Source: Acidobacteriota bacterium
GTDB lineage: Bacteria > Acidobacteriota > UBA890 > WLXD01
Reading direction: 5' to 3'
DNA length: 64,000 nucleotides
Assembly (NCBI GenBank): GCA_012103255.1
Contig: WLXD01000001.1
Span: forward strand, 186,001 to 250,000
The notes beneath the pieces are model-generated. The model searched no databases. It was not told the DNA's origin and saw only the letters and a program-made list of their open reading frames with translations. A program made the translations under genes and the position numbers. Of this stretch, positions 1-64,000 are shown in pieces (position 1 is the stretch's first letter; the number at the start of each line of letters is the position of its first letter).

Positions 1-924
1 GGCGATCGCAAACGCGATGTCGCGCTGCGCCGCGTCGGTGTCCTGGAATTCGTCGATGATCAGGATGCGGTACCGTCTGCGGATGCCAGCCAGAGCCGCG
101 GCCGCGCTTTCGCCGCGCAGTAAGTCGCGGGCGTCGAGGATGAGCGCATCGAAATCTCGGGCGTTCTCCGCGGCGAGGTGGTCGTTCCACTCAGCGAGCG
201 CGCGCCGGGCCAGGCCGATCAGCGCGGCCGCGTTCGCCAGCGCGGGCCCATCTTTGTCGTCGTCCCATTCGCCCGCCAGGCAACGGAGTGCCGCCTCGTC
301 GAGGTCACCGCGTGCGTCACTCCAGTCCGTGTAGCGCGCCTCATGCCAGCGCAGGTCGCGCATCGCGTGACGCACGTAATCCACGACGCCGTTGGAGAAT
401 TCGAACCCGGTGAGCTTGAACGTTTGCAGCAGCCGACCCGCGCCCGTATCGCCGTCGGCAAGCGCCGACTTGATGACGCCGAGGATGATGTCGTCCTGCG
501 CGGCCCACGATTCGCGTTCGTCGAGCACGCGGAACGTAGGATCGATTTCGAGGCGCAGAGCGTGCTCGCGCAGCAACTCGCCGCAGAAGGAGTGGATCGT
601 GCCGATCGAAGCCCGGTCGATCTCCCAACGCAGTTCATCGGCGCGACTCGAATCCTCGATACCTTCCCGGAGCTTCCGCTTGAGGTCGTAGGCAGCCTTT
701 TCCGTGAACGTGATCGCCGCGATCTCGCGAAGCTCGCACGGGTTCGCACACGGGGGCAGGGCTGCGGCGGTATCTCTCGCGTGCTCGATCTCGAGTCCGA
801 GCAGCCAGCGGATCTTGCCGACCACAGTTGCCGTCTTGCCGGTGCCTGCATTTGCCACCAACAGGGTGTGCTGGATCTCGGTAACCGCGGCAGCCTGCTG
901 AGGAGTCCAGAGAACGTCAGACAT
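1..924 (-). CDS. AddA/UvrD-like superfamily I DNA helicase, N-terminal part, cut by the left edge
   Basis: Only the first 308 codons are present; the frame is still open at base 1. Visible motifs are a Q-motif-like TPQQ near residue 7, Walker A NAGTGKT at residues 25-31, a TFTEKAA segment near residue 72, the GTIHSFCGELLREH segment at residues 108-121, and Walker B DEFQDTD at residues 291-297. These are the standard UvrD/RecB/AddA helicase signatures. The ATG at 924 overlaps the stop of the upstream AddB-like gene by 8 bases (ATGTCTGA), which implies translational coupling. By analogy with AddAB, the pair would process double-strand DNA ends for recombination. Whether a C-terminal nuclease domain is present cannot be seen, so AddA versus plain UvrD-like helicase remains open. 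Confidence 0.93.
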   Translation of the reverse strand, partial: MSDVLWTPQQAAAVTEIQHTLLVANAGTGKTATVVGKIRWLLGLEIEHARDTAAALPPCANPCELREIAAITFTEKAAYDLKRKLREGIEDSSRADELRWEIDRASIGTIHSFCGELLREHALRLEIDPTFRVLDERESWAAQDDIILGVIKSALADGDTGAGRLLQTFKLTGFEFSNGVVDYVRHAMRDLRWHEARYTDWSDARGDLDEAALRCLAGEWDDDKDGPALANAAALIGLARRALAEWNDHLAAENARDFDALILDARDLLRGESAAAALAGIRRRYRILIIDEFQDTDAAQRDIAFAIA

Positions 925-3900
925 CGCCGTCCTCCGTGTGGTCCTCGTCGAAGAGACTCCGCTGCTGGGCCTCCTGCGAGTTGGAGGCTGATGGGGCCAC
1001 TGCGGGAGTGGGCTCGGCGGCAGGCGCAGGAGCGGAAACTGGGGCAGCGGCCGGCGCCACCGCGACAAAGTCGATAAAACGATTGCCCTCACCCAGCTGG
1101 GCACGCGAGCGGGCGATGTCACGCGCCGGGTACCAGGGTGCCCAACCCTTCGAGCGCACGCCCGCAACCGGTTCGAACAAACCCCCACGTACGCGACCCG
1201 GAATACTCAGCGCGTACCTGAGCACTTCGTCGTAGATCGGTTTGTGGCGATCGATGTTGCCGCCGTACTGAGTGCGCTTTGCCGACGGCTTGAGCGATCG
1301 GTAATAGCCCCTTGACATCGTACGGCCGGTGTTCTCCAACACCTGCATGTACAGCGGGGCCTGCAACGCCGACCCGTCCTGGTACGAGGTCGCGCCGGGA
1401 TAGCCGCCGCTCTTGTAGTCGAGCACCTGATCACCTTTCGGCCCGTGGTCGACGCGATCGACGCGGCCACAGAGCCGTAGCTCCGCCGCCAGGCCGGCAG
1501 CGTCTTTGCCATTGATCAGGATCCGCTCGTCGCCAAACCCGAACGCGAATTCCACGAGCGCGGGGCGTTCGCCTTTGTCAGCCAGGTGCACAAGTTCCCA
1601 TTCGAGATATGACCGCACCTGTCCGCGAATTCTCGTCCACTGCTGCTCCCAGAACACGGCCGCCCCGAGCCAGCGGTCGTCCTCCTGCGCGGCCGCCAGG
1701 ACCTCTTCGGATGCTCGTTCGAACGCGAGTTCCGCGCGGTCGGTGAACATCGCCGGGAGGTCGTCCTTCACCTGCGCATAGAACTTCTCGAGCAGGTCGT
1801 GAGCCATCCATCCGAAGATCTGCGGCGTGACTTCCTCGTCGGCTTCCTTCGCCTCCTCGTAGCCGAGAACCTTGCTCAACAGAAACTGAAACGGCAGCTT
1901 CGAGTACGTTTCCAGGCTCGACGCCGACCACCGATAGTCGGCGCCGAAACGTTTGCCAATGTTGTCCAGAACCCGAGCGTCGCGAAGCCAGCCGTTCCAG
2001 GGGTTCGGGCGCTCGGCAGGCGATCCTGGAACCAGCGGACTCGCCCCCGTGTCGCGATGCGACTCGGCGACGGCTCCAAGAATCGCGTGCGGGATCAACG
2101 CCGGCGTGCCGGGGCTGATCGGCGCTCGCGCGCCGGCTTCGTCGGCCCGAAGTGCCTCGTTGAGCGTGACCGCAGCGAACTGATCGGCTTCGGCCGGAGT
2201 GACCGGCGTGAAGTCATGATCCGTGATCGAGTACCTCGTACGGGTGCGCGGCAACTCATCGCCGACGTCATGAGCCGGCACGAGGAGCGAGGGCAGCAGC
2301 GGCGTTCCCGCTGGATCCGCGGTGCGATAGGTGATGGTCACGGCGCCGGTCGAAGTCGCTGCGAACCAAAGCGCACGCTCGCGACGCAGTTCCAGGTCTC
2401 GAGACGAAAGCGGGATGCCGCGCTCGCGGAGACGCGAGCGTTCCTCGTTCGAGAGCACGCCACCGGCCAGTCCGCGACGCGGGAATACCCCGTCGTTGGC
2501 ATGCACCACGAACACATGCTCGAAAGGCAATACCGCGGCGTCGTGGGCCTCCAGCACCTGGACGCCCTTGTGCAGCGGCGTCGTGATGCTCAGTTCGTTT
2601 GCCTCGAGCATCCGATGCAGGAGAGTTCGCCACGTTCCGACATCGAGTTCCTCTCGCGGGTGGTCCAGATCGAGCCACTCGCGGAGTAGCCCCTCGGTCT
2701 GGCGCACTCCCCGCTGATCAAGGCGCACGGTGTCCCATCGGCGGGCATCGGTTTCGGATCCCACGGGGTCGCACAGACGGCGGCGGAGATAGAATGCGGC
2801 TGGGTGCTGGTCGCGCAGGAGTTCGAGCGTGAATGAGATCCAGTCGCTCTCGGTACGGTCCGCGGCGAACGCTTCGAGCGTGGGTCGCAGCGCCCGGAAT
2901 CGTTCGAGATCGCGGCCCACGGAATCTGCAAACAAGCCCGACCCGCGGACGGCTCGATCGCGCGGAGCGCCGCTGTCCTCATAGCGATCGTTGAGTCTCT
3001 CGATCAGCCTTTCGATTTCAGCTTCCCAGTGCTCAAGGCCACTGACGCGGCGCGTGTGGGCGATGAAGTCGATAACACGCAGGTCGATATCGATATCGAA
3101 GAGCTGGTTGTCCAGAACCGGTCGGAGGGAACGGTAGGTCCAGCCAGCCGACGCACCGCGGAACAGGGTCAGCATCGCCTTGATGGCAGCGATCTCGGTC
3201 AATCGAGCTCGGATGATCGTCGTGGCCTGGATTCCGGCGTCGGCGAGCGCTCGATGTACCCGGCCCGTATCTTCGCGGCCCGAACGCGCGACCACGGCGA
3301 CCCGGTGGGGCTCCACGTCTTCCTCGACGAGCAGCCGCTTCACCTGGCGGGCGATCCATTCTGTCTCGCGAGCCGTGTCTGGAGCCGGTTGCAGGGCAAC
3401 CACGGGCTCGTTGTCGGTCTTGCCGGCGATGTCTTCGACCGCCCAGCCCGACTCGACCAACTCATCCCACTCGGTTGAGCCCGGATCGTCCGCACGTCGG
3501 GAAAGCGCGAAGACGCTTACATCCACAGCGGACTGCTCGGCGAGTGCCTGGAGCAATCCCCAACGGGAACGTGTCTGGTAGAGGCCGTAGATCAGCAACG
3601 TGTCGGCGCCACCGAGCGCGGGCTGCAATCCGCCCTCCACGATGGTCGCGGTCACACGCGCGCCGGCCTGGCGTGCGTCGACTCGACCGGTGCGCTCGAG
3701 TTCCGCTAGATACGCCGCGTAGGTGCGTACGATCCACTGGTTGCGCCGTCGAGCAAACTGATCGATGCGCGAAAGCGAGTCCAACGCGGTGGCCAGCCGA
3801 TCTGGCGGCACACCCTCGGGCAGCAACTCCCCGAACAGCGCGTCCAGCATGTGCCCGCGCACGACGCCGTCGCCTCGACTGGGATCGCGCATGCCGACCT

Positions 3901-4207
3901 CACCAGCCACTGCACGGGCGATGCGACTGATCATCCGTCGTCGTGTCAACAGCCCGAGGCGCTTGCCTCCGACGTCGAACCGGGGCGCCAGGTGCCGCAT
4001 CGTGGTGACGGGCGGTGCGAGCCAGCCAGGCAGATCCCGCAACTGCGCGCGCTCATAGAGAAGGTCGGCCTGACTCTCCTGGGCTACCCAGAGATGCGCC
4101 GCGAACCCGTCCGGACCGGGATTGTCTCCCACGGCGTCCAGGAAGCGGTCAGCACACGTCTCCCACAGTGACCTGGCGTCAGGGGCACGGACGAGCCGCA
4201 GCGGCAC
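917..4207 (-). CDS. AddB-like recombination protein with C-terminal PD-(D/E)XK nuclease domain
   Basis: This is a 1096-residue protein. The C-terminal nuclease domain starts around the SASSLETYSKLPFQFLL segment. It carries a His in GWMAHDLLEKFY, the catalytic pattern GRVDRVD followed by VLDYKSGG (D930 and K932), and the QAPLYMQVLE motif. This is the RecB/AddB type of PD-(D/E)XK nuclease. The N-terminal two thirds look like a degenerate helicase: no Walker A GxGKT is visible. The Cys residues that bind the iron-sulfur cluster in classical AddB are missing (the usual Cys in the domain-start motif is Leu here). The last ~48 residues are an Ala/Pro-rich low-complexity tail ending in an acidic stretch. 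It lies immediately upstream of, and overlaps, the helicase gene, so the two probably form an AddAB-like complex. Confidence 0.88.
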   Translation of the reverse strand: MPLRLVRAPDARSLWETCADRFLDAVGDNPGPDGFAAHLWVAQESQADLLYERAQLRDLPGWLAPPVTTMRHLAPRFDVGGKRLGLLTRRRMISRIARAVAGEVGMRDPSRGDGVVRGHMLDALFGELLPEGVPPDRLATALDSLSRIDQFARRRNQWIVRTYAAYLAELERTGRVDARQAGARVTATIVEGGLQPALGGADTLLIYGLYQTRSRWGLLQALAEQSAVDVSVFALSRRADDPGSTEWDELVESGWAVEDIAGKTDNEPVVALQPAPDTARETEWIARQVKRLLVEEDVEPHRVAVVARSGREDTGRVHRALADAGIQATTIIRARLTEIAAIKAMLTLFRGASAGWTYRSLRPVLDNQLFDIDIDLRVIDFIAHTRRVSGLEHWEAEIERLIERLNDRYEDSGAPRDRAVRGSGLFADSVGRDLERFRALRPTLEAFAADRTESDWISFTLELLRDQHPAAFYLRRRLCDPVGSETDARRWDTVRLDQRGVRQTEGLLREWLDLDHPREELDVGTWRTLLHRMLEANELSITTPLHKGVQVLEAHDAAVLPFEHVFVVHANDGVFPRRGLAGGVLSNEERSRLRERGIPLSSRDLELRRERALWFAATSTGAVTITYRTADPAGTPLLPSLLVPAHDVGDELPRTRTRYSITDHDFTPVTPAEADQFAAVTLNEALRADEAGARAPISPGTPALIPHAILGAVAESHRDTGASPLVPGSPAERPNPWNGWLRDARVLDNIGKRFGADYRWSASSLETYSKLPFQFLLSKVLGYEEAKEADEEVTPQIFGWMAHDLLEKFYAQVKDDLPAMFTDRAELAFERASEEVLAAAQEDDRWLGAAVFWEQQWTRIRGQVRSYLEWELVHLADKGERPALVEFAFGFGDERILINGKDAAGLAAELRLCGRVDRVDHGPKGDQVLDYKSGGYPGATSYQDGSALQAPLYMQVLENTGRTMSRGYYRSLKPSAKRTQYGGNIDRHKPIYDEVLRYALSIPGRVRGGLFEPVAGVRSKGWAPWYPARDIARSRAQLGEGNRFIDFVAVAPAAAPVSAPAPAAEPTPAVAPSASNSQEAQQRSLFDEDHTEDGDV

Positions 4208-5707
4208 CTAGCCGCCGGACGCCGTGGACTCGCGGAGTCCGCGTTCCGCCAGGGTCCGACCGGGAGTCCGCTCTGTGGCTCGACGGAAGGCAGCGCGCGC
4301 CTCGTCGAAGCGCTCGAGCGCCAGCAACTCTTCGCCGAGGAGTTCGAACGACGGCTTCACGATCGTCGGCGGGCCGAACTCGAACGGCAGGGAGTCCTCC
4401 AGGGCCGCCGCCTCGCGGAGCAGTGCGATGCCCTGGTCCGCTTGGCCGGCGTGAACCGCCAGCATGCCGCTGAGCTCAAGTGCGTGCACGAGGAGCTGCT
4501 GATCATCCGACGTGCCGTGTGTGTTGACGAAATCGCGGGCGGGCTGCGGATCGCCGCTGCGCAGCGCCGCGAACGCGTTGGTGAAGCTGTCGATCACAGC
4601 GGCACGTTGCCAGAAGTCGTCGCCGTCACGAAGATCCGCCGGCCAACGTTCGGCAAGACTCCAGTCCTCCGAATCGAGGATGTGCCGGGCTCGCATCGCG
4701 GCGAAGTAGAAGTGGCTCGCATGGCCAGCTTCAACGCCTGCGTGGCACTCGTCCATCAGCTGCTCGGCCTCGGCGCTATCTCCGAGCATCAGGTGTCCGT
4801 AGTGCAACCACGACGAGTAGTGGCCGCAAACGTTCGGAGGCCGATCCAGGTTCGCGCGCTGGCCGTCCTGCACATCGCGGGCCCGGATGTTGCCGCTCAC
4901 CACGTCGTCCCACATCCCGAGCGCGACGAAGATATGCGTCGTCATGTGCTGCGCGTGTGCAGCACCCGGGGCGATTTCCGAGTAAAGCCGCGCCGCGTGC
5001 AGGCCGAGCGGCGCGTGCACGGGATCGTCGAATGAGTGGATCAAGTAGTGCGCGGCGCCAGGATGGTCGGGATTCGCGTCGAACACCGGCTGCGCGCGCG
5101 CTGCCCCGCGCATGTAGGTCGCGAAGTCACGACTCCCGTCCACGCTACCGAGAATCGACAGAGCATGGAAAGCACGTGCTTCGTGATCATCGGGATACGC
5201 CTCGCTCAGGGTCTCCATTGCGCCCATATAGGCGAGATCCTGCTCGTTCTTGTCGCCGGCGCCGTAGAGAGCCTCCACCGCGTCGAAGTACATGCGTTCC
5301 CGATCGGTCGGCGCGCGATCACGTCGCTCCGCCGCCGACGGCGCGTACTTGGCCAGCGCGGCCTGCGCGGCCTCCACATCCTTGTCTTGCCAGAGCGGGT
5401 GGTTGTACGTCATCGCCTCGCCCCAATAGGCGAGACCGAAGTCCGGGTCGGCTGCCTGGGCTTCCTGGAAGGCCTGTGCCGCCGGCTCGTACTCGAAGCT
5501 ATGGAGAAGCAATACGCCACGCAGGAAAGCGGCCTGCGCGTCGGCGGTTCCCGAATTGGGAAAGTCCAAGCTGCCCAGGCCCTCGACCGTGGTGAGGTCG
5601 ATATCCGAGCCCGCGTGGAGATCGGATGCGGCTTCGTGCATCGGGGCGCATGCGCCGGCCACGACAATGAGAGCGAACAGAACGGCAGCGCGACTACGTC
5701 CAAGCAT
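4208..5707 (-). CDS. Histidine-rich tetratricopeptide-repeat lipoprotein
   Basis: This 499-aa protein starts with a signal peptide and lipobox VAGAC (Cys20), so it is probably a lipid-anchored envelope protein. The ATG at 5707 is preferred over an in-frame upstream GTG at 5725 because GGAGG lies 5 bases before it and the signal peptide then begins normally. TPR-like helical repeats occur in the N- and C-terminal parts. The middle holds an unusually conserved-looking His cluster: HPGAAHYLIH (residues 215-224), H231, and HAQHMTTH (251-258). Related long TPR proteins with this motif are common in environmental bacteria, but I know of no assigned function. The gene is divergent from the first PadR gene, and its stop is one base from the AddB-like start codon region, in the same direction. 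Confidence 0.85.
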   Translation of the reverse strand: MLGRSRAAVLFALIVVAGACAPMHEAASDLHAGSDIDLTTVEGLGSLDFPNSGTADAQAAFLRGVLLLHSFEYEPAAQAFQEAQAADPDFGLAYWGEAMTYNHPLWQDKDVEAAQAALAKYAPSAAERRDRAPTDRERMYFDAVEALYGAGDKNEQDLAYMGAMETLSEAYPDDHEARAFHALSILGSVDGSRDFATYMRGAARAQPVFDANPDHPGAAHYLIHSFDDPVHAPLGLHAARLYSEIAPGAAHAQHMTTHIFVALGMWDDVVSGNIRARDVQDGQRANLDRPPNVCGHYSSWLHYGHLMLGDSAEAEQLMDECHAGVEAGHASHFYFAAMRARHILDSEDWSLAERWPADLRDGDDFWQRAAVIDSFTNAFAALRSGDPQPARDFVNTHGTSDDQQLLVHALELSGMLAVHAGQADQGIALLREAAALEDSLPFEFGPPTIVKPSFELLGEELLALERFDEARAAFRRATERTPGRTLAERGLRESTASGG

Positions 5708-5784
5708 CGGGGCCTCCGGAACCACGTGACTTCGGGGAGGCGCATCTTATCCGGCCGGTCCGTGCCACCCAAGGTTCCGGCGGT

Positions 5785-5835
5785 TTGAATCTTTTCTAGA
5801 TATATCCCGTATACTAGGTATCTATCTAGTATACG
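5785..5835 (+). promoter_or_regulatory. Promoter and palindromic operator of the first PadR-ADOP pair
   Basis: A perfect inverted repeat has arms CGTATACTAG (5808-5817) and CTAGTATACG (5826-5835) around an 8-base spacer. A sigma70-like TTGAAT (5785-5790) and TATACT (5810-5815) are 19 bases apart, and the operator covers the -10 element. The site lies about 90 bases upstream of the padR start and fits PadR autorepression. The binding assignment is inference from position. Confidence 0.65.
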
Positions 5836-5923
5836 AGCCAACCTTTCCCGCGCTCGCGACGTCCAAGAATGCAGACAACGAACTTGCCAGGCCCAGCGGC
5901 TAGCGGACGATGAGGAACGGAAC

Positions 5924-6229
5924 ATGCCGAAACTACGACTGACTTTCACCACCGGAGTTGTGCTCCAGAGCATCGCGCAGGGCTACCGCTACGGGTTCGA
6001 CATCATGGACGTGTCCGGCCTGCCTGACGGCACTGTCTACCCGGCGCTGCGGCGACTCGAAGACGCGGGCATCCTCGTTTCGGAATGGGAAGACGAGGAG
6101 ACCGCCGGCAAGCGCCCAGCCCGCTGCTACTACGCGCTGACAGCAGACGGTGAGCAGATGCTCGCCGACGCTCGCGGCAAGTTCCCCGCGCTCCAGTGGG
6201 CAATCGGCCAGCCCGTCGAGGAGGCCTAG
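5924..6229 (+). CDS. PadR-family transcriptional regulator (first of four)
   Basis: This 101-aa winged-helix protein has the PadR core: the YGFDIMD segment, the [14 protein letters not shown] recognition-helix region and [12 protein letters not shown] in the wing. Length and sequence fit the short acidobacterial PadR group that accompanies ADOP permeases. GAGGAACGGAAC precedes the ATG. The stop is one base before the ATG of the permease, so the two are co-transcribed and tightly coupled. A palindrome overlapping its promoter suggests autorepression. The effector is unknown. Confidence 0.93.
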
Positions 6230-6230
6230 A

Positions 6231-8948
6231 ATGGCGCGCACGACTGGTTGGCAAGAGCCCACCGAGTGGTCCTCGCGAGCAGCGCTGGCCCTGAGCCTGT
6301 TCATCATTCGAGCCTCCGTGATCCTCGCGCCGCGCCGCGACCGTGAACGGTTCGCGCGCGAGTGGAGCGCCGAAGTCACGTTCGCCTCGAGCCGGGCACA
6401 GACGGGACGGGGACACCTCATTCGCCGGGCACGGGCAGCCCTGCGTGATGCGTTGACGCTCCGCACACGCCAGGCTCGTGGCGAGAGGCCCGGGCCGCTG
6501 CCGGGCGACAAAGAGCCTGGCCCTCAGTTGCTGGAGCAGCTGCTTCAAGACGTGCGCTTCGGCCTCAGGTCGCTGCGCAAGTCACCGAGCTTCGCAGCCA
6601 TCGCGTTGCTCACCACCGCCCTCGGGATTGGCGCCACGACCACGATCTTCAGTCTGGTGGACGGCGTCCTGCTGAAGCCGCTTCCATACCGGGAACCCGA
6701 CCGATTGGTAACGATCTGGCCGGCGCAGTACTTCTCGAGCGCGCTGTTCGACCGCATCGAACCGGCCCTCGACGCGTACGATTCAGTCGCCGCGTACGGT
6801 CTCGGCTGGGAGTTCAACTGGCTGGCAGACGACGGCGCACAGCGGCTGCGCGGACCACGTACCACCGCCGGGTTCTTCGACGTACTCGATGTTCCGATGA
6901 CGTTGGGTCGTGGCTTCGGCGACGGTGACGACGCGCCCGGTTCAAGAAACATCGTCGTGACCGAACGCTTCTGGCGTGAACGGCTTGGAAGCCGTCCCGA
7001 CATCATCGGCGACACGCTGCGACTCGACGGAGAGGAGCACACGATCATCGGGGTCGGCGGGCCAGCGCTCAGCGCGTTCCACCCGAACGCCGACGTGGTG
7101 ATGCCCTGGATCCTGGATTCGGCGTCAGCTACGTACAACTCGCAGGACATGAAACTCATCGGCCGGCTGCGCGCAGGGGCCACGACCGAAGCAGCCGTGA
7201 GCGAGTTGGAGACGTTCATCGACGGGCTCCGGGTTGAGTTCGAACTGAGCGATGACTATGGACAGGGCGCAACCGTTGTTCCGCTTCGCGACTTTCTCGT
7301 GGGAGACAGTCGCCCGATGCTGCTTCTCCTCTTCGGCGCGGTCGGACTTACGCTCTTGATCGCAAGCGCAAACGTGGCGAATCTGCTGCTCGCACGGGCC
7401 CTGTCGCGTCAGCGCGAGATCGCCGTGAGAGTTGCGCTCGGTGCGCGAGGCGGCCGCCTCGCCCGGCAGGTTCTCACCGAGTCCACCCTGCTCGCTGCGC
7501 TGAGCGCGATACCGGGCCTCGCGCTCGCATACTTCGCCCTGCAGTTCGTCGTGTCGCTGCTTCCAGCGGACACCCCGCGTTTGGCCGACGTGTCGATCGA
7601 CACCACGGCAATGCTCTTCTCGGTGGGTGTTGCACTTGCCACCGGATGGATCGTTGGAGTGATCCCGGCCGTGCAGGCGGCCCGGTCGGATGTTCGCGAC
7701 GCGCTCAGCGCGGGCGGCCGCAGTGGCAGCGACAGCGCCGGGCGTCAGCGCTTGCGCCGCACGGTGGTTCTCGCCGAGGTCGCCCTGGCAGTCACACTTG
7801 TGGCAGGCGCCGGGCTCTTGGTGAAGAGCTTTCTCCGTGTCACCCAGGTCGATCCCGGCTTCCAGCCGGAGGGACTTGTGACCTTCAGCCTGGATCCCGC
7901 TCGCGAGACTCTCGGATCGGCCGCCGAGGGGCGCGACTACTACCGGCGTATGCACGAACGGCTGCGGGCGGTGCCCGGTGTGAGTGATGTGTCGTCTGTG
8001 TGGAAACTGGCCTTCACCGAAGACGGTGGAATCAACGGGCTCTGGGAACACGGCCATATGCCCGCACCCGACGAGCCCATGGAACTCGTGCGCTGGCGAC
8101 CGGTTACTGACAGCCACTTCGGCACCACGGGCATGCGCCTGCAACTCGGACGCGCGTTCGACGAGCGCGACATCGGCGCAGACCCGGTTGGCGTGATCTC
8201 GCAGGCCACGGCAGACGCGCTGTTCGCTGGCCGTGATCCGATCGGCCAGTCGATTGTCACCACGATGGAGCGCGAGACGCCCGTCCGTGTGGTGGGGGTG
8301 GTGGAAGATCTCAAGTTGGCTGGCCTCGACGAGGCCAGCCCTGCTGTGGTCTACCGGCCCTACTCGCAACTGGACGAAGTCATCGACTTCTTCGACTTCC
8401 CGCAAACGCGCTGGGTCGTCGTACGAACGCAGGCAGGCAGCGGTGCCGCGACGGCGGCGAGCCTCCGCAGCGCGGTTGCCGACGAAGACCCCACCGCTCT
8501 GTACGCCGATTTCGTAACGATGCCCGCTGCGATCAGCAACTCGCTGGCAGCTCGGCGCGCCACGATGATGTTGCTCGCGCTGTTCGCGATCTCCGCAATC
8601 GCCCTCGGCGCGGTGGGGATCTACGGCGTCATGGCCTACGCAGTGCGACAGCGAGCCAAGGATATCGGCATTCGCGTGGCGCTCGGCGCGACGCGTGACC
8701 GGGTGGTCCGGGAAGTCATCGTGGACGCCGTGAAGGTGGCGGCCGGCGGCGTACTTCTGGGCCTCGCACTCACGTATGCAGCCGCCAGCTCCGTGCAGCA
8801 ATTCCTGTTCGAGGTCGACACTCTCGATCCGGCGATTCTCGCCGCTGCTGCTGCTGCTGCGATCGCAATTGCTGTGACGGCATCGATCGTGCCGGCGTGG
8901 CGTGCCGCACAGGTTGACCCGGCGACAGCCCTGGGGAGCGCCGACTAG
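6231..8948 (+). CDS. ADOP-type duplicated MacB/FtsX permease (first copy)
   Basis: This 905-aa inner-membrane protein has two tandem MacB-periplasmic-core plus FtsX units and no ATPase domain. The first unit begins with the family hallmark [15 protein letters not shown], then the first membrane span ([17 protein letters not shown]) and a large periplasmic domain. Three spans follow around [20 protein letters not shown]. The second unit repeats this pattern and ends with [19 protein letters not shown] and spans near the C terminus. The ATG at 6231 is chosen because GAGGAGG sits just upstream inside padR; longer in-frame starts would overlap padR heavily. ADOP proteins are annotated as orphan permeases. 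Their ATPase partner and substrate are unknown; MacB relatives act as mechanotransmitters for efflux or lipoprotein handling. Confidence 0.92.
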
Positions 8949-8970
8949 TCGAGGCGGACGCGGCGTGCGC

Positions 8971-9005
8971 TTGCATCAATATATGTAAATCGAATATATT
9001 CGATT
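8971..9005 (+). promoter_or_regulatory. Promoter and 18-bp palindromic operator of the second PadR-ADOP pair
   Basis: AATCGAATATATTCGATT (8988-9005) is a perfect 18-base palindrome that ends 27 bases before the padR start codon. TTGCAT (8971-8976) and TATATT (8995-9000) form a plausible promoter with 18-base spacing, the -10 lying inside the palindrome. An imperfect outer repeat (CAATATATGT ... ACATATTG) flanks it. PadR binding is inferred from position. Confidence 0.65.
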
Positions 9006-9032
9006 CGATCCACATATTGAGGAGCTCACGCC

Positions 9033-9380
9033 GTGTCCGATTCTTCGCGTCCTGACGATCACCTTCCGCCGCGCCCAGTCGACCTGCAGATTCTGCTGGT
9101 GCTTGCCGACTCGAACCTGCACGGCTACGGGTTGATGAAAGCCGTCCAGGAAGAGTCGGCCGGTCGGGTCGCGCTGGAAGTGGGGTCGCTCTACCGGGTC
9201 ATCAACCGGATGCTCGATAGCGGGCTGGTTGAGCGTACGGACCCTCCGGCGGACACCGAAGATGCCCGCCGCAAGCACGACTACGCGCTCACCGATTTTG
9301 GACGCGAGGTGATCCGCGCCGAGGCCCAGCGGCTCGCCCAGGTTCTGGCCACAGCCAAGTCGCGGGACCTCTCCAGTTGA
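9033..9380 (+). CDS. PadR-family transcriptional regulator (second)
   Basis: This 115-aa protein starts at a GTG with GAGGAG 8 bases upstream. PadR features are the [20 protein letters not shown] helix region, the [18 protein letters not shown] recognition helix and the [12 protein letters not shown] wing. Its stop codon overlaps the TTG start of the next permease (TTGA), the same architecture as the other pairs. The residues differ clearly from the first PadR, which fits its different operator. Confidence 0.93.
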
Positions 9381-12115
9381 ACCCCGTCGCCCAGCGAATC
9401 CCCGGGCTGGAATTGGCGAGCAGCGTGCTCCAGATCGCAACTCGCGCCTACCCTCGACGTTTCCGCCTCGAGTTCGCCGCTGAAATGCAGTCGGCGTTCG
9501 AGGACCGCTGCACGGACAGCTGGCGCAGCACAGGAAACCGCGGCCTGGCGAATGCAGCGTTCCGATCGATCATCGATGTCGTGCGCTCGGGGCTCATCGA
9601 ACGGCTCCGCCCCTCCGGCTCCTCACACAACAATCGCCTCCCGCAATCCCCGCAGGGACCCAGGAACGTGCTCGCCTCACTTCTTCAAGACACCCGCTTC
9701 GCGATTCGAGTGCTGCTGAAACAGCCTGTCTTCACGGCCGTGGCCATGGTCACTCTCGGCCTCGGCATCGGTGCCAACACCGCAATTTTCTCGCTTACTG
9801 ATGCGCTTCTGGCCCGACCACTGCCCGCGATCGAAAAACAGGACGAACTCTTCGCTTTGTACACGAGCGAAGACGGCGGGCCTTTGAGCGTGTCGTCCTA
9901 CGCGGACTACCGCGATCTCGCCGGGCAGCTGGAAACCGTCGCAGGAATCGCCGCCTACAAGCCGCGCCGGGCGGGGATCGCAACGGCTAGCGGCGGCGTC
10001 GAGCGGATCGACACCACCCTTGTGACCGGGAGCTATTTTGAAACGCTCGGCATCCAGCCGGTGGCCGGAAGGCTGATCGGACCGGCGGACGATGTGGATC
10101 CCGATGGGCATCCCGTCGCCGTGATTTCTTATGGTCTGTGGCAGCGACTGTTCGCCGGCAGCGCCGACGTCGTCAGCGAATCCCTAAGGGTCAACAGGCG
10201 CGCCTTCCGCATCATCGGCGTGGTCCCCGCGGGATTCCGTGGCACTTCGCTCGAGTCGGGACCCGAGCTCTACGTACCGATGGCCATGCAGGCGCATATG
10301 ATGCCGGGCAACGACCTGCTGCTCGATCGCCGCGGGTGGAGCGGCGTTTTGCTTCTCGGCCGTGTCGGCGAAGGCAGGGCGTTAGAGGCCGTCGCGGCAG
10401 AAATCGAGTCCGTGGGGGCCTGGCTGCGCGAGACCTATCGCGCTTCGAGCGAGCGGACCTACCACGTCACGTCGTTCGCCGAGGGGATGTTGCTTCCCAC
10501 GATGCGCGACACCGCCATGCAGGTGGGTGGGCTGCTTGGACTCGTTTCAGGACTCGTACTGCTGATCGCCTGCGTCAACGTCGCCAACCTGCTCCTGGCG
10601 CGGGCAGGACAACGAACGCGGGAACTCGCCGTCCGCCAGGCGCTTGGCGCCGGCCGTCGACGCATCCTCGGGCAGCTGCTTGCAGAAAGCCTTGTCCTGA
10701 GTGCGGCCGGCGGCGCGGTGGGTATCGGCCTTGGGGCTATGCTCGCGCGCACGATCGGCCGTGTGATTCCGAACCTGAGCGTCACCCCCGGGCTCGATGC
10801 CCGCGTGCTGCTCTTCAGCGCCCTGCTCACACTGGCCACCGGGTTGGCGTTCGGCCTCCTGCCCGCCCGTCGCGCCGCGCAGTTCGATGTGACCGCAAGA
10901 CTGCGCGACGGCGGGCCGGGTGTGTCGTCTCGGCAGGGACTGTCTCGCACGCTGGTGGTCGCGCAGGTGGCGATCTCGATTACGTTGCTCGTTACCGCAG
11001 GGCTCTTTGCGCGCACGCTCATCAACCTGAGCCGAGCCGATCTTGGATTCGATCCCGCGGTGGCGACCGTCGGCATCGACCCCATGGCAGTCGGCTACTC
11101 CCTCGACGAAGCGGCCACGGCGTTTGCCGCTGTGCAAGAGCGCGTCGCTGCGATGCCCGGAGTAGAGACGGTGAGCGTGGTGAATGCGCTGCCGGGCTCA
11201 GGCGGCGGTGATGTGAGCTCGTTCGCTCTTGAGGGATACGAACCCGACGGAAGGCCGCCCCGCGCGTTCTTCAATCTCGTCGGGCCCAACTATTTCGAGG
11301 CCATGCGCATCCCAATCGTTGAAGGGCGCGGAATCACCGCGAGCGATGACCTCGGAGGTCGGGGCGCACTGGTGGTGAATGAATCGCTAGCGGCTCAGAT
11401 CGAAGACGCCTTGGGAGAGGCCGCACTCGGTGCCCGGCTGAGCGGGAACGGGCCGGACGGTCCGTGGATGGAGGTTGTCGGCATCGCCGCGGACAGCATG
11501 ACTGCGAGCATTGGCGCGGGCCCGCGTCCTGTCGCGTACCTGCCCCAACGCCAAACCGCCATGATGTCGCTCGCCGGTCGGCTCGTGCTGCTGGTTCGGG
11601 CGGGAAACACGCCCGAGACTGTGCTCGGCGATGTGGTTGCAGCCGTCCGAGAACTCGATGGGGAACTCCCACTCTTCGCGGTCGGCACGTTGCGAACACA
11701 TCTCGACAACGCCCTCGCCCAGGAGCGGGCCACGGCCGTCGCGATCGCCGTCGCCGCGCTGCTAGCGCTGGGTCTGGCCCTCGTAGGCGTATACGGAATC
11801 CTGGCCTGCACGGTTGACCAGCGGTCTACCGAGCTTGGTGTCCGGATGGCCCTCGGAGCTGACGGCAGTCACCTGGTGGGACTCGTCTTGCGGCAAGCGA
11901 TTCTTCTCATCGCCATCGGCTCCGTCATCGGACTCGGTGCATCAGCGGCGCTCGGCACCGTGGTCGAAGGCTTCCTGTTCGAGGTGCCAACCGTCGACGT
12001 GGTCACGTACGGTGCCGTGATCGGCCTCATGCTGCTCGTCAGTCTTGCGGCAGCCTGGATCCCTGCGCGCCGAGCCACTCGGCTCGATCCGGTGCGCGCC
12101 CTGCGCGCCGAGTAG
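9377..12115 (+). CDS. ADOP-type duplicated MacB/FtsX permease (second copy)
   Basis: This 912-aa permease starts at TTG 9377, overlapping the padR stop. A cytosolic N-terminal stretch of about 100 residues (with [14 protein letters not shown], the arm typical of ADOP) precedes [19 protein letters not shown] and the first span [17 protein letters not shown]. The MacB-like periplasmic domain is followed by spans around [21 protein letters not shown] second unit ends with [19 protein letters not shown] and two C-terminal spans. No nucleotide-binding motifs occur, so any ATPase would have to come from elsewhere. Confidence 0.92.
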
Positions 12116-12135
12116 GACGAGGTTCTCCGAGCGGC

Positions 12136-12175
12136 TTGAATTGCTCGTCATATTATGTAACTAATTAGTTACATA
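12136..12175 (+). promoter_or_regulatory. ArsR operator (22-bp perfect palindrome) abutting the start codon
   Basis: Bases 12154-12175 form a perfect palindrome with core GTAACTAATTAGTTAC; its last base is the A of the arsR ATG. TTGAAT at 12136-12141 and TAACTA at 12158-12163 (spacing 16) would start transcription at or next to the ATG. No Shine-Dalgarno sequence fits between, so a leaderless, self-repressed transcript is likely. Confidence 0.65.
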
Positions 12176-12522
12176 TGAAAACCGACTCGTTCGATTCCAT
12201 CTTCCAGGCGCTGGCCCACCCGGCCCGCCGCCGCATGCTCGACATCGTGAAGGACACCCCCGGTTGCAACGTCAACGACGTGGCGGCGGCCTTCGAGATG
12301 ACGCGCATCGGCGTGATGAAGCACCTGGCCAAGCTCGAAGAGGCGGGATTGATCCACTCCGAGAAGTCGGGGCGGGACCGCCGCCTCTATTTCAACATCG
12401 TGCCCATTCAGCTCATCTACGACCGCTGGACCATGGAGTACAGCGGCTGGTGGGCCGGGCGCATGGTCGACATCAAGTACGCCATCGAAGCCGGCACCAA
12501 CCCCCAGGAGCCCGATGCCTGA
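12175..12522 (+). CDS. ArsR-family helix-turn-helix regulator
   Basis: This 115-aa protein has the ArsR/SmtB winged helix: ALAHPARRRMLDIV, then the recognition region MTRIGVMKHLAKLEEAGLI and the wing EKSGRDRRLYF. It lacks the Cys-rich metal site of arsenic sensors. It belongs to the non-metal group that is commonly paired with AHSA1/SRPBCC proteins, and indeed overlaps such a gene by 8 bases. The start is placed at the ATG directly after the palindrome because later Met codons would remove the first helix. Confidence 0.92.
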   Translation: MKTDSFDSIFQALAHPARRRMLDIVKDTPGCNVNDVAAAFEMTRIGVMKHLAKLEEAGLIHSEKSGRDRRLYFNIVPIQLIYDRWTMEYSGWWAGRMVDIKYAIEAGTNPQEPDA

Positions 12523-13054
12523 AACCGAGACCTTCGTATCCAAGATCTTCATCGCGGGATCGATCGATGCCGTCTGGCGCGAGATCACCAAGACCGACGA
12601 GCCCCAGGGCGCGATGTTCAACAACCGCATGCACACCGACGGCCTCGCCCTGGGCGGGCAGATCCGCATGCGCACGCCGGACGGCAAGTACACCGGCGTG
12701 ATCGGCGAGATTCTCGAATTCGATCCGCCGCACCGCTTCGCACACACATTCCGGTTCACCCATCTCGAGGACGCGGAGTGCGTGGTGAGCTATGACCTCA
12801 AGGAGGTCGATGGCGGCGTAGAGTTCACCCTCACTTCGAAGGGCGTCGCGGTCGGCAGCAAGACTGCCAAGCAGATGAAGAGCGGCGGCGGATTCATTTG
12901 CAAGACGCTCAAGGCAATCGTCGAGAAGGGTCGCCTGCCGCTGCACGTCTGGACGATCTACCACGTCCTCAAGGCACTCTCGTTCATGGCGCCTGCCGCC
13001 ACCAAGTCGGAGAACTGGCCCCTCAAAGGCAACGGCGACGCCCAGCCCGCCTGA
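12515..13054 (+). CDS. SRPBCC/AHSA1-family ligand-binding protein
   Basis: This 179-aa protein matches the START-like AHSA1 (Hsp90-activator-homology) fold. A beta strand runs TETFVSKIFIAGSIDAVWRE, followed by LALGGQIRMRTPDGKYTGVIGEILEFDPPHR (positions ~48-78) and FTHLEDAECVVSYDLKEVDGG. Family members bind hydrophobic ligands and often sit behind an ArsR regulator as here. The C-terminal ~60 residues extend past the usual domain and contain a possible amphipathic helix. The ligand is unknown. Confidence 0.85.
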   Translation: MPETETFVSKIFIAGSIDAVWREITKTDEPQGAMFNNRMHTDGLALGGQIRMRTPDGKYTGVIGEILEFDPPHRFAHTFRFTHLEDAECVVSYDLKEVDGGVEFTLTSKGVAVGSKTAKQMKSGGGFICKTLKAIVEKGRLPLHVWTIYHVLKALSFMAPAATKSENWPLKGNGDAQPA

Positions 13055-13080
13055 CGCCTCAACCTCATACGAAGACCACC

Positions 13081-13593
13081 ATGCCCACCTCCCCGACATC
13101 GCGCGTCGCCGTCATCGGCCTTGCCGTGGTCCTGCTGGCCACCCCCGTCCTCACTGCTCCCGCAGCAGAGTCGAGCGCTGACCCGCTCGCCGGCTTTGAA
13201 CACCTGATCGGTGGCACCTGGACAAGCAGCAGCTCCGACCACACTTTCGAATGGGGGGTTGGCCGCAAGTACGTTCGAGCCAACACCTACTTCGTCGATG
13301 AGTCCGGCGAACCGAAACTCGTCGGCCAAGGTATCTGGTACTGGGATCCAGCAGCCGAAGTCATCAAGGGCATCTCGCTTGCGATCGACATGCCGTTCGA
13401 CGTCATGGAGATGCGCTCGCGTTTCGACGGCGAACGACTCATCAACGAACTCACCACCATCGCTGCGGACGGCAACAAGGGTGCATACGTCGAAACGTGG
13501 GACTTCACCGGGCCAAACGCCTACGAGTGGAACCTGCACGAGGGTGATCTCGACGCTCCCGTGATGATGAGCGACACCTTTACGCGCCGCTGA
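13081..13593 (+). CDS. Small secreted beta-barrel-like protein (DUF1579-like)
   Basis: The protein is 170 aa with an N-terminal signal peptide (hydrophobic VAVIGLAVVLLATPVLTAPA, cleavage near residue 27). The mature part starts with FEHLIGGTWTSSS and has regularly spaced aromatic strands (YFVDESG, GIWYWDP, ETWDFTGPNAYEWNL). This resembles the DUF1579/lipocalin-like group of small binding proteins. It lies 26 bases after the AHSA1 gene, so it is probably in the ArsR-controlled operon. The ATG at 13081 gives the signal peptide directly. Family membership is tentative. Confidence 0.7.
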   Translation: MPTSPTSRVAVIGLAVVLLATPVLTAPAAESSADPLAGFEHLIGGTWTSSSSDHTFEWGVGRKYVRANTYFVDESGEPKLVGQGIWYWDPAAEVIKGISLAIDMPFDVMEMRSRFDGERLINELTTIAADGNKGAYVETWDFTGPNAYEWNLHEGDLDAPVMMSDTFTRR

Positions 13594-13630
13594 CCTCGCG
13601 GCGGCGGCAATGCGCTCGCGCGCCGGGCTC

Positions 13631-13669
13631 TTGGTCTGACAATGTCATATGTGGTATGACATTGTCAGA
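13631..13669 (+). promoter_or_regulatory. Long palindromic operator of the third PadR-ADOP pair
   Basis: The arms TCTGACAATGTCATA (13635-13649) and TATGACATTGTCAGA (13655-13669) are perfectly complementary over 15 bases with a 5-base spacer. TTGGTC (13631-13636) and TATGAC (13655-13660) give a possible promoter within it. The site ends 23 bases before the padR ATG. It has the TGACA/TGTCA half-sites seen in several PadR operators. Confidence 0.7.
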
Positions 13670-13692
13670 TCAACTCAACGGAGCGCGATGTC

Positions 13693-14013
13693 ATGGCGCG
13701 GAATATCGGCGACCTTCAACAGCTCGTGATGCTTGCGATCGCCCGCCTGGGCGACGGTGCCTACGGCGGTTCCGTTCGGGATGAACTCGAACGCGTCGGG
13801 CAGCGATCCGTGTCCGTCAGCACGGTCTACGTCACGATGGTCCGTCTCGAAGCCGACGGTCTGGTTGCCTCGCGCCGCGAGGCTGGTGGACCCGACGCCC
13901 ACGGTGGCCGCAGGCGACGATTCTTCGCGCTGACTGCGGAGGGCAAGCGCACTCTCGTCGCGTCGCGCCAGTCGTTCGCCCGCATGTGGGACGGGCTGGA
14001 ACTGGAAGGATGA
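13693..14013 (+). CDS. PadR-family transcriptional regulator (third)
   Basis: This 106-aa protein has PadR features: LQQLVMLAIARLGDGAYGGS, the VSTVYVTMVRLEADGLV recognition helix, and an Arg-rich wing (GGRRRRFFALTAEGKRTL). It overlaps the following permease gene by 4 bases (ATGA). It sits directly downstream of the strongest palindrome in the window. Confidence 0.92.
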   Translation: MARNIGDLQQLVMLAIARLGDGAYGGSVRDELERVGQRSVSVSTVYVTMVRLEADGLVASRREAGGPDAHGGRRRRFFALTAEGKRTLVASRQSFARMWDGLELEG

Positions 14014-15371
14014 CGCGGCCGCCGCGGCTCGCAGCCCGCCTGCTGGAGTTCGTCGTTCCGTCGCCGTACGGCGCGGATCTGCTCGCCGAACTCGACGATG
14101 CGTATCTTGCTCGCGCGGCCGGCGGCCGACTCGCGCAGATGCGAGCCACCGCGTGGTACTGGCGCCAGGTCGTATCGGGCAACACGTTCCGACTTCGTGC
14201 CGCGGCGACAGAGCTCCGCAACGCGCCCTTGCGATCCGGGGCAACGGACCCCGGCCCGACGAAACTCCCGAGCGGTTCCGACGACGTCCGTTTCGCCGTG
14301 CGGTCACTTCTCAGCGCGCCGCGCTACAGCGTAGCCGCCATCCTGGCGCTCGCGCTCGGCATCGGCGCTGTGACATCGATCTACAGCACCGTCGGCGGCA
14401 TGATCCGCAATCCACTGCCCTTCGAAGACCTAGAGACGCTCCTCGCGGTGGGCGAGGACAAGTCGCGTTTCACGATCCAGGAGGACGCCGAAGCCTGGCT
14501 GCACTACGCCGACTACTCCTACGTGGAGGAACTGCCGGCCTTCTCGGGCATCGCCGGTCTCCGCCTGCGATTCGCGACGCTCACGTCCCCGGGCGAACCG
14601 TTGGACGTGGTCGTCTACGAGGCAACGGCCAACTACTTCGACTTCTCCGGACTCGTCGCGCTTCACGGCCGGCTGCCGAGTACGTCGCAAATGCGCGACG
14701 GCAGCGTAGCGGTGTTGAGCCACGAGTTCTGGCAGCGTCGTTTCGCGGGTCGCCCGGACGTTGTCGGGGAAGAGCTGCACATGGCCGATACCGAGGCCGT
14801 CGTCGTAGGCGTCCTCCCACCGGGAGCTACGTATCCCGCCGGCACTGATCTCTACCTGCCGCTGCGGCTGGCGCCGGAGCTATCGGCCTCATTCGATCGC
14901 GGACGCCTGACGGCTCTCGCTCGACTCGCTCCTGATGTGTCGCTGACGCAGGCGCGCGCCGCGCTGACGGCGACCTCGGACAGGATCGCCGCGGTAGCGC
15001 CGGATTCGCACGCCCAACATCGTCTCGCGGCGATGCCGGTCCGCGAACTCGCGACGTTCGGCAGCAGCCGGCTCATCGCTTTCCTTGATGGGGGCGGCGA
15101 TCTTCCTGCTGCTGCTCGTTTGCGCCAACGTTGCGAGCCTGCAGTTGGCGCGCACCACAGCGCGCGGCAGCGAGATCGCCGTTCGGGTGGCCCTCGGGTC
15201 GAGCAGACTGCGACTGATCCGCCAGCTCCTCGTCGAGAGCCTGTGCCTGTCGCTCGTGGGCGCACTGTTGGGCAGCGTGCTGGCGGTCTGGGGCAGCGGA
15301 CTTCTGCGACAACAACTCGGACACCCCTCGATCCGGTTCTTCTTCTACGGCGCCGACGGAATCGGGGTTGA
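14010..15371 (+). CDS. ADOP-type permease, 5-prime part, frameshifted (third copy)
   Basis: Translation from ATG 14010 gives a normal ADOP N-terminal half: the cytosolic arm LLEFVVPSPYGADLLAELDD, DVRFAVRSLLSAPRYS, the first span (GIGAVTSIYSTVGGMI) and the periplasmic core. It runs to about base 15084. There the expected hydrophobic span should follow SSRLIAFL, but the frame reads into DGGGDLPAAARLRQRC and a meaningless Arg-rich tail to 15371. The missing span is in the next frame. One surplus T in TTCCTTGATGGG explains this exactly. It may be a sequencing error, a real inactivating mutation or a recoding site. Only 14010 to about 15084 is ADOP-like. Confidence 0.8.
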   Translation: MTRPPRLAARLLEFVVPSPYGADLLAELDDAYLARAAGGRLAQMRATAWYWRQVVSGNTFRLRAAATELRNAPLRSGATDPGPTKLPSGSDDVRFAVRSLLSAPRYSVAAILALALGIGAVTSIYSTVGGMIRNPLPFEDLETLLAVGEDKSRFTIQEDAEAWLHYADYSYVEELPAFSGIAGLRLRFATLTSPGEPLDVVVYEATANYFDFSGLVALHGRLPSTSQMRDGSVAVLSHEFWQRRFAGRPDVVGEELHMADTEAVVVGVLPPGATYPAGTDLYLPLRLAPELSASFDRGRLTALARLAPDVSLTQARAALTATSDRIAAVAPDSHAQHRLAAMPVRELATFGSSRLIAFLDGGGDLPAAARLRQRCEPAVGAHHSARQRDRRSGGPRVEQTATDPPAPRREPVPVARGRTVGQRAGGLGQRTSATTTRTPLDPVLLLRRRRNRG

Positions 15372-16677
15372 TGGAGGGGTCCTGATCTTCGCGACTTTCG
15401 CCGCAACGGCCGCCGCGATCGTGTCCGGGCTGGCGCCCGCGCTGCACGGTTCACGCGCCGACCTGAGCGATGTGCTCAAGCCGGGCACGAGAGGAGGCGG
15501 TGCTGGTGGAGGCAACCGGTTGCGCAACACCTTCGTGGTGATCGAAATCGTGCTGGCCGTCGTGCTCCTCGCGGGCGCGGCCTACATGAGCCGATCCGTA
15601 GGGAGCCTCGTGGCGTTCCAGCGTGGACTCGATACCGAGACGTCGCTGTTGGCGGTTCGACTCCGCGGCGAGGCCTTTGCCGAACCCGAGCAACGTGCTG
15701 CATTCGCCCGCACCACCCTGGAGGCGATCACCGCGATGCCCGGAATGACCGCCGTCGGACTGTCGAGTTCCACGCCGGGAGTTCTTGGGTCACGGCCGGC
15801 AGAGTTCGAGATCGATGGACGCGAGCCCGCCAACTCCGCGCCTCTGGCGGAACGTCATCATGTCAGCGCCGGCTACTTCGACGCCCTCGGCGTCCGAATC
15901 ATCGCTGGACGCGCACCGCATCAGGCCGAGGTCGAGGATGGCGCGCATGTAGTGGTGGTCAGCAGCGCGCTCGCCGACAGGTACTGGCCCAACGATGACG
16001 CGATCGGAGGTCGTCTCCGCTTCCAGGACGAGTCCTGGCTGACCATCGTCGGCGTTGCAGCCGACGTAAGTCGAGCATGGAACGACTCCGCGCCCGCGCG
16101 AGCGATCTATCGGCCCTACACGCACTCTGCGCCGACGAGTCTGGTGTTCGCCATCGCAACGGCCAATCCCGACGCCGTCCTCCCCGCAGCTCGGGCACGA
16201 ATCTGGGAGGCAGAACCTCGCCTACCGATCGAGAGCCATCGCACGGTGGCCGACGCGATCGCGGAGCGTTCGATGCTGTACCGCCCCGTGATGAGCATGG
16301 CGTCGATGTTCGCCACCGCGGCCTTCCTACTCGCGCTAGCCGGCATCTACTCCGTCACGTCCTACGCGGCTACCCAACGAACCTGGGAGATAGGCGTACG
16401 CATGGCACTCGGGGCCAACTCTGCGGACGTCGTCCGGCTCTTCGTGAGCCAGGCGGTGCGGCTGGTCCTCGTCGGGCTGGCGCTCGGACTTCCAGCGGCG
16501 TGGATGCTCACCCGTGCGCTTGCAGCCTTCGGACGAGGAATGACCACGGACGTGGACGCGACCGTCGTCCTGGCGGCGCTGTCCACAGCGGTGGTACTCG
16601 CGGCCGCGTTGGCCAGCTATCTGCCGGCCCGCGGCGCGGGCAAGACCGACCCGGCCACGACGCTTCGCTCCGAGTAG
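15085..16677 (+). CDS. ADOP-type permease, 3-prime part, frameshifted (third copy)
   Basis: This is the continuation of the third ADOP in the +1 frame. It starts inside the membrane span GAAIFLLLLVCANVASLQLA that the 5-prime part lacks, followed by [18 protein letters not shown], the second MacB-like core and the terminal spans after IYSVTSYAATQRTWEIGVR. TTG 15085 and ATG 15088 are possible starts, but no ribosome-binding site precedes them, so independent translation is doubtful. Joined, the two parts give about 889 residues, the normal ADOP length. Confidence 0.8.
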   Translation: MMGAAIFLLLLVCANVASLQLARTTARGSEIAVRVALGSSRLRLIRQLLVESLCLSLVGALLGSVLAVWGSGLLRQQLGHPSIRFFFYGADGIGVDGGVLIFATFAATAAAIVSGLAPALHGSRADLSDVLKPGTRGGGAGGGNRLRNTFVVIEIVLAVVLLAGAAYMSRSVGSLVAFQRGLDTETSLLAVRLRGEAFAEPEQRAAFARTTLEAITAMPGMTAVGLSSSTPGVLGSRPAEFEIDGREPANSAPLAERHHVSAGYFDALGVRIIAGRAPHQAEVEDGAHVVVVSSALADRYWPNDDAIGGRLRFQDESWLTIVGVAADVSRAWNDSAPARAIYRPYTHSAPTSLVFAIATANPDAVLPAARARIWEAEPRLPIESHRTVADAIAERSMLYRPVMSMASMFATAAFLLALAGIYSVTSYAATQRTWEIGVRMALGANSADVVRLFVSQAVRLVLVGLALGLPAAWMLTRALAAFGRGMTTDVDATVVLAALSTAVVLAAALASYLPARGAGKTDPATTLRSE

Positions 16678-16758
16678 GCCCCCCGCCGGCCCTGATACGC
16701 CGAAACGGCACCGCGGGGATCGCGAGCCCCCCGACCCGCTGCCCCGAGATGCCGCTCA

Positions 16759-16788
16759 AGACGGGGCACACCGCGAGTGTGCTCGTCT
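16759..16788. terminator. Hairpin between convergent ADOP and tricorn genes
   Basis: GCACAC (16766-16771) pairs with GTGTGC (16777-16782) and the outer AGACG (16759-16763) pairs with CGTCT (16784-16788), with a small internal bulge. It lies in the 152-base convergent gap and may end transcription on one or both strands. No T-run follows, so the call is weak. Nothing else is seen in 16678-16829. Confidence 0.3.
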
Positions 16789-16829
16789 CCCCGACAATTC
16801 GAAGCTCGGGTGGGATCGGATGCGCTAGA

Positions 16830-19800
16830 TCACTGGTCCCGTCGCGGATACTGGAACCGCAGGTCTGGGTACGTGGGAGCGGCGGGAATCGCGCGCGGAT
16901 CCTCGGCGATCTGTTGCAACAGATAGTCGATCGCGGCGTCGAGTTGCTGGTCCTCACCGTTGTACGTAGCGTGCGGCATATTGACCACCTCGATGTCGGG
17001 CACAACGCCCCAGCCCTCGATGAGCCACTCGCCTTCGGGCCCGTAAACACCCATCATCGGGGCGCGCGCGATGCCGCCGTCGCTCAGACGGTTCACCCCC
17101 GAGAGCCAGATCTCGCCGCCCCACGTACGGGCACCGATGACCGGACCCATGCCGAGTCGCCGGAACCCCTCGGCGAACGCCTCACCGTCCGACGCAGTGT
17201 TTTCGTCGACCAGCACGACCATGTGACCCCGGAAGGCGTACTGCATGTTCCAGGTCGGACGACCCACTCTCGTCTTCCAGTAGAACCAGGCCTGTCGCAT
17301 CAGGTCTTCGAGAATGATGCTGTCGATGTTGACGCCGCGATTGCGTCGCACATCGATGATCAACCCGGGACGATCGTAGACGGGGTAGAACTGGCGGTAC
17401 CAGGAGTTGATGTCGCCGCCACCCATCGCGCGCAGGTGCACGTAGCCCACCTGGCCCTCGGCCTTGTCTTCGACCTCGAGTCGCCGGGTGTACTCCCAGT
17501 CGCTGTAACGCAGGTTCAACTCGTTGGAGATCGGACGGACGATAACGTCGCGGCTGTCTCCGCCGTCGCCTGGGGCCACACGCAGCAGCACCTGCTTGTT
17601 CTGTTGGTTGCGGAGCAGGGCGCCGATATGTCGCACGGACAACGTATCGACACCGTTGATCATCTCGATCACGTCGCCCTCGGCGATCCCGAGATCGGGG
17701 TCGGCGAGCGGTGAGAGTTCGTCGGGATAATCCGGGTCGTTCTGATAGATGTAGTCGATCAGATAGCCACCGGCGCCCGCGTCGCGGTAGAGCCTGGCGC
17801 CGAGGCTCGCGACGGCGATATCGTCGTCGCCCTCGCGCATGTCGCCGCCGCGCACACTCGTGTGCAGTGCAGACAACTCGCCGATCACGCGACCGATGAG
17901 ATGGTTGAGTTCGTCCCGGGTGGTGATCCGTCCCACGAGCTCAAGGTACTTCTCGAGCACGACGTCCCACGCCAGTCCGTGCATCCCGGGGTCATACAAG
18001 TAGTCGCGCTCCAGGCGCCAGGCGTCGATGAATAGCTGGCGGAAGTCGGCCGCCACGTCCATCGAGAAGGACCAGCCACTGAGGTCGACCCGGTGGTCGG
18101 AGATGTTGCCGGCACTGCGAGCCCTGGCATCGATCACGAAGATGTCGCGACCACGACGCACCATCAGTTTCTTGCCGTTGGCCGATAGCTCGTAGCCGCC
18201 GATCCCTTCGACGATCGTTGCGGCCTCCGGGTCGTCGTTGCCAATCGCCAGACCCATCAGGTGGCCGCGGAAGCCTGCCGTCTCACGAGCTCGCCAGAAC
18301 AGCGCGCCATCGTTGACGCTCAGGTTCGAATAGTTGCCGGGCTCGACCGGAACCTCGCGAACCCTCCGCTGAATACCATCGACGTCGATAGCCATCGAGG
18401 ACTTGGCGGCATCGTCGTTCGCCTCGTCCGCTTCGTCCGACTCGGGCGCGGCGGCACGACTGAGCTCGTCCGCCGGCTTGAAGGGCGAACGCATGCCCGC
18501 CTGAAGCGACACCTCGTAGATCTTCAGCGTGCTGTCGAAATACGGCGCTGGCGCGCGCGGGCCCCACGGGCTACCCACCGAGGTGCGGAGGTTCCGATCC
18601 GACAGGAAGTACAACCATTCGCCGTCTGCGCCGAATGCAGGGCTATAGCTGTTTACCCGATCCGAGGTGACCGCAACGCGCGTGCCGGTGGACACCTCGT
18701 ACAGCCACACCTGCGCGAACGTGTTCATCGCGCTCTGTACGTACGCGAGCCAGCTCCCGTCGGGCGACCAGGCCGCCGCGCCGAGCCCCTCGCGATTTGT
18801 CGATATCAGCGTCTGCTGACTCGTGGCCACCTCGAGTAACCAGCGATCGTTGTTGTTGTCCGTGTAGGTAACGTGGGCGCCATCGGGAGACGGAATGCCC
18901 GTGAAGCGCAGGATTTCGCCGTCGTTGGTAATGCGATTGCCGTCGCCGACGCCGTTGGCCGGCAACGACGTGAACTCGAGTTCGCCGGTCTCGTCGGTCA
19001 GCGCGAGGAGTTCATCACCGTCGGGCATGAAGACGACGTCGCGGTAGCGAACGCCCTCGCTGCGCGATGCCTGGACGAGACGCCCCGAACCGACTGGTGC
19101 GACGAACACGCGGCCGCGGGCGGTGAGCACGACGCTCTCGCCCTCAGGGTGAACATGCGCAGACGATAGGTAGTCGCCTGGCTCGTCGACCCATTTCTCG
19201 CGGAGCTGATCGAAATCGGACGCCAGGGAGATCGGCACCATCGAGTTGCCGCCGCTGGCGATGTCATAGACCCAGATATCCGCGCCTATCTGGTAGGCGA
19301 TGCGACCCTGCGCGAGCGATGCTTCTTTGGCATCCCAGCCGCTGTGGCTCGTGTGCTGAGTCGCGCCGTTGCCATCGGCATCGATGGACCAGATGTTCAT
19401 CGTGCCGTCGCGGTCCGAAATGAAGTAGAGCCGGCCATCCCACCACATCGGCGTGTGGCTCTCGCCGTCGTAGTCGAGTGTGAGCGGCGCAGCCTCGCTC
19501 ATTCCCCGCTCGAACTTCCAGATCTTGCGCGCGGTGCCGCCCTCATAGCGCTTCGTCACGTTCCCGTGGAACCGCGGCCGAACGAAGAACAACGTTGAGT
19601 CGGTGTCGCCATAGCTCGCCTCGCTCGCATCGGCCAACGGCACGGGGCCGCGGGTGTTCGACGCGAGGTCGAGTTCTACAAGCTGATACGACGGCAGCGT
19701 CGAATACCGCGTGGTGGTGTAGGCGAGCTGGCCGTCGGGCGTCCAGCCGATCGGCGTCGATACGTCGGCTTCATACGTCTGTCGCACAGGCAATCCGCCC

Positions 19801-20084
19801 GCAAGCGGCATGGTGTAGACCTCGGATACGCCCTCGTAGCTTGCGCGGTAGGCCAGCGTGGAGCCGTCGCTCGAAATCGTCGGATGACTCTCTTGCTCAG
19901 GGTGCGTGGTGAGACGGCGCGCGACGCCGCCCGAGGCGCTCACCTTCCAGAGGTCACCCTCGGCGGCAAAGACCAACGTGTCGTCGTGGAGCGTCGGATA
20001 ACGGTAATAGCCCTGTCGCCCCTCTTGCGGCCATGCGGTGGATGAGACGAGCAACACAGAAACAAGGGCGATCAAGCGGCGCAT
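16830..20084 (-). CDS. Tricorn-like S41 serine protease with beta-propellers and PDZ domain
   Basis: This 1084-aa protein has a signal peptide of about 19 residues, so it acts in the periplasm or is exported. Residues ~25-670 contain WD40-like propeller repeats (for example ESHPTISSDGSTLAYRA and AAWSPDGSWLAY). The C-terminal catalytic part has H741 (SALHTSV), a PDZ domain at about 758-850 (GIAEGDVIEMINGVDT), the nucleophile S965 with D966 (ENTASDGEAF), and E1023 (WLIEG). These match the catalytic Ser, Asp and Glu of archaeal Tricorn core protease even in number. It probably degrades peptides or unfolded proteins. An acidic linker (PESDEADEANDDAA, ~547-560) separates two propeller sections. 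GAGGAG lies 7 bases before the ATG. It follows the GH113-like gene after 24 bases and is probably in one operon with it. Confidence 0.95.
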   Translation of the reverse strand: MRRLIALVSVLLVSSTAWPQEGRQGYYRYPTLHDDTLVFAAEGDLWKVSASGGVARRLTTHPEQESHPTISSDGSTLAYRASYEGVSEVYTMPLAGGLPVRQTYEADVSTPIGWTPDGQLAYTTTRYSTLPSYQLVELDLASNTRGPVPLADASEASYGDTDSTLFFVRPRFHGNVTKRYEGGTARKIWKFERGMSEAAPLTLDYDGESHTPMWWDGRLYFISDRDGTMNIWSIDADGNGATQHTSHSGWDAKEASLAQGRIAYQIGADIWVYDIASGGNSMVPISLASDFDQLREKWVDEPGDYLSSAHVHPEGESVVLTARGRVFVAPVGSGRLVQASRSEGVRYRDVVFMPDGDELLALTDETGELEFTSLPANGVGDGNRITNDGEILRFTGIPSPDGAHVTYTDNNNDRWLLEVATSQQTLISTNREGLGAAAWSPDGSWLAYVQSAMNTFAQVWLYEVSTGTRVAVTSDRVNSYSPAFGADGEWLYFLSDRNLRTSVGSPWGPRAPAPYFDSTLKIYEVSLQAGMRSPFKPADELSRAAAPESDEADEANDDAAKSSMAIDVDGIQRRVREVPVEPGNYSNLSVNDGALFWRARETAGFRGHLMGLAIGNDDPEAATIVEGIGGYELSANGKKLMVRRGRDIFVIDARARSAGNISDHRVDLSGWSFSMDVAADFRQLFIDAWRLERDYLYDPGMHGLAWDVVLEKYLELVGRITTRDELNHLIGRVIGELSALHTSVRGGDMREGDDDIAVASLGARLYRDAGAGGYLIDYIYQNDPDYPDELSPLADPDLGIAEGDVIEMINGVDTLSVRHIGALLRNQQNKQVLLRVAPGDGGDSRDVIVRPISNELNLRYSDWEYTRRLEVEDKAEGQVGYVHLRAMGGGDINSWYRQFYPVYDRPGLIIDVRRNRGVNIDSIILEDLMRQAWFYWKTRVGRPTWNMQYAFRGHMVVLVDENTASDGEAFAEGFRRLGMGPVIGARTWGGEIWLSGVNRLSDGGIARAPMMGVYGPEGEWLIEGWGVVPDIEVVNMPHATYNGEDQQLDAAIDYLLQQIAEDPRAIPAAPTYPDLRFQYPRRDQ

Positions 20085-20108
20085 CGAGCAACTCCTCGGT
20101 TGATTTCT

Positions 20109-21209
20109 CTATTCGGTGTCGGGGCGGTCGCCCGCGAACCAGGCCGCCATAACGTCGGCGGCGAGTTTGTTCTGCGGCGTGAAGCCGTTGTGTCCAGGGC
20201 CGCCAGCGGCGCTGTGTCCCGGAAACCACTTCCACCAGTAGGCGCCGACCACCCAGTCCTCATGCCAGAAGGTGCGAAAAAACGCTTCGTAGAGGTTTTT
20301 CTGAATCACGGCATCAAAGTCACTGTCGTCGCCGCGGATAGGCCACTCCCATGGCCGCGACGCGGCATCGCTCCAGGAGCGATAGCCAATCTCGGTGAAG
20401 ATCACCGGCTTCCCGACCCTCTCGTGCAGATCGCGCAGTGCGTCGCGGTGCGGCCCCCATCCGGCCACCAGGGCATCTACTCCCGGGGTGGGCTCGTGGC
20501 TGAGCGGAAAGTACCCCTGCACTCCGATGTAGTCGAGTTCTTCCCAGAACGAAACGTCCGTGAACTCGTCGTACCAATTGGCCGCGTAGGTGAGCTCACC
20601 GGAGTAAACGTCGCGGATCTCGCGGATCAAGTCTCGCCACTTACCGGGGCGGGCGATGACTGTCTTGTGCAGTTCTGTGCCGATGCAAAACAGCGGAATG
20701 CCGCGGGACTCCGCGAACTGTGCGTAGTGGAGAATGAACTCGCGATAGTCCGCGAACCATGTGTTCCAATCGGCGTCGGTGGGCATGTAGATGTCGCCGC
20801 GCCAGGCCCCTCCACTCACCCATATGTGCGGCTTGAGCATCGTGCGCAGACCGCGCTCACGCGCGAGGTCTAGGGTGCGCGAGAGCCCTTCATCGGTCTC
20901 GCCCCAGAAAACGCGCCCGCCGGTAGCGATTCGAATCGCGGGCTTGTCGGTAGCTTCCTGCCAGCCAAACGGCGTCTGAGCGATCCACTCCACGTGGTGA
21001 TCGAGCAGAGGGTCGAGCGCGGCACCGTCGATGCTCCGGCCGGCGACCCAAGACACGCCACGCTGCTTCGCGTCACCGACCGTCTCAGCTGGGTCCTGGC
21101 CGGTGACGGGCGCGGCCAGGCAGACGGCGGCGGCGACGAGGAAGGCTGCAGGAGTGAAACGGCGAGCGGACACGGCGTCTCGGGCTGACGGGGATGGGCG
21201 AGGGTCCAC
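20109..21209 (-). CDS. Secreted glycoside hydrolase, GH113-like TIM barrel (first copy)
   Basis: The protein is 366 aa with an N-terminal export signal (FLVAAAVCLAAPVTGQ). The TIM-barrel pattern fits GH113-like hydrolases: LKPHIWVSGGAWRGDI, then IGTEL with the likely acid/base E179, LTYAANW, LDYIGVQGYFPL, and FTEIGY with the likely nucleophile E273. Characterised GH113 members are beta-mannanases, but the substrate here is not known. The GTG at 21209 is used; a second GTG at 21173 would give a shorter, more typical signal peptide, and neither has a strong ribosome-binding site. A second homolog lies at 39054-40190. Confidence 0.8.
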   Translation of the reverse strand: MDPRPSPSARDAVSARRFTPAAFLVAAAVCLAAPVTGQDPAETVGDAKQRGVSWVAGRSIDGAALDPLLDHHVEWIAQTPFGWQEATDKPAIRIATGGRVFWGETDEGLSRTLDLARERGLRTMLKPHIWVSGGAWRGDIYMPTDADWNTWFADYREFILHYAQFAESRGIPLFCIGTELHKTVIARPGKWRDLIREIRDVYSGELTYAANWYDEFTDVSFWEELDYIGVQGYFPLSHEPTPGVDALVAGWGPHRDALRDLHERVGKPVIFTEIGYRSWSDAASRPWEWPIRGDDSDFDAVIQKNLYEAFFRTFWHEDWVVGAYWWKWFPGHSAAGGPGHNGFTPQNKLAADVMAAWFAGDRPDTE

Positions 21210-21266
21210 GGATCATGCGCAACTACGGCGCATTTATCCACCCCGCCACGACGCCGGCCACCCCGA

Positions 21267-23972
21267 TCAGTCGGCCCGCAGCGCCTCCAACGGATCCACC
21301 CGCGTCGCGCGCCAGGCCGGGAACCAGCACGCGAGCAGCGCCACCAGGCCCAGACCGACAGGTACGGCGGCATGCGTCAATGGATCGAGCGGACTCACTC
21401 CGTGCAACATTCCCGCGAGCAGCCGGGTCAATACCAAAGCCGACGCTTCGCCGAACAGCACCCCAACGGCGACCAGCCCTAGCCCCTGCGCGACGACTCC
21501 GCGCCAGATCGCTGGCCTCGAGGAGCCGAGCGCCATGCGCAGACCGATCTCTCCCGTACGACACCGCACGGTCCACGCCATGACGCCATACAGACCCACA
21601 CCGGCGAGGACTACCGCCAGGCCGGCGAAGAGTGTCATGAGAATCGTTGCGAAGCGCGTCGGCGCACGCGCGTCGTCGACGTAGGCTGCCAACGGCCGGA
21701 GGTCGGCAAGGACGATCCGCGGGTCCACCTCCGCAGCCGCTGCACGTAGGGCGGCACTCTGGGCCGTCGGATCACGGTCGGCGGCTACAACGACATGCAG
21801 TCGACTCGAACCGAACTCCGGCATGAAGACCGTGCCACGCGCCTCGCGCTCGAAGCCGAGCGTCCGCTGCGTGTCCACCACACCGACCACCTCCATCCAG
21901 AGGCCACCGCCCATCTTCATGAAGAAGTGCTCGCCAACGGGGTCGGTGCGCGGCCACGAACGATCGGCGAGGCGGCGGTCGACGACAACCGGCACCGGAG
22001 CGTCGCGCGGGAACTCGAACTGCGCCGGCGGCGCGCGGTCCTCGTCTTCCGTCCGCAGCGTCCGGCCCATGTCCAACCCGATCTGCAGCGCCTCGAAGTA
22101 GCCCGTCGACACCTTGCGAAGACTCGCCTGACGGAAGTCAAACTCGTCGCCGTCGTCGACCTCGGCCGCCGTTCCGTAGGGGGCTGACATGCCGCCGTCG
22201 CCAAATGGCAGCGAGGTCGTGGTCGCCGCAACGCGGACGCCGGGCAGCGACTCGATCCGCTCCAGCAACCGGTCCTGGACATCGCGCGGCGTCCCGTCGT
22301 CCATGGCACCGCGTAGCGAAGCCTCGAAGGTGATCACGTTCTCGGGCTCGAAGCCCACATCGGCCGCCAGCAGCGTGGCGAGACTACGAGCCATCAGCCC
22401 GGCACCGACCAGGAGCACGAGGCAAAGAGCTACCTCGGTGACAACCAGCACGCGGCGCAGACGTGGGCTTCCGCCGCTCAGTCCGTCGCGACCCCGCAGT
22501 GTCTCAAGCAGGACGGGCCGGGCGCCCCGCGCGCCCACTGCCAGGCCGCAGACGATCGCTACGGCTGCGCACACCACCAGCGTGAAGAGCAGCGCCGGCA
22601 TATCGACCCGCGCATCGGCCAGGCGCGGCACGGCCGCACCGCCCAGGCCAACCAGGGCGCGAACGCCAAGCACCGCCAGCAGCGCACCCGCCGTGCCGCC
22701 GGCGGCCGCAAGCATGCCGGCCTCGAGCAGGTTCTCGCGCAGCAGGCGGACGCGTCCGGCACCGAGCGCTGCCCGGACGGCTGTTTCGCGACTGCGGCGG
22801 GTAGCCCGCACGAGCAGCAAGTTCGTGACGTTGACGGCAGCGATCAGCAAAACGAATCCGACCGCGCCGAAGAGGGCCAGGAGCCGCGGCCGCGCGGACG
22901 CCGTGAGCGCCTGCTGCAGCGGAGCAACATACGTATGAGTCCCGGCGTTGGCATAGATCGGGAACTCCTCCCACTGCCAGTCGTTGACCGCCTCGATCTG
23001 TGCCTGCGCCTCGGCAACCGTTGCTTCCGCGCGCAACCGCGCGAACGTCCGGATGTACCAGCCGCTGCGGTCGGGCGCGCTCCAGTCGACCCGCATCGGC
23101 ACGAAGGCATCGATTCGCTCGGGAACCTCGGCAACCTGCGGGAAGTGCAGCCGCAGGCCGGCCGGTGCGACGCCGATCACGATGGGGCGTGCGCCAGCAC
23201 CGAAATCGAGCGCCCGTCCCAGCACGCCCGGATCGCCCCCGTACCGCCGTTGCCACAGCTCGTACGAGATGATCACCGACCCCGCCGTCGGCGCGCCGTC
23301 CGCCGTGGGCGGCGCCGCTTCCGCCTCGCCGAAATCCCGCCCGAGAACAGGCTCCAGGCCGAGCAACGTGAAGAAGTTCGCGGTGACGGCGGCAGCGGGT
23401 ACACGCTCGGCCGGCCCATCCGCATCCACTAACGGCTGCTGGAACGCCCACATACCGCCAATGCCCTCGATGGCTTCGGCGTTGGCGTAGTCGACCAGGT
23501 CCGCCTGCGCCGACGGGTAGTAGTCCGCCTCGCGGTTGTGCAACTCCTGCCATACGAACAGCAGCCGATCGGCGTCCGGGTACGGCAAGGGCTGGAACAG
23601 CACGGCCTGCACAACGCTGAAGAGCGCGGTGTTGGCGCCGATCGCGAGCGCCAGCGTGGCAACGATCGATAGCGTGAGTCCGGGTGTGCGCACCAGCGCA
23701 CGCGCCGCCCGGCGCAGGTCGGTCAGGAAGGTCTCCATCTTCGAGCCTCGGTGGGGATCCGGTGTTCCGCCGCTGCGCCGCAGGCGAACAGCGGCTCGAA
23801 CGATGGCAACTGACTCGCGCCAACGGCGGAGCTGTCGCTGAATCGCGCTGGTCGTCGCGAACTCACGTTCCACGGCCAGGAGCGTCTCGGTAATCTCGCT
23901 CGCATATTCGGCGCGGAAGTGGGCGGGGTAGAGCCACAACGCGAGCCGGTAGGCGAGTGGCAGCCGGCTCAT
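21267..23972 (-). CDS. ADOP-type duplicated MacB/FtsX permease (fourth copy)
   Basis: This 901-aa protein has the typical ADOP arm LALWLYPAHFRAEYASEI, then LRRAARALVRTPGLTLS, the first span GANTALFSVVQAVLFQPL, the periplasmic core, and spans around NVTNLLLVRATRRSRETAVR. The second unit ends in LYGVMAWTVRCRTGEIGLR plus two C-terminal spans. An Ala/Gly/Leu-rich span block near residues 430-480 is less conserved. Its ATG overlaps the stop of the padR gene upstream by 4 bases. It is the only copy on the minus strand. Confidence 0.92.
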   Translation of the reverse strand: MSRLPLAYRLALWLYPAHFRAEYASEITETLLAVEREFATTSAIQRQLRRWRESVAIVRAAVRLRRSGGTPDPHRGSKMETFLTDLRRAARALVRTPGLTLSIVATLALAIGANTALFSVVQAVLFQPLPYPDADRLLFVWQELHNREADYYPSAQADLVDYANAEAIEGIGGMWAFQQPLVDADGPAERVPAAAVTANFFTLLGLEPVLGRDFGEAEAAPPTADGAPTAGSVIISYELWQRRYGGDPGVLGRALDFGAGARPIVIGVAPAGLRLHFPQVAEVPERIDAFVPMRVDWSAPDRSGWYIRTFARLRAEATVAEAQAQIEAVNDWQWEEFPIYANAGTHTYVAPLQQALTASARPRLLALFGAVGFVLLIAAVNVTNLLLVRATRRSRETAVRAALGAGRVRLLRENLLEAGMLAAAGGTAGALLAVLGVRALVGLGGAAVPRLADARVDMPALLFTLVVCAAVAIVCGLAVGARGARPVLLETLRGRDGLSGGSPRLRRVLVVTEVALCLVLLVGAGLMARSLATLLAADVGFEPENVITFEASLRGAMDDGTPRDVQDRLLERIESLPGVRVAATTTSLPFGDGGMSAPYGTAAEVDDGDEFDFRQASLRKVSTGYFEALQIGLDMGRTLRTEDEDRAPPAQFEFPRDAPVPVVVDRRLADRSWPRTDPVGEHFFMKMGGGLWMEVVGVVDTQRTLGFEREARGTVFMPEFGSSRLHVVVAADRDPTAQSAALRAAAAEVDPRIVLADLRPLAAYVDDARAPTRFATILMTLFAGLAVVLAGVGLYGVMAWTVRCRTGEIGLRMALGSSRPAIWRGVVAQGLGLVAVGVLFGEASALVLTRLLAGMLHGVSPLDPLTHAAVPVGLGLVALLACWFPAWRATRVDPLEALRAD

Positions 23973-24307
23973 GCCGGCAGCACGCCTTTAGCACGCGCCA
24001 CATCCACGAGGCCTTCGAGTCGCTCCGACTCCAGACGCAGGGTCTTGCGGCCCGTTGCGGTGAGTTCGTAGTCGCGGCGTCGCCGGGATCCGCTCGCATC
24101 TCCCACCGGGCTCAACAAACCCTGCTCGCGCAGACGCTTGATCGCCGCGTACAACGTGCCGGCCTCGACGCGCGTGCGTCCATCGGTGCGGCGCTCGACT
24201 TCCTTGATGATCCCGTAGCCGTGCGTGGGGCCATCGGCCAGCGCCAGGAGAACCAGGTAGGAAAGCCAGGTCAGCGGGTTGTGCAGCGGGGCTTCGGCAG
24301 CTGGCAT
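23969..24307 (-). CDS. PadR-family transcriptional regulator (fourth)
   Basis: This is a 112-aa protein from ATG 24307; an in-frame GTG at 24313 is also possible. PadR features are the TWLSYLVLLALADGPTHGYG helix, the AGTLYAAIKRLREQGLL recognition helix and the RRRDYELTATGRKTL wing. The promoter-proximal palindrome at 24339-24363 lies 32 bases before the start. It overlaps the downstream ADOP gene by 4 bases, as in the other three pairs. Confidence 0.92.
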   Translation of the reverse strand: MPAAEAPLHNPLTWLSYLVLLALADGPTHGYGIIKEVERRTDGRTRVEAGTLYAAIKRLREQGLLSPVGDASGSRRRRDYELTATGRKTLRLESERLEGLVDVARAKGVLPA

Positions 24308-24338
24308 AGGCACTTCGCGGGAGGTCAGGGAAAGATCA

Positions 24339-24377
24339 CCATATAGGGAATATCCCTATATGGAAAAACCCTATATG
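24339..24377 (-). promoter_or_regulatory. Operator of the fourth PadR-ADOP pair with an extra half-site
   Basis: CCATATAGGGA (24339-24349) and TCCCTATATGG (24353-24363) are perfect arms around a 3-base centre. A third copy of the half-site, CCCTATATG, lies at 24369-24377. TATATGG/TATAGG sequences inside could serve as the -10 for the minus-strand padR. Assignment to this PadR is from position only. Confidence 0.65.
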
Positions 24378-24446
24378 AAGCCTTCAACCCCGCGCAAGCG
24401 CGTCATTCTGCATGAGGTCGGCGCGCAGCGATCGAGCGCTAAGCGC

Positions 24447-24475
24447 AAGAAGGGACGCCTCAACGAGACGCCCCT
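24447..24475 (-). terminator. Intrinsic terminator-like hairpin after the secreted-protein gene
   Basis: Read on the minus strand, GAAGGGGCGTCT (24475-24464) can pair with AGGCGTCCCTTC (24458-24447) over 12 positions including two G-U pairs, with a 5-base loop, and is followed by a short T-rich stretch. It lies 20 bases beyond the stop at 24496. The wobble pairs form only in the minus-strand transcript, which supports this direction. Confidence 0.6.
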
Positions 24476-24495
24476 TCCTGACGGAGTTGCAGAAG

Positions 24496-25173
24496 CTAGC
24501 GGCCCTCGCCTTCCGGCTCCACGAAGCTGCTCTCGGGCAGCGTTACCGTGATGTCACCCCAGTCGCCGGTGGCGCCGCCGATCACGAAGGGCAGACCGCT
24601 TGTGAGACCGGCGTTCGCCACATCAGCTCCGCCGACCCCGGGCTGAAAGAACATCAGGTGCGGCAGGAAGCGTTCCACTCGCTCGTTGAGCCACTGGCCG
24701 GCGGACATCATGTATCCGAGTGCTCCCGGGCCTGGTCGACGCATCTCACCGCGGGCCAGCAGACCATCGATCTCGCGCTCGGCTTCGCCGCGCTCGACAC
24801 CGGCCGCGACGCGCGCAGCAACGAAGACGTGACGGCGGAGCACGGTGTCCGAGGCCGGAGGGTTGAGGCAAATCGGTGCCTTGACGCCGGGATCCATCGT
24901 CCCGGCCGGGCCGGACCAGGAGCGCAGCACCATGCAGGTGAAACCGTTGGTACCGGTTTCGGCCACCTCGTACCCGGCTGATCCGAGTACAAGCACTGTT
25001 GCGTCGCCCGAGATCACCTCCGGCGCGGCGCTCCGCGCTAGGGCGACCTCGGCAGCGGCATCCAGAAAGAAGTCACTCAGGTCGATCGGCGCAGCCTCGG
25101 CGTTGGCGCCGGCCGCACTGCTCACAACAACCATCGCGACTGTCAGGGGAATCGAAGGAAGGGTTCCGCGCAC
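24496..25173 (-). CDS. Secreted protein of unknown function under MarR-type control
   Basis: I do not recognise this 225-aa protein. It has a signal peptide (IPLTVAMVVVSSAAGANA, cleavage near residue 24) and two Cys (GFTCMVL and APICLNP), which could form a disulfide. The rest is a soluble globular sequence ending in a Gly/Glu-rich tail. GTG 25173 is chosen because GGAG lies 8 bases upstream. It is divergent from the MarR gene and shares its palindromic operator, so it is probably the main MarR target. A hairpin terminator follows. A good promoter (TTGACC, 16 bases, TATATA) reads into it. Confidence 0.75.
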   Translation of the reverse strand: MRGTLPSIPLTVAMVVVSSAAGANAEAAPIDLSDFFLDAAAEVALARSAAPEVISGDATVLVLGSAGYEVAETGTNGFTCMVLRSWSGPAGTMDPGVKAPICLNPPASDTVLRRHVFVAARVAAGVERGEAEREIDGLLARGEMRRPGPGALGYMMSAGQWLNERVERFLPHLMFFQPGVGGADVANAGLTSGLPFVIGGATGDWGDITVTLPESSFVEPEGEGR

Positions 25174-25202
25174 CGCAATGCTCCAGTTTGGGGATTGATT
25201 TA

Positions 25203-25253
25203 AGTTGTATATACAACTCTAGATTCCCCGGTCAAGTCGGACGCGCCTATAAT
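25203..25253. promoter_or_regulatory. Divergent promoter region with MarR operator
   Basis: AGTTGTATATACAACT (25203-25218) is a perfect 16-base palindrome. On the minus strand TTGACC (25235-25230) and TATATA (25213-25208), spaced 16, form a strong promoter for the secreted-protein gene with its -10 inside the palindrome. On the plus strand a consensus TATAAT (25248-25253) lies only 9 bases before the marR ATG, which suggests a leaderless marR transcript. Confidence 0.65.
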
Positions 25254-25262
25254 CCCCGCACC

Positions 25263-25727
25263 ATGAGCCAACCCAAGGGCGCCGCAGCCGACGCGTACGC
25301 GATCCTTTCCGCTTGCGTTGCCGGCCGGACACACAAGATCAGCCGCGTGATCGACGGCGTGTTCAACGACGCCCTGCGTCCCCTCGGCATTCGAAATACC
25401 CAGCTCACGATGCTGTCTGTAATTGCCTTCACCGGCAGCACGACCGCCGCGGAGATGGCGCCTGTTCTGGTGATGGACAAATCGACGGTGAGCCGCAACC
25501 TGCGAGTGATGGCCAAACAAGGCTGGATCGAGTGGCTCGATGCACCAGGTCGTGGGCGCCGCCTGCGACTTGCCGCGCCCGGCCGGAAGATCTTGAAGAA
25601 AGCGCGTCCGCGCTGGCAGGCGGCGCAGGACCGCGCTCGAGACATCCTGGGCGACGCCGCCATCGAGTCGGTTCGTCAGATCGGCGACAGTGTCGGGGTG
25701 ATTCCTGACGGAGGAGAAGCAGAATGA
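25263..25727 (+). CDS. MarR-family transcriptional regulator
   Basis: This 154-aa winged-helix protein has the N-terminal dimerisation helix (ILSACVAGRTHKISRVIDGV), the HTH TTAAEMAPVLVMDKSTVSRN, and the wing APGRGRRLRLAAPGRKIL. The ATG at 25263 is favoured because a consensus -10 sits 9 bases upstream, and upstream in-frame codons would extend into the operator. Its stop overlaps the start of the amino acid permease (ATGA), which makes it the first gene of a four-gene operon. It probably represses itself and the divergent secreted protein. Confidence 0.9.
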   Translation: MSQPKGAAADAYAILSACVAGRTHKISRVIDGVFNDALRPLGIRNTQLTMLSVIAFTGSTTAAEMAPVLVMDKSTVSRNLRVMAKQGWIEWLDAPGRGRRLRLAAPGRKILKKARPRWQAAQDRARDILGDAAIESVRQIGDSVGVIPDGGEAE

Positions 25728-27211
25728 CGGACGACGGTAGGGGAAAAACCGGCCTGGTCCGAGAACTCGGACTCGTTGGCCTCACCGCCACGGGGATCTG
25801 CTCGATGCTGGGAGCCGGCATCAACGTGGTTCCGTTCATGCTGCAACGCAACGTCCCCGACATCGGCCCGTGGGTGCTACCGGCGTTCCTCGTTGGCGCC
25901 ATTCCGGCCCTCATCGCGGCCCTCGCCTACGCAGTGCTCGCATCGGCCATGCCGCGCGCCGGTGGCAGTTACATCCACGTGAGCCGTGGGCTGAACCCGT
26001 ACCTCGGATTCATCGCCAGCTTCTCGCAGTGGTTCGGCCTGTCGATCGTGGTCGGCGTGGTGACCTACGTAATGGTCCCGTTCATGCGCGATGTCGCCGA
26101 GGCAGTCGGCTACACGAACATCGCGGCGGCGCTCGAAACGGGCCCGATCCGCGTCGGCCTCGCACTCTTCTTCATCTGGGCTTTCGTGGCCGTCAACATC
26201 CGCTGCGTGCAGTTCTACGAGCGCATGCTGATCCCCTTGATGATCGTGATGTTTGCGCTCGGGAGTGTGGTCATCTTCGCCGGGTTCTCATTCGACCAGG
26301 AGACGTATCTCAGGGCGCTCGAGGCAACTGGGGCGACGATCCCGGCGATGGACCCGGCGCCGTTTCAGTGGAGTGTCTTTCTGAGCGCGTCCGTGGTGCT
26401 CTTCGCGAGCTTCATCGGCTTCGACTCGATAGCGCAGGCCGGCGGCGAGGCGCGCAATCCAGGGCGCGCACTGCCCGCGGCCATCGGCCTGACCATGCTG
26501 ACGGTCGGGAGCTTCTACATGCTCTTCACGGCGGCGGTCTACAACACCGTGCCGTGGCAATACGTGGCGCAGGAGGCGATGTTGCGGGATGTCACAGCAC
26601 CCGGGCTCCTCGGCGTGGTGCTCTCGCCGGGATGGACCGTCGCCATCGTCGGTGGCGCCGCCATCGCGCTGCTCAACGATGTCCCGGCAATGCTGTTGTC
26701 GCTGTCGCGGCTGATGTTCGCGTGGGCCGAGGACGGCATCTTCCCGCGCGCGCTCGCCACCGTGCATCCCAAGCACCACACACCACATGTAGCGATCATT
26801 GCCAGCGGCGTCATGGCCTCGATGGGCGTGCTCGGTAGTCACCTCGCAGGCGACTTCTTCCTCGGCGTCGACATCATGGTGACGTCGATGCTCGTGAACT
26901 TCGCGCTGATGTGCGTCACGGTGGTGACCCTGCCACGCCGCAACCCCGAGATCGCGAGTCGTATCGAGGTATTCCGCGGGCGGCTGCGCGAACCGCTCGC
27001 CGCGTTTGGCGCTGTGGTGCTCGTGGTGTTCCTCGGCATCCACACGTGGAAGGACCTCAACGCCGACGTCGATGCCTGGTATTTCCATTCCACGCCGGTG
27101 TGGCTCATCGTCATGGCCGTGGGCAGTCTGATCTATTTCCGGGAGCGGGCCGTGCTGGCGCGATCCGGGGTCGACGTCGACGAGCGCTTCAACAACTTGC
27201 CGCCGGAGTAG
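25724..27211 (+). CDS. APC-superfamily amino acid permease
   Basis: This 495-aa membrane protein with about 12 hydrophobic spans begins with the APC first-helix signature (TATGICSMLGAGINVVPFML, unwound Gly-rich segment). It continues with AMPRAGGSYIHVSRGLNP, the classic APC loop after span 2-3, and FIGFDSIAQAGGEARNPGR after span 6. It therefore imports or exchanges amino acids or amines across the inner membrane. Its neighbours, an AKR-RidA fusion and a DUF885 peptidase-like protein, suggest an amino acid or amine catabolic module. Confidence 0.93.
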   Translation: MTDDGRGKTGLVRELGLVGLTATGICSMLGAGINVVPFMLQRNVPDIGPWVLPAFLVGAIPALIAALAYAVLASAMPRAGGSYIHVSRGLNPYLGFIASFSQWFGLSIVVGVVTYVMVPFMRDVAEAVGYTNIAAALETGPIRVGLALFFIWAFVAVNIRCVQFYERMLIPLMIVMFALGSVVIFAGFSFDQETYLRALEATGATIPAMDPAPFQWSVFLSASVVLFASFIGFDSIAQAGGEARNPGRALPAAIGLTMLTVGSFYMLFTAAVYNTVPWQYVAQEAMLRDVTAPGLLGVVLSPGWTVAIVGGAAIALLNDVPAMLLSLSRLMFAWAEDGIFPRALATVHPKHHTPHVAIIASGVMASMGVLGSHLAGDFFLGVDIMVTSMLVNFALMCVTVVTLPRRNPEIASRIEVFRGRLREPLAAFGAVVLVVFLGIHTWKDLNADVDAWYFHSTPVWLIVMAVGSLIYFRERAVLARSGVDVDERFNNLPPE

Positions 27212-27214
27212 CGG

Positions 27215-28651
27215 ATGACCGAACGATACGAACTCGCGCCCGGCCTCGAAGTGTCTCGGGTGATCACGGGACTCTGGCAGATCGCAGACCTGGAGCGCGA
27301 CGGAAGCGAGGTCGACCCCGCTACGGCGGCCGCCGCGATGCAGCCATACGTCGACGCCGGTTTCACGACATTCGATATGGCAGATCACTACGGCTCGGCC
27401 GAAGTGATCGTCGGGCACTACTCCGGCGACACACCCGTCCAGGCACTCACCAAGTGGGTTCCATCACCGGGACCGCTAGACCGCGAGACGGTGCGCGCTG
27501 CGGTACAGACCGCGCTGGATCGACTCCAGACCGACCGGCTTGACCATCTGCAGTTTCACTCCTGGAACTACTGGGATCCCAGCTACCTCGACGGCCTTGC
27601 CTACCTGGCCGAACTGCAAGAGGAAGGTGTTATCGGGCAACTCGGGATGACCAACACCGATGCTGCGCACATGCGGATGTTGCTGCACAGCGGGGTCCCA
27701 GTGGTCTCCGACCAGGTCTGCTATTCGCTGCTCGACCGCCGACCGCAGCATGGCCTTGCCGACCTGACCGCGGATCACGACATGAGTCTTCTCGCCTACG
27801 GCACGCTGGCTGGCGGCTTCCTCACCGACCGCTGGCTCGACCAACCTGAGCCCGGCGAACTCGAGACCTGGTCGCGGATGAAGTACAAGCGCTTCATCGA
27901 TGCGGCGGGCGGCTGGGCAGGGTTGCAGCGCGTGCTGCGTGCCGCGCGAACGGTCGCCGATCGGCACCACATGACCATCGCCAACGTCGCGTCCCGGTAC
28001 GTTCTCGACCAGCCGGGAGTCGCCGCCATCATCATCGGCGCTCGGCTCGGCCAGAGCGCCCATGTCGAGGAGACCGCGCGACTGTTCGAATTCGCTCTCG
28101 ATGCCGCGGATCTCGAGGAGCTCAACGCGGCGGCGGACTCACTTGATCCGATCCCGGGCGATAGCGGAGACGAGTACCGGCGGCCGCCCTTCCTGACTGC
28201 GTCGGGAGACCTGAGTCATCACGTGGAAGGGTTTCCACCGGCGTACGACGTGCAACGCCGCAGCGCTGGCGGCGAACAGGTGCTCACCGGAACGATCTGG
28301 GAGGACATCGCTGGATTCAGCCGCGCCGTGCGCCGCGGAAACCGTGTCTGGATCTCCGGCACAACGGCGACCCATGGCGACCGGCTGATCGGGGGAGAAG
28401 ACCTCGAGGCACAGACTCACTTCATCATCGACAAGATCGAGGGAGCACTGCAGTCGGTGGGCGGTCGCCTCGAAGACATCGTGCGGACACGTGTCTACAT
28501 CCGCAACGAGGAAGACTGGGAGCCCGTGTCGCGGGCCCACGGCGCTCGATTCGCGGCGATCCAGCCCGCCAATACTCTCGTCCAGGCGACCCCGATTGGT
28601 GATGGGTATCTGGTGGAAATCGACGCTGACGCCGTTCTGTCCGACGACTGA
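27215..28651 (+). CDS. Aldo/keto reductase fused to a C-terminal RidA-like domain
   Basis: This is a 478-aa fusion. Residues 1-310 form an aldo/keto reductase barrel with the catalytic tetrad visible as D54, Y59 (TFDMADHYG), K80 (ALTK) and H115 (LQFHSW), and a cofactor segment near VAAIIIGARLGQ (269-280). Residues about 355-478 form a RidA/YjgF domain (GNRVWISGTTATHGDRL, IVRTRVYIRNEEDWE). In canonical RidA the active-site Arg lies in a PARS motif; here the aligned segment is PANT, so classical enamine/imine deaminase activity may be lost. The start is 3 bases after the permease stop, in the same operon. A reductase plus imine-handling domain would suit amine or amino-acid-derived carbonyl metabolism; this is inference. 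Confidence 0.88.
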   Translation: MTERYELAPGLEVSRVITGLWQIADLERDGSEVDPATAAAAMQPYVDAGFTTFDMADHYGSAEVIVGHYSGDTPVQALTKWVPSPGPLDRETVRAAVQTALDRLQTDRLDHLQFHSWNYWDPSYLDGLAYLAELQEEGVIGQLGMTNTDAAHMRMLLHSGVPVVSDQVCYSLLDRRPQHGLADLTADHDMSLLAYGTLAGGFLTDRWLDQPEPGELETWSRMKYKRFIDAAGGWAGLQRVLRAARTVADRHHMTIANVASRYVLDQPGVAAIIIGARLGQSAHVEETARLFEFALDAADLEELNAAADSLDPIPGDSGDEYRRPPFLTASGDLSHHVEGFPPAYDVQRRSAGGEQVLTGTIWEDIAGFSRAVRRGNRVWISGTTATHGDRLIGGEDLEAQTHFIIDKIEGALQSVGGRLEDIVRTRVYIRNEEDWEPVSRAHGARFAAIQPANTLVQATPIGDGYLVEIDADAVLSDD

Positions 28652-28665
28652 CCGAGGAGAGCACC

Positions 28666-29739
28666 ATGGCCCGTACCGCAACCCTGATGCTGGCGTTTCT
28701 GGGTCTCACCAGCGCCAGCGGCGTCTCCTTCGCGCAGGAGTCGCTCGACGTCCTCATCAACGAAGCGCTCGGTGTCCGGGTCGAAACGCGAGCTGCCGCT
28801 CAGTACGCGGCCGCGGCCGAGAGGTTCTCGGACCTGCTCATTCGGCTGTCGGTCATCGACATCGATTCGCTCGGACTCGACGATCAGGTCGACTACGAAC
28901 TGTTGCGCGGTCACCTGCGCACACGGATTTTCGAGTATTCGGAGATCGAACTCTTCCGCATGCAGCCGGTGTCGTACTTCGCGCTCGGCGCCACCAACCG
29001 ACTGTTCACTCGCCCGGGAGCGATTCCCGATTCCGGGGTGCGCCGAGCCCTCGCCGAGCTTCGTCGTCTGCCCACGATCCTGGCCAATGGCGAAACCAAT
29101 CTCACGCGCCCGGCGCGGACCTGGACCGAGAACGCAATCTACCAGGCCTACTACGCCCGCATGCTTCTGCAGGATTACCTGCCCGAAGCCGTGGTGGATT
29201 CGCCGGAACTCAAGCAAGAACTTCTGGCTGCGGGCGCGGCCGCCCTCGCCGCCGTCGACCGGTACGAGACTTTCCTGCGCGATGAACTCCTGCCGCGCTC
29301 CGATCGTTCACCGGCCTGGAGTCCCGAGGAGATCGAGGTCTACCAGTTCGAGCACGAGTTCCTGCCGCACTGGGACGTCGACTCGATGCTGCGCCTCGCC
29401 GAGGACGACGAGCGCGAGACGATGGCCGCCATGGAGGCGCTCGCGAAGAAAATCCACCCAAGTGGCGACCTCGCGACCGTCTGGGAGGTCATGAAGGAAG
29501 AAGCCCCACCTGGGCGGGCGTATTGCCCATGGCCCAGCGTTTTGTGGACCTTGCTTCGGATTGGTTGCTCAATGAGGGCAGCCACGTGGTGTCGATTCCT
29601 GACTACATCGACTATGGCGCCCGTATCACCGCCCCCATGGCGCGGCGCACGCTGTCTTTCGGTGGAGCCACTGGTGGGCCGACGGTGGCTGGCCGGCAGT
29701 CCGGGTACTACATCCTCACACCGCTCGAGGATCGGCTGA
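28666..29739 (+). CDS. DUF885 peptidase-like protein, N-terminal part, frameshifted
   Basis: This begins with a signal peptide (TLMLAFLGLTSASGVSFAQ) after a clear GAGGAG site. It continues with DUF885-type helical sequence (DLLIRLSVIDIDSLGLDDQ, LLRGHLRTRIFEYSE) up to about residue 283, near base 29515. The frame then reads YCPWPSVLW and nonsense up to 29739, while the family sequence continues in the neighbouring frame. One missing base between about 29505 and 29520 (C- and G-rich runs) accounts for it. It is the last gene of the MarR operon. Confidence 0.8.
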   Translation: MARTATLMLAFLGLTSASGVSFAQESLDVLINEALGVRVETRAAAQYAAAAERFSDLLIRLSVIDIDSLGLDDQVDYELLRGHLRTRIFEYSEIELFRMQPVSYFALGATNRLFTRPGAIPDSGVRRALAELRRLPTILANGETNLTRPARTWTENAIYQAYYARMLLQDYLPEAVVDSPELKQELLAAGAAALAAVDRYETFLRDELLPRSDRSPAWSPEEIEVYQFEHEFLPHWDVDSMLRLAEDDERETMAAMEALAKKIHPSGDLATVWEVMKEEAPPGRAYCPWPSVLWTLLRIGCSMRAATWCRFLTTSTMAPVSPPPWRGARCLSVEPLVGRRWLAGSPGTTSSHRSRIG

Positions 29740-30323
29740 CGGACGACGAAAAGGCGAGCCGCATCAAGTCGTACAACCCCTACTGGACACACGTGATCTC
29801 GTACCACGAGTGGCTCGGCCACAACGTGCAGATCGCAGCGGCCAACGAGAACGTAACGCGACCCATGCGCCGTGCTTTCGGCAGCATCTACCACAGCCAG
29901 GCCTGGTCCTTCTATCTGGAGAAGCTCCTCGAGGACGAGGGCTACTACGAGGACCGTCTCGACTACACCTCGGCACTGAAGACGCGGATGGCGCGACTGC
30001 AGATGCGGATGTGGCGAGTGCAACGCATCCTCACCAAGCTACGCATGGCGAAGGACGAGATGACGTTCGATCAGGCGGTGCAGGCCTACGTCGACAAGAT
30101 CGGCATGGAGCCGACGAACGCGTTCATAGAGGTGCAACGTGACTCGCAAAGCCCGTCGCCGCCGGCCAGGGAGATCATCGGCGAGCGCGAGATTCTGACG
30201 CTACGCGACGAATATGCGCGCCGGATGGGTGACCACTACACGCTCAAGCGATTCAACGACACGTTGATCTCGTACGGTGGCCTGCCGTTCAGGCACATCC
30301 GACGCCTGATGTTCAGGGACTGA
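29523..30323 (+). CDS. DUF885 peptidase-like protein, C-terminal catalytic part, frameshifted
   Basis: This is the continuation of the preceding gene. It holds the putative zinc motif HEWLGHNVQ (compare HEGxPGH in other DUF885 proteins) after YWTHVISY, then the conserved SQAWSFYLEKLLEDEGYYED segment and YALKRF-like C-terminal residues. DUF885 proteins are predicted metallopeptidases of the thermolysin-like clan. Translation from TTG 29523 without the N-terminal part would lack a signal peptide, so the two parts are best read as one gene of about 550 residues. Confidence 0.8.
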   Translation: MPMAQRFVDLASDWLLNEGSHVVSIPDYIDYGARITAPMARRTLSFGGATGGPTVAGRQSGYYILTPLEDRLTDDEKASRIKSYNPYWTHVISYHEWLGHNVQIAAANENVTRPMRRAFGSIYHSQAWSFYLEKLLEDEGYYEDRLDYTSALKTRMARLQMRMWRVQRILTKLRMAKDEMTFDQAVQAYVDKIGMEPTNAFIEVQRDSQSPSPPAREIIGEREILTLRDEYARRMGDHYTLKRFNDTLISYGGLPFRHIRRLMFRD

Positions 30324-30326
30324 TGC

Positions 30327-30854
30327 CTACTCGTTGAGGGCTCCGAGTGCGGCCCACGGCACGAGTTCCACGAACGTCGCGAGCATGTCGCCGTCGCCGC
30401 GATTGGTAGTGATCTTCACCACCAGATGCTCGTTGAACGCCGTTGCCTCGCACGCCGAGTCGCCCTGGTCCACGACCGTCCAACCAGTCCAACCATCGTT
30501 GTCGATGGTCGCGAATTGTTTATCCGGATTGGACGAGTTCATCTGATCCAACATCATCTGGTTCTGGAACATCATGCCGGCGCTCTGAGAAGCCGCGACC
30601 ATCGCCGGCGTCCCGATGATCTGGAGTTCCACCTCGGCGCCGTCGCTGTTCGTGAAGACCCGGCTGACCTGCGCCACGTCGTTTCCCATAGCCGAAGTCT
30701 GGATCTGCTCGCCGTCGGACGAACTCCAACCACTCGGAGCCGCTGGAAGGTGTTCGGCAAGCGCTGCTGCGCTGGTCGTTTGCTGTGCGGCCACGGGCAA
30801 CACCAGCGCAGTCGTAGCGGCGGCGACGATCGAACGCAGGAAGGACGTACGCAT
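30327..30854 (-). CDS. Secreted protein of unknown function
   Basis: This 175-aa protein has a signal peptide (FLRSIVAAATTALVLPVAAQ). The mature protein contains AAPSGWSSSDGEQIQTS, a Met/Gln/Asn-rich helix (MMFQNQMMLDQMNSSN), and strands ending in VVKITTNRGDGDMLATFVE. It resembles small periplasmic proteins that start with a PxGW element, but I cannot name a family. AGGAG stands 8 bases before the ATG. It lies 31 bases downstream of the phosphodiesterase gene in the same direction and may be co-transcribed. Confidence 0.7.
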   Translation of the reverse strand: MRTSFLRSIVAAATTALVLPVAAQQTTSAAALAEHLPAAPSGWSSSDGEQIQTSAMGNDVAQVSRVFTNSDGAEVELQIIGTPAMVAASQSAGMMFQNQMMLDQMNSSNPDKQFATIDNDGWTGWTVVDQGDSACEATAFNEHLVVKITTNRGDGDMLATFVELVPWAALGALNE

Positions 30855-30885
30855 CACAGGACTCCTTGAATGGGTCGGCAAGCAC

Positions 30886-32130
30886 TCAGCGACGGACGAT
30901 GCCATCGAGGCGCGCCGGATTTCCGTCGTTTGGCGCGGGATCGACGCGCAGAGCATGGGCCAGGATGTTGTAGATGTCCACGCCGGGCAATCGAGCGACT
31001 GTGGCATCCGAGACAAACGCGGGACCCGCAGCGATGAACACGCCGTGCATGTCTTCGTGACTGGGATCGGCGCCGTGGTGCCCGGCAAGCCAATCACCCG
31101 GTCGGGTCGCCCCGCGCGGACGCACCTCCCAGCCGGGATCCGGTGTTCCGAGGATCGGCCCGAGTCGAGGGTTGTCATACAGGTGGAATTCGGCCGGCGC
31201 CTCCGACGGCCTGAAAATGCGTAGATTGGGGTGCGCGTCGTGCAAGGCGTCGTAAATCATGCCCTCGCGCCCTTCGTCCGGGAAGATCTGCAACAGCGCG
31301 CCGACCTCAAACACCTCATGGGGCCATAGTTCTACGTAGTCCTCGAGCGCGATCATCTGGTCCGACGTATGGGTCGCCATCCCGTGATCCGACACCACCA
31401 CGATATTGGTGCTCTCGAGCGTCCCCTGCGCGTCGAGCCCGTCAAGCAACCGCCCGATCACTATGTCAGCGGCACGAATCGCCTCCAGCGACTCCCACGA
31501 CCCGGGCCCGTACTCGTGTCCCGCAGAGTCCGTTTCTTCGAAATACATGGTGACGAACGTCGGCCGCTCCGCTTCGGGCAGGGCCAGCCACTCCAGAACG
31601 GTGTCCACCCGAGTTTCTGCGGGCACCGAGTCGTCGAAGGGCATCCAGTAGTCCGGCTGCACGCCCTGGATCGGCGCCTCGGAGCCGGGCCAGAAGAATG
31701 AGGCGGTTCGCAGGCCCGCCCGGTTGGCGGTCACCCAGATCGGTTCTCCGCCCCACCACCGCGAATTCCGCACCTCATCGCGGAACCGCAGCGCAAACGG
31801 CTCGGGCCAACGCGGGTCGCGGATGTTGTTCGACACGATGCCGTGGTGCCCGGGGTGCAGCCCGGTGACAATCGAGTAATGGGATGGGAACGTCTTGCTC
31901 GGGAAGACCGGGATCATGCCTTCGGCGCGCACGCCCGCCGTCATGATCCGGTCGAGCGCCGGAGTATCCGTGAGATCCGGATAGTCCCAGCGGAAACCGT
32001 CGAGCGAGATCAGCACGAGGGGCGATCGATCGCTCAACGAGGGAACAGAATCTTCGGACGGATCGGACGCGCCACACGCGAGGGTCGTGAAGACCACGGC
32101 GATGGCGACGAAACGGGATGCGAGTTTCAT
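30886..32130 (-). CDS. NPP-type nucleotide pyrophosphatase/phosphodiesterase lipoprotein (alkaline phosphatase superfamily)
   Basis: This 414-aa protein has a lipoprotein signal peptide with lipobox TTLAC (Cys19), so it is envelope-anchored. It carries the full two-zinc set of the NPP family: D44 (ISLDGFRWD), nucleophile T80 (FPSKTFPSH), D201 and H205 (EETDSAGHEYGP), D248 and H249 (VVSDHGMA), and a later His in LAGHHGADPSHEDMHG. Such enzymes hydrolyse nucleotide pyrophosphates or phosphodiesters outside the cytoplasm. It sits 49 bases after the metallo-beta-lactamase-fold gene, so they are probably one operon. Confidence 0.93.
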   Translation of the reverse strand: MKLASRFVAIAVVFTTLACGASDPSEDSVPSLSDRSPLVLISLDGFRWDYPDLTDTPALDRIMTAGVRAEGMIPVFPSKTFPSHYSIVTGLHPGHHGIVSNNIRDPRWPEPFALRFRDEVRNSRWWGGEPIWVTANRAGLRTASFFWPGSEAPIQGVQPDYWMPFDDSVPAETRVDTVLEWLALPEAERPTFVTMYFEETDSAGHEYGPGSWESLEAIRAADIVIGRLLDGLDAQGTLESTNIVVVSDHGMATHTSDQMIALEDYVELWPHEVFEVGALLQIFPDEGREGMIYDALHDAHPNLRIFRPSEAPAEFHLYDNPRLGPILGTPDPGWEVRPRGATRPGDWLAGHHGADPSHEDMHGVFIAAGPAFVSDATVARLPGVDIYNILAHALRVDPAPNDGNPARLDGIVRR

Positions 32131-32179
32131 CCGCTCGTTGTATCAGAAGCGCCACGACTCCGCGGCGGGCGCACCCGGT

Positions 32180-33691
32180 TCAGCGGATCCGAAAGGTGCT
32201 ATTCGGGCTCGGCACATGGATGCCGTCACCGCGAGGAACGTCTTCGTTTGCGGTGTGGTGATACACGACCACCAGCTCCGCATCGATCTCCTGGCCCGCG
32301 GCGAGCACCTCCCGGAGGAGCCAAGGCGTCACGAATGCCGCGTCGAGCTCCGTCGCCGCTAGCAACGCGCTGGGGTCCTCGGTATCACCGGTGAAGTGGA
32401 GTCGACGACCGCCCCATTCCACCGTGTACGAGCAGTGGGCCGCTTCGGGTGCATGTGCGGTCTCGACGGGGTGAATCACCAGCCCCCCAAGCCGGATCGA
32501 TTCGCCCCAGGGAGCCACTCGGGCCGCATCCAACCCCTCGGCGATTTCCGGCGGCGCCACCAGCGTCAGGCCGGTGCGCTCGAACAACTCCCGACTCCAG
32601 TGGTCATCGTGCGCGTGGGTAATCAGCGCCACGCCCTTCGATGCGGCGGCCACATGTGCCGCGTCGTATTCCATGTACCCATAGGCGCCGGACACGTACG
32701 GGAAGTCGCTATAGAGGGTGTCGAAGCCATCGCTGATCTTGAGCGATGCGTTGCCGAGAAAATCGACGTTCGGCGGCAGCGGGCCGTCGACCAGCCTATT
32801 CACGGCGCCGCTCACCGTTTCCCAGTCCATATCGTAATAGTCGAACTCCAACGGCTTGCGGAGGCGTTCCTCAATGGCGAGCAGATCGTCGCGATTGGGC
32901 GAAACACCGCGCTCCGCGCGACCCCAGGGCGACGTCGTGACCGCAGCCGGCACCGTAACGATCGACTTGCTCGCCTCGGCCACGGTAACGGAGCTGCCAT
33001 CTTCGCTCGACGCGGTGCGCACCCTGCGAATATCGGCAAGACCGATCACCGCGAACAGAGCCCCAAGAGAGCCGGTCAGCGGTCGCACCTTCGACCCGCT
33101 GATTTCGTCCATGAAGATCTGGTCGCCCATGTCCATCAGGCGGTACGAGATCGTGCTCTCGTTGTGCACCAGCACCGGCGGCTCGGACAGGTGATCCTCG
33201 TAGCTGAAGTTCTTGGCGCGATCCGGCCTCGCCTCGAACTCAAGCCGCACGTTCATGGCGACTTCCGGCTCTCGACCGATTTTCACGCGCTCGATCACTG
33301 CATCGGCGCGGATATCGAGCGTCACGTTCTGGCCGTGCTCGCGCATCAACAACAGGTACTGCGGCAGCTCCTCTTCTTCGAGTCCCGAGTACTCCAGGAA
33401 AGCCTGGAACCAGTCTTCGCTCGAGATGGACAGGATCTGGGTGCCCCGGTCGCGGGCGGCACGCGCCAGCCGCACGTACACCGCGGCCTGGAACCGCCCG
33501 CTGTTGGTGGTGGTGGCGGCGTCATAGCCCACCTCGGGCAACATCGCCTCCACAAGCTCCGCAAGAGGCACCTGAACAACCCGCTCGCTGGCCTGGACCG
33601 ACTGCGTGACGGCGTGAGCGCTCGCCGCCGCGCCCAGAAGCAGAGGCAACAGCAGAACGAAACTTGGTTGGACTCGCGGTCTGGACGGCAT
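32180..33691 (-). CDS. Secreted protein with unknown N-terminal region and C-terminal metallo-beta-lactamase fold
   Basis: This 503-aa protein has a signal peptide (FVLLLPLLLGAAASAHA). Residues ~30-300 show mixed alpha/beta sequence that I do not recognise (for example LEYSGLEEEELPQYLLLMRE and the repeated VRLEFEARPD strand pattern). Residues ~310-503 are a UlaG-like metallo-beta-lactamase fold: the metal motif THAHDDHW (H359, H361, D363, H364), a His in HCSYTVEWGGRRLHFTGDT with the GDT Asp at about 436, and a final His pair in VVVYHH. The catalytic end looks intact. Its substrate is unknown, and the N-terminal part may bind substrate or membrane. Confidence 0.8.
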   Translation of the reverse strand: MPSRPRVQPSFVLLLPLLLGAAASAHAVTQSVQASERVVQVPLAELVEAMLPEVGYDAATTTNSGRFQAAVYVRLARAARDRGTQILSISSEDWFQAFLEYSGLEEEELPQYLLLMREHGQNVTLDIRADAVIERVKIGREPEVAMNVRLEFEARPDRAKNFSYEDHLSEPPVLVHNESTISYRLMDMGDQIFMDEISGSKVRPLTGSLGALFAVIGLADIRRVRTASSEDGSSVTVAEASKSIVTVPAAVTTSPWGRAERGVSPNRDDLLAIEERLRKPLEFDYYDMDWETVSGAVNRLVDGPLPPNVDFLGNASLKISDGFDTLYSDFPYVSGAYGYMEYDAAHVAAASKGVALITHAHDDHWSRELFERTGLTLVAPPEIAEGLDAARVAPWGESIRLGGLVIHPVETAHAPEAAHCSYTVEWGGRRLHFTGDTEDPSALLAATELDAAFVTPWLLREVLAAGQEIDAELVVVYHHTANEDVPRGDGIHVPSPNSTFRIR

Positions 33692-33784
33692 GGTGCGGTT
33701 ATTGTGACCGCAGGCCCGGCGCGCCGCACGTCGAAATCACGTGGAATGGAGCTTCCCGACCCGTTGTCCAAGCCCTGAACCCTG

Positions 33785-34381
33785 TTGACCCCCGATTCCG
33801 TATCCGACCATCGATCTCGCGACCTCGAACTCGTGCGCCAGGCGCGCGACGGGGACGAACGTGCGTTTCGCGAGATCGTAGAGACTTATGAGGGCGCCGT
33901 GGCTGCGACGGTAATCGGCATGCTTGGCCCAGGCGGTACCGCCGACGACGTCGGCCAGGAAGTCTTCGTACGCTTCTGGCGTTCGCTCGGCAACTTCCGT
34001 GGCGACGCGGCACTCAAGACCTACCTCACACGCATCGCGATCAACCTTTCGCTCAACGAGTTGAAGCGACGAAAGCGCTTCCTCGATCGGTTCATCAGTC
34101 GCGATCGTGAGGGTGACGACGCGCCGCTCATCGAACCCGCTACGGATGGCACGGCAACCGTTGACCGCCGCGACACCCGGGCCTCGGTGCAAGCAGCCGT
34201 TCGTCGACTGAAACCGGAGCACCGCGCGGTGGTGGTGCTGCGCATGATCGAAGGACACGACACCAACACCACCGCCGAAATGCTCGATGTGCGGCCGGGC
34301 ACGGTAATGTCTCGCCTGTCGCGGGCCATGCAGGCGCTGAAGCCACTGCTGGCCGACCACGTGGAGAAGGGCGATGACTGA
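33785..34381 (+). CDS. ECF-type RNA polymerase sigma factor
   Basis: This 198-aa protein has sigma region 2 (AFREIVETYEGAVAAT, DDVGQEVFVRFWRSLGNFRG, AINLSLNELKRRKRF) and region 4 (LKPEHRAVVVLRMIEGHDTN, VRPGTVMSRLSRAMQALK). The start is a TTG with no clear ribosome-binding site; no better start is visible without losing region 2. It overlaps the following small membrane protein by 8 bases (ATGACTGA), the standard sigma/anti-sigma arrangement. It probably answers to an envelope or metal stress. Confidence 0.93.
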   Translation: MTPDSVSDHRSRDLELVRQARDGDERAFREIVETYEGAVAATVIGMLGPGGTADDVGQEVFVRFWRSLGNFRGDAALKTYLTRIAINLSLNELKRRKRFLDRFISRDREGDDAPLIEPATDGTATVDRRDTRASVQAAVRRLKPEHRAVVVLRMIEGHDTNTTAEMLDVRPGTVMSRLSRAMQALKPLLADHVEKGDD

Positions 34382-34697
34382 GCACGACCTCCAACTCGAA
34401 CAGTTGCTGCGCGACAAGGGCCGCTCCAACTTCGGTCCGGGCTTCGCCGACCGCGTGATGCGCCGTGTCGAGGAAGAGCCCGTCGGTTGGATCGACTCCT
34501 TGACGCTGCCGGACTTTGTTCGCTTCGCCGCGGCCGCACTCGTGCTGGCGGTCGCTCTGGCGGTCTTCAGCCTTTCGGGCTCCTCGGAGAGGTCGCAGAC
34601 CGCGCTGGAAGCAGTACTCGGACTCGACCCGGTCACCGCGACATCGATCTACGACGCGCAGGCGTTGATGCCGGCAGCCTCGGAGAGCGCCTCATGA
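34374..34697 (+). CDS. Probable single-span anti-sigma factor
   Basis: This 107-aa protein has an N-terminal cytosolic segment of about 48 residues (LEQLLRDKGRSNFGPGFADR), one membrane span (FAAAALVLAVALAVFSL, about 51-67) and a short periplasmic tail. No zinc-binding HxxxCxxC motif is present. The anti-sigma role is inferred from size, topology and the overlap with the sigma gene. Its stop overlaps the next ATG by 4 bases. Confidence 0.75.
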   Translation: MTEHDLQLEQLLRDKGRSNFGPGFADRVMRRVEEEPVGWIDSLTLPDFVRFAAAALVLAVALAVFSLSGSSERSQTALEAVLGLDPVTATSIYDAQALMPAASESAS

Positions 34698-35089
34698 CAG
34701 CGCGCGGACGCTCATACCTGCTTCTGGGCATCACGCTCCTGATCGGCATGCTGCTTGGTGCGCTTACCGTAGGCGCCCTTGGGCGCGCTCGCGCCGGCAG
34801 GATCGAGGGCATGCGCCATGAAGACCGCTTCGTCCGCGACATGGAACGGATTCTGCGTCCTCGCGACGAAACTCAGGCTGCCGCGATCCGCCCGGTCCTC
34901 GAAGCCACCGCGTCGCGCAATCGCGAGGCCATGGGCGAATTCGACGCTCGGATGCGCGAAGCGCTCGAGACACTCGTGCGCGACCTGGAACCGCACCTCG
35001 ACACCGAACAGCTCGCACGGCTGCAACGCTTCGCCGACCGGCCACCGCCGCCGCGGCGTCCACCGGGCCGACGGCCGCCGCCCCGCTAG
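34694..35089 (+). CDS. CpxP/Spy-like periplasmic sensor protein
   Basis: This 131-aa protein starts with a signal anchor (YLLLGITLLIGMLLGALTVGAL). Long charged helices follow (ERILRPRDETQAAAIRPVLE, MREALETLVRDLEPHLDTEQ) typical of the LTxxQ-type CpxP/Spy/heavy-metal sensor group, then a Pro/Arg-rich C-terminal tail. As third gene of the sigma operon it could be the periplasmic sensor that controls the anti-sigma factor. Its TAG stop shares the CTAG with the stop of the convergent GST gene. Confidence 0.78.
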   Translation: MTARGRSYLLLGITLLIGMLLGALTVGALGRARAGRIEGMRHEDRFVRDMERILRPRDETQAAAIRPVLEATASRNREAMGEFDARMREALETLVRDLEPHLDTEQLARLQRFADRPPPPRRPPGRRPPPR

Positions 35090-35676
35090 TCGCCAGCTGC
35101 GTCGTACGCCATGACGCGGTCCATCCACTCGAGCAGCGCTGGATCGACATCGCTCCGATCGCAGAATCCGTAGCCAATCCCCCGATAGACGACGGGCGCG
35201 GTGGTGACGTCGGCGCCGGTCATCGTGTCGCCGACAAGCCAGTGGCGGCCCCGCAGAGCCGGGGCGAGTTCGTCCAGGGCAGCGCGGAAATCGGCTTGTG
35301 AGGTAGCGAACACCTGCGGATCATCGCCGCCCTCAAGGCGGTGATTCACCACGACTATGAGTGGCCCGAGCACCCGAAACCGCGAAAAAACCTCCCAACC
35401 CTCGATGGCAACGAGGGTTTTTCGATCTCCCGAAAAGAGTCTCGGGGCGGCCGGAAAGTTCGCGTCGAGGTAGCGCAGGATGGCGCCTGAGTCGAAAAGG
35501 ACCACCTCGCCGTGCTTCATCACTGGAGTCAGAGGCTGACCCGTCCACTCCACGATCTGTTGACGCTCGCGTGGATCGATTAACGTGAACGTGTAGTCCG
35601 AGTCCTTATATTTCAACGCGATACGGACTTTCATGTTGTTGGAGGTCTCGAAACCGAAGATCTCGATCGCACTCAT
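35086..35676 (-). CDS. Glutathione S-transferase-family protein
   Basis: This is a 196-aa protein. The N-terminal thioredoxin-like domain (IEIFGFETSNNMKVRIALKY) has the SNN/S region at the catalytic position and the GSH-contact pattern VVLFDSGAILRYLD. The C-terminal helical domain contains LVGDTMTGADVTTAPVVYR, the GST N-capping box. ATG 35676 is preferred over upstream in-frame codons because AGAGAGG lies just before it and the domain begins there. It is cytosolic; its substrate cannot be told. Confidence 0.92.
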   Translation of the reverse strand: MSAIEIFGFETSNNMKVRIALKYKDSDYTFTLIDPRERQQIVEWTGQPLTPVMKHGEVVLFDSGAILRYLDANFPAAPRLFSGDRKTLVAIEGWEVFSRFRVLGPLIVVVNHRLEGGDDPQVFATSQADFRAALDELAPALRGRHWLVGDTMTGADVTTAPVVYRGIGYGFCDRSDVDPALLEWMDRVMAYDAAGD

Positions 35677-35893
35677 ATCTGGCCTCTCTATGACGTCTGT
35701 GACGATGCGACGCGCGGCGCGGTTGTCATGAATGTAGCTCGGCCACGAGTGCCGGACGCCCGTCACGGCTCGACCGATCCCCGGAAATCCCTAGGGCCGC
35801 AAGGGAAAAAAGTGAACCGGGGGGCTCGACATTCCCGCGCCGAGCGGTCAGCCTGTTGCTGGGCTGTTTTTCTAACTTTTCAAAGGGGGCACC

Positions 35894-36187
35894 ATGACCA
35901 AGGCCGAAATGGCAGCCAAGCTGACCGCGAAGTGCGATTTGTCGCAATCGAAGGCAGCTGATGTAGTCGACTGCATCTTCTCGACGAAGGACGGCGAGGG
36001 CATCATCGCAATCGAGCTCGACGCCGATCGCGAAGTTTCCATTGCTGGCTTCGGCAAGTTCGAAACCCGCGCGCGCGCTGCTCGCACGGGCCGCAACCCG
36101 GCGACGGGTGCGACGATCCAGATCGCCGCGACCAAGGTCGCCGCTTTCAAGGCCGCCAAGGGCCTGAAGGACCGCGTCGCCACCTGA
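35894..36187 (+). CDS. HU-family DNA-binding protein
   Basis: This 97-aa protein follows the HU/IHF pattern: the MTKAEMAAKLTAKCDLSQSK helices, then VSIAGFGKFETRARAARTGR with the DNA-intercalating arm (RTGRNPATG) and the closing TKVAAFKAAKGLKDRV helix. AAAGGGGG precedes the ATG, a strong ribosome-binding site that fits high expression. A clear terminator follows at 36213. It stands alone as a monocistron and would act as a nucleoid protein. Confidence 0.95.
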   Translation: MTKAEMAAKLTAKCDLSQSKAADVVDCIFSTKDGEGIIAIELDADREVSIAGFGKFETRARAARTGRNPATGATIQIAATKVAAFKAAKGLKDRVAT

Positions 36188-36212
36188 GGCGACCGGCGAT
36201 TGCAGAGTTTGA

Positions 36213-36245
36213 GGGCGTCGGACGCGCATGCGTCCGGCGCCCTTT
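36213..36245 (+). terminator. Intrinsic terminator of the HU gene
   Basis: GGGCGTCGGACGC (36213-36225) pairs with GCGTCCGGCGCCC (36230-36242) over 13 positions with one G-U wobble and a GCAT loop, followed by TTTCT. It begins 26 bases after the HU stop codon. Confidence 0.85.
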
Positions 36246-36285
36246 CTGCGTCTAGTCGCCAAATCTCCGACCGGGGGAAGAGCCA

Positions 36286-37422
36286 CTGATCACCGACCCG
36301 CTCGCGCTGGCCGCCATACTCACCGCCGTGGTGTGGGTCGCTCTGCAACTCGAACGACGACTCGCAGCATTCAAGGCTCTGGGAGCAGCACTCGTCGGCA
36401 TTCTCCTGGGCATGGTGCTCTCCAACACCGGCCTTGTTCCAGGCACATCACCCACCTACGACTGGCTGTCGAGTACCGGCGTGAGCCTCGCGGTGGTCTT
36501 GATCCTCCTCAACGTCGATCTCGATTCCATCCGGTCGGCCGGACCGCGGATGTTCGTAGCCTTCCTCATCGGTGCCGTGGCAACGGCAGTCGGAGCCCTC
36601 ATCGGGTTCGTCACGGTGGGTCGAGCGGTAGGGCCAGAGGGATGGAAGCTGGCGGGCCAGTTCACCGACACCTACACCGGCGGTGGAATGAACTTCGCGG
36701 CCCTGGGCCGCGCCTTCGACACAAGCGCCGACCTTTTCACTGCTGCGGTGGCAGCGGACGTGGCGCTCACGGCCGTTTGGATGGCGGCCTGTCTAGTGGC
36801 GCCGTTGCTCATCGGACGCAGTGCGATTGCGGCTTCCGACGACGACGCTACCGATGACGCCGCGCCCGTTTCCGTCGCACAGAGCCTGACCAGTAGCATC
36901 CAGCCGGTGGTGATCGCGGACCTTGCGGCGTTGATCGCGATCGCCGCGGCCGCACTCTGGACGGCCGGCTGGCTCGCCAACACGATCCCTGCGCTCCCCG
37001 AGGTTCTGTGGCTGAGCACGATCGCGCTGGGCCTGGCGCAGATCGCCCCGATCAGGAAACTGCACGGGGGTGCGCTGCTGGGGAACTACCTGCTTCTGCT
37101 CTTCCTCGCCGCCAACGGCGCCCAGTCCGTTCTGGCAAACATCTTCCGGGTCGGGCCCGCGGTCTTCTGGTTCGCGGCCATCACGATCACTGTGCATGGC
37201 GTTGGCATATTCGGAATTGGCAAACTCATGGGTATCGATGCCGGTACGCTGGCAGTAGCGTCGCAGGCCAACGTGGGCGGTCCGGCATCAGCGGTGGCCC
37301 TCGCCGGCGCCCGGGGCTACGCCGACCGCGTGCTGCCCGGTGTCGCGGTAGGTCTGCTGGGATACGCGGTGGGCAACTACTCGGGTTTTCTAATCGCCAA
37401 TCTGGTTCGCACGCTCCTGTAG
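36286..37422 (+). CDS. DUF819-family (YjcL-like) integral membrane protein, probable CTG start
   Basis: This is a 378-aa polytopic membrane protein of the DUF819 group. It shows hydrophobic spans throughout and the family motif FTDTYTGGGMNFAAL, with a related segment SQANVGGPASAVALAGARGY near the C terminus. Relatives are predicted transporters with a GltS/citrate-carrier-like fold. The first standard start codon (GTG 36328) lies inside the first membrane span. The frame opens at 36256 and contains no ATG, GTG or TTG before 36328. CTG at 36286, 6-7 bases after GGGGGAAGAG, gives a family-like start M-ITDPLALAAIL, so I place the start there. The substrate is unknown. Confidence 0.82.
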   Translation: MITDPLALAAILTAVVWVALQLERRLAAFKALGAALVGILLGMVLSNTGLVPGTSPTYDWLSSTGVSLAVVLILLNVDLDSIRSAGPRMFVAFLIGAVATAVGALIGFVTVGRAVGPEGWKLAGQFTDTYTGGGMNFAALGRAFDTSADLFTAAVAADVALTAVWMAACLVAPLLIGRSAIAASDDDATDDAAPVSVAQSLTSSIQPVVIADLAALIAIAAAALWTAGWLANTIPALPEVLWLSTIALGLAQIAPIRKLHGGALLGNYLLLLFLAANGAQSVLANIFRVGPAVFWFAAITITVHGVGIFGIGKLMGIDAGTLAVASQANVGGPASAVALAGARGYADRVLPGVAVGLLGYAVGNYSGFLIANLVRTLL

Positions 37423-37432
37423 GAGGGGCTCT

Positions 37433-39112
37433 ATCTCTCGCCACTCCGTTACCGGCAACCTCACCGGCCTCCAATCGTCACAGCGCCGCGCTCTCGAGCG
37501 CACTTTCCGACGGCGACTGCCGCCCGATCGTGTTGTGACCCAGGAACTCGCTCGGCATCTCGCGGAGATCTCGTGCGACATCGGCCGTCAGGTCGGCGCC
37601 CTGATCACACGAGAGGGCGCGATCAAGCACGTCATCGTGGGCGACGCGCACGAACTCATGCTGCCGGACATCGGCCGTCTGCGCGGTGGCGCCGGCCGAT
37701 TCCGCGGGTTGCGACTAGTGCATACACATGTGCGTGGCGAAGCGCTCACTCAGGATGACCTGAACGATCTCGCGCTCTTGCGACTCGACATGGTGGCCGT
37801 AATTCATCCGGAAGACGATGGACGCGCCGGCAAGGTCGAGGTCGCCTATCTGGACCCTGCCCGACTGGCGGCTGGCGACGACGGCGTCGACCCCTTTGTG
37901 CACGTGCATGCGCGCGATGCTCGTTCGCTCGATCTCGACCTCACCGCCACGATGCACGCGCTCGAAGACGAGTTCGCGCGAGTCGTCGAGTCAGCGCGCG
38001 GCCCTAGCGATGCCGAGCGAGCGCTGGTGATCGGCGTGCGAGTGGAGGACCGACACTTCGAGGAGACCCTGGAGCTCGTGGAGTCAGCCGGCGTCGTCGT
38101 GGCCGGTGAACTGCGACAACGGCGGCGACGCGTCCACCCGCGCACGATCGTCGGCAGCGGCAAGCTGCAGGAGATCATCCTCGAGGGCATGCGCCGTGAC
38201 GCGGAGGTTGCGATCTTCGACGTGGACCTGAAGCCGGCCCAGGCACGGGCGTTCGAGGACGCCACCGGCATGAAGGCCATCGACCGCACCCAGTTGATCC
38301 TGGACATCTTTGCGCAGCGGGCACGGTCGCGCGACGGCAAGCTCCAGGTCGAACTGGCGCAGCTGCGCTACTCGCTGCCGCGCCTCACCGACAAGGACGC
38401 CGGCCTGTCGCGGCTCGCTGGTGGCATCGGCGGCCGTGGACCCGGTGAGACCGTCATGGAAATCGGACGTCGTCGGATCCGTGATCGCATCCGAAGGTTC
38501 GAGCGTCAGGTAACCGATCTCTCGAAGCAACGTGGACTGCGGCGCGCACAACGGCGCCGGCACCGGGTTCCCGTGCTGTCGATCGTCGGCTACACGAACG
38601 CGGGCAAGAGCACCCTGCTCAACGCGATGACCGCGTCGGAGATAGAAGCCGAGGACCGGCTCTTCATGACGCTCGACCCGACGAGTCGTCGGCTTCGCTT
38701 CCCGCAAGAGGGGGAGGTGGTGATCACGGACACTGTCGGCTTCATATCGGAGTTGCCGACCGACCTGATCGAGGCCTTCCGTGCCACCCTGGAGGAGTTG
38801 GCAGACGCGAGCCTCTTGCTTCATGTCGCCGATGCTTCCGATCCGCACGTCGATGCCAAGATCGAGACCGTCGCGGACCTGCTGGCGTCGCTCGAACTCG
38901 GCGACGTACCGACTCTCTGCGTCCTCAACAAGGCGGACGCCGTCGATCGCGAACTACTCGACGCCCTCGTCGCGCGCCACGAAGCGGTTGCGGTGAGCGC
39001 GCTGCGCCGCGAAGGGTTGAATGAACTCATCGACGCCGCGGAAGCCCGGCTCGCTAGCGGGCTCCGTACCAACCGGCCAGGACACCCTCGGCCGGCTTCC
39101 CCCGCGGAGTGA
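37433..39112 (+). CDS. hflX: GTPase HflX
   Basis: This ribosome-associated GTPase splits stalled 70S ribosomes under stress. Visible are the HflX N-terminal domain ([46 protein letters not shown]) and the G domain: G1 [10 protein letters not shown]2 region [12 protein letters not shown]3 DTVGF, G4 NKAD and G5 VSALR. It has the long N-terminal extension seen in many HflX proteins. The first standard start is GTG 37535, but in-frame residues upstream ([20 protein letters not shown]) also match the family. A perfect AGGAGG at 37421-37426 points to ATC 37433, with 6-base spacing, as the start. So the product is certain and the start is not; 37535 is the conservative choice. Confidence 0.93.
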
Positions 39113-40190
39113 AATCGCTGTTGCGCAAACCGCCCCACGCCGGTGACGTGTACCAGATCCAGAAGTAGACGCCGCCAATGTGCGGGGCTGGCTCCGCGCC
39201 GAACGCGTCACGTATGCACCGGTAGATAAGTGCCTGGATGTCGGGATCGGCCGCACGTTCCTCGTGCCACTCCCAGGGACGAAACGCGGCACCCATGGCC
39301 GATTTGTAGCCGATCTCCGTGAGGAGTACGGGACGTCCAACTCGTGCCGCAACCCGCTCCAATCGGCCGCGGATCTCGGTCATCCGCGACACACATGCGG
39401 CAGGGGTCAGCGTCTCGTCGATGCGGTCAACGAGCGGCCAGAATGCGTCCACACCCGCGTAGTCGAGTGCGCCCCACCAGGAGATCGCCTCGAATTCGCG
39501 GTCCCAGTTGGCCGCGTAGGTGAGTGACCCTCGATATGTCTTCCGCATCTCTTCCGCGAGCGCGGGCCAGAACTCGGGGTGCCCCAACGCGACGCCAGTG
39601 AGTTCGGAGCCGATCGAGATCGCCGCCACGCCAAGCTCCTCGCCCAGCGCGGCGTAGTGCAGCAAGGCCCTGCGGTAGTTCTCGGACCACTCGGGCCAGC
39701 CATCAGGAGTCGGCGCGATGTCGCCGCGCCAGGCCCCGTCGTCCTTTTCCGCGAGCCACAGGTGAGGCTTGAGCAGCACGGCCAGGTCGAGTTCATGTGC
39801 CTGTTGCACCACACGGCGAGTCTGATCGTCCACAGCTTCGCGTGATGGCTCCCAGTAGAAGTCCGTCTCGCCGAGGCGGCGCTGGAAGAAACTCGGGATC
39901 ACCGCGACGTGATCGACCCCCAGCGCTACGAGCTCCTCGAGCGTCCCGTCGATCTCGCGTTCGTCGAGTAGCCCACCGTAGTCGCCGATGGGCTCCAGAT
40001 TGATTCCGCGGTGGAAATCGTCCGGCAATGCGCGTGCGTTCTGCACGGGCTCGGGATTCACCGGCGACAGCGCCGGATCACATGCCGCGGCCACCGCCAG
40101 AAGGAGGAGGGCCGGCACGCCGCCCGCAAGGACAGGGACGCTGTGGGAATGGCCCCGGCGCCGAGGGGTCTTGTTCGCTCGATTCGGCAT
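39054..40190 (-). CDS. GH113-like glycoside hydrolase lipoprotein (second copy)
   Basis: This 378-aa protein has a signal peptide and lipobox VAAAC (Cys37 from ATG 40190). The barrel has the same order of motifs as the first copy: LLKPHLWLAEKDDGAWRGDI, IGSEL with likely acid/base E196, LTYAANW, LDYAGVDAFWPL, and LTEIGYKSAMGAAF with likely nucleophile E292. ATG 40190 is used because longer in-frame starts would bury the signal peptide. Its last 59 bases overlap the end of hflX on the other strand. It is probably a surface hydrolase acting on a mannan-like or related glycan; the substrate is inferred only from the family. Confidence 0.8.
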   Translation of the reverse strand: MPNRANKTPRRRGHSHSVPVLAGGVPALLLLAVAAACDPALSPVNPEPVQNARALPDDFHRGINLEPIGDYGGLLDEREIDGTLEELVALGVDHVAVIPSFFQRRLGETDFYWEPSREAVDDQTRRVVQQAHELDLAVLLKPHLWLAEKDDGAWRGDIAPTPDGWPEWSENYRRALLHYAALGEELGVAAISIGSELTGVALGHPEFWPALAEEMRKTYRGSLTYAANWDREFEAISWWGALDYAGVDAFWPLVDRIDETLTPAACVSRMTEIRGRLERVAARVGRPVLLTEIGYKSAMGAAFRPWEWHEERAADPDIQALIYRCIRDAFGAEPAPHIGGVYFWIWYTSPAWGGLRNSDFTPRGKPAEGVLAGWYGAR

Positions 40191-40428
40191 CCGGTGATCG
40201 TAGATCATCCGCACATCCGACTCCGCGATCCGGCACCGATGGCTGTTCCGTGGGCGACGACCGGCCGACCGATCGCTATGGAGGCAGCCCCAAAAGGGCG
40301 GCGAGCGACGACGCTGCGAGATCGAACCGCGGTTGTCTGGATCGCAGAGCAAGTGATTCGCAGGGACGCCGGCCGCCTGCTCTTTGAATACCGCGCCGGA
40401 GGGCGACAAGTACGGGTTTGCGGCGCGA

Positions 40429-41139
40429 TCAGCCCGTTGTGGTCAGGGTTTTGACCCGCCCCAGGCCAAGGAGGGCCTCGGCGGTGCGCAGCGATGCCAA
40501 CACCGGGTTCACAACCGGCACGCCGAGTTCTTCGGTCAGCTCTTCCGCCACATCGAGGAACCCCATCGTCATGCAGCCCAGCACCAGGACGTCGGCGCCG
40601 CTGTCCGCAAGCTCGCCGCCGCGCTCGACCATGCGGGCCAGAACGGCTGCCCGTTTCTTGCGCAACTCGAGCACCGGCACCTCGACTGCGGTGATCGCCC
40701 GCACGCGTGACTCCAGCCCGTAGTCCGCCACAAGATCATCGAGAATCGGGATCACGTCTGCGACCACTGTGATCAACCCGATCCGCGAACCCAGCTGCGC
40801 CGCGAGATGCAGCGAGGCCGCGGCAGGCCCGATGACCGGCGCATCGAGGAGTGCGTTCGCCTCGCGAAGGCCCGGGTCGCCGAAGCAGCCGATGATCACG
40901 GCGTCGTCATCGGCAACCGCCGACGGGAACGTCGCGAGCATGGCAGCAGCGGCTCGGCGCTCGTCCTCTGCCGACTCGACGGACGTCGGTCCGTCCGGGT
41001 TGTCTCGGAGCACAACGTTGACCCCGGCACGCACGTGCCGTTGCAGGTAAGCCTGCCGGCGCTCGGCTTCGGACGCGCCGTCCGGATGAGCGCTCAGAGC
41101 GCCGGGAACGAAATAGCAAATACGATGCGGTTCAGCCAT
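40429..41139 (-). CDS. Asp/Glu/hydantoin racemase-family protein
   Basis: This 236-aa protein has the two-base racemase layout with both catalytic Cys: IIGCFGDPGL in the N-terminal half and VLGCMTMGF in the C-terminal half. The N terminus (RICYFVPGALSAHPDG) and the PVIGPAAASLHLAAQLG segment fit the hydantoin-racemase branch more than glutamate racemase. It starts 9 bases after the symporter stop and is the last gene of a four-gene operon, which hints that the symporter imports its substrate. Confidence 0.88.
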   Translation of the reverse strand: MAEPHRICYFVPGALSAHPDGASEAERRQAYLQRHVRAGVNVVLRDNPDGPTSVESAEDERRAAAAMLATFPSAVADDDAVIIGCFGDPGLREANALLDAPVIGPAAASLHLAAQLGSRIGLITVVADVIPILDDLVADYGLESRVRAITAVEVPVLELRKKRAAVLARMVERGGELADSGADVLVLGCMTMGFLDVAEELTEELGVPVVNPVLASLRTAEALLGLGRVKTLTTTG

Positions 41140-41148
41140 CGTTCAACC

Positions 41149-42585
41149 CTACTGCGAGTCCGCGTCGAAAAACGGTGCAAGCGCCTCGTCGCTGACAGGC
41201 CGGGTCAACAGACTCACGCCAACGAACAACGCCAGGCTCACGAGCACGCCGGGGAAGATCGGGTCGATGCCCCAGGGATAGTCGGGGCGCTGCCACCACC
41301 AGCTGAAGAACGCCACGAAGCCGCCGAGCATCGACGCGAGCGTGCCCGCGGCGGTGCCGCGACGCCAGTTCAGCCCGAGAAGCACCGGGATGAAGAAGAA
41401 CGAGGCAATGATCTTCGCGTAGTCGACGACGATCTCCTGGACCAGGCCGAGATCCACGAAGGTCAGTCCAAGGGGGATCAGCCCGACGATCAACACCGAC
41501 CAGCGATTGATCCGGAGCTTCTCCGCCTCCGTCGCCAGGGGTCGGATCAGCTTGCCGTAAAGATCGTGCGAGAGCCCCGCAGCGCTGATGATCATGATCG
41601 AATCGCAGGTGCTCATGATCGCCGACAAGGCCCCCACGAGGAGCAACGACCCCGCCAGCGGCGTCAACACCTGCAGCGCCAGGATGCTGCTGGCCAGATC
41701 CGGCGTGGGCAGCACGGGAAACAGCGCCCGAATGCCGAGTCCCGCGATCAGGGCCACGCTGCCGATGACCGCCTGGAAGATGAAGGCGATACCGATGGCC
41801 AGCCGTACGGTTTTAACGTCTTTCAGCGCGTAGATCCGGGCGATCTGGTAGGGCGCGGTCGCAGCGCTCAGCGCGAACGCCAGCGCGAACACAGAGACCT
41901 CGCCGAAGCCGAAGTACCAGCCAGTGAGACGTGCGTCGATGCCGGTGAGAAGTCGACCCATGAGATCGAAGCTCCCCACCCGATAGAGCAACAGCGGCAC
42001 GGCGACGCAGAACGCGAGCGCCATGACCAACGCCTGCGCGAAGTCCGTGTAGACGCTGCTACGCATCCCGCCCATCCACGTGTACAGCAGCGTCATCAAC
42101 GCCACGACCAACACGCCGGATAGAAACGGCCACCCGAACAGAGCCTGAAAGATGATCCCACCGGCGGTGTACTGAGCCGACAGATACACCGTGTAGGCGA
42201 CGACGATCAGAATTGCCGACACCACGCGGGCGCGTTCCGATTCGAATCGAACCGCGATGTAGTCGGGCACGGTGACCCCGCCGAAGGCTCGTAGCTTCGG
42301 GGCCACCCAAACGGCTGAGACAATCCAGCCGATCCACATCCCGGGCCAGATCCAAGCCCACGAAACCCCGGTCAGATAGTGGAATCCGATGGTTCCGACC
42401 ACCGTTCCCGATGACAGCTGCGTCGCAGCCAGGGTCGCCCCCCCGACCAGCGCGCCAATCGAGCGTCCGGCAACCAGAAAATCCGCCTCGGTGTGCGTCC
42501 TGCGGTACGACCACCATGCGATCCCGAGGATCACCGTGCCGTATACGGCCAACACGACGAAGAAAACACCCGACGCGTTAGCCAC
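41149..42585 (-). CDS. Sodium:solute symporter (SSS family)
   Basis: This protein of about 478 aa has 13 or so hydrophobic spans and SSS motifs: the WWSYRRTHTEADFLVAGRSI first cytoplasmic loop, GATLAATQLSSGTVVGTIGF with the unwound first core helix, and ALSAIMSTCDSIMIISAAGL with the Na2-site Ser/Thr-rich helix. GTG 42585 is chosen because its reading overlaps the stop of the 36-aa ORF upstream (GTGGCTAA) and CGGGG precedes it. A TTG at 42618 is the alternative. The transported solute is unknown; the downstream racemase suggests an amino acid or hydantoin. Confidence 0.92.
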   Translation of the reverse strand: MANASGVFFVVLAVYGTVILGIAWWSYRRTHTEADFLVAGRSIGALVGGATLAATQLSSGTVVGTIGFHYLTGVSWAWIWPGMWIGWIVSAVWVAPKLRAFGGVTVPDYIAVRFESERARVVSAILIVVAYTVYLSAQYTAGGIIFQALFGWPFLSGVLVVALMTLLYTWMGGMRSSVYTDFAQALVMALAFCVAVPLLLYRVGSFDLMGRLLTGIDARLTGWYFGFGEVSVFALAFALSAATAPYQIARIYALKDVKTVRLAIGIAFIFQAVIGSVALIAGLGIRALFPVLPTPDLASSILALQVLTPLAGSLLLVGALSAIMSTCDSIMIISAAGLSHDLYGKLIRPLATEAEKLRINRWSVLIVGLIPLGLTFVDLGLVQEIVVDYAKIIASFFFIPVLLGLNWRRGTAAGTLASMLGGFVAFFSWWWQRPDYPWGIDPIFPGVLVSLALFVGVSLLTRPVSDEALAPFFDADSQ

Positions 42586-42688
42586 GATGACCCCGGTTCT
42601 TCCACCAGGCCCAAGCAAAATAGGCCAGGCACCACGCCGCTGCTAGAAGGAAGAAGCCCCAGAAATTCCAGCCGAAGCCGTCGTTCAT
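42578..42688 (-). CDS. 36-residue Trp-rich membrane microprotein in the symporter operon
   Basis: This short ORF encodes 36 residues with six Trp and one hydrophobic span (FFLLAAAWCLAYFAWAW) followed by a basic tail (WKNRGHRG), so it would insert with the C terminus inside. GGAGGCGGCAGC precedes its ATG. The ATG overlaps the upstream stop by 4 bases and its TAA overlaps the symporter GTG by 8 bases, so it is locked into the operon by coupling at both ends. Small partner proteins are known for some SSS carriers (for example YhdT with PanF, DUF485 with acetate permease); this one looks different and shorter. Confidence 0.7.
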   Translation of the reverse strand: MNDGFGWNFWGFFLLAAAWCLAYFAWAWWKNRGHRG

Positions 42689-43374
42689 GCTGCCGCCTCC
42701 GCGGTCGATGTGCGGCGCGCGTGCCACCACCAACCCGCGAGTAACAGCGCAAGCGCGACGCCAAGCGACAACGCCTCCAGCCACCGATGCTGGTGGAGCT
42801 CCGCGCCCGCGTCACCGAACACAACGTGCACGAGGCTCGGCACGGCCACCAGACTCGCCACGAGCCCCTGGGGCCCAGAGACCAGCGGTGGAAACGCGTT
42901 ACCGGCGTAGGCGGCGCCAGGTGGCAGCGCGACGCGGAGACTCACGGCGTCCGTGTCACCACTCGGGGTCGCCTCGGGAACCGGGAGCGTGAACCGGTAG
43001 GCCGACGCCTCCGAACCGGTGATGCGGTAGCGAATGGTCAAGGAGCCGACAGCGTCGGGTGGCAGTGTCAGCGCGCCAAGCGCGCTGCTGCGTCGCGACA
43101 GCACCGGGTCCAGTCGCGCGCCGTTCAGGGTGACCTCGATGTCTTCCAGGGTCTGCCCCGGTTGTTCGGCCAGCAAGATGGCCGGCGTGCCCCTGCCGCC
43201 AAGATCGAAGGTCGCCGCAACGGCGGCCGCGGTGGGGGTCTCGACGGTGACGACAACTTCGCCGCGCTCGAGTTGGGCGTCAGCGTCTTGCTCCTGCGCG
43301 CCCGCAACGGCAGCATGGGCCGGCACGGCGGCAATCGCCGTCAGGAACAACAAGATGGAGCTAGACCGCTTCAC
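42685..43374 (-). CDS. Exported single-span protein of unknown function, first gene of the symporter operon
   Basis: This 229-aa protein from GTG 43374 has a signal peptide (ILLFLTAIAAVPAHA), a beta-rich periplasmic domain (GEVVVTVETPTAAAVAATFD, LTIRYRITGSEASAYRFTLP), and a C-terminal membrane anchor (LSLGVALALLLAGWWWHARR) with a short cytosolic tail. I recognise no named family. The topology, with a periplasmic domain tethered next to the microprotein and carrier, suggests a substrate-delivery or regulatory subunit. It is divergent from the M28 peptidase with only 50 bases between, so that gap must hold both promoters. Confidence 0.72.
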   Translation of the reverse strand: MKRSSSILLFLTAIAAVPAHAAVAGAQEQDADAQLERGEVVVTVETPTAAAVAATFDLGGRGTPAILLAEQPGQTLEDIEVTLNGARLDPVLSRRSSALGALTLPPDAVGSLTIRYRITGSEASAYRFTLPVPEATPSGDTDAVSLRVALPPGAAYAGNAFPPLVSGPQGLVASLVAVPSLVHVVFGDAGAELHQHRWLEALSLGVALALLLAGWWWHARRTSTAEAAA

Positions 43375-43424
43375 GGGCTCGGCAGCTTCGCAGAGGCGGT
43401 CGACGTTAGCAACCGGAGAACACC

Positions 43425-45209
43425 ATGCGCTGGGCCATTGAGCGATACGACCAGGAGGCCATGACCTCCGCCCGCGACGCTGTCGCCATCGACGAACCGT
43501 GGGCATTGCTCGAGCGTTTCTCCACGCTCGTGCGCGACAGCGGCAGCGAACATGAGCGCGAGGCCGCCGAGTACATGCGCGAGCGACTCGAGGCGCTCGG
43601 ACTCCAGCCCGAGGTCTATCTGCCCGATCTGTACATCAGCGTGCCTCAAAGTTGCGCCCTCCGCGTGACGGGAGACGACCCCGCCGAGTTCGACTGCAAG
43701 GTCCCGGCGTTCTCGCTCTCGACGGGCGACGCGCCCGTGGCCGGCGAACTTGTCGAGATTGCCACCGGCGAGATCAAAGACATGGCGAACCTGTTCCGCT
43801 CCAGCGTAGCGGGTGACTTGAGTCACGTTGCAGGCAAGGTGGTGCTGGCAGACGGCTACGCGATGCCGAAAGTCGTAGCCCAGCTCGAATCGGCGGGCGC
43901 CGCGGCAGCAATATTCGTCAACCCCGGCAACTCGCACGAAGGCATCATCACGCCGGTGTGGGGCACCCCGGGCATCGATGACCGCGACCGGCTTCCGGCC
44001 ATCGTGGCCCTGCAGGTGTCGGCCGCCACCGGCGCCGCGCTGCGCGAACGCCTGGCAAACAGCGGCTGCAACGTGGAGATCGAAACCGAGCTTTTCGAAG
44101 GATGGGCGCCGTGCCCCGTCGTCGTCGTCGACATTCCCGGGCAGACGGACGACTTCGTCCTGCTGCACGGCCACTATGACTCGTGGCACGAAGGCATCGG
44201 CGACAACGCGGTGGGCGATGCTGCACTGCTCGAGGTAGCCCGGGTACTCGGCGGCGTACGTGACCGACTGCACCGCGGCGTCCGGGTCGCCTGGTGGCCG
44301 GCGCACTCCACCGGTCGCTACGGCGGCTCCACCTGGTTCGCCGACGAGTTCGCAATGGAACTCCGCGACCATTGCGTGGCGCAGATCGACGTCGACTCGC
44401 CGGGCTGCAGGTGGGCCACCGAATACACGCAGGTGATGTGGATGGCGGAGGCCGAGGAAATCGCGCGTGAATCCATCCGCGCGGGTGCAGATGCCGAGGC
44501 TGCCGGTATGCGGCCACTCCGCGCTGGCGACTACTCGTTCAATCAGATCGGCCTGAGCAGCTTCTTCATGCTGCTGTCGAACATCCCGGCCGATGTCGTT
44601 GCCCAAAAGGGCTTCTACCCGGTGGGCGGCTGCGGCGGCAACAGCAACGCCTGGCACACCGAGGGCGACACACTCGATGTTGCCGACCCCGACAACCTGC
44701 TGCGCGACATCCACGTATACATGGAAGCCGTTGTACGACTGGCGACGGCGCCGTTCCTTCCGTTCGATCATCGAGCCGCCGTGCACGAGATCGGCGCTGC
44801 GGCCACCGAGTACGGTGAGGCGTGTGACGACGCGCTCGACATGACTCCGATCCTGGAGGAGTGCGCATCGCTGATCGTCGACCTCGAAGACTTCTACGAC
44901 ATGGTCGAGGCAACGCTCAAGGAAACTGCTGACGCTCACGCGGCAGCCGCGGACTTCGACTGGGTGCAGATGGCGCTGTCCCGCGAACTGGTGCCGGTGA
45001 ACTACGCGCGTCGACGCTACTACCACGACCCGGCGCTCGAAACTCCGGCCGTGCCCGACCTCGCCATCCTTCGTCAGTGGGCCGATATGGAGGATGACCC
45101 CGACGGTCGAGGCTTCCTCGTGGCCCAGGCCCTACGCGGCCGCAACCGGGTGGTCGACGCGTTGAAGCGTGCGCGGGAACGCGTCGCGGGGGCGCTGCCG
45201 GCTGAATAG
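43425..45209 (+). CDS. M28-family peptidase-like protein with PA domain and altered catalytic motif
   Basis: This 594-aa protein has no signal peptide. An M28 N-terminal part, a PA-like insert (KVVLADGYAMPKVVAQLESA, ~138-157) and the zinc motif HGHYDSWHEGIGDNAVG (H250, D260) are visible. A later His lies in SNAWHTEGDTLDVADPDN. Where M28 enzymes have the catalytic Glu-Glu before GxxGS, this protein reads WWPAHSTGRYGGS (H294, S295). A Gly/Asp-rich metal site remains, so it may still bind zinc but cleave differently or not at all. CCGGAG precedes the ATG. It is divergent from the symporter/racemase operon and may belong to the same physiological module. Confidence 0.88.
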   Translation: MRWAIERYDQEAMTSARDAVAIDEPWALLERFSTLVRDSGSEHEREAAEYMRERLEALGLQPEVYLPDLYISVPQSCALRVTGDDPAEFDCKVPAFSLSTGDAPVAGELVEIATGEIKDMANLFRSSVAGDLSHVAGKVVLADGYAMPKVVAQLESAGAAAAIFVNPGNSHEGIITPVWGTPGIDDRDRLPAIVALQVSAATGAALRERLANSGCNVEIETELFEGWAPCPVVVVDIPGQTDDFVLLHGHYDSWHEGIGDNAVGDAALLEVARVLGGVRDRLHRGVRVAWWPAHSTGRYGGSTWFADEFAMELRDHCVAQIDVDSPGCRWATEYTQVMWMAEAEEIARESIRAGADAEAAGMRPLRAGDYSFNQIGLSSFFMLLSNIPADVVAQKGFYPVGGCGGNSNAWHTEGDTLDVADPDNLLRDIHVYMEAVVRLATAPFLPFDHRAAVHEIGAAATEYGEACDDALDMTPILEECASLIVDLEDFYDMVEATLKETADAHAAAADFDWVQMALSRELVPVNYARRRYYHDPALETPAVPDLAILRQWADMEDDPDGRGFLVAQALRGRNRVVDALKRARERVAGALPAE

Positions 45210-45223
45210 GTCGCGAGGGTGAA

Positions 45224-47080
45224 CTACTCGGTTCCGTGGCGCTCGTCCATCCACTCGCGCGCTTCGAGAAGCGCTTCGGCAACCGTCGCCGCAACCTGAT
45301 CCGCGTCGCCGACGTCGTCGATCGAGAATCCCTGCTCTCGTCGGTCGCCCTGGAGGAGGTCGTGGATCACGAGCCGCGCAGTGAGATCGCCGTCATCACC
45401 CAGGTTGCGCACCCAGAGATTGATACTGAAATCCGCGTACGCGATGTCGGTTGTTACCGCGGCGTGCGGAGACGTGTCCAGTCCAGTGAGCAGCACATGC
45501 GATACATGGCGGAGCGCGAGTTGCGCATCAAGTTCCGGCACGCGAGGTCGCATGACGAAAACGACGGGTGCCACGAGTCGCTCGCGGAGATCGCCCGGAG
45601 CCGTGGACTCCGCTTCGAGCTGACGGAATAGCTCCACCTGATTTAGCCCCGCGACGTGCGCGCGCAAGCCATGCTCCCAGGCAACCGCGTGGTCACCCGA
45701 GCGGGCCGCAGCTTCGGCCAGCTTGGCGTGCGTGGACGGCGTGCCTGGCCGAAGCTCCAGCGAGCGTGCGAACGCGTCGGCCGCCTCGTCGTAGCGCTCG
45801 AGCATCTCGAGAGCCAGGCCGCGACCGAAGTGTGGGGCGCCAACCCCGGGAGTGAATCGCGCCACCAGGTCGAAGTCCGCAAGCGCCTCCTCGTATTGAC
45901 CCAGCGTGAATTTCACATCGGCTTCGCGCAGGATCTCAACGGCTCCGACATGCGAGGAGTCACCGCGATATACGCCCGGTTGCACCACCACGTCCGCTCG
46001 CGAATTGGTCAGTTCGACATCGACTTCCTGCCAACCGTCTGCGACGTCATCCGGGGATCGATAGGTGAGAACGTAGTACCCGCGCAGCAGGCCGAGGGTG
46101 GTCGCATAGCCATCCCGCAGATCCTTCTGGAGAATGAGTTGCCCACCGGAGACGCGTGCGATCTCCCGGAGCTGGTCCTGCAGCGACAGGATCGCCTCAT
46201 ACATCTCCCGGCGGCGCGGGTCGCGACGCTGCGTCAGACTCGAACTCGTGCGGCGACGCGGCGGCTCGGCGGCCAACCCGACGCCCATCGCGAAAACCGG
46301 CACTTCGGACCTCCAGGTCGCGAGCAAAGCGTCGGTATAGCCGGCGAGGCTGCCAGAGTCGGCGCCATCTGTGAGAACCACCATCGCGGCGCGACGATCG
46401 CGCGCTTCCTCGGGATCGAGCGGATCGCCGCATGCGGACGCGCCGATCGGTTCCATCCAGGTGCCGTAGAGCGTGTCATCGAGCTCTTCAGCGGCTGCGG
46501 AGGCCGAATCGGGCCGCCGCCGGTCCAACGCGTCATGACCCACGAGGAGCGCATCGTAGAGCCGCGTGTACAGCTCGAACTTGTGCTCATCCACGGTCTG
46601 GCGCAGCGGCACATCGTCCGGCCCGCCCCAGATGCCAGGTCCGACATTGCTGTTGAAGGGCAGCATGAAGACGCAGTCGTCGTCGCCGAGTCGATCGAGA
46701 AAGTCGTGGATCGCCGAACGTGCGTCACTTGTCGACCAGTCGTTCGCGATGCTGGCCGAGAAATCGAGCACCATCGCCACGTCGAGCGAGAATCGGACGG
46801 GGTCGAGCACCATCTCGATGGGCTGTTCGACGCCATTTTCCCAGACCCTGAAATCCCCGACCCCGAGCCCGCCGACGGGCTCGCCCTCGCTGTCCACAAC
46901 GGCGGCCTTTACACGTGTCATACCGACGCTGGTGGAGAAGCGTGGCCGCGAGTCGCCTTCCTGACCGGACGACGCACCGGCTTCCTGGGCTGCGGGCACA
47001 CCGCTGGCGCCGAGCATCGCAAACGCGACGCAGAGCAAGACCAGAGTGGGTCGGCGTGAAAGGCGCACCGGCGCGGTCAT
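45224..47080 (-). CDS. Secreted VWFA-domain protein with TPR repeats (acidobacterial VWFA type)
   Basis: This 618-aa protein has a signal peptide (TLVLLCVAFAMLGASGVPAAQ). A Greek-key-like strand domain (VKAAVVDSEGEPVGGLGVGD) precedes the von Willebrand A domain with the MIDAS motif DFSAS (D106, S108, S110) and a long insert. The region DLRDGYATTLGLLRGYYVLTY is typical of the VWFA-related acidobacterial domain. TPR-like helices (FTLGQYEEALADFDLVARFT, RYDEAADAFARSLELRPGTP) fill the C-terminal third. It probably mediates protein contacts in the periplasm. The family is a taxonomic hint for Acidobacteriota. Confidence 0.88.
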   Translation of the reverse strand: MTAPVRLSRRPTLVLLCVAFAMLGASGVPAAQEAGASSGQEGDSRPRFSTSVGMTRVKAAVVDSEGEPVGGLGVGDFRVWENGVEQPIEMVLDPVRFSLDVAMVLDFSASIANDWSTSDARSAIHDFLDRLGDDDCVFMLPFNSNVGPGIWGGPDDVPLRQTVDEHKFELYTRLYDALLVGHDALDRRRPDSASAAAEELDDTLYGTWMEPIGASACGDPLDPEEARDRRAAMVVLTDGADSGSLAGYTDALLATWRSEVPVFAMGVGLAAEPPRRRTSSSLTQRRDPRRREMYEAILSLQDQLREIARVSGGQLILQKDLRDGYATTLGLLRGYYVLTYRSPDDVADGWQEVDVELTNSRADVVVQPGVYRGDSSHVGAVEILREADVKFTLGQYEEALADFDLVARFTPGVGAPHFGRGLALEMLERYDEAADAFARSLELRPGTPSTHAKLAEAAARSGDHAVAWEHGLRAHVAGLNQVELFRQLEAESTAPGDLRERLVAPVVFVMRPRVPELDAQLALRHVSHVLLTGLDTSPHAAVTTDIAYADFSINLWVRNLGDDGDLTARLVIHDLLQGDRREQGFSIDDVGDADQVAATVAEALLEAREWMDERHGTE

Positions 47081-47159
47081 CCCGGAGGGGTGAACAGGGT
47101 TATCACCTGAACGTTAGGGATCGAAGTGCCGCCACGTCAAGATTGCGCTTGGCAGGGAT

Positions 47160-47897
47160 ATGTCAGAATGCGCCGTCCCCGGAGATCTAGACGTGCCGAT
47201 TCCCGAACATCTTCAGCCTCGCTATCGTGATCTGCTCCATGTAGTGAGCACGATGAACGCCGGCCTACTGGCGAGCGACCTCGACGGCACAATCCTCTGG
47301 GCCAACCCAACTTTGCTCCGTTGGGTCGGCTACTCGTACGACGAGTTGCTGGGCAATCAGTCGGTGTCGCTTGGCGTTGCGGAACACGAGCCGGCGCATC
47401 GTGCAGAAATTGCCGCCATTGCCGGTGGGGACTTGCGGCCCCGACTCGTGGTGCTGCGCCGCAAGGACGGCACCACGTTCCCTGCAACGGTCCTGCCGCA
47501 GCACTTTCTCGACGAGAACGGTAAGCACGTGGGGACGTTCTCGGTGCTAATCGACATGGGTGCTGTACAGACGGCGAAGCGCGTCGGTATCGACAGTAGC
47601 GAGTCGGCGCTCGTGACAGCGCTCGACGAGATCGCAGCACAGCTACGATCCATGAGCAGCCCGCCGTCGCTGCCCGAAGTCTCGATTCCGGTGCCCCTCG
47701 ACCACCCCGCGCTGGCCGATGTATCGAAACGCGAGATGGACGTGCTCGAACTCCTGAGCATTGGCGATCGAGTGGCAGCCATCGCCGAGCAGCTGTTCAT
47801 CAGCGAACACACCGTGCGCAACCATCTGAAGTCGATGTTCCGGAAGACGGGCACGTCCTCGCAGGCCGAACTCATCAAGTTCGTCCGAGCGCTCTGA
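47160..47897 (+). CDS. PAS-domain LuxR-type transcriptional regulator
   Basis: This is a 245-aa protein. Residues ~25-135 form a PAS domain (GLLASDLDGTILWANPTLLR, GYSYDELLG, RRKDGTTFPATVLPQHFLDE), which may sense a small ligand or redox state. Residues ~180-245 form a LuxR helix-turn-helix (LSKREMDVLELLSIGD-like ADVSKREMDVLELLSIGDRV, FISEHTVRNHLKSMFRKTG). No receiver domain is present. It is divergent from the VWFA gene and 109 bases upstream of the Ser/Thr kinase gene, either of which could be a target. Confidence 0.92.
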   Translation: MSECAVPGDLDVPIPEHLQPRYRDLLHVVSTMNAGLLASDLDGTILWANPTLLRWVGYSYDELLGNQSVSLGVAEHEPAHRAEIAAIAGGDLRPRLVVLRRKDGTTFPATVLPQHFLDENGKHVGTFSVLIDMGAVQTAKRVGIDSSESALVTALDEIAAQLRSMSSPPSLPEVSIPVPLDHPALADVSKREMDVLELLSIGDRVAAIAEQLFISEHTVRNHLKSMFRKTGTSSQAELIKFVRAL

Positions 47898-48006
47898 CCT
47901 CTAGCTGCCGAACCCACTGCGCAGCCGATCAATCTCCTCGCCAGGCGTGTCTCCACCCCGTGCCGCGCGGTACTCTTGCAGCGTCGCGTCACCACTCGGA
48001 AAGAAG

Positions 48007-50682
48007 ATGATCGGTAAGCAGCTCGGGCACTACGAAATCGTGCGCAAGATCGGCGCCGGCGGCATGGGCGAGGTGTACGTCGCCAACGACGGACGTCTGA
48101 ACCGCGAAGTCGCGCTGAAAGTGCTCCCCGAGGCCCTCGCCGACGACCCGGATCGACTCGAGCGCTTCGAGCGCGAGGCCAAGACGGTCGCGGCCTTGAA
48201 TCACCCGAACATCGTGACGATCTACTCCGTCGAGGAAGCCGACGGGATCCGCTTCATGACCATGGAGTTGATCAGCGGCCACACGCTCGACGAGCTGATC
48301 CCGGATGACGGCATGGCCGTCAAGAAATTTCTCGAGGTGGCCGAGCCTCTCGCCGACGCCGTCGCCGCCGCGCACGCCAAGAACGTCCAACACAGGGACC
48401 TGAAGCCGCCCAACGTCATGGTGGACGAGGACGGGCGCGTGAAGGTGCTCGACTTCGGATTGGCCAAACAGCGCGACAGCACAGGCCCCGAGGGCGTCAC
48501 TCAGATGCTCACCAGCGAGCTCACGGGCGAAGGTAAGATCATCGGCACCGTGTCGTACATGTCGCCGGAACAGGCGGAAGGGCGCGTCCTGGATCACCGT
48601 TCGGATATCTTCTCGCTCGGCATTCTCATGTACGAGATGATCACCGGCCAGCGCCCATTCGCGGGCGACACCAACCTGTCGATCCTCTCCTCGATTCTGA
48701 AGGACGATCCCAGCTCGGTGAGCGATGTGCGGGACTCGATACCGATCCCCATCGCAAGACTTATTCAGCGCGCGCTCGCCAAGCAGCCTGACCAGCGATA
48801 CCAGTCCGCTGCCGACCTGCGCCAGGACCTGGCCGTCATCCGACGTGACATGGAGACCGGCGAAGCTCTTTCGTCAGGGCTCTACTCGGGCACCCACGCC
48901 TCGCCCGGTCTGCAACAAGCACGACCGTGGATCCGCTGGGCGGGCTATGCGGTAGGCGCGGCAGCGACCATCGGCGTCATAGCGGTCGCCTTGCCATGGT
49001 TCGGCGGTCGCCCGCCACGCCCCGGCGACGGGCCTCCGGTGGCACCCGCGAGCGTGGATGCGCGCCCTGCGGTTGCGGTCTTCTACTTCGACAACATCAG
49101 CGGCGACGAAGAACTGCAATGGCTTCGTACCGGCCTCACCGACATGCTCGTTACGGACCTGTCGCAGACGTCCGGCGTGCAGGTGCTCGCCACGGACCGT
49201 CTGTTCTCGATGCTGCAGGAAATGGACGCAGCGGATGCGGAGGCCACGTCCTTCGACGTGGTTCAACGCGTGGCTGGGCGCGCCCGGATGAATACCGCCA
49301 TCGTCGGAAGCTTCGCCAGAGCTGGCGACGAGTTGCGCATCAACATCCGCATCCAGGATCCGCGCACCGGCGATGTGCTCGCTTCCAACTCGGTGCAGGG
49401 TGACACCGACGAGATCTTCGATCTGGTAGATGACATTACGGACTGGGTCGAAACCGAGTTTGAAGTCGACGCGAGCGACAGCCGCGGCACCTTCGCGATC
49501 GGAGTTGATGGCGACGAACTCGACCCGGACGAGCTCACCGCCGATATGTTCGAAGATCGCGATCTCGAAGAGGTCACGACCAACGATGTCGAGGCCTTCC
49601 GGCTCTACGCAGAGGGCGTGAAGTTGAACCTCGAGTCGAAGGAAGAAATGGCCATCCCTCTTCTCGAAGCCGCACTCGAGAAGGATCCCGAGTTCGCCAT
49701 GGCGCACGCCAAGCTCTCGGTCGCGTATGGCAACGGCGGCGACCAGGAGAAGGCTCAGGAATTCGCGCGAAATGCCTTCGAGCGGGCCGATCGGTTGCCG
49801 CCACGCGAGCGGCACTACATTCGCGGACGCTTCCTCTCGATGCACCCGGAGACCGTCGGCGAAGCCATCGACGAATACACGAAGGCGGTCGAGAAGTTCC
49901 CGGACCACATGGCCGCACGGCACAACCTCGCCGGCCAGCTGGTGAACGTCGAGCGCTACCGCGACGCGATTCCTCACTTCGAGGAGCTTCGGCGTCTCGG
50001 CCACCGCTTCGCTCCGAGTTACCAGCAACTGGCACACGCGTACTCGGTGGTGGGTAACCACGATGCCGGCGTGGAAGTGCTCACCGAATTCGTCGAGGCC
50101 AACCCCACCAACGCGCAGGGATTCACCGCGCTCTCTGAAGCGCAGATTCGCGCCGGGGACCACGAGGCTGCGCTCGCCTCGGCGGAACGGTCGCACGCAA
50201 TCAGTGGCGACCTCGTGAGCTATGAAGCCCTCCGCTGGAACGTATTCGTCCTCACAGAGGACTGGGACTCCGCGCGAGCGGCGAGCCAGGCTCTAATCGA
50301 CGCGGGTGGCGAGCCGGCGTTCGTCGGGCACATGGAGCGCGCCACGGAACTTCTCTACTTCGGGCAAGTCGAGGCGGCCCGCGACCGGGTACTACAGGCT
50401 CGGGAGACGGTAGCCAATCCCGGACAGTGGTTGTGGACCAACAACGTGTTGGTTGGGCTCTACGACCTGGAAGATGACTATGCCGGCATGGTGGCGACCG
50501 TGCAGAACGCACGAGAGACCGCCTACACGCCGCAGTCCGCGCAGCAGATCGAAATCAACGATGCCATCGCGCGTGCGAAGGCCGGCGACGTGGACGGCGC
50601 TCAGAGTTCTCTTGCGCGCTTTCGCGGAGAGATGGAGCAACTGCCTCTTCCGGCTCGCACGCGACGCCGGATCGACGCTTAG
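48007..50682 (+). CDS. Transmembrane Ser/Thr protein kinase with TolB-like and TPR domains, ended by an in-frame amber codon
   Basis: This 891-aa product has kinase residues 1-280: glycine loop GAGGMGEVY, catalytic Lys K38 (VALKVL), HRDLKPPN with D131, DFG at 149-151, and GTVSYMSPEQAEG. A span at ~308-330 (WAGYAVGAAATIGVIAVALP) is followed by a periplasmic TolB-like region (VFYFDNISGDEELQWLRTGL) and TPR repeats. ATG 48007 is used since the kinase fold starts there. TAG at 50680-50682 interrupts a TPR repeat, and the same frame continues with TPR sequence to 51069. So the full gene is probably 48007-51069 with one nonsense codon. It is the kind of kinase that senses envelope signals. Confidence 0.93.
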   Translation: MIGKQLGHYEIVRKIGAGGMGEVYVANDGRLNREVALKVLPEALADDPDRLERFEREAKTVAALNHPNIVTIYSVEEADGIRFMTMELISGHTLDELIPDDGMAVKKFLEVAEPLADAVAAAHAKNVQHRDLKPPNVMVDEDGRVKVLDFGLAKQRDSTGPEGVTQMLTSELTGEGKIIGTVSYMSPEQAEGRVLDHRSDIFSLGILMYEMITGQRPFAGDTNLSILSSILKDDPSSVSDVRDSIPIPIARLIQRALAKQPDQRYQSAADLRQDLAVIRRDMETGEALSSGLYSGTHASPGLQQARPWIRWAGYAVGAAATIGVIAVALPWFGGRPPRPGDGPPVAPASVDARPAVAVFYFDNISGDEELQWLRTGLTDMLVTDLSQTSGVQVLATDRLFSMLQEMDAADAEATSFDVVQRVAGRARMNTAIVGSFARAGDELRINIRIQDPRTGDVLASNSVQGDTDEIFDLVDDITDWVETEFEVDASDSRGTFAIGVDGDELDPDELTADMFEDRDLEEVTTNDVEAFRLYAEGVKLNLESKEEMAIPLLEAALEKDPEFAMAHAKLSVAYGNGGDQEKAQEFARNAFERADRLPPRERHYIRGRFLSMHPETVGEAIDEYTKAVEKFPDHMAARHNLAGQLVNVERYRDAIPHFEELRRLGHRFAPSYQQLAHAYSVVGNHDAGVEVLTEFVEANPTNAQGFTALSEAQIRAGDHEAALASAERSHAISGDLVSYEALRWNVFVLTEDWDSARAASQALIDAGGEPAFVGHMERATELLYFGQVEAARDRVLQARETVANPGQWLWTNNVLVGLYDLEDDYAGMVATVQNARETAYTPQSAQQIEINDAIARAKAGDVDGAQSSLARFRGEMEQLPLPARTRRRIDA

Positions 50683-50694
50683 GTCGATGGGCTG

Positions 50695-51069
50695 ATGGCC
50701 CTCGCCCAGCGCGACGCCAGCGCGGCGGCCACCGCGCTCGGAACTGCGCTCGACGCGCTCCCGACGGCTGACGTTGCCGATGAGGGCGTCACGGTGAAGT
50801 TCTATCTCGGCGAGGCGCTCTGGGAGAGCGGTCGCCGAGACGACGCTGCCGACTACTTCCGCGGCGTCGCGGAGTCCGAACTGCCGCGTGTGCAGCAACC
50901 CGACCAGTGGGTCCGTTCACTCTGGTACCTCGGCGAATATCACGCGGAGCGCGGCGACACTGATGACGCACTCGACTACTTCGAGCGCTTCCTTGAGTAC
51001 TGGAGCAACAGCGAGGTCGATCGCGACCGCGTGGAACGCGCCCAGGCCTTCGTCGAGGCGAACGACTAG
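50695..51069 (+). CDS. C-terminal TPR remainder of the kinase gene after the amber codon
   Basis: The 124 residues are in the same frame as the kinase, separated only by TAG and four codons. TPR patterns continue without a break (LGEALWESGRRDDAADYFRG, LGEYHAERGDTDDALDYFER). An ATG at 50695 allows internal restart, but no good ribosome-binding site is visible. It is most likely the lost end of the kinase; separate translation or amber readthrough are alternatives. Its TAG stop shares a CTAG with the stop of the convergent RND gene. Confidence 0.65.
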   Translation: MALAQRDASAAATALGTALDALPTADVADEGVTVKFYLGEALWESGRRDDAADYFRGVAESELPRVQQPDQWVRSLWYLGEYHAERGDTDDALDYFERFLEYWSNSEVDRDRVERAQAFVEAND

Positions 51070-54000
51070 CCGGCGACTTCCGGACTCGCGCCGTAACCCG
51101 GCGACTGGTCTTGGGCCTTCCGTTCCTTCCGGCGCCAGGACCACTCTTCAACCATCGTGTAGATCGTCGGGATCAACACCAGCGTGATGAGTGTCGAGGC
51201 CAGCAGGCCCGCGATAACCACACGCGCCATCGGCGACTGGAGTTCACCGCCCTCGCCGAGGCCCAGGGCCATCGGGACCATCGCCAGTACAGTCGTCAGC
51301 GTCGTCATGAGGATCGGACGCAGACGCCGGCGGCCCGCCAGCTTCACAGCAGCATGAAGTTCCATGTCGTCACGGCGCCGCAGGAGATTGATGTAGTCCT
51401 GCAGGACGATCGCGTTGTTCACCACGATACCCGCCAGCATGATCATGCCGATGAACGCCCGGATGTTGAACGTCGTGCCCGTGAGGAAGAGCATCAGGAT
51501 GATGCCGACGGCCGCCATCGGGATCGAGAACAGGATCAGGAAAGGCTCGCGCAAGGACTCGAACTGCGACGCCATCACCGAGTAAACGAGGATAACGGCC
51601 AGGACAAGCACCATCAGGAGATCACGGAAGGCCTTCTGTTGTTCTTCGTATTCGTCGCCGAGCAGCACGACGAACCCGTTGGGCAGATCGAGCCCACGCA
51701 CGCCCTCCTGAATGTCGGCCATCACCGAGCCCATGTCCCGCCCTTCGATATCGGCCGAGACATTGATGATCCGTTCCTGGTCCTTGCGCTGGATATTCAC
51801 AGGACCCTCGCGACGCTCGAGCGTAACGATGCTCGAGGCTGCGATGCGCTGACCCGTGGGCGTGATGATCGGCAGACGGTCTAGCTGACCGATGCGCTCA
51901 CGATCCGACTCCTGCAGGCGGACGAGAACGTCGAACTCCTTGCCCTGGTCGCGGAACCGGGTCGCCACGCGACCACCGATCGCCGTACGCAACACAGCTG
52001 CCGTGTCGGCCAGATTGAGGCCCATCGTTGCCGCTTTCTCGCGATCGAGCACGACGCGCAACTCTGGAACGCCGGGCTTGCGACTGAGGCGCGGGTCCGC
52101 GACGCCGTCGATGCGACGCATCATGTTCTGCACCTGCTCGGCAACCTGCGTGCCGACTTCCAGGTCGTGGCCACGAACCTCTACCGAGAGGCTCGTACCC
52201 TCGCCGCCCATGCCGCGGAAAAGCCAATTGCTGTTGCCTGGGTACGCGAACGCGACCATGCCCGGGCGACGCACCAGATGCGGGCGCAGGATGGCGGAGA
52301 TCTCCTGGCTCGAACGCTCACGATCTGGCGCCAACGAAATGCGGAGATTGCCGCGGTTCGTAGCAGACTCGCGCCAACCACCGCCACCAACCTCGGCCAG
52401 GATCGCCGTCGCCTCCGGAACCTGTTCGCGGATCACATCTTCGATCTCGCGGATGACCATGTCGGTTACGTCCACACGAGTGCCCGACGGCATTTCGACG
52501 TTGACTCGAACCTCGCCCTCGTCGGTCTGCGGCATCAGCTCGAACCCGATGAACGGAACGAGGAGGAAGCTCCCGAAGAAGAGTGCCGTGGCGCCGAGTA
52601 CAACCGTCTTACGGTGCGCCAGAGCCCAGTGAATCATCCGCTCGTAGCTGGCATCCAAGGCCGCCAGCATGTTGCCGCTGCGCTCCACCATCTGCCGCAT
52701 CATCGGGTGGTGCTCACGGTCGGGCGGCCGTACCTGCAGGAAGCGGTGGCAGAGCACAGGAATCACTGTGAGCGCCACCAGCAACGACGCAGCGAGCGCA
52801 AAGGCCACGACAAGCGAGAGCTGCTGGAACATGACTCCAGCCATGCCCGTGAGGAACACCAGCGGAACGAAGACCGCCAGTGTGGTCATCGTCGAAGCAA
52901 TGATCGCGGTGGACACCTCGGAGCTGCCCAGAATCGCGGCCTGTTCCTTGGTCTCGCCCGCTTCGCGATGCCTGAAGATGTTCTCGAGCACGACGATCGC
53001 GTTGTCGACCAGCATGCCGACACCAAGCGCCAGCCCGCCAAACGACATCGTGTTCAGCGTGAAGCCGTTGTAGTACATCAGCACGAACGTGGCGACGACC
53101 GCGATCGGAATCGAAACGCCGATGATCAGCGTGCTTCGCAGGTTCCGGAGAAACAGGAATAGCACGAGAATCGCGAGTACCGAGCCGAACACGGCCGAAC
53201 TGCGAACATTCGAGATCGACTCCTCGATGTACTCGGACTGATCGAAGATCGGGGTGATGATCAGGTCCGGGAAGTCGCGTCGAATCCGGGCCAGCTCGTC
53301 GTGAACGGCGTTGGCGACATTCACGGTATTGGCGCCCGACTGTTTCCGCACCGAAAGTCGGATCGCGGGCTGGCCATCGAGGCGAATCATCTGGCGGACT
53401 TCCTCGAAGGAGTCCTTCACCTCGGCAATGTCGCGCAGATACACGGGGACGCCACCCCGCGTCGCAACCACAACGCTGCGCATCGGGTCGACGGACTCGA
53501 ACTCGCCCTGCGTGCGGAGCAAGACCTCGAACTCGCCCTCGGCGACCGGCCCAACGGGCTCGTTGAGATTCTCTCGACGAAGCGTGTTCACCACACTCGT
53601 TACGGAGATGTCGTACGCGAGGAGCTTTTCCAGGTCGAGCTCGATCAGGATCTGGCGCCTGAGGCCACCGCTGATGTCAGCGGCCGCAACGCCGGGCACC
53701 CGCTCCAAGCGGTACTGCATCTGATCCTCGACAAACTGGCGCAACTCACGCGGGTCGCGGTCGCCGGCTACAGCCATGTAGAGAATCGGGAACTGCGATG
53801 GGTCGAACTTGAAGAGTGTTGGCGCGTCGGCGTCTTCAGGCAGCGCACCGCGAAGTCGGTCGAGCCGGGTCCTGATTTCGGCCGAAGCCTCGTCCAGGTT
53901 GGCGCCCCACTCGAAGGCGATCGTGACGTTGCTGTTGCCCTCGGATGAACTGCCCGTGATGCGCTCGATCATAGGAACCGACGCCATCGATCGCTCGATA

Positions 54001-54197
54001 GGACGGGTGACGAGCGTTTCCATCTCCTCCGGGCCCACACCTGCATAGCCGGTGCGCACCGTGAGACTCGGAAATTCCATGTCGGGCATGAGATCGACCG
54101 GCAGCCGGGTCAACGAAACGATTCCCAACGTGAAGATCACGACCGCGAGCATGAGCACGGTTACGGGGCGGTTGATGGCAGCCTTCGGCAAATTCAT
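51066..54197 (-). CDS. RND-family efflux pump, inner-membrane subunit (HAE1 type)
   Basis: This 1043-aa protein has the RND layout: first span (PVTVLMLAVVIFTLGIVSL), a periplasmic porter domain, spans 2-6 including GMLVDNAIVVLENIFRHREA with the proton-relay Asp, then the repeat of this plan in the second half (GIVVNNAIVLQDYINLLRRR). It exports hydrophobic or amphiphilic compounds in a tripartite pump. The adaptor gene lies upstream with a 4-base overlap. No outer-membrane factor gene is in the window, so a shared TolC-like protein is presumably used. Confidence 0.96.
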   Translation of the reverse strand: MNLPKAAINRPVTVLMLAVVIFTLGIVSLTRLPVDLMPDMEFPSLTVRTGYAGVGPEEMETLVTRPIERSMASVPMIERITGSSSEGNSNVTIAFEWGANLDEASAEIRTRLDRLRGALPEDADAPTLFKFDPSQFPILYMAVAGDRDPRELRQFVEDQMQYRLERVPGVAAADISGGLRRQILIELDLEKLLAYDISVTSVVNTLRRENLNEPVGPVAEGEFEVLLRTQGEFESVDPMRSVVVATRGGVPVYLRDIAEVKDSFEEVRQMIRLDGQPAIRLSVRKQSGANTVNVANAVHDELARIRRDFPDLIITPIFDQSEYIEESISNVRSSAVFGSVLAILVLFLFLRNLRSTLIIGVSIPIAVVATFVLMYYNGFTLNTMSFGGLALGVGMLVDNAIVVLENIFRHREAGETKEQAAILGSSEVSTAIIASTMTTLAVFVPLVFLTGMAGVMFQQLSLVVAFALAASLLVALTVIPVLCHRFLQVRPPDREHHPMMRQMVERSGNMLAALDASYERMIHWALAHRKTVVLGATALFFGSFLLVPFIGFELMPQTDEGEVRVNVEMPSGTRVDVTDMVIREIEDVIREQVPEATAILAEVGGGGWRESATNRGNLRISLAPDRERSSQEISAILRPHLVRRPGMVAFAYPGNSNWLFRGMGGEGTSLSVEVRGHDLEVGTQVAEQVQNMMRRIDGVADPRLSRKPGVPELRVVLDREKAATMGLNLADTAAVLRTAIGGRVATRFRDQGKEFDVLVRLQESDRERIGQLDRLPIITPTGQRIAASSIVTLERREGPVNIQRKDQERIINVSADIEGRDMGSVMADIQEGVRGLDLPNGFVVLLGDEYEEQQKAFRDLLMVLVLAVILVYSVMASQFESLREPFLILFSIPMAAVGIILMLFLTGTTFNIRAFIGMIMLAGIVVNNAIVLQDYINLLRRRDDMELHAAVKLAGRRRLRPILMTTLTTVLAMVPMALGLGEGGELQSPMARVVIAGLLASTLITLVLIPTIYTMVEEWSWRRKERKAQDQSPGYGASPEVAG

Positions 54198-55369
54198 GAT
54201 GTCGCCCCTTCGCTGTCCTGAGCCGACGGTGCGCCGATAACTCGCACGGCATCTCCATCACGCAGGAGATTCGCGCCCATCGTCGCCACGGTATCGCCGG
54301 CCTCCAGGCCTTCGGTAATCTCGATCCAGTTCTCTTCCGATAGTCCGGTCCGCACCACGGTGAAGTGCGCGACCTCTTCGCTGATTACGTAAACGCCTTC
54401 ATCCTGGCCGCGTACCACGAGTGCCTCGCGAGGCACGCGCAGTGCATCGCGGTTGCTGCCAAGACTGAGATCGACGCGAGCGAACATCTCCGCCCGCAAT
54501 CGGTTGTCTGTGTTGGGCACCACAACTTCGACCTGAGCCGTTCGGGTCTGCGGGTCAAGCAGCGGCGAGATGCGTGCAACGCGGCCAACGAATCGTTCGC
54601 CGGGAAGCGCGTCGACGACAACGATGCCTTCGGCGCCCTGCTCAACTTTCGCAAGCTCGCGTTCCGGCACCGCTGCGATCAACTCCAGAGTCGCCAGATT
54701 CACGATCGTGGCGACTGGTGTGTTGGAGTTCACGAGAGCACCCGGATCGACGAAGCGACGTCCGATGAAACCGTCCATCGGCGCGCTGATACTCATCTGG
54801 TCGTGACGAATCTGCAGTTCCCGGTAGCTGGCTTCGGACTGTACTTGCTGGGCCCGAGCCAGATTCACCTGCGATTGGGCCACGTCGAAACGCGTCTGCG
54901 CCTGTTCCATTTCCTCGGCCGACGTCAGGCCGGACTCATGCAGCCCACGCGCCCGCTCCAGGATGAGCTCCTGGTTGCGGAGTTCGAGCTGGCGCTGCTG
55001 CACTACGGCAAGCTGCACTTCGAGGGCAGCTTCGGACTGCTGCAGCTGCTGCAGGAGTTCGTCGTCCTCGATCTGCGCCAGAATGTCGCCGGCGCTCACG
55101 CGGTCGCCGAGATCCACCAGCACCGACTCCACGCGTCCGCTCACCCGCGGCGTGACCTCGACCTGCTCCTGAGCACGGAGAGATCCGACGAGCGTGACGG
55201 CTTCGGACACGGGACCGTACTCGGCCTCCGCGGCGCTCACGGAGCGGCCAAAGCCACCCGGGGGCATCTGGAATCCGCCTTCGGTTTCCGTCGGCCACAC
55301 CACGTACAGGCGAAAGGCGATAAGGCCGGCGAGCAAAGCAACGCCGGCGAGCACAAGCTTACGGTTCAT
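54194..55369 (-). CDS. RND efflux periplasmic adaptor subunit (membrane fusion protein)
   Basis: The protein is 391 aa from ATG 55369, with an N-terminal membrane anchor (LVLAGVALLAGLIAFRLYVVW). The lipoyl half-motifs (VTPRVSGRVESVLVDLGDRV, ISAPMDGFIGRRFVDPGALV) flank a coiled-coil hairpin rich in Gln/Leu/Glu (ELLQQLQQSEAALEVQLAVV), followed by beta-barrel and membrane-proximal domains. It connects the RND subunit to an outer-membrane channel. The gene overlaps the pump gene by ATGA. The region 55370-55616 upstream has no gene; it must hold the promoters of this operon and of the divergent deaminase, but I see no clear operator. Confidence 0.95.
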   Translation of the reverse strand: MNRKLVLAGVALLAGLIAFRLYVVWPTETEGGFQMPPGGFGRSVSAAEAEYGPVSEAVTLVGSLRAQEQVEVTPRVSGRVESVLVDLGDRVSAGDILAQIEDDELLQQLQQSEAALEVQLAVVQQRQLELRNQELILERARGLHESGLTSAEEMEQAQTRFDVAQSQVNLARAQQVQSEASYRELQIRHDQMSISAPMDGFIGRRFVDPGALVNSNTPVATIVNLATLELIAAVPERELAKVEQGAEGIVVVDALPGERFVGRVARISPLLDPQTRTAQVEVVVPNTDNRLRAEMFARVDLSLGSNRDALRVPREALVVRGQDEGVYVISEEVAHFTVVRTGLSEENWIEITEGLEAGDTVATMGANLLRDGDAVRVIGAPSAQDSEGATS

Positions 55370-55616
55370 GGCCCGGCCAGGCTGATGGGGGTGGAGTCGG
55401 TCGCTTACCGAGAAGTCTGTCACACGGGTACCCGTGGCAGCGGGCGAAAGGGCGTTCTTTGCACGACCCCGACGTTCTTTACAAACGCCTCGGCGGGCTG
55501 CATTCGTCTGCTATTTCGGCCGCGCTGCTCGCGTGGATACGACCCGTGGCCAACCGGTGGCGTGCCGCGGACTAAAGTACGGCCGTACCGAGGCCAACCT
55601 GCTAGGAGCGGAGCGC

Positions 55617-56075
55617 ATGACACGACCGAGCTGGGACCAGTACTACATGGGCATCGCTGGGGCGGTCGCCGAGCGGTCCAACTGCCTGCGGCGCAAGGTA
55701 GGGGCGCTGGTGGTCGTCGAGAAGTCGATCATCTCCACCGGGTACAACGGCTCACCGATGGGCGTGACGAACTGCAGCGACGGCGGCTGCCCACGCTGCG
55801 CGTCCGACGCCGAACCGGGCACCGGCTACGACACCTGTATCTGCGTCCACGCGGAGCAGAACGCGTTCCTCCTGGCAGCACGCAACGGCAACAGTACCGA
55901 CGGCGGAACGCTCTACACGACCCTGCGCCCATGTTTCGGGTGCACGAAGGAAGCGATCCAGGCAGGTATTCGCGAGATCGTCTACGCCGAATCGGCCGCG
56001 TACGAAGACGAACTCGAGCAGGTTTACCAGCGTCTGGTGGCCGAGTCGCAGATCTTCTTCCGCCACCTACGCTAG
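55617..56075 (+). CDS. dCMP deaminase (ComEB-like)
   Basis: This 152-aa zinc deaminase acts in pyrimidine metabolism, converting dCMP to dUMP. The zinc site is complete: HAE in CICVHAEQNAF and PCxxC in TTLRPCFGCTKEA. The N-terminal WDQYYMGIAGAVAERSNCLR and the Cys-rich insert NCSDGGCPRCASD are typical of the dCMP deaminase/ComEB branch. AGGAGCGGAGCGC precedes the ATG. It is isolated, 25 bases from the convergent yhbY stop. Confidence 0.94.
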   Translation: MTRPSWDQYYMGIAGAVAERSNCLRRKVGALVVVEKSIISTGYNGSPMGVTNCSDGGCPRCASDAEPGTGYDTCICVHAEQNAFLLAARNGNSTDGGTLYTTLRPCFGCTKEAIQAGIREIVYAESAAYEDELEQVYQRLVAESQIFFRHLR

Positions 56076-56100
56076 GCGGCAGCGCCGCTAGGTCGCCCGC

Positions 56101-56397
56101 TCAGGGGAGCTTGTAGCGACGCTCATCCGGGTCGACCTTGGCGCGATACAGAATCGCCACCCGACCGATGGTTCCGATCAAGACCGCACCGGTGACCGCG
56201 GCCAACTCGGCTGCCTGGGCCTTGCGCTCATCGCGATCGGCAACGAATCGAGCCTTCACGAGTTCATGGCGCGCTAGCACCTCTTCGGCCTGCTCGAGCA
56301 CGCCCGGAGCGAGCCCCGCCTTGCCGACCCGCACGAGGGGGTCCAGCGAGTGAGCCTGACCTTTCAGCCAGCGTTTCTGCTTGGTGCTCAGTTCCAT
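56101..56397 (-). CDS. yhbY: YhbY-family CRM-domain RNA-binding protein
   Basis: This 98-aa single CRM domain has the family start LSTKQKRWLKGQAHSLDPLV, followed by VRVGKAGLAPGVLEQAEEVL, the basic HELVKARFV strand and the GTIGRVAILYR segment with the conserved Gly-rich loop. YhbY proteins associate with pre-50S ribosomal particles. The ATG overlaps the stop of the upstream amidohydrolase by 10 bases, so they are translationally coupled even though the functions look unrelated. Confidence 0.95.
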   Translation of the reverse strand: MELSTKQKRWLKGQAHSLDPLVRVGKAGLAPGVLEQAEEVLARHELVKARFVADRDERKAQAAELAAVTGAVLIGTIGRVAILYRAKVDPDERRYKLP

Positions 56398-57695
56398 CCG
56401 TCCGCCTCGTGCATCAGTTCGCCGTCTTTGAAGACTGCGACGATCTGCCGCAGCGCACTCAGATCATCCGCTGGATTGCCTTCCACCGTGATCACATCTG
56501 CGAGCTTTCCCTCGGCCAGGCGCCCGAGCTCGGTGAGGCCAAAGATCGAGGCGTTGCCGGCGGTGGCCGCACGCAGCACCTCGAGACGCGTCATCCCGTA
56601 GTCGTGCATGAGTTCGAGTTCGCGCACGTTGTCGCCGTGCGGGTAGACCCCCACATCGCCGCCGAAGCAAATCGGTACCCCTGCGGCCAGCGCTTCCTGG
56701 AAGCTCCGACGCTTCGCAACGATGCGCGCGGGTTCGGGATCCACTCCTTTGTTCCAGCCGCGATATTGCAGAATCGCGTCGCCCGCCGCGAGCGTGGGAC
56801 AGAGCGCGACGCCGCGCTCCGCCATGAGCGCGAACACCTCGGCATCGCCCCCGTCGCCGTGGTCGATCGTCCGGACTCCTGCCAGCACGGCGCGACGCAT
56901 TCCCTCAGCGGTGGCAGCGTGCGCCACCACGGGCCGGCCTGACGACGACGCAATCTCGACGATGAGATCCAACTCGGCCTGAGTGAACGTGGGCTGCGCG
57001 GTGCCGTCCGGACCCCAGCGATAGTCCGCGTAGACCTTGATCCAGTCGGCGCCCGCGCCGATCTGGCGACGAGTCTTGCGTGTGAGGTCGTCGAAACCGT
57101 CCGCCACTTCCGCACCGCGATGCAGGGTCTGCTCAGGCGCACCGCGCGGCCCGTAGCTACCCGACGTCACCAGCGCCTTCGTGGAGATCAACATCCGGGG
57201 TCCAGGGATCACGCCCTTTTCGATCGCGGCTTTGATCCCCACATCCGCGAAGTCGGCGCCTTCGGTGCCCAGGTCGCGAACGGTGGTCACGCCAGCCCGT
57301 AGCGTTGCGGCGGCATGAACCACCGCGCGAGCGGTCCGTTCACCGAGCGACTCCTGCAGCACCTGATCGGTCCAGGCTGTCTCGTTGTAGGGGTGCAGGA
57401 AGAAGTGCGAATGGCCCTCGATGAGCCCAGGCAGCACGGTCTTCCCGGGCAGATCGACCCAGCGGACGTCAGCCGTTGTGACGAGGTCATCTGCGGGGCC
57501 GGCGTAGCCGATCCGATTGCCGCGAATCAGGACGGCCCAATCGGTGTGCATGGTTTCGCCGTCGAACACGCGATCCGGCACGAGGACGACCCCGCCACTG
57601 GGTTGCTGTGTGGCGCCAACCTGAGGCACCCCAGCACCCATGCTTCCCGCCACGAGCGCTGCCAGAACCGCGACTCCGAGTCGTCTCATCATCAT
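56388..57695 (-). CDS. Exported amidohydrolase (imidazolonepropionase-like metal-dependent hydrolase)
   Basis: This protein of about 435 aa has a signal peptide (LGVAVLAALVAGSMGAGVPQ). Amidohydrolase metal ligands are visible: HxH in PGLIEGHSHFFLHP, the carbamylated-Lys position in WIKVYADYRWG, His in VVAHAATAEG, His in TIDHGDGGD, and Asp in CFGGDVGVYPHG. The family includes prolidase-like and Xaa-Arg dipeptidases, so a periplasmic peptidase-like hydrolase is likely. Three consecutive Met codons start the frame; 57695 is taken with AAGG just upstream. Confidence 0.9.
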   Translation of the reverse strand: MMMRRLGVAVLAALVAGSMGAGVPQVGATQQPSGGVVLVPDRVFDGETMHTDWAVLIRGNRIGYAGPADDLVTTADVRWVDLPGKTVLPGLIEGHSHFFLHPYNETAWTDQVLQESLGERTARAVVHAAATLRAGVTTVRDLGTEGADFADVGIKAAIEKGVIPGPRMLISTKALVTSGSYGPRGAPEQTLHRGAEVADGFDDLTRKTRRQIGAGADWIKVYADYRWGPDGTAQPTFTQAELDLIVEIASSSGRPVVAHAATAEGMRRAVLAGVRTIDHGDGGDAEVFALMAERGVALCPTLAAGDAILQYRGWNKGVDPEPARIVAKRRSFQEALAAGVPICFGGDVGVYPHGDNVRELELMHDYGMTRLEVLRAATAGNASIFGLTELGRLAEGKLADVITVEGNPADDLSALRQIVAVFKDGELMHEADGWN

Positions 57696-57867
57696 GCCGC
57701 CTTGTCTCCGTGAACACCGCAAAATCCCATACGTGGCGGCCCTTTATACCCCGCGAACTCGCACATCGCCCGGGGCGACGTGAAACGAACTGCCGGATGT
57801 GCGCACACTAGATGTACAGAGTTCGGTTCCCTGAGAACCCATCCAATGGGACGAGGGAGGTGCGGCG

Positions 57868-59094
57868 ATGGCACTAAAGAAAGCTGCTTCCGTGAACACG
57901 GAGTCCACCAGGAGGCCCACTGCCGCGCCGGCCAAGCCGGTGAAACGCACCCGTCGCACGCTGCAGCGCAAGGCGGGCCGCAAGGGTTCGCGGGTTCGCA
58001 AGCTCCTACGAGCGACGACGAACTCGGCCCCGGATGAGCTGCGCGATCGACTCGCCGAACAGGTGATCGGTCAGGACGACGCGCTCGACGCGATCACCTC
58101 GTCCTGGGCGCGACTGCTGTCGGGTTTGCGAGACCCCGAGCGCCCGCTGCTCACTGCGCTTCTGATGGGTCCCACCGGGGTCGGCAAGACCGAAACGGCC
58201 CGTGCACTCGCGGCCGCTCTGTTCGGAGACGACCGTGCGTTGCACCGCATCAACTGCGAGGAATACGCGCATGGGCACGAGGTTGCCAAACTCCTTGGCT
58301 CGCCTCCCGGGTACGTGGGAGCTGATATCGAGCCCTTGCTGTCGCAGCGTCGGATCGACAAGCCGCACTTCGAGCGCCGCGAAGTCGATCCAGAGGCGGA
58401 GGTGCAGAACCAGGGTTCGGCTCTCATCGATTCGGTGCACGACCCGGAGCACGGCTTGCACTCGATCCTCCTCTTCGACGAGGTCGAGAAGGCGCATCCG
58501 ACGCTCTGGAATGCACTGCTCGGCATCCTCGACGATGGCCGCGTGACGCTGGGCAACAACGCGACCACTGATCTGCGCCGGTCCGTCATTCTCATGACGA
58601 CCAACGTCGGCAGCCGCGAGATGGGCGCAGCCGTCGGAAGGGTGCCGCTCGGGTTTGCGTCGACCGGCGAAGAAGGACAGGCCGAAGATCTGGCCGCGAT
58701 CGCGCAGCACGCTGCGCGCGAGGTCTTCCCGGCCGAGTTCCTCAACCGGTTCGATCAGACGTTGGTCTATCGTCCGCTAGCGCCCGAGGATCTCGGTTTG
58801 ATCTTCGACAAGTTCCTCGCGGCGGTGAACCAACGCGCTCACGCGCAGGCCGGGGTACCCCTTTTGATCAAGGCCAGCGCAAAGGCGAAGGCGCTGGTGA
58901 TTGAACGCGGCACCGAGCCCGCGCTTGGGGCACGTCCGCTGCGACGGGCCATCGAGCGGTTGATCGTGGATCCTGTGTCCCAGCTCCTCGCGGGAGCAGC
59001 GATCGGGGCCGGCGATGTGATCGAGGTCGAGGCTGAAGGCGACGACCTCGCGTTCTACCGACTGCCGCGCTCGGCAGACACGATCGTGGCCTAG
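57868..59094 (+). CDS. Stand-alone ClpB/ClpA-D2-like AAA+ ATPase
   Basis: This 408-aa protein has a very basic, probably disordered N-terminal tail (residues 1-50, Lys/Arg/Ala-rich). One AAA+ module of the Clp C-terminal type follows: IGQDDALDAI, Walker A GPTGVGKT (101-108), pore-loop-like GSPPGYVG (144-151), Walker B LLFDEVEKAH (201-210), sensor 1 ILMTTN, an Arg finger in FLNRFDQT, and sensor 2 GARPLRRAIERL in the small domain. Relative to ClpB, an insert of roughly 35 residues (about 152-196) follows the pore loop. There is no first AAA ring, no N-domain and no ClpP-binding loop that I can see. It is probably an unfoldase with an unusual adaptor or nucleic-acid-binding tail. Confidence 0.88.
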   Translation: MALKKAASVNTESTRRPTAAPAKPVKRTRRTLQRKAGRKGSRVRKLLRATTNSAPDELRDRLAEQVIGQDDALDAITSSWARLLSGLRDPERPLLTALLMGPTGVGKTETARALAAALFGDDRALHRINCEEYAHGHEVAKLLGSPPGYVGADIEPLLSQRRIDKPHFERREVDPEAEVQNQGSALIDSVHDPEHGLHSILLFDEVEKAHPTLWNALLGILDDGRVTLGNNATTDLRRSVILMTTNVGSREMGAAVGRVPLGFASTGEEGQAEDLAAIAQHAAREVFPAEFLNRFDQTLVYRPLAPEDLGLIFDKFLAAVNQRAHAQAGVPLLIKASAKAKALVIERGTEPALGARPLRRAIERLIVDPVSQLLAGAAIGAGDVIEVEAEGDDLAFYRLPRSADTIVA

Positions 59095-59121
59095 GCCAAC
59101 TAGCTGGAAACGACGACCTCA

Positions 59122-59167
59122 GGGCGCTTCCCGGCCCACAGATAGCGTAGTCTGTGGGCTGGCGCCC
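59122..59167. other. Large inverted repeat after the AAA+ gene
   Basis: Inner arms GCCCACAGA (59134-59142) and TCTGTGGGC (59151-59159) are perfect over 9 bases. Outer arms GGGCGC (59122-59127) and GCGCCC (59162-59167) extend the structure across a small internal loop. It lies in the 207-base gap between the ATPase and the propeller lipoprotein. It could end transcription of the ATPase gene or be an operator; no T-run follows. Confidence 0.5.
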
Positions 59168-59301
59168 CTCGGGTCTCGCCGAAGTTGTTTCAGCGCAGGT
59201 CGAAGTTCTGTCGACCAGCACCCCGGTTTGTTCGTCTAAAAGAACTAGGTGCGTCCGCACGCGGCGGATGCCCAGCCTCGACATGCCCCCGGAGGAACCC
59301 C

Positions 59302-60606
59302 GTGCATACCCGAATCACCCGACCCTGGCTCGCCGCCCTACCTCTTGCCGCGCTCGCGGCGTGTGGCGGAGATGCCGCCGACGCGCCCGAAGGCCCCGCC
59401 TGGGAACACGCTGTTTCGACCGAGGGCAACGTCACGACGATGGACAACCTCTCGGGCTCCAAATGGGGTGGCGACGCGACCCTTGCCGAGCAGCTCTCGA
59501 TCGGCCAGATGGAAGGGGCTGACGAGTACGCGTTCGGCATGGTGAGCGGCATCTGGCCCACCGAAGATCGGGTCTACATCTCCGATGCCCGCCTCAACGA
59601 GGCGCGTGCCTACGATCTCGACGGCAACTTCCTCTTCACCATCGGCGCCACCGGCCAGGGACCTGGCGAATATGAGCGGCCCGCCGGTGTCATCGGACTG
59701 CCGGACGGGCGAATCGCCGTGCACGACGGGCAGCAGCTCGTGGTCTACAGCCACGACGGCGAGTACGAAGAGACCTGGGGAAGCGCGGAAGGCGGCAACT
59801 TCCGGTTCATGGGCCCGGGCATGTACTCCGTGGGCAACGACGGCTCCGTCTACCTGCGATCCATGATCATGCCCGAGGGCGGCTTCGGCATGGGGAGCTT
59901 CTCATCGCTCCAGTTCGAGATGCGGCAAGCGCTTCCCGGCGAGCTCGGTGAAGGCATTCCGGTGCCCAGTTTCGAGTACGAGCAGCCCACGGAAGAGGTC
60001 TCGATGGGAGGCAACATGATCATGATGCCTGTGCCGTTCACGGCCTCGTCGCAGTCAACGATGATGCCCGACGGCGGGTTCGTTGCCGGCGTTCCGGTTG
60101 AATATTCCTTCGAAATCCAGCGCCCGGACGGCACGGTGACAGCCGTGAAGAAGTACTGGCAGCCGGTTCCCGTGAGCGACGGCGAGCTCACCCTTCAGCT
60201 CGCGGGTCAGCGGATCGTGATGAACGGCCAGACGATGGAGATGGACACCTCTGGCATGGAGATCCCCGACACCAAGCCGGCCTACACGAGCCTCATGGCG
60301 ACACGCGACGGCCGCGTAGTCGTGACGCCGTCCACGCTGACTACTGTGAAGCAGGAATGTCTCGATCCGGACCTCGGGCGCGATGACATTCAAAGCATGG
60401 ACTGCACCGACAGCGTGAGCATCGCCGATGTCTTCGACAACGACGGCGCGTTCCTCGGCAGCTTCGAGCTGCCCAACGGCGGTGGCCTGGGCTGGGGTAG
60501 CTACGTCGACGGCGACGACATCTGGATGTCAGTGCAGGACGAGATGGGCACCATCATGGTGAAGCGGTACCGCCTGATCGCACCGCGAGACCCCTCCGAC
60601 AGCTGA
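59302..60606 (+). CDS. Six-bladed beta-propeller lipoprotein
   Basis: This 434-aa protein starts at a GTG with GGAGG 6 bases upstream. Lipobox LAALAAC makes it an envelope lipoprotein. NHL/6-bladed propeller blades are visible (DGNFLFTIGATGQGPGEYER followed by PAGVIGLPDGRIAVHDG and LVVYSHDGEYEETWG), and the last blades hold a Cys pair (KQECLDPDLGRDDIQSMDC). Methionine and Gly are frequent in the middle part (GGNMIMMPV). Proteins of this type are numerous in Acidobacteriota and Bacteroidota and are usually binding scaffolds; no enzyme activity is implied. Confidence 0.85.
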   Translation: MHTRITRPWLAALPLAALAACGGDAADAPEGPAWEHAVSTEGNVTTMDNLSGSKWGGDATLAEQLSIGQMEGADEYAFGMVSGIWPTEDRVYISDARLNEARAYDLDGNFLFTIGATGQGPGEYERPAGVIGLPDGRIAVHDGQQLVVYSHDGEYEETWGSAEGGNFRFMGPGMYSVGNDGSVYLRSMIMPEGGFGMGSFSSLQFEMRQALPGELGEGIPVPSFEYEQPTEEVSMGGNMIMMPVPFTASSQSTMMPDGGFVAGVPVEYSFEIQRPDGTVTAVKKYWQPVPVSDGELTLQLAGQRIVMNGQTMEMDTSGMEIPDTKPAYTSLMATRDGRVVVTPSTLTTVKQECLDPDLGRDDIQSMDCTDSVSIADVFDNDGAFLGSFELPNGGGLGWGSYVDGDDIWMSVQDEMGTIMVKRYRLIAPRDPSDS

Positions 60607-60618
60607 GCTACTGACAAT

Positions 60619-62085
60619 TCATTCGGCAAACAATCGGTCGAGCGCGTTGGACTGCACGGGTCCACGCGCTCGGCCGATTGCCACGTAGACGAGAAGCGCA
60701 AGTCCGATCGCTGGGAAAACCTGGTGCACTGTGGCGGCGATCGGCAATTGCGGCCAAAGCAGCAGGACCATCAACCCGGACGCGAACGACGCCAGGACGC
60801 CGTGCGCGTTGCCGCCGCGCCAGAACAGGCCGAGCAACACCGCAGGCGCGAAGCAAGCCGCGTACATCGAGCCCGAGAGCACGGTCAGGCCGACGATTCC
60901 GCCCGGAGGCCGCAACGCGATCACGGCGGTAATGAGCGCAAACAGCGCAACCCAAATCCGCGTCCGGCGGAGCTCGGACGCCTCGGATTGCACACCGCGC
61001 CACACGGACGCGATGTCGCGCTCGGCCGTCGAGGCCATCACTAGCAGAACCGAGTCGAGCGACGACATCGCAGCGGCCACCATGGCCACCAGCAGGAACG
61101 CGGTGACTCCGGGACTGAAGACGTCGGCGCTTGTGAGCAACATCGGCACGACCTGGTCCGTATCGGTCACGCCCTCCGGGAATATCGCGCGCGCAAAGAG
61201 CCCGAGCGGAACCAGTAGCGTGTACACCAACGCGAAGGCCAGCGTCGAGGTCCAGACGCCGGCACGGATGCTCGTTGCGTCATCGATGGCATAGAACCGT
61301 GAGAGCTGGCGTGGTTCGGTGACAAACTTGGCTGTTCCCGCTACCAGCACGCCGACGATGTACACGAGCGGCAGCGGGCCGTTGAGCGCGAACAGGTGAG
61401 CCGTTGCGGGTGCCGCGCGCACTTCGGCGAGGGCCCCCAGGCCGCCGGCGGCGCGCACTGTGCCGCTGAATAGCATCAGCGCCGCGAAGACCATGACGAC
61501 TCCCTGGACGGCGTCGGTCTTCACCACCGAAATGAACCCACCAGCAACCGTGTAGCCCACGACAACGACGAAGACCAGAACGATGGCCGCCTCGTACGGA
61601 ATCTCCAGGAATGCCTGCACGAGATTGCCGATGCCTTTGAACACGGCCGTCATGTAGAAGAAGCTCGCAAACAGCACGATCACGGCAGCCGAGACACGCG
61701 CCGCGACGCTGTCGAAACGGAAGCCGATGTAGTCCGCTACCGTGAGCGATCCGAGCTCGCCTGTGAAGCGGCGGAGTCGCGGTGCCACGAATCGCCAGGC
61801 GACAAACGACATCACCACGGTGGCCGGTGCGAGCAGCAGCCAGCCGCCCCCCCACGCGTAGGCCTGACCAGCGAAGCCGACGAAACTGTTGGTGCTCGAA
61901 TACGTGGCGAAGAACGAGAGTCCGAGCACCACTCCGCCCATTGAGCGACCACCGACGTAGTAGTCCGCAACGCCGTGTGTCGCACGATGACCGGTCCAGG
62001 CGTGGTACGCCAGCATCCCCGCATAGGCGAGCAGCAGCAGATGAACCGGCCAGTAGGTCTGAAGCGAATACAACACGCCGCTCAC
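60619..62085 (-). CDS. Sodium:solute symporter (SSS family), second copy
   Basis: This 488-aa protein has about 13 hydrophobic spans. SSS motifs are HGVADYYVGGRSMGGVVLGL, FFATYSSTNSFVGFAGQAYA in the first core helices, and MVAAAMSSLDSVLLVMASTA at the sodium site. GTG 62085 overlaps the stop of the acyl-CoA synthetase gene (GTGA); a longer in-frame start would lie inside that gene. The coupling suggests that it imports the carboxylic acid activated by the synthetase. It shows little similarity to the other symporter (41149-42585) outside family motifs. Confidence 0.92.
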   Translation of the reverse strand: MSGVLYSLQTYWPVHLLLLAYAGMLAYHAWTGHRATHGVADYYVGGRSMGGVVLGLSFFATYSSTNSFVGFAGQAYAWGGGWLLLAPATVVMSFVAWRFVAPRLRRFTGELGSLTVADYIGFRFDSVAARVSAAVIVLFASFFYMTAVFKGIGNLVQAFLEIPYEAAIVLVFVVVVGYTVAGGFISVVKTDAVQGVVMVFAALMLFSGTVRAAGGLGALAEVRAAPATAHLFALNGPLPLVYIVGVLVAGTAKFVTEPRQLSRFYAIDDATSIRAGVWTSTLAFALVYTLLVPLGLFARAIFPEGVTDTDQVVPMLLTSADVFSPGVTAFLLVAMVAAAMSSLDSVLLVMASTAERDIASVWRGVQSEASELRRTRIWVALFALITAVIALRPPGGIVGLTVLSGSMYAACFAPAVLLGLFWRGGNAHGVLASFASGLMVLLLWPQLPIAATVHQVFPAIGLALLVYVAIGRARGPVQSNALDRLFAE

Positions 62086-63590
62086 TGCGTGTCCTCGACG
62101 AGTTTCCGTACGTCTGGCTTGGTGACCTTGCCCATGGCGTTGCGTGGCAGTTCGTCCACGCGCGAGATTTCCTTCGGCACTTTGTAGGGCGCCAACTGGC
62201 CGCGAGCCCATTCGCGCAGCGATTCGGCGTCGAAGCTCTCACGGTCGGCGACGCCTACTTCCACGGCGGCGCAAACCCGCTCACCCCACTGAGTGTCCGG
62301 CACTCCCACGACGGCGACTTCGTCAACGTTCGGGTGCTGTCGGAGCACCTCTTCGATCTCGAGCGCCGAGACCTTGTAGCCGCCGGTCTTGATGATGTCG
62401 ACGCTGGTCCGCCCCACCATGCGGTAGTACCCATCTTCGAGCACCGCCTCGTCGCCGGTCACGAACCAGCCATCACGAAACGCGGCCTGCGTTTCCTCCG
62501 ATCGTTGCCAATAGTCGGCGAACACCTGGTTACCCCTCACGAGGAGTTCGCCCTGCACGCCCGCCGCGCAGTCCTGCCCACGCTCGTCGACCAGCCGCAC
62601 CTCGACCCCGGGCAGCGGGCGCCCCACGGTGCCCGGCCGCCGCTCGCCGTCCAACGGATTCGACAGGGCCATCCCGATCTCAGTCATGCCGTAACGCTCG
62701 AGCAACCGCGTCCCTGTGATTGCCTCCCAGCGTTCGAGCAGGTCGACCGGCAGTGCCGCCGAACCCGAGGTCATCAGGCGGATGCCGCCCAGCCCTGAGC
62801 CCCAGCGTGAGTGAGCGTCGGGCTCCGCTTCCCAGGCGGAGACGAGACGGCGGTAGATGGTCGGGACGGCCATGAACACCGAGCAGTCGCCGTGGCTCAG
62901 CCTCTCCCAGACCGCTCGCGCATCGAACGGCCCGATAAACTCGCAACTCGCACCTGCGTAGAGGGCGCAACCAAGCGCCACCTGGAGGCCGTGGACGTGG
63001 TGCAACGGCAGGACGTGCAGCAGTCGATCGTCCGGGTGCCAGCCCCACGCCGCTTCCAGCGCCTCCCACTGGGCTCGCACCTGTGCATGACTGGTAACAA
63101 CGCCTTTCGGCCTGCCCGTCGTGCCGCTCGTATAGACCATCAGCGCCGGATCGTCACCGGCCGGGTCCGGGAGCGCGACTGGCGCCGTGCTTCGCAGGTT
63201 GCGCGCAAGAAGAACCTCGGCACCGGCGGGCGCTGCCGCGCCTAGTTTCTCGGCGTATGCGTCGTCGGCAATCAGCCCGCCGGGCTCCGCGTCCGCAATG
63301 AGGCGCGTCAACTCGGGTACCGGATGCGAGAGCGCCATCGGCACCGCGACTCCGCCCGCGCGCCATATCCCCCAGAGCACCGCGATGTACTCATTCCCCG
63401 GGCCCACCAGGTACGCGACGCGGCTGCCGTCGAGCGTGCTACGGCCCTCGAGCAGGCCGGCAGCGATCGCGGCGGATCGCTCCAGCAGGTCCGCATATGT
63501 TGCGGACTCTTCCGGGTCGACGATCGCGAGGCGCTCCCGGTTGCTTTCTGCCCGCGCGACCAACTCCAGCGGCATCGTCGACCGGCGCAT
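62082..63590 (-). CDS. AMP-forming acyl-CoA synthetase, malonyl/methylmalonyl-CoA synthetase-like
   Basis: This protein of about 502 aa has the ANL adenylation core: VYTSGTTGRPKGVV, LPLHHVHGLQVALG, RYGMTEIGMALSNPLDGERR, DGWFVTGDEAV and the C-terminal hinge and Lys motif (RTSVDIIKTGGYKVS, PRNAMGKVTKP). The HHVHG motif and the RPGTVGRPLPGV segment resemble MatB/ACSF3, which activate malonate or methylmalonate. Substrate is inferred from motif similarity only. The start is uncertain: ATG 63590 or 63575, neither with a strong ribosome-binding site. It is the first gene of a two-gene operon with the symporter. Confidence 0.88.
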   Translation of the reverse strand: MRRSTMPLELVARAESNRERLAIVDPEESATYADLLERSAAIAAGLLEGRSTLDGSRVAYLVGPGNEYIAVLWGIWRAGGVAVPMALSHPVPELTRLIADAEPGGLIADDAYAEKLGAAAPAGAEVLLARNLRSTAPVALPDPAGDDPALMVYTSGTTGRPKGVVTSHAQVRAQWEALEAAWGWHPDDRLLHVLPLHHVHGLQVALGCALYAGASCEFIGPFDARAVWERLSHGDCSVFMAVPTIYRRLVSAWEAEPDAHSRWGSGLGGIRLMTSGSAALPVDLLERWEAITGTRLLERYGMTEIGMALSNPLDGERRPGTVGRPLPGVEVRLVDERGQDCAAGVQGELLVRGNQVFADYWQRSEETQAAFRDGWFVTGDEAVLEDGYYRMVGRTSVDIIKTGGYKVSALEIEEVLRQHPNVDEVAVVGVPDTQWGERVCAAVEVGVADRESFDAESLREWARGQLAPYKVPKEISRVDELPRNAMGKVTKPDVRKLVEDTQ

Positions 63591-63662
63591 GGTACCGGAT
63601 CGCCCGCCATGGCCTAACGGGGAACGACGGTGTAGATTCCTCGACACCTCGGAGGGTTAGTC

Positions 63663-64000
63663 ATGGTCGATACAGTTATCCCCACTGCAGAAGATCTGAT
63701 GGCGCGCCGGCTCGTGACGCTCACGCCGGCCATGCCCGTGCTCGACGCGATGCGCACATTGCTGGAGCACAGTGTTTCGGGCGCACCTGTTCTGGACGAG
63801 GACGGGCGACTCTGCGGCATCGTTTCGGAACTCGATTGCATGCGCATCCTGACCTCTGGGCAGTTCAGCCAGGACAGTCACGACGAAGACGCCTGTGTCT
63901 CGGATGTGATGACCGCCGACGTTCAAACGATCACACCGTCGACGGATCTGTTTGCGATTGCTCAGCAGTTCCTCTCACGAAACATTCGACGGCTCCCGGT
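63663..64000 (+). CDS. CBS-domain protein, cut by the right edge
   Basis: The first 112 residues are present and the frame is open at 64000. Two CBS motifs are visible: DLMARRLVTLTPAMPVLDAM with GAPVLDEDGRLCGIVSELD, then VSDVMTADVQTITPSTDLFA with RNIRRLPV. CBS pairs bind adenosyl nucleotides. GGAGGG lies 7 bases before the ATG. The gene may end shortly after the window as a stand-alone CBS-pair protein, but this cannot be seen. Confidence 0.9.
   Translation, partial: MVDTVIPTAEDLMARRLVTLTPAMPVLDAMRTLLEHSVSGAPVLDEDGRLCGIVSELDCMRILTSGQFSQDSHDEDACVSDVMTADVQTITPSTDLFAIAQQFLSRNIRRLP

Follow-up and report, generated by a model that had tools for sequence, protein, structure and literature searches.

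A sodium:solute symporter operon encoding a tryptophan-rich microprotein and a tethered outer domain: a putative three-subunit uptake system

A sodium:solute symporter (SSS) gene from an Acidobacteriota genome is coupled to genes for two single-span proteins, a 36-aa tryptophan-rich microprotein (MICRO) and an exported 229-aa protein with a predicted outer beta-sandwich (TETH), and we consider it probable that the three products form one Na+-coupled uptake system, with complex, topology, sodium coupling and substrate all predicted. Carriers of the SSS (SLC5) family serve as drug targets and are the textbook case of transporters made of a single chain. The window, that is, the whole 64,000-nt stretch of DNA that was analysed, encodes within 40429-43374, all on the minus strand, TETH (42685..43374, GTG start), MICRO (42578..42688), the SSS (SLC5-type) sodium:solute symporter (41149..42585, 478 aa, with the start taken as the GTG at 42585) and an Asp/Glu/hydantoin racemase superfamily enzyme (40429..41139, 236 aa). 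TETH and MICRO overlap by 4 nt (ATGA), MICRO and the carrier overlap by 8 nt, and the carrier and racemase are separated by a 9-nt gap, which bears out the four coupled genes of the preliminary description made from the same DNA. Its exported single-span partner was likewise recovered as TETH, which has a signal-like N terminus and a predicted C-terminal membrane helix, and its two-Cys racemase as a PF01177 protein (E 3e-38) with one Cys in IGCFG and one in LGCMT. The MICRO ATG follows shortly after a GGAGG, and MICRO, with six Trp, is alone in having at least six among the 245 window ORFs of 30-60 aa. The nearest named relatives of the window's genome are the Acidobacteriota metagenome-assembled genomes (MAGs) OFTM26 and OFTM137, and two genomes of the same genus encode TETH, MICRO and the carrier with identical overlaps. 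Absent from the preliminary description is a divergent gene for an M28-family peptidase with a PA-like insert (43425..45209, plus strand; PF04389, E 1.2e-17), which starts on the opposite strand 50 bases from the TETH start.

MICRO is a real, conserved protein-coding gene, as indicated by family alignment, selection and helix periodicity. Codon comparison within the genus gave pN/pS values of 0.18/0.64, 0.17/0.61 and 0.11/0.43, with pN well below pS and hence purifying selection. Two other pair comparisons, L104/L107 and L105/L107, are out of register by one residue and were left out. A profile hidden Markov model (HMM) of MICRO yielded five matches at E ≤ 0.01 in 396 Acidobacteriota genomes, four of them at E ≤ 4e-15 and one, in genome G151, at 0.004; in 200 genomes from the phylum to which a Gemmatimonadetes MAG belongs it yielded 19 matches at E ≤ 0.05, 13 of them at E ≤ 1.1e-6. 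These 13 Gemmatimonadota matches, the four strong Acidobacteriota matches and the G151 match all adjoin an SSS gene. A refined model of 19 sequences, run against 247 Acidobacteriota genomes, returned four matches at E ≤ 7.5e-16, all beside SSS genes, and another 13 at E ≥ 0.002 that we read as noise (short alignments, mostly inside long frames). The best E value in a control set of 99 genomes from the phylum of a Flavobacterium was 0.0037. A match in genome G516 (locus L112, E 0.0027) was dropped as lying inside a long ORF with no SSS gene, and five other matches of the 200-genome search, at E 0.008-0.03, were left out. The genome-wide matches, selection and control phylum rule out a chance ORF and, with a conserved helix face, uphold the earlier claim that MICRO is genuinely a gene. 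Family members span 29-56 aa, including a 49-aa relative in an Acidobacteriales MAG (L017). F13, Y23 and W26 occur in all of the 19 sequences, and G6, F9 and G11 in nearly all. The periodicity of conservation along the helix peaks at 108 degrees, a signal equalled in 3 of 5,000 permutations. A single conserved face would be expected if the helix packs against a partner, which could also be another copy of MICRO in a homo-oligomer.

The preliminary description proposed a three-part carrier with an outer domain and a microprotein, and suggested looking for both small ORFs upstream of related SSS genes. Among 30 carrier loci picked by TETH, MICRO or SSS matches, whose fractions are thus not population rates, the TETH domain is found in 29 (28 by HMM plus one gene fusion, L111) and MICRO in 19. 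The core of the proposed set thus recurs and the three-part proposal passes this check, but the microprotein is not universal: 11/30 loci have no MICRO HMM match. In three of these the slot holds another kind of single-span ORF, and in eight we noticed no small ORF. Weak TETH matches (L081, L082 and L083), loci without an SSS gene (L069, L070 and L078) and remote SSS genes (L020 and L021) were not counted among the 30. In a quick tree with long outgroup branches, the 30 TETH- or MICRO-linked carriers form one group (support 82), apart from other SSS paralogues and from PutP, PanF and ActP of E. coli, and divide into two subclades (support 100 and 99). MICRO is encoded in 14/14 loci of the first subclade and the TETH domain in 13/14. 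The second subclade, which holds the window, has TETH in 16/16 loci, MICRO in 5/16 and the other single-span ORF in 3/16 (L074, L079 and L080), so within the clade of the window's own carrier MICRO is not obligate. In 150 Gemmatimonadota genomes, a search seeded with the carrier of L103 found nine close carriers (E ≤ 1e-90), with MICRO directly upstream in 9/9. We note that the other single-span ORF, which has a charged tail (L074:6611-6799, plus strand; same slot in L079 and L080), lies between TETH and SSS, as though it had come to take the place of MICRO.

SSS membership of the window carrier is given by its SSF domain (PF00474, E 2.3e-58 over residues 37-423), and its profile relatives in the PDB include SLC5A7-type carriers, vSGLT and SGLT1/2. 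By alignment, its Na2-site residues are A54, L57, S58, A322, S325 and T326. The Na2 site of PutP, which we take to comprise A53, M56, A337, S340 and T341, is kept in the window carrier except for Met56, which is replaced by Leu; PanF has Ile at this position. The AlphaFold2 (AF2) model of the carrier, for which a 13-helix LeuT-type fold would be expected, is all-helical but poor (pLDDT 60) and was set aside. The carrier of L071, linked to TETH but not to MICRO, has Arg at the position of PutP Ser340, and its coupling may differ.

The AF2 model of TETH (pLDDT 81, pTM 0.70) consists of a beta-sandwich (residues 34-188) and a C-terminal helix (192-228). The modelled ectodomain adopts the N-terminal beta-sandwich fold of M1 and M61 peptidases, with a VIA Z of 11.5 against an M1 N-terminal domain (4fgm; 140 aligned residues, rmsd 3.3) and a Z of 10.8 against an M61 peptidase (8j9c; 149 aligned residues, rmsd 3.6). 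The structural matches listed, from Z 11.5 down to about 10, are to M1, M61 and oligosaccharyltransferase subunit domains, the last presumably Ost1/ribophorin I, and the best Foldseek E value is 1.3e-6. TETH shares the fold of these proteins but has no catalytic metallopeptidase domain, being 229 aa long and ending in the membrane helix. The relation was found by fold comparison only: a PDB sequence search with TETH gave nothing credible, its comparison with the M1, M61 and oligosaccharyltransferase families in Pfam gave no match at E ≤ 1, and holin-like and other Pfam labels were rejected as scoring below their cut-offs. No Pfam or NCBIfam family was found for the TETH and MICRO proteins scanned. 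TETH HMM matches adjoin an SSS gene in 6/7 genomes of one search and 13/18 of another. The three TETH relatives without an SSS gene (L069, L070 and L078, near position 6000) lie among TauE-like and cytochrome/peroxidase-like genes (named by eye), in surroundings that they have partly in common.

Peptidases are the recurrent enzymes beside these carriers. Genes for M19 (16) or M28 (8, two of them divergent) peptidases lie beside the carrier in 24/30 loci, and in 6/30 loci an M28 gene precedes TETH on the same strand as the carrier. The L017 locus encodes an amidohydrolase nearest to a Xaa-Pro dipeptidase model, at 233 bits against a cut-off of 500. The racemase, which the preliminary description counted among the four coupled genes, was scored in 2/30 loci (the window and L014); we rejected it as a core part and regard it as a lineage-limited passenger. 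No signal peptide was seen in the start regions read for the M19, M28 and Xaa-Pro-dipeptidase-like neighbours, so the substrate is probably imported whole and cut inside. These neighbours point to a dipeptide or another amide of an amino acid as the most likely substrate.

These features suggest the following scheme. The SSS protein would act as the Na+-coupled carrier, and MICRO would form one transmembrane helix, N terminus out and C terminus in, whose conserved face packs on a partner so as to keep the complex stable or in position, like MAP17 on SGLT2. TETH would sit beside MICRO, with its M1/M61-like sandwich outside, above the outer vestibule of the carrier. Cleavage of the imported substrate in the cytosol would fall to the M19, M28 and Xaa-Pro-dipeptidase-like enzymes encoded nearby and, in the window's genus, the racemase may handle a product of this cleavage. 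In a bolder and less likely reading, prompted by the peptidase-like modelled fold, TETH might capture peptide N termini outside and pass them to the carrier, with MICRO coupling TETH to the carrier. A substrate-capture subunit, which this carrier family is not known to have, would then be present in two carrier clades across Acidobacteriota and Gemmatimonadota.

Gene order and fusion bear on whether MICRO and TETH act as proteins alongside the carrier. TETH and MICRO overlap by 4 nt in 15/17 loci with separate genes, and MICRO overlaps the carrier gene by 4 or 8 nt in 15/17 loci with the carrier downstream. Because MICRO overlaps its neighbours on both sides in most loci, its ORF could serve as a leader that couples translation to the carrier gene, its product idle, and such a device has a precedent: in Pseudomonas putida, the small ORF cbrX overlaps cbrA, the gene for an SLC5-type sensor, by 17 nt and is reported to act by translational coupling (PMC6591292). 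CbrX differs in having 58 aa and two predicted helices, and the protein encoded downstream of this coupling device is a sensor kinase. We regard a leader as very unlikely here. The L017 and L034 loci have the order carrier, TETH, MICRO, so MICRO can have no leader role for the carrier there; MICRO is conserved at the amino-acid level, with a one-sided helix face; and eight carriers follow TETH without MICRO. A leader is also at odds with L111, in which TETH and MICRO are fused in one 275-codon gene that overlaps the carrier gene by 4 nt. In this fusion the TETH membrane helix is lost and a Pro/Ser-rich linker leads into the MICRO helix, which would place the MICRO N terminus outside; no other observation points as strongly to a partnership of TETH and MICRO.

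The same fusion would also suit a two-helix complex of TETH and MICRO that anchors or regulates a peptidase or other envelope protein and is linked to the carrier only metabolically, as would the frequent peptidase neighbours and the TETH relatives without an SSS gene. Such a complex seems unlikely to us, since MICRO adjoins SSS without TETH in L035, strong MICRO matches never occur away from SSS, and the peptidases look cytosolic whereas the TETH domain is predicted outside. It is also quite unlikely, in our judgement, that the roles of MICRO and TETH are confined to assembly or stability, through membrane insertion or protection from proteolysis, outside the working transporter. MAP17 is reported to aid the surface expression and stability of SGLT2 and not its activity directly (PMC10803289), which speaks for such factors; the conserved outer domain fits a lasting role outside better. 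The latter alternative differs from the three-subunit system that we favour only in when the subunits act.

The best-studied exception to single-chain SSS carriers that we found is human SGLT2 with MAP17 (PDZK1IP1), a single helix that is reported to contact TM13 of SGLT2 (PMC10803289). SGLT2 and SGLT1 with MAP17 resemble the present system in joining an SLC5-family carrier to a single-TM auxiliary subunit, seen here as a single hydrophobic span with gene linkage. They differ from it in that it is a bacterial operon, with a helix protein of 29-56 aa and an added second subunit bearing an outer beta-sandwich. Pfam scans at E ≤ 1 gave no match to the MAP17 model, and no sequence link was found. 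By analogy, the best reading of the locus is a putative bacterial equivalent of SGLT2-MAP17 that has an outer domain as well.

Bacterial precedents also exist for small proteins next to SSS genes. In E. coli yhdT-panF and yjcH-actP, a small membrane protein gene lies upstream of the SSS gene and overlaps it; YhdT (DUF997, about 80 aa) and YjcH (DUF485, 104 aa) belong to other families and come with no tethered outer domain. Deletion of yhdT resembles deletion of panF, which its authors ascribe to the overlap (PMC5120140). The gene of a DUF3311 protein, again of another family, is described as adjoining the SSS gene mctP and co-regulated with it (PMC9100948). For one SSS carrier, a review names a PII protein. 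With SGLT2-MAP17, yhdT-panF and yjcH-actP as precedents, SSS carriers are not always single-component, and the lack of precedent implied by the preliminary description, in its contrast with single-component carriers, does not hold. MICRO proteins (the window, L017, L034, L035, L103 and L104) had no DUF997, DUF485, DUF4212 or DUF3311 match in Pfam/NCBIfam at E ≤ 1, so that no family match ties MICRO to these DUF partner families, the comparison being with them and not with CbrX. Small proteins overlapping SSS genes are already known, and none was found described with a tethered outer domain; given such known partners, no DUF link and no precedent found for the outer domain, the locus is a variant on a known theme. 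Neither a description of the three-gene system of TETH, MICRO and SSS nor the phrase 'symporter small accessory protein', which we take to be an NCBI product name, was found in the open-licence papers searched. Elsewhere in the window's genome (L041, G000:C2:611500-618500), an 80-aa DUF3311-like protein (E 9e-5, below the cut-off) is encoded directly before another SSS paralogue.

Two conserved extra proteins, one of about 30-40 residues and both once fused, offer a simple genetic system for studying the role of carrier subunits, and the locus may help to account for the repeated presence of small overlapping genes ahead of those for SSS carriers. It may also represent a sodium-driven route of peptide uptake in widespread, mostly uncultured bacteria. 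Elsewhere in the window, a second SSS carrier (60619-62211, minus strand), with 31-32% identity to the first, adjoins an acyl-CoA-ligase-like ORF (62082-63647). At 13986-16677 (plus strand), the ORFs 13986-15371 and 15085-16677 overlap in different frames and look, by eye, like an ABC-type permease split by a frameshift, with several similar permeases nearby. Two similar TIM-barrel-like exported proteins, also recognised by eye, are encoded on the minus strand at 20109-21209 and 39054-40300, and the latter is also found beside the carrier in relatives of the same genus.
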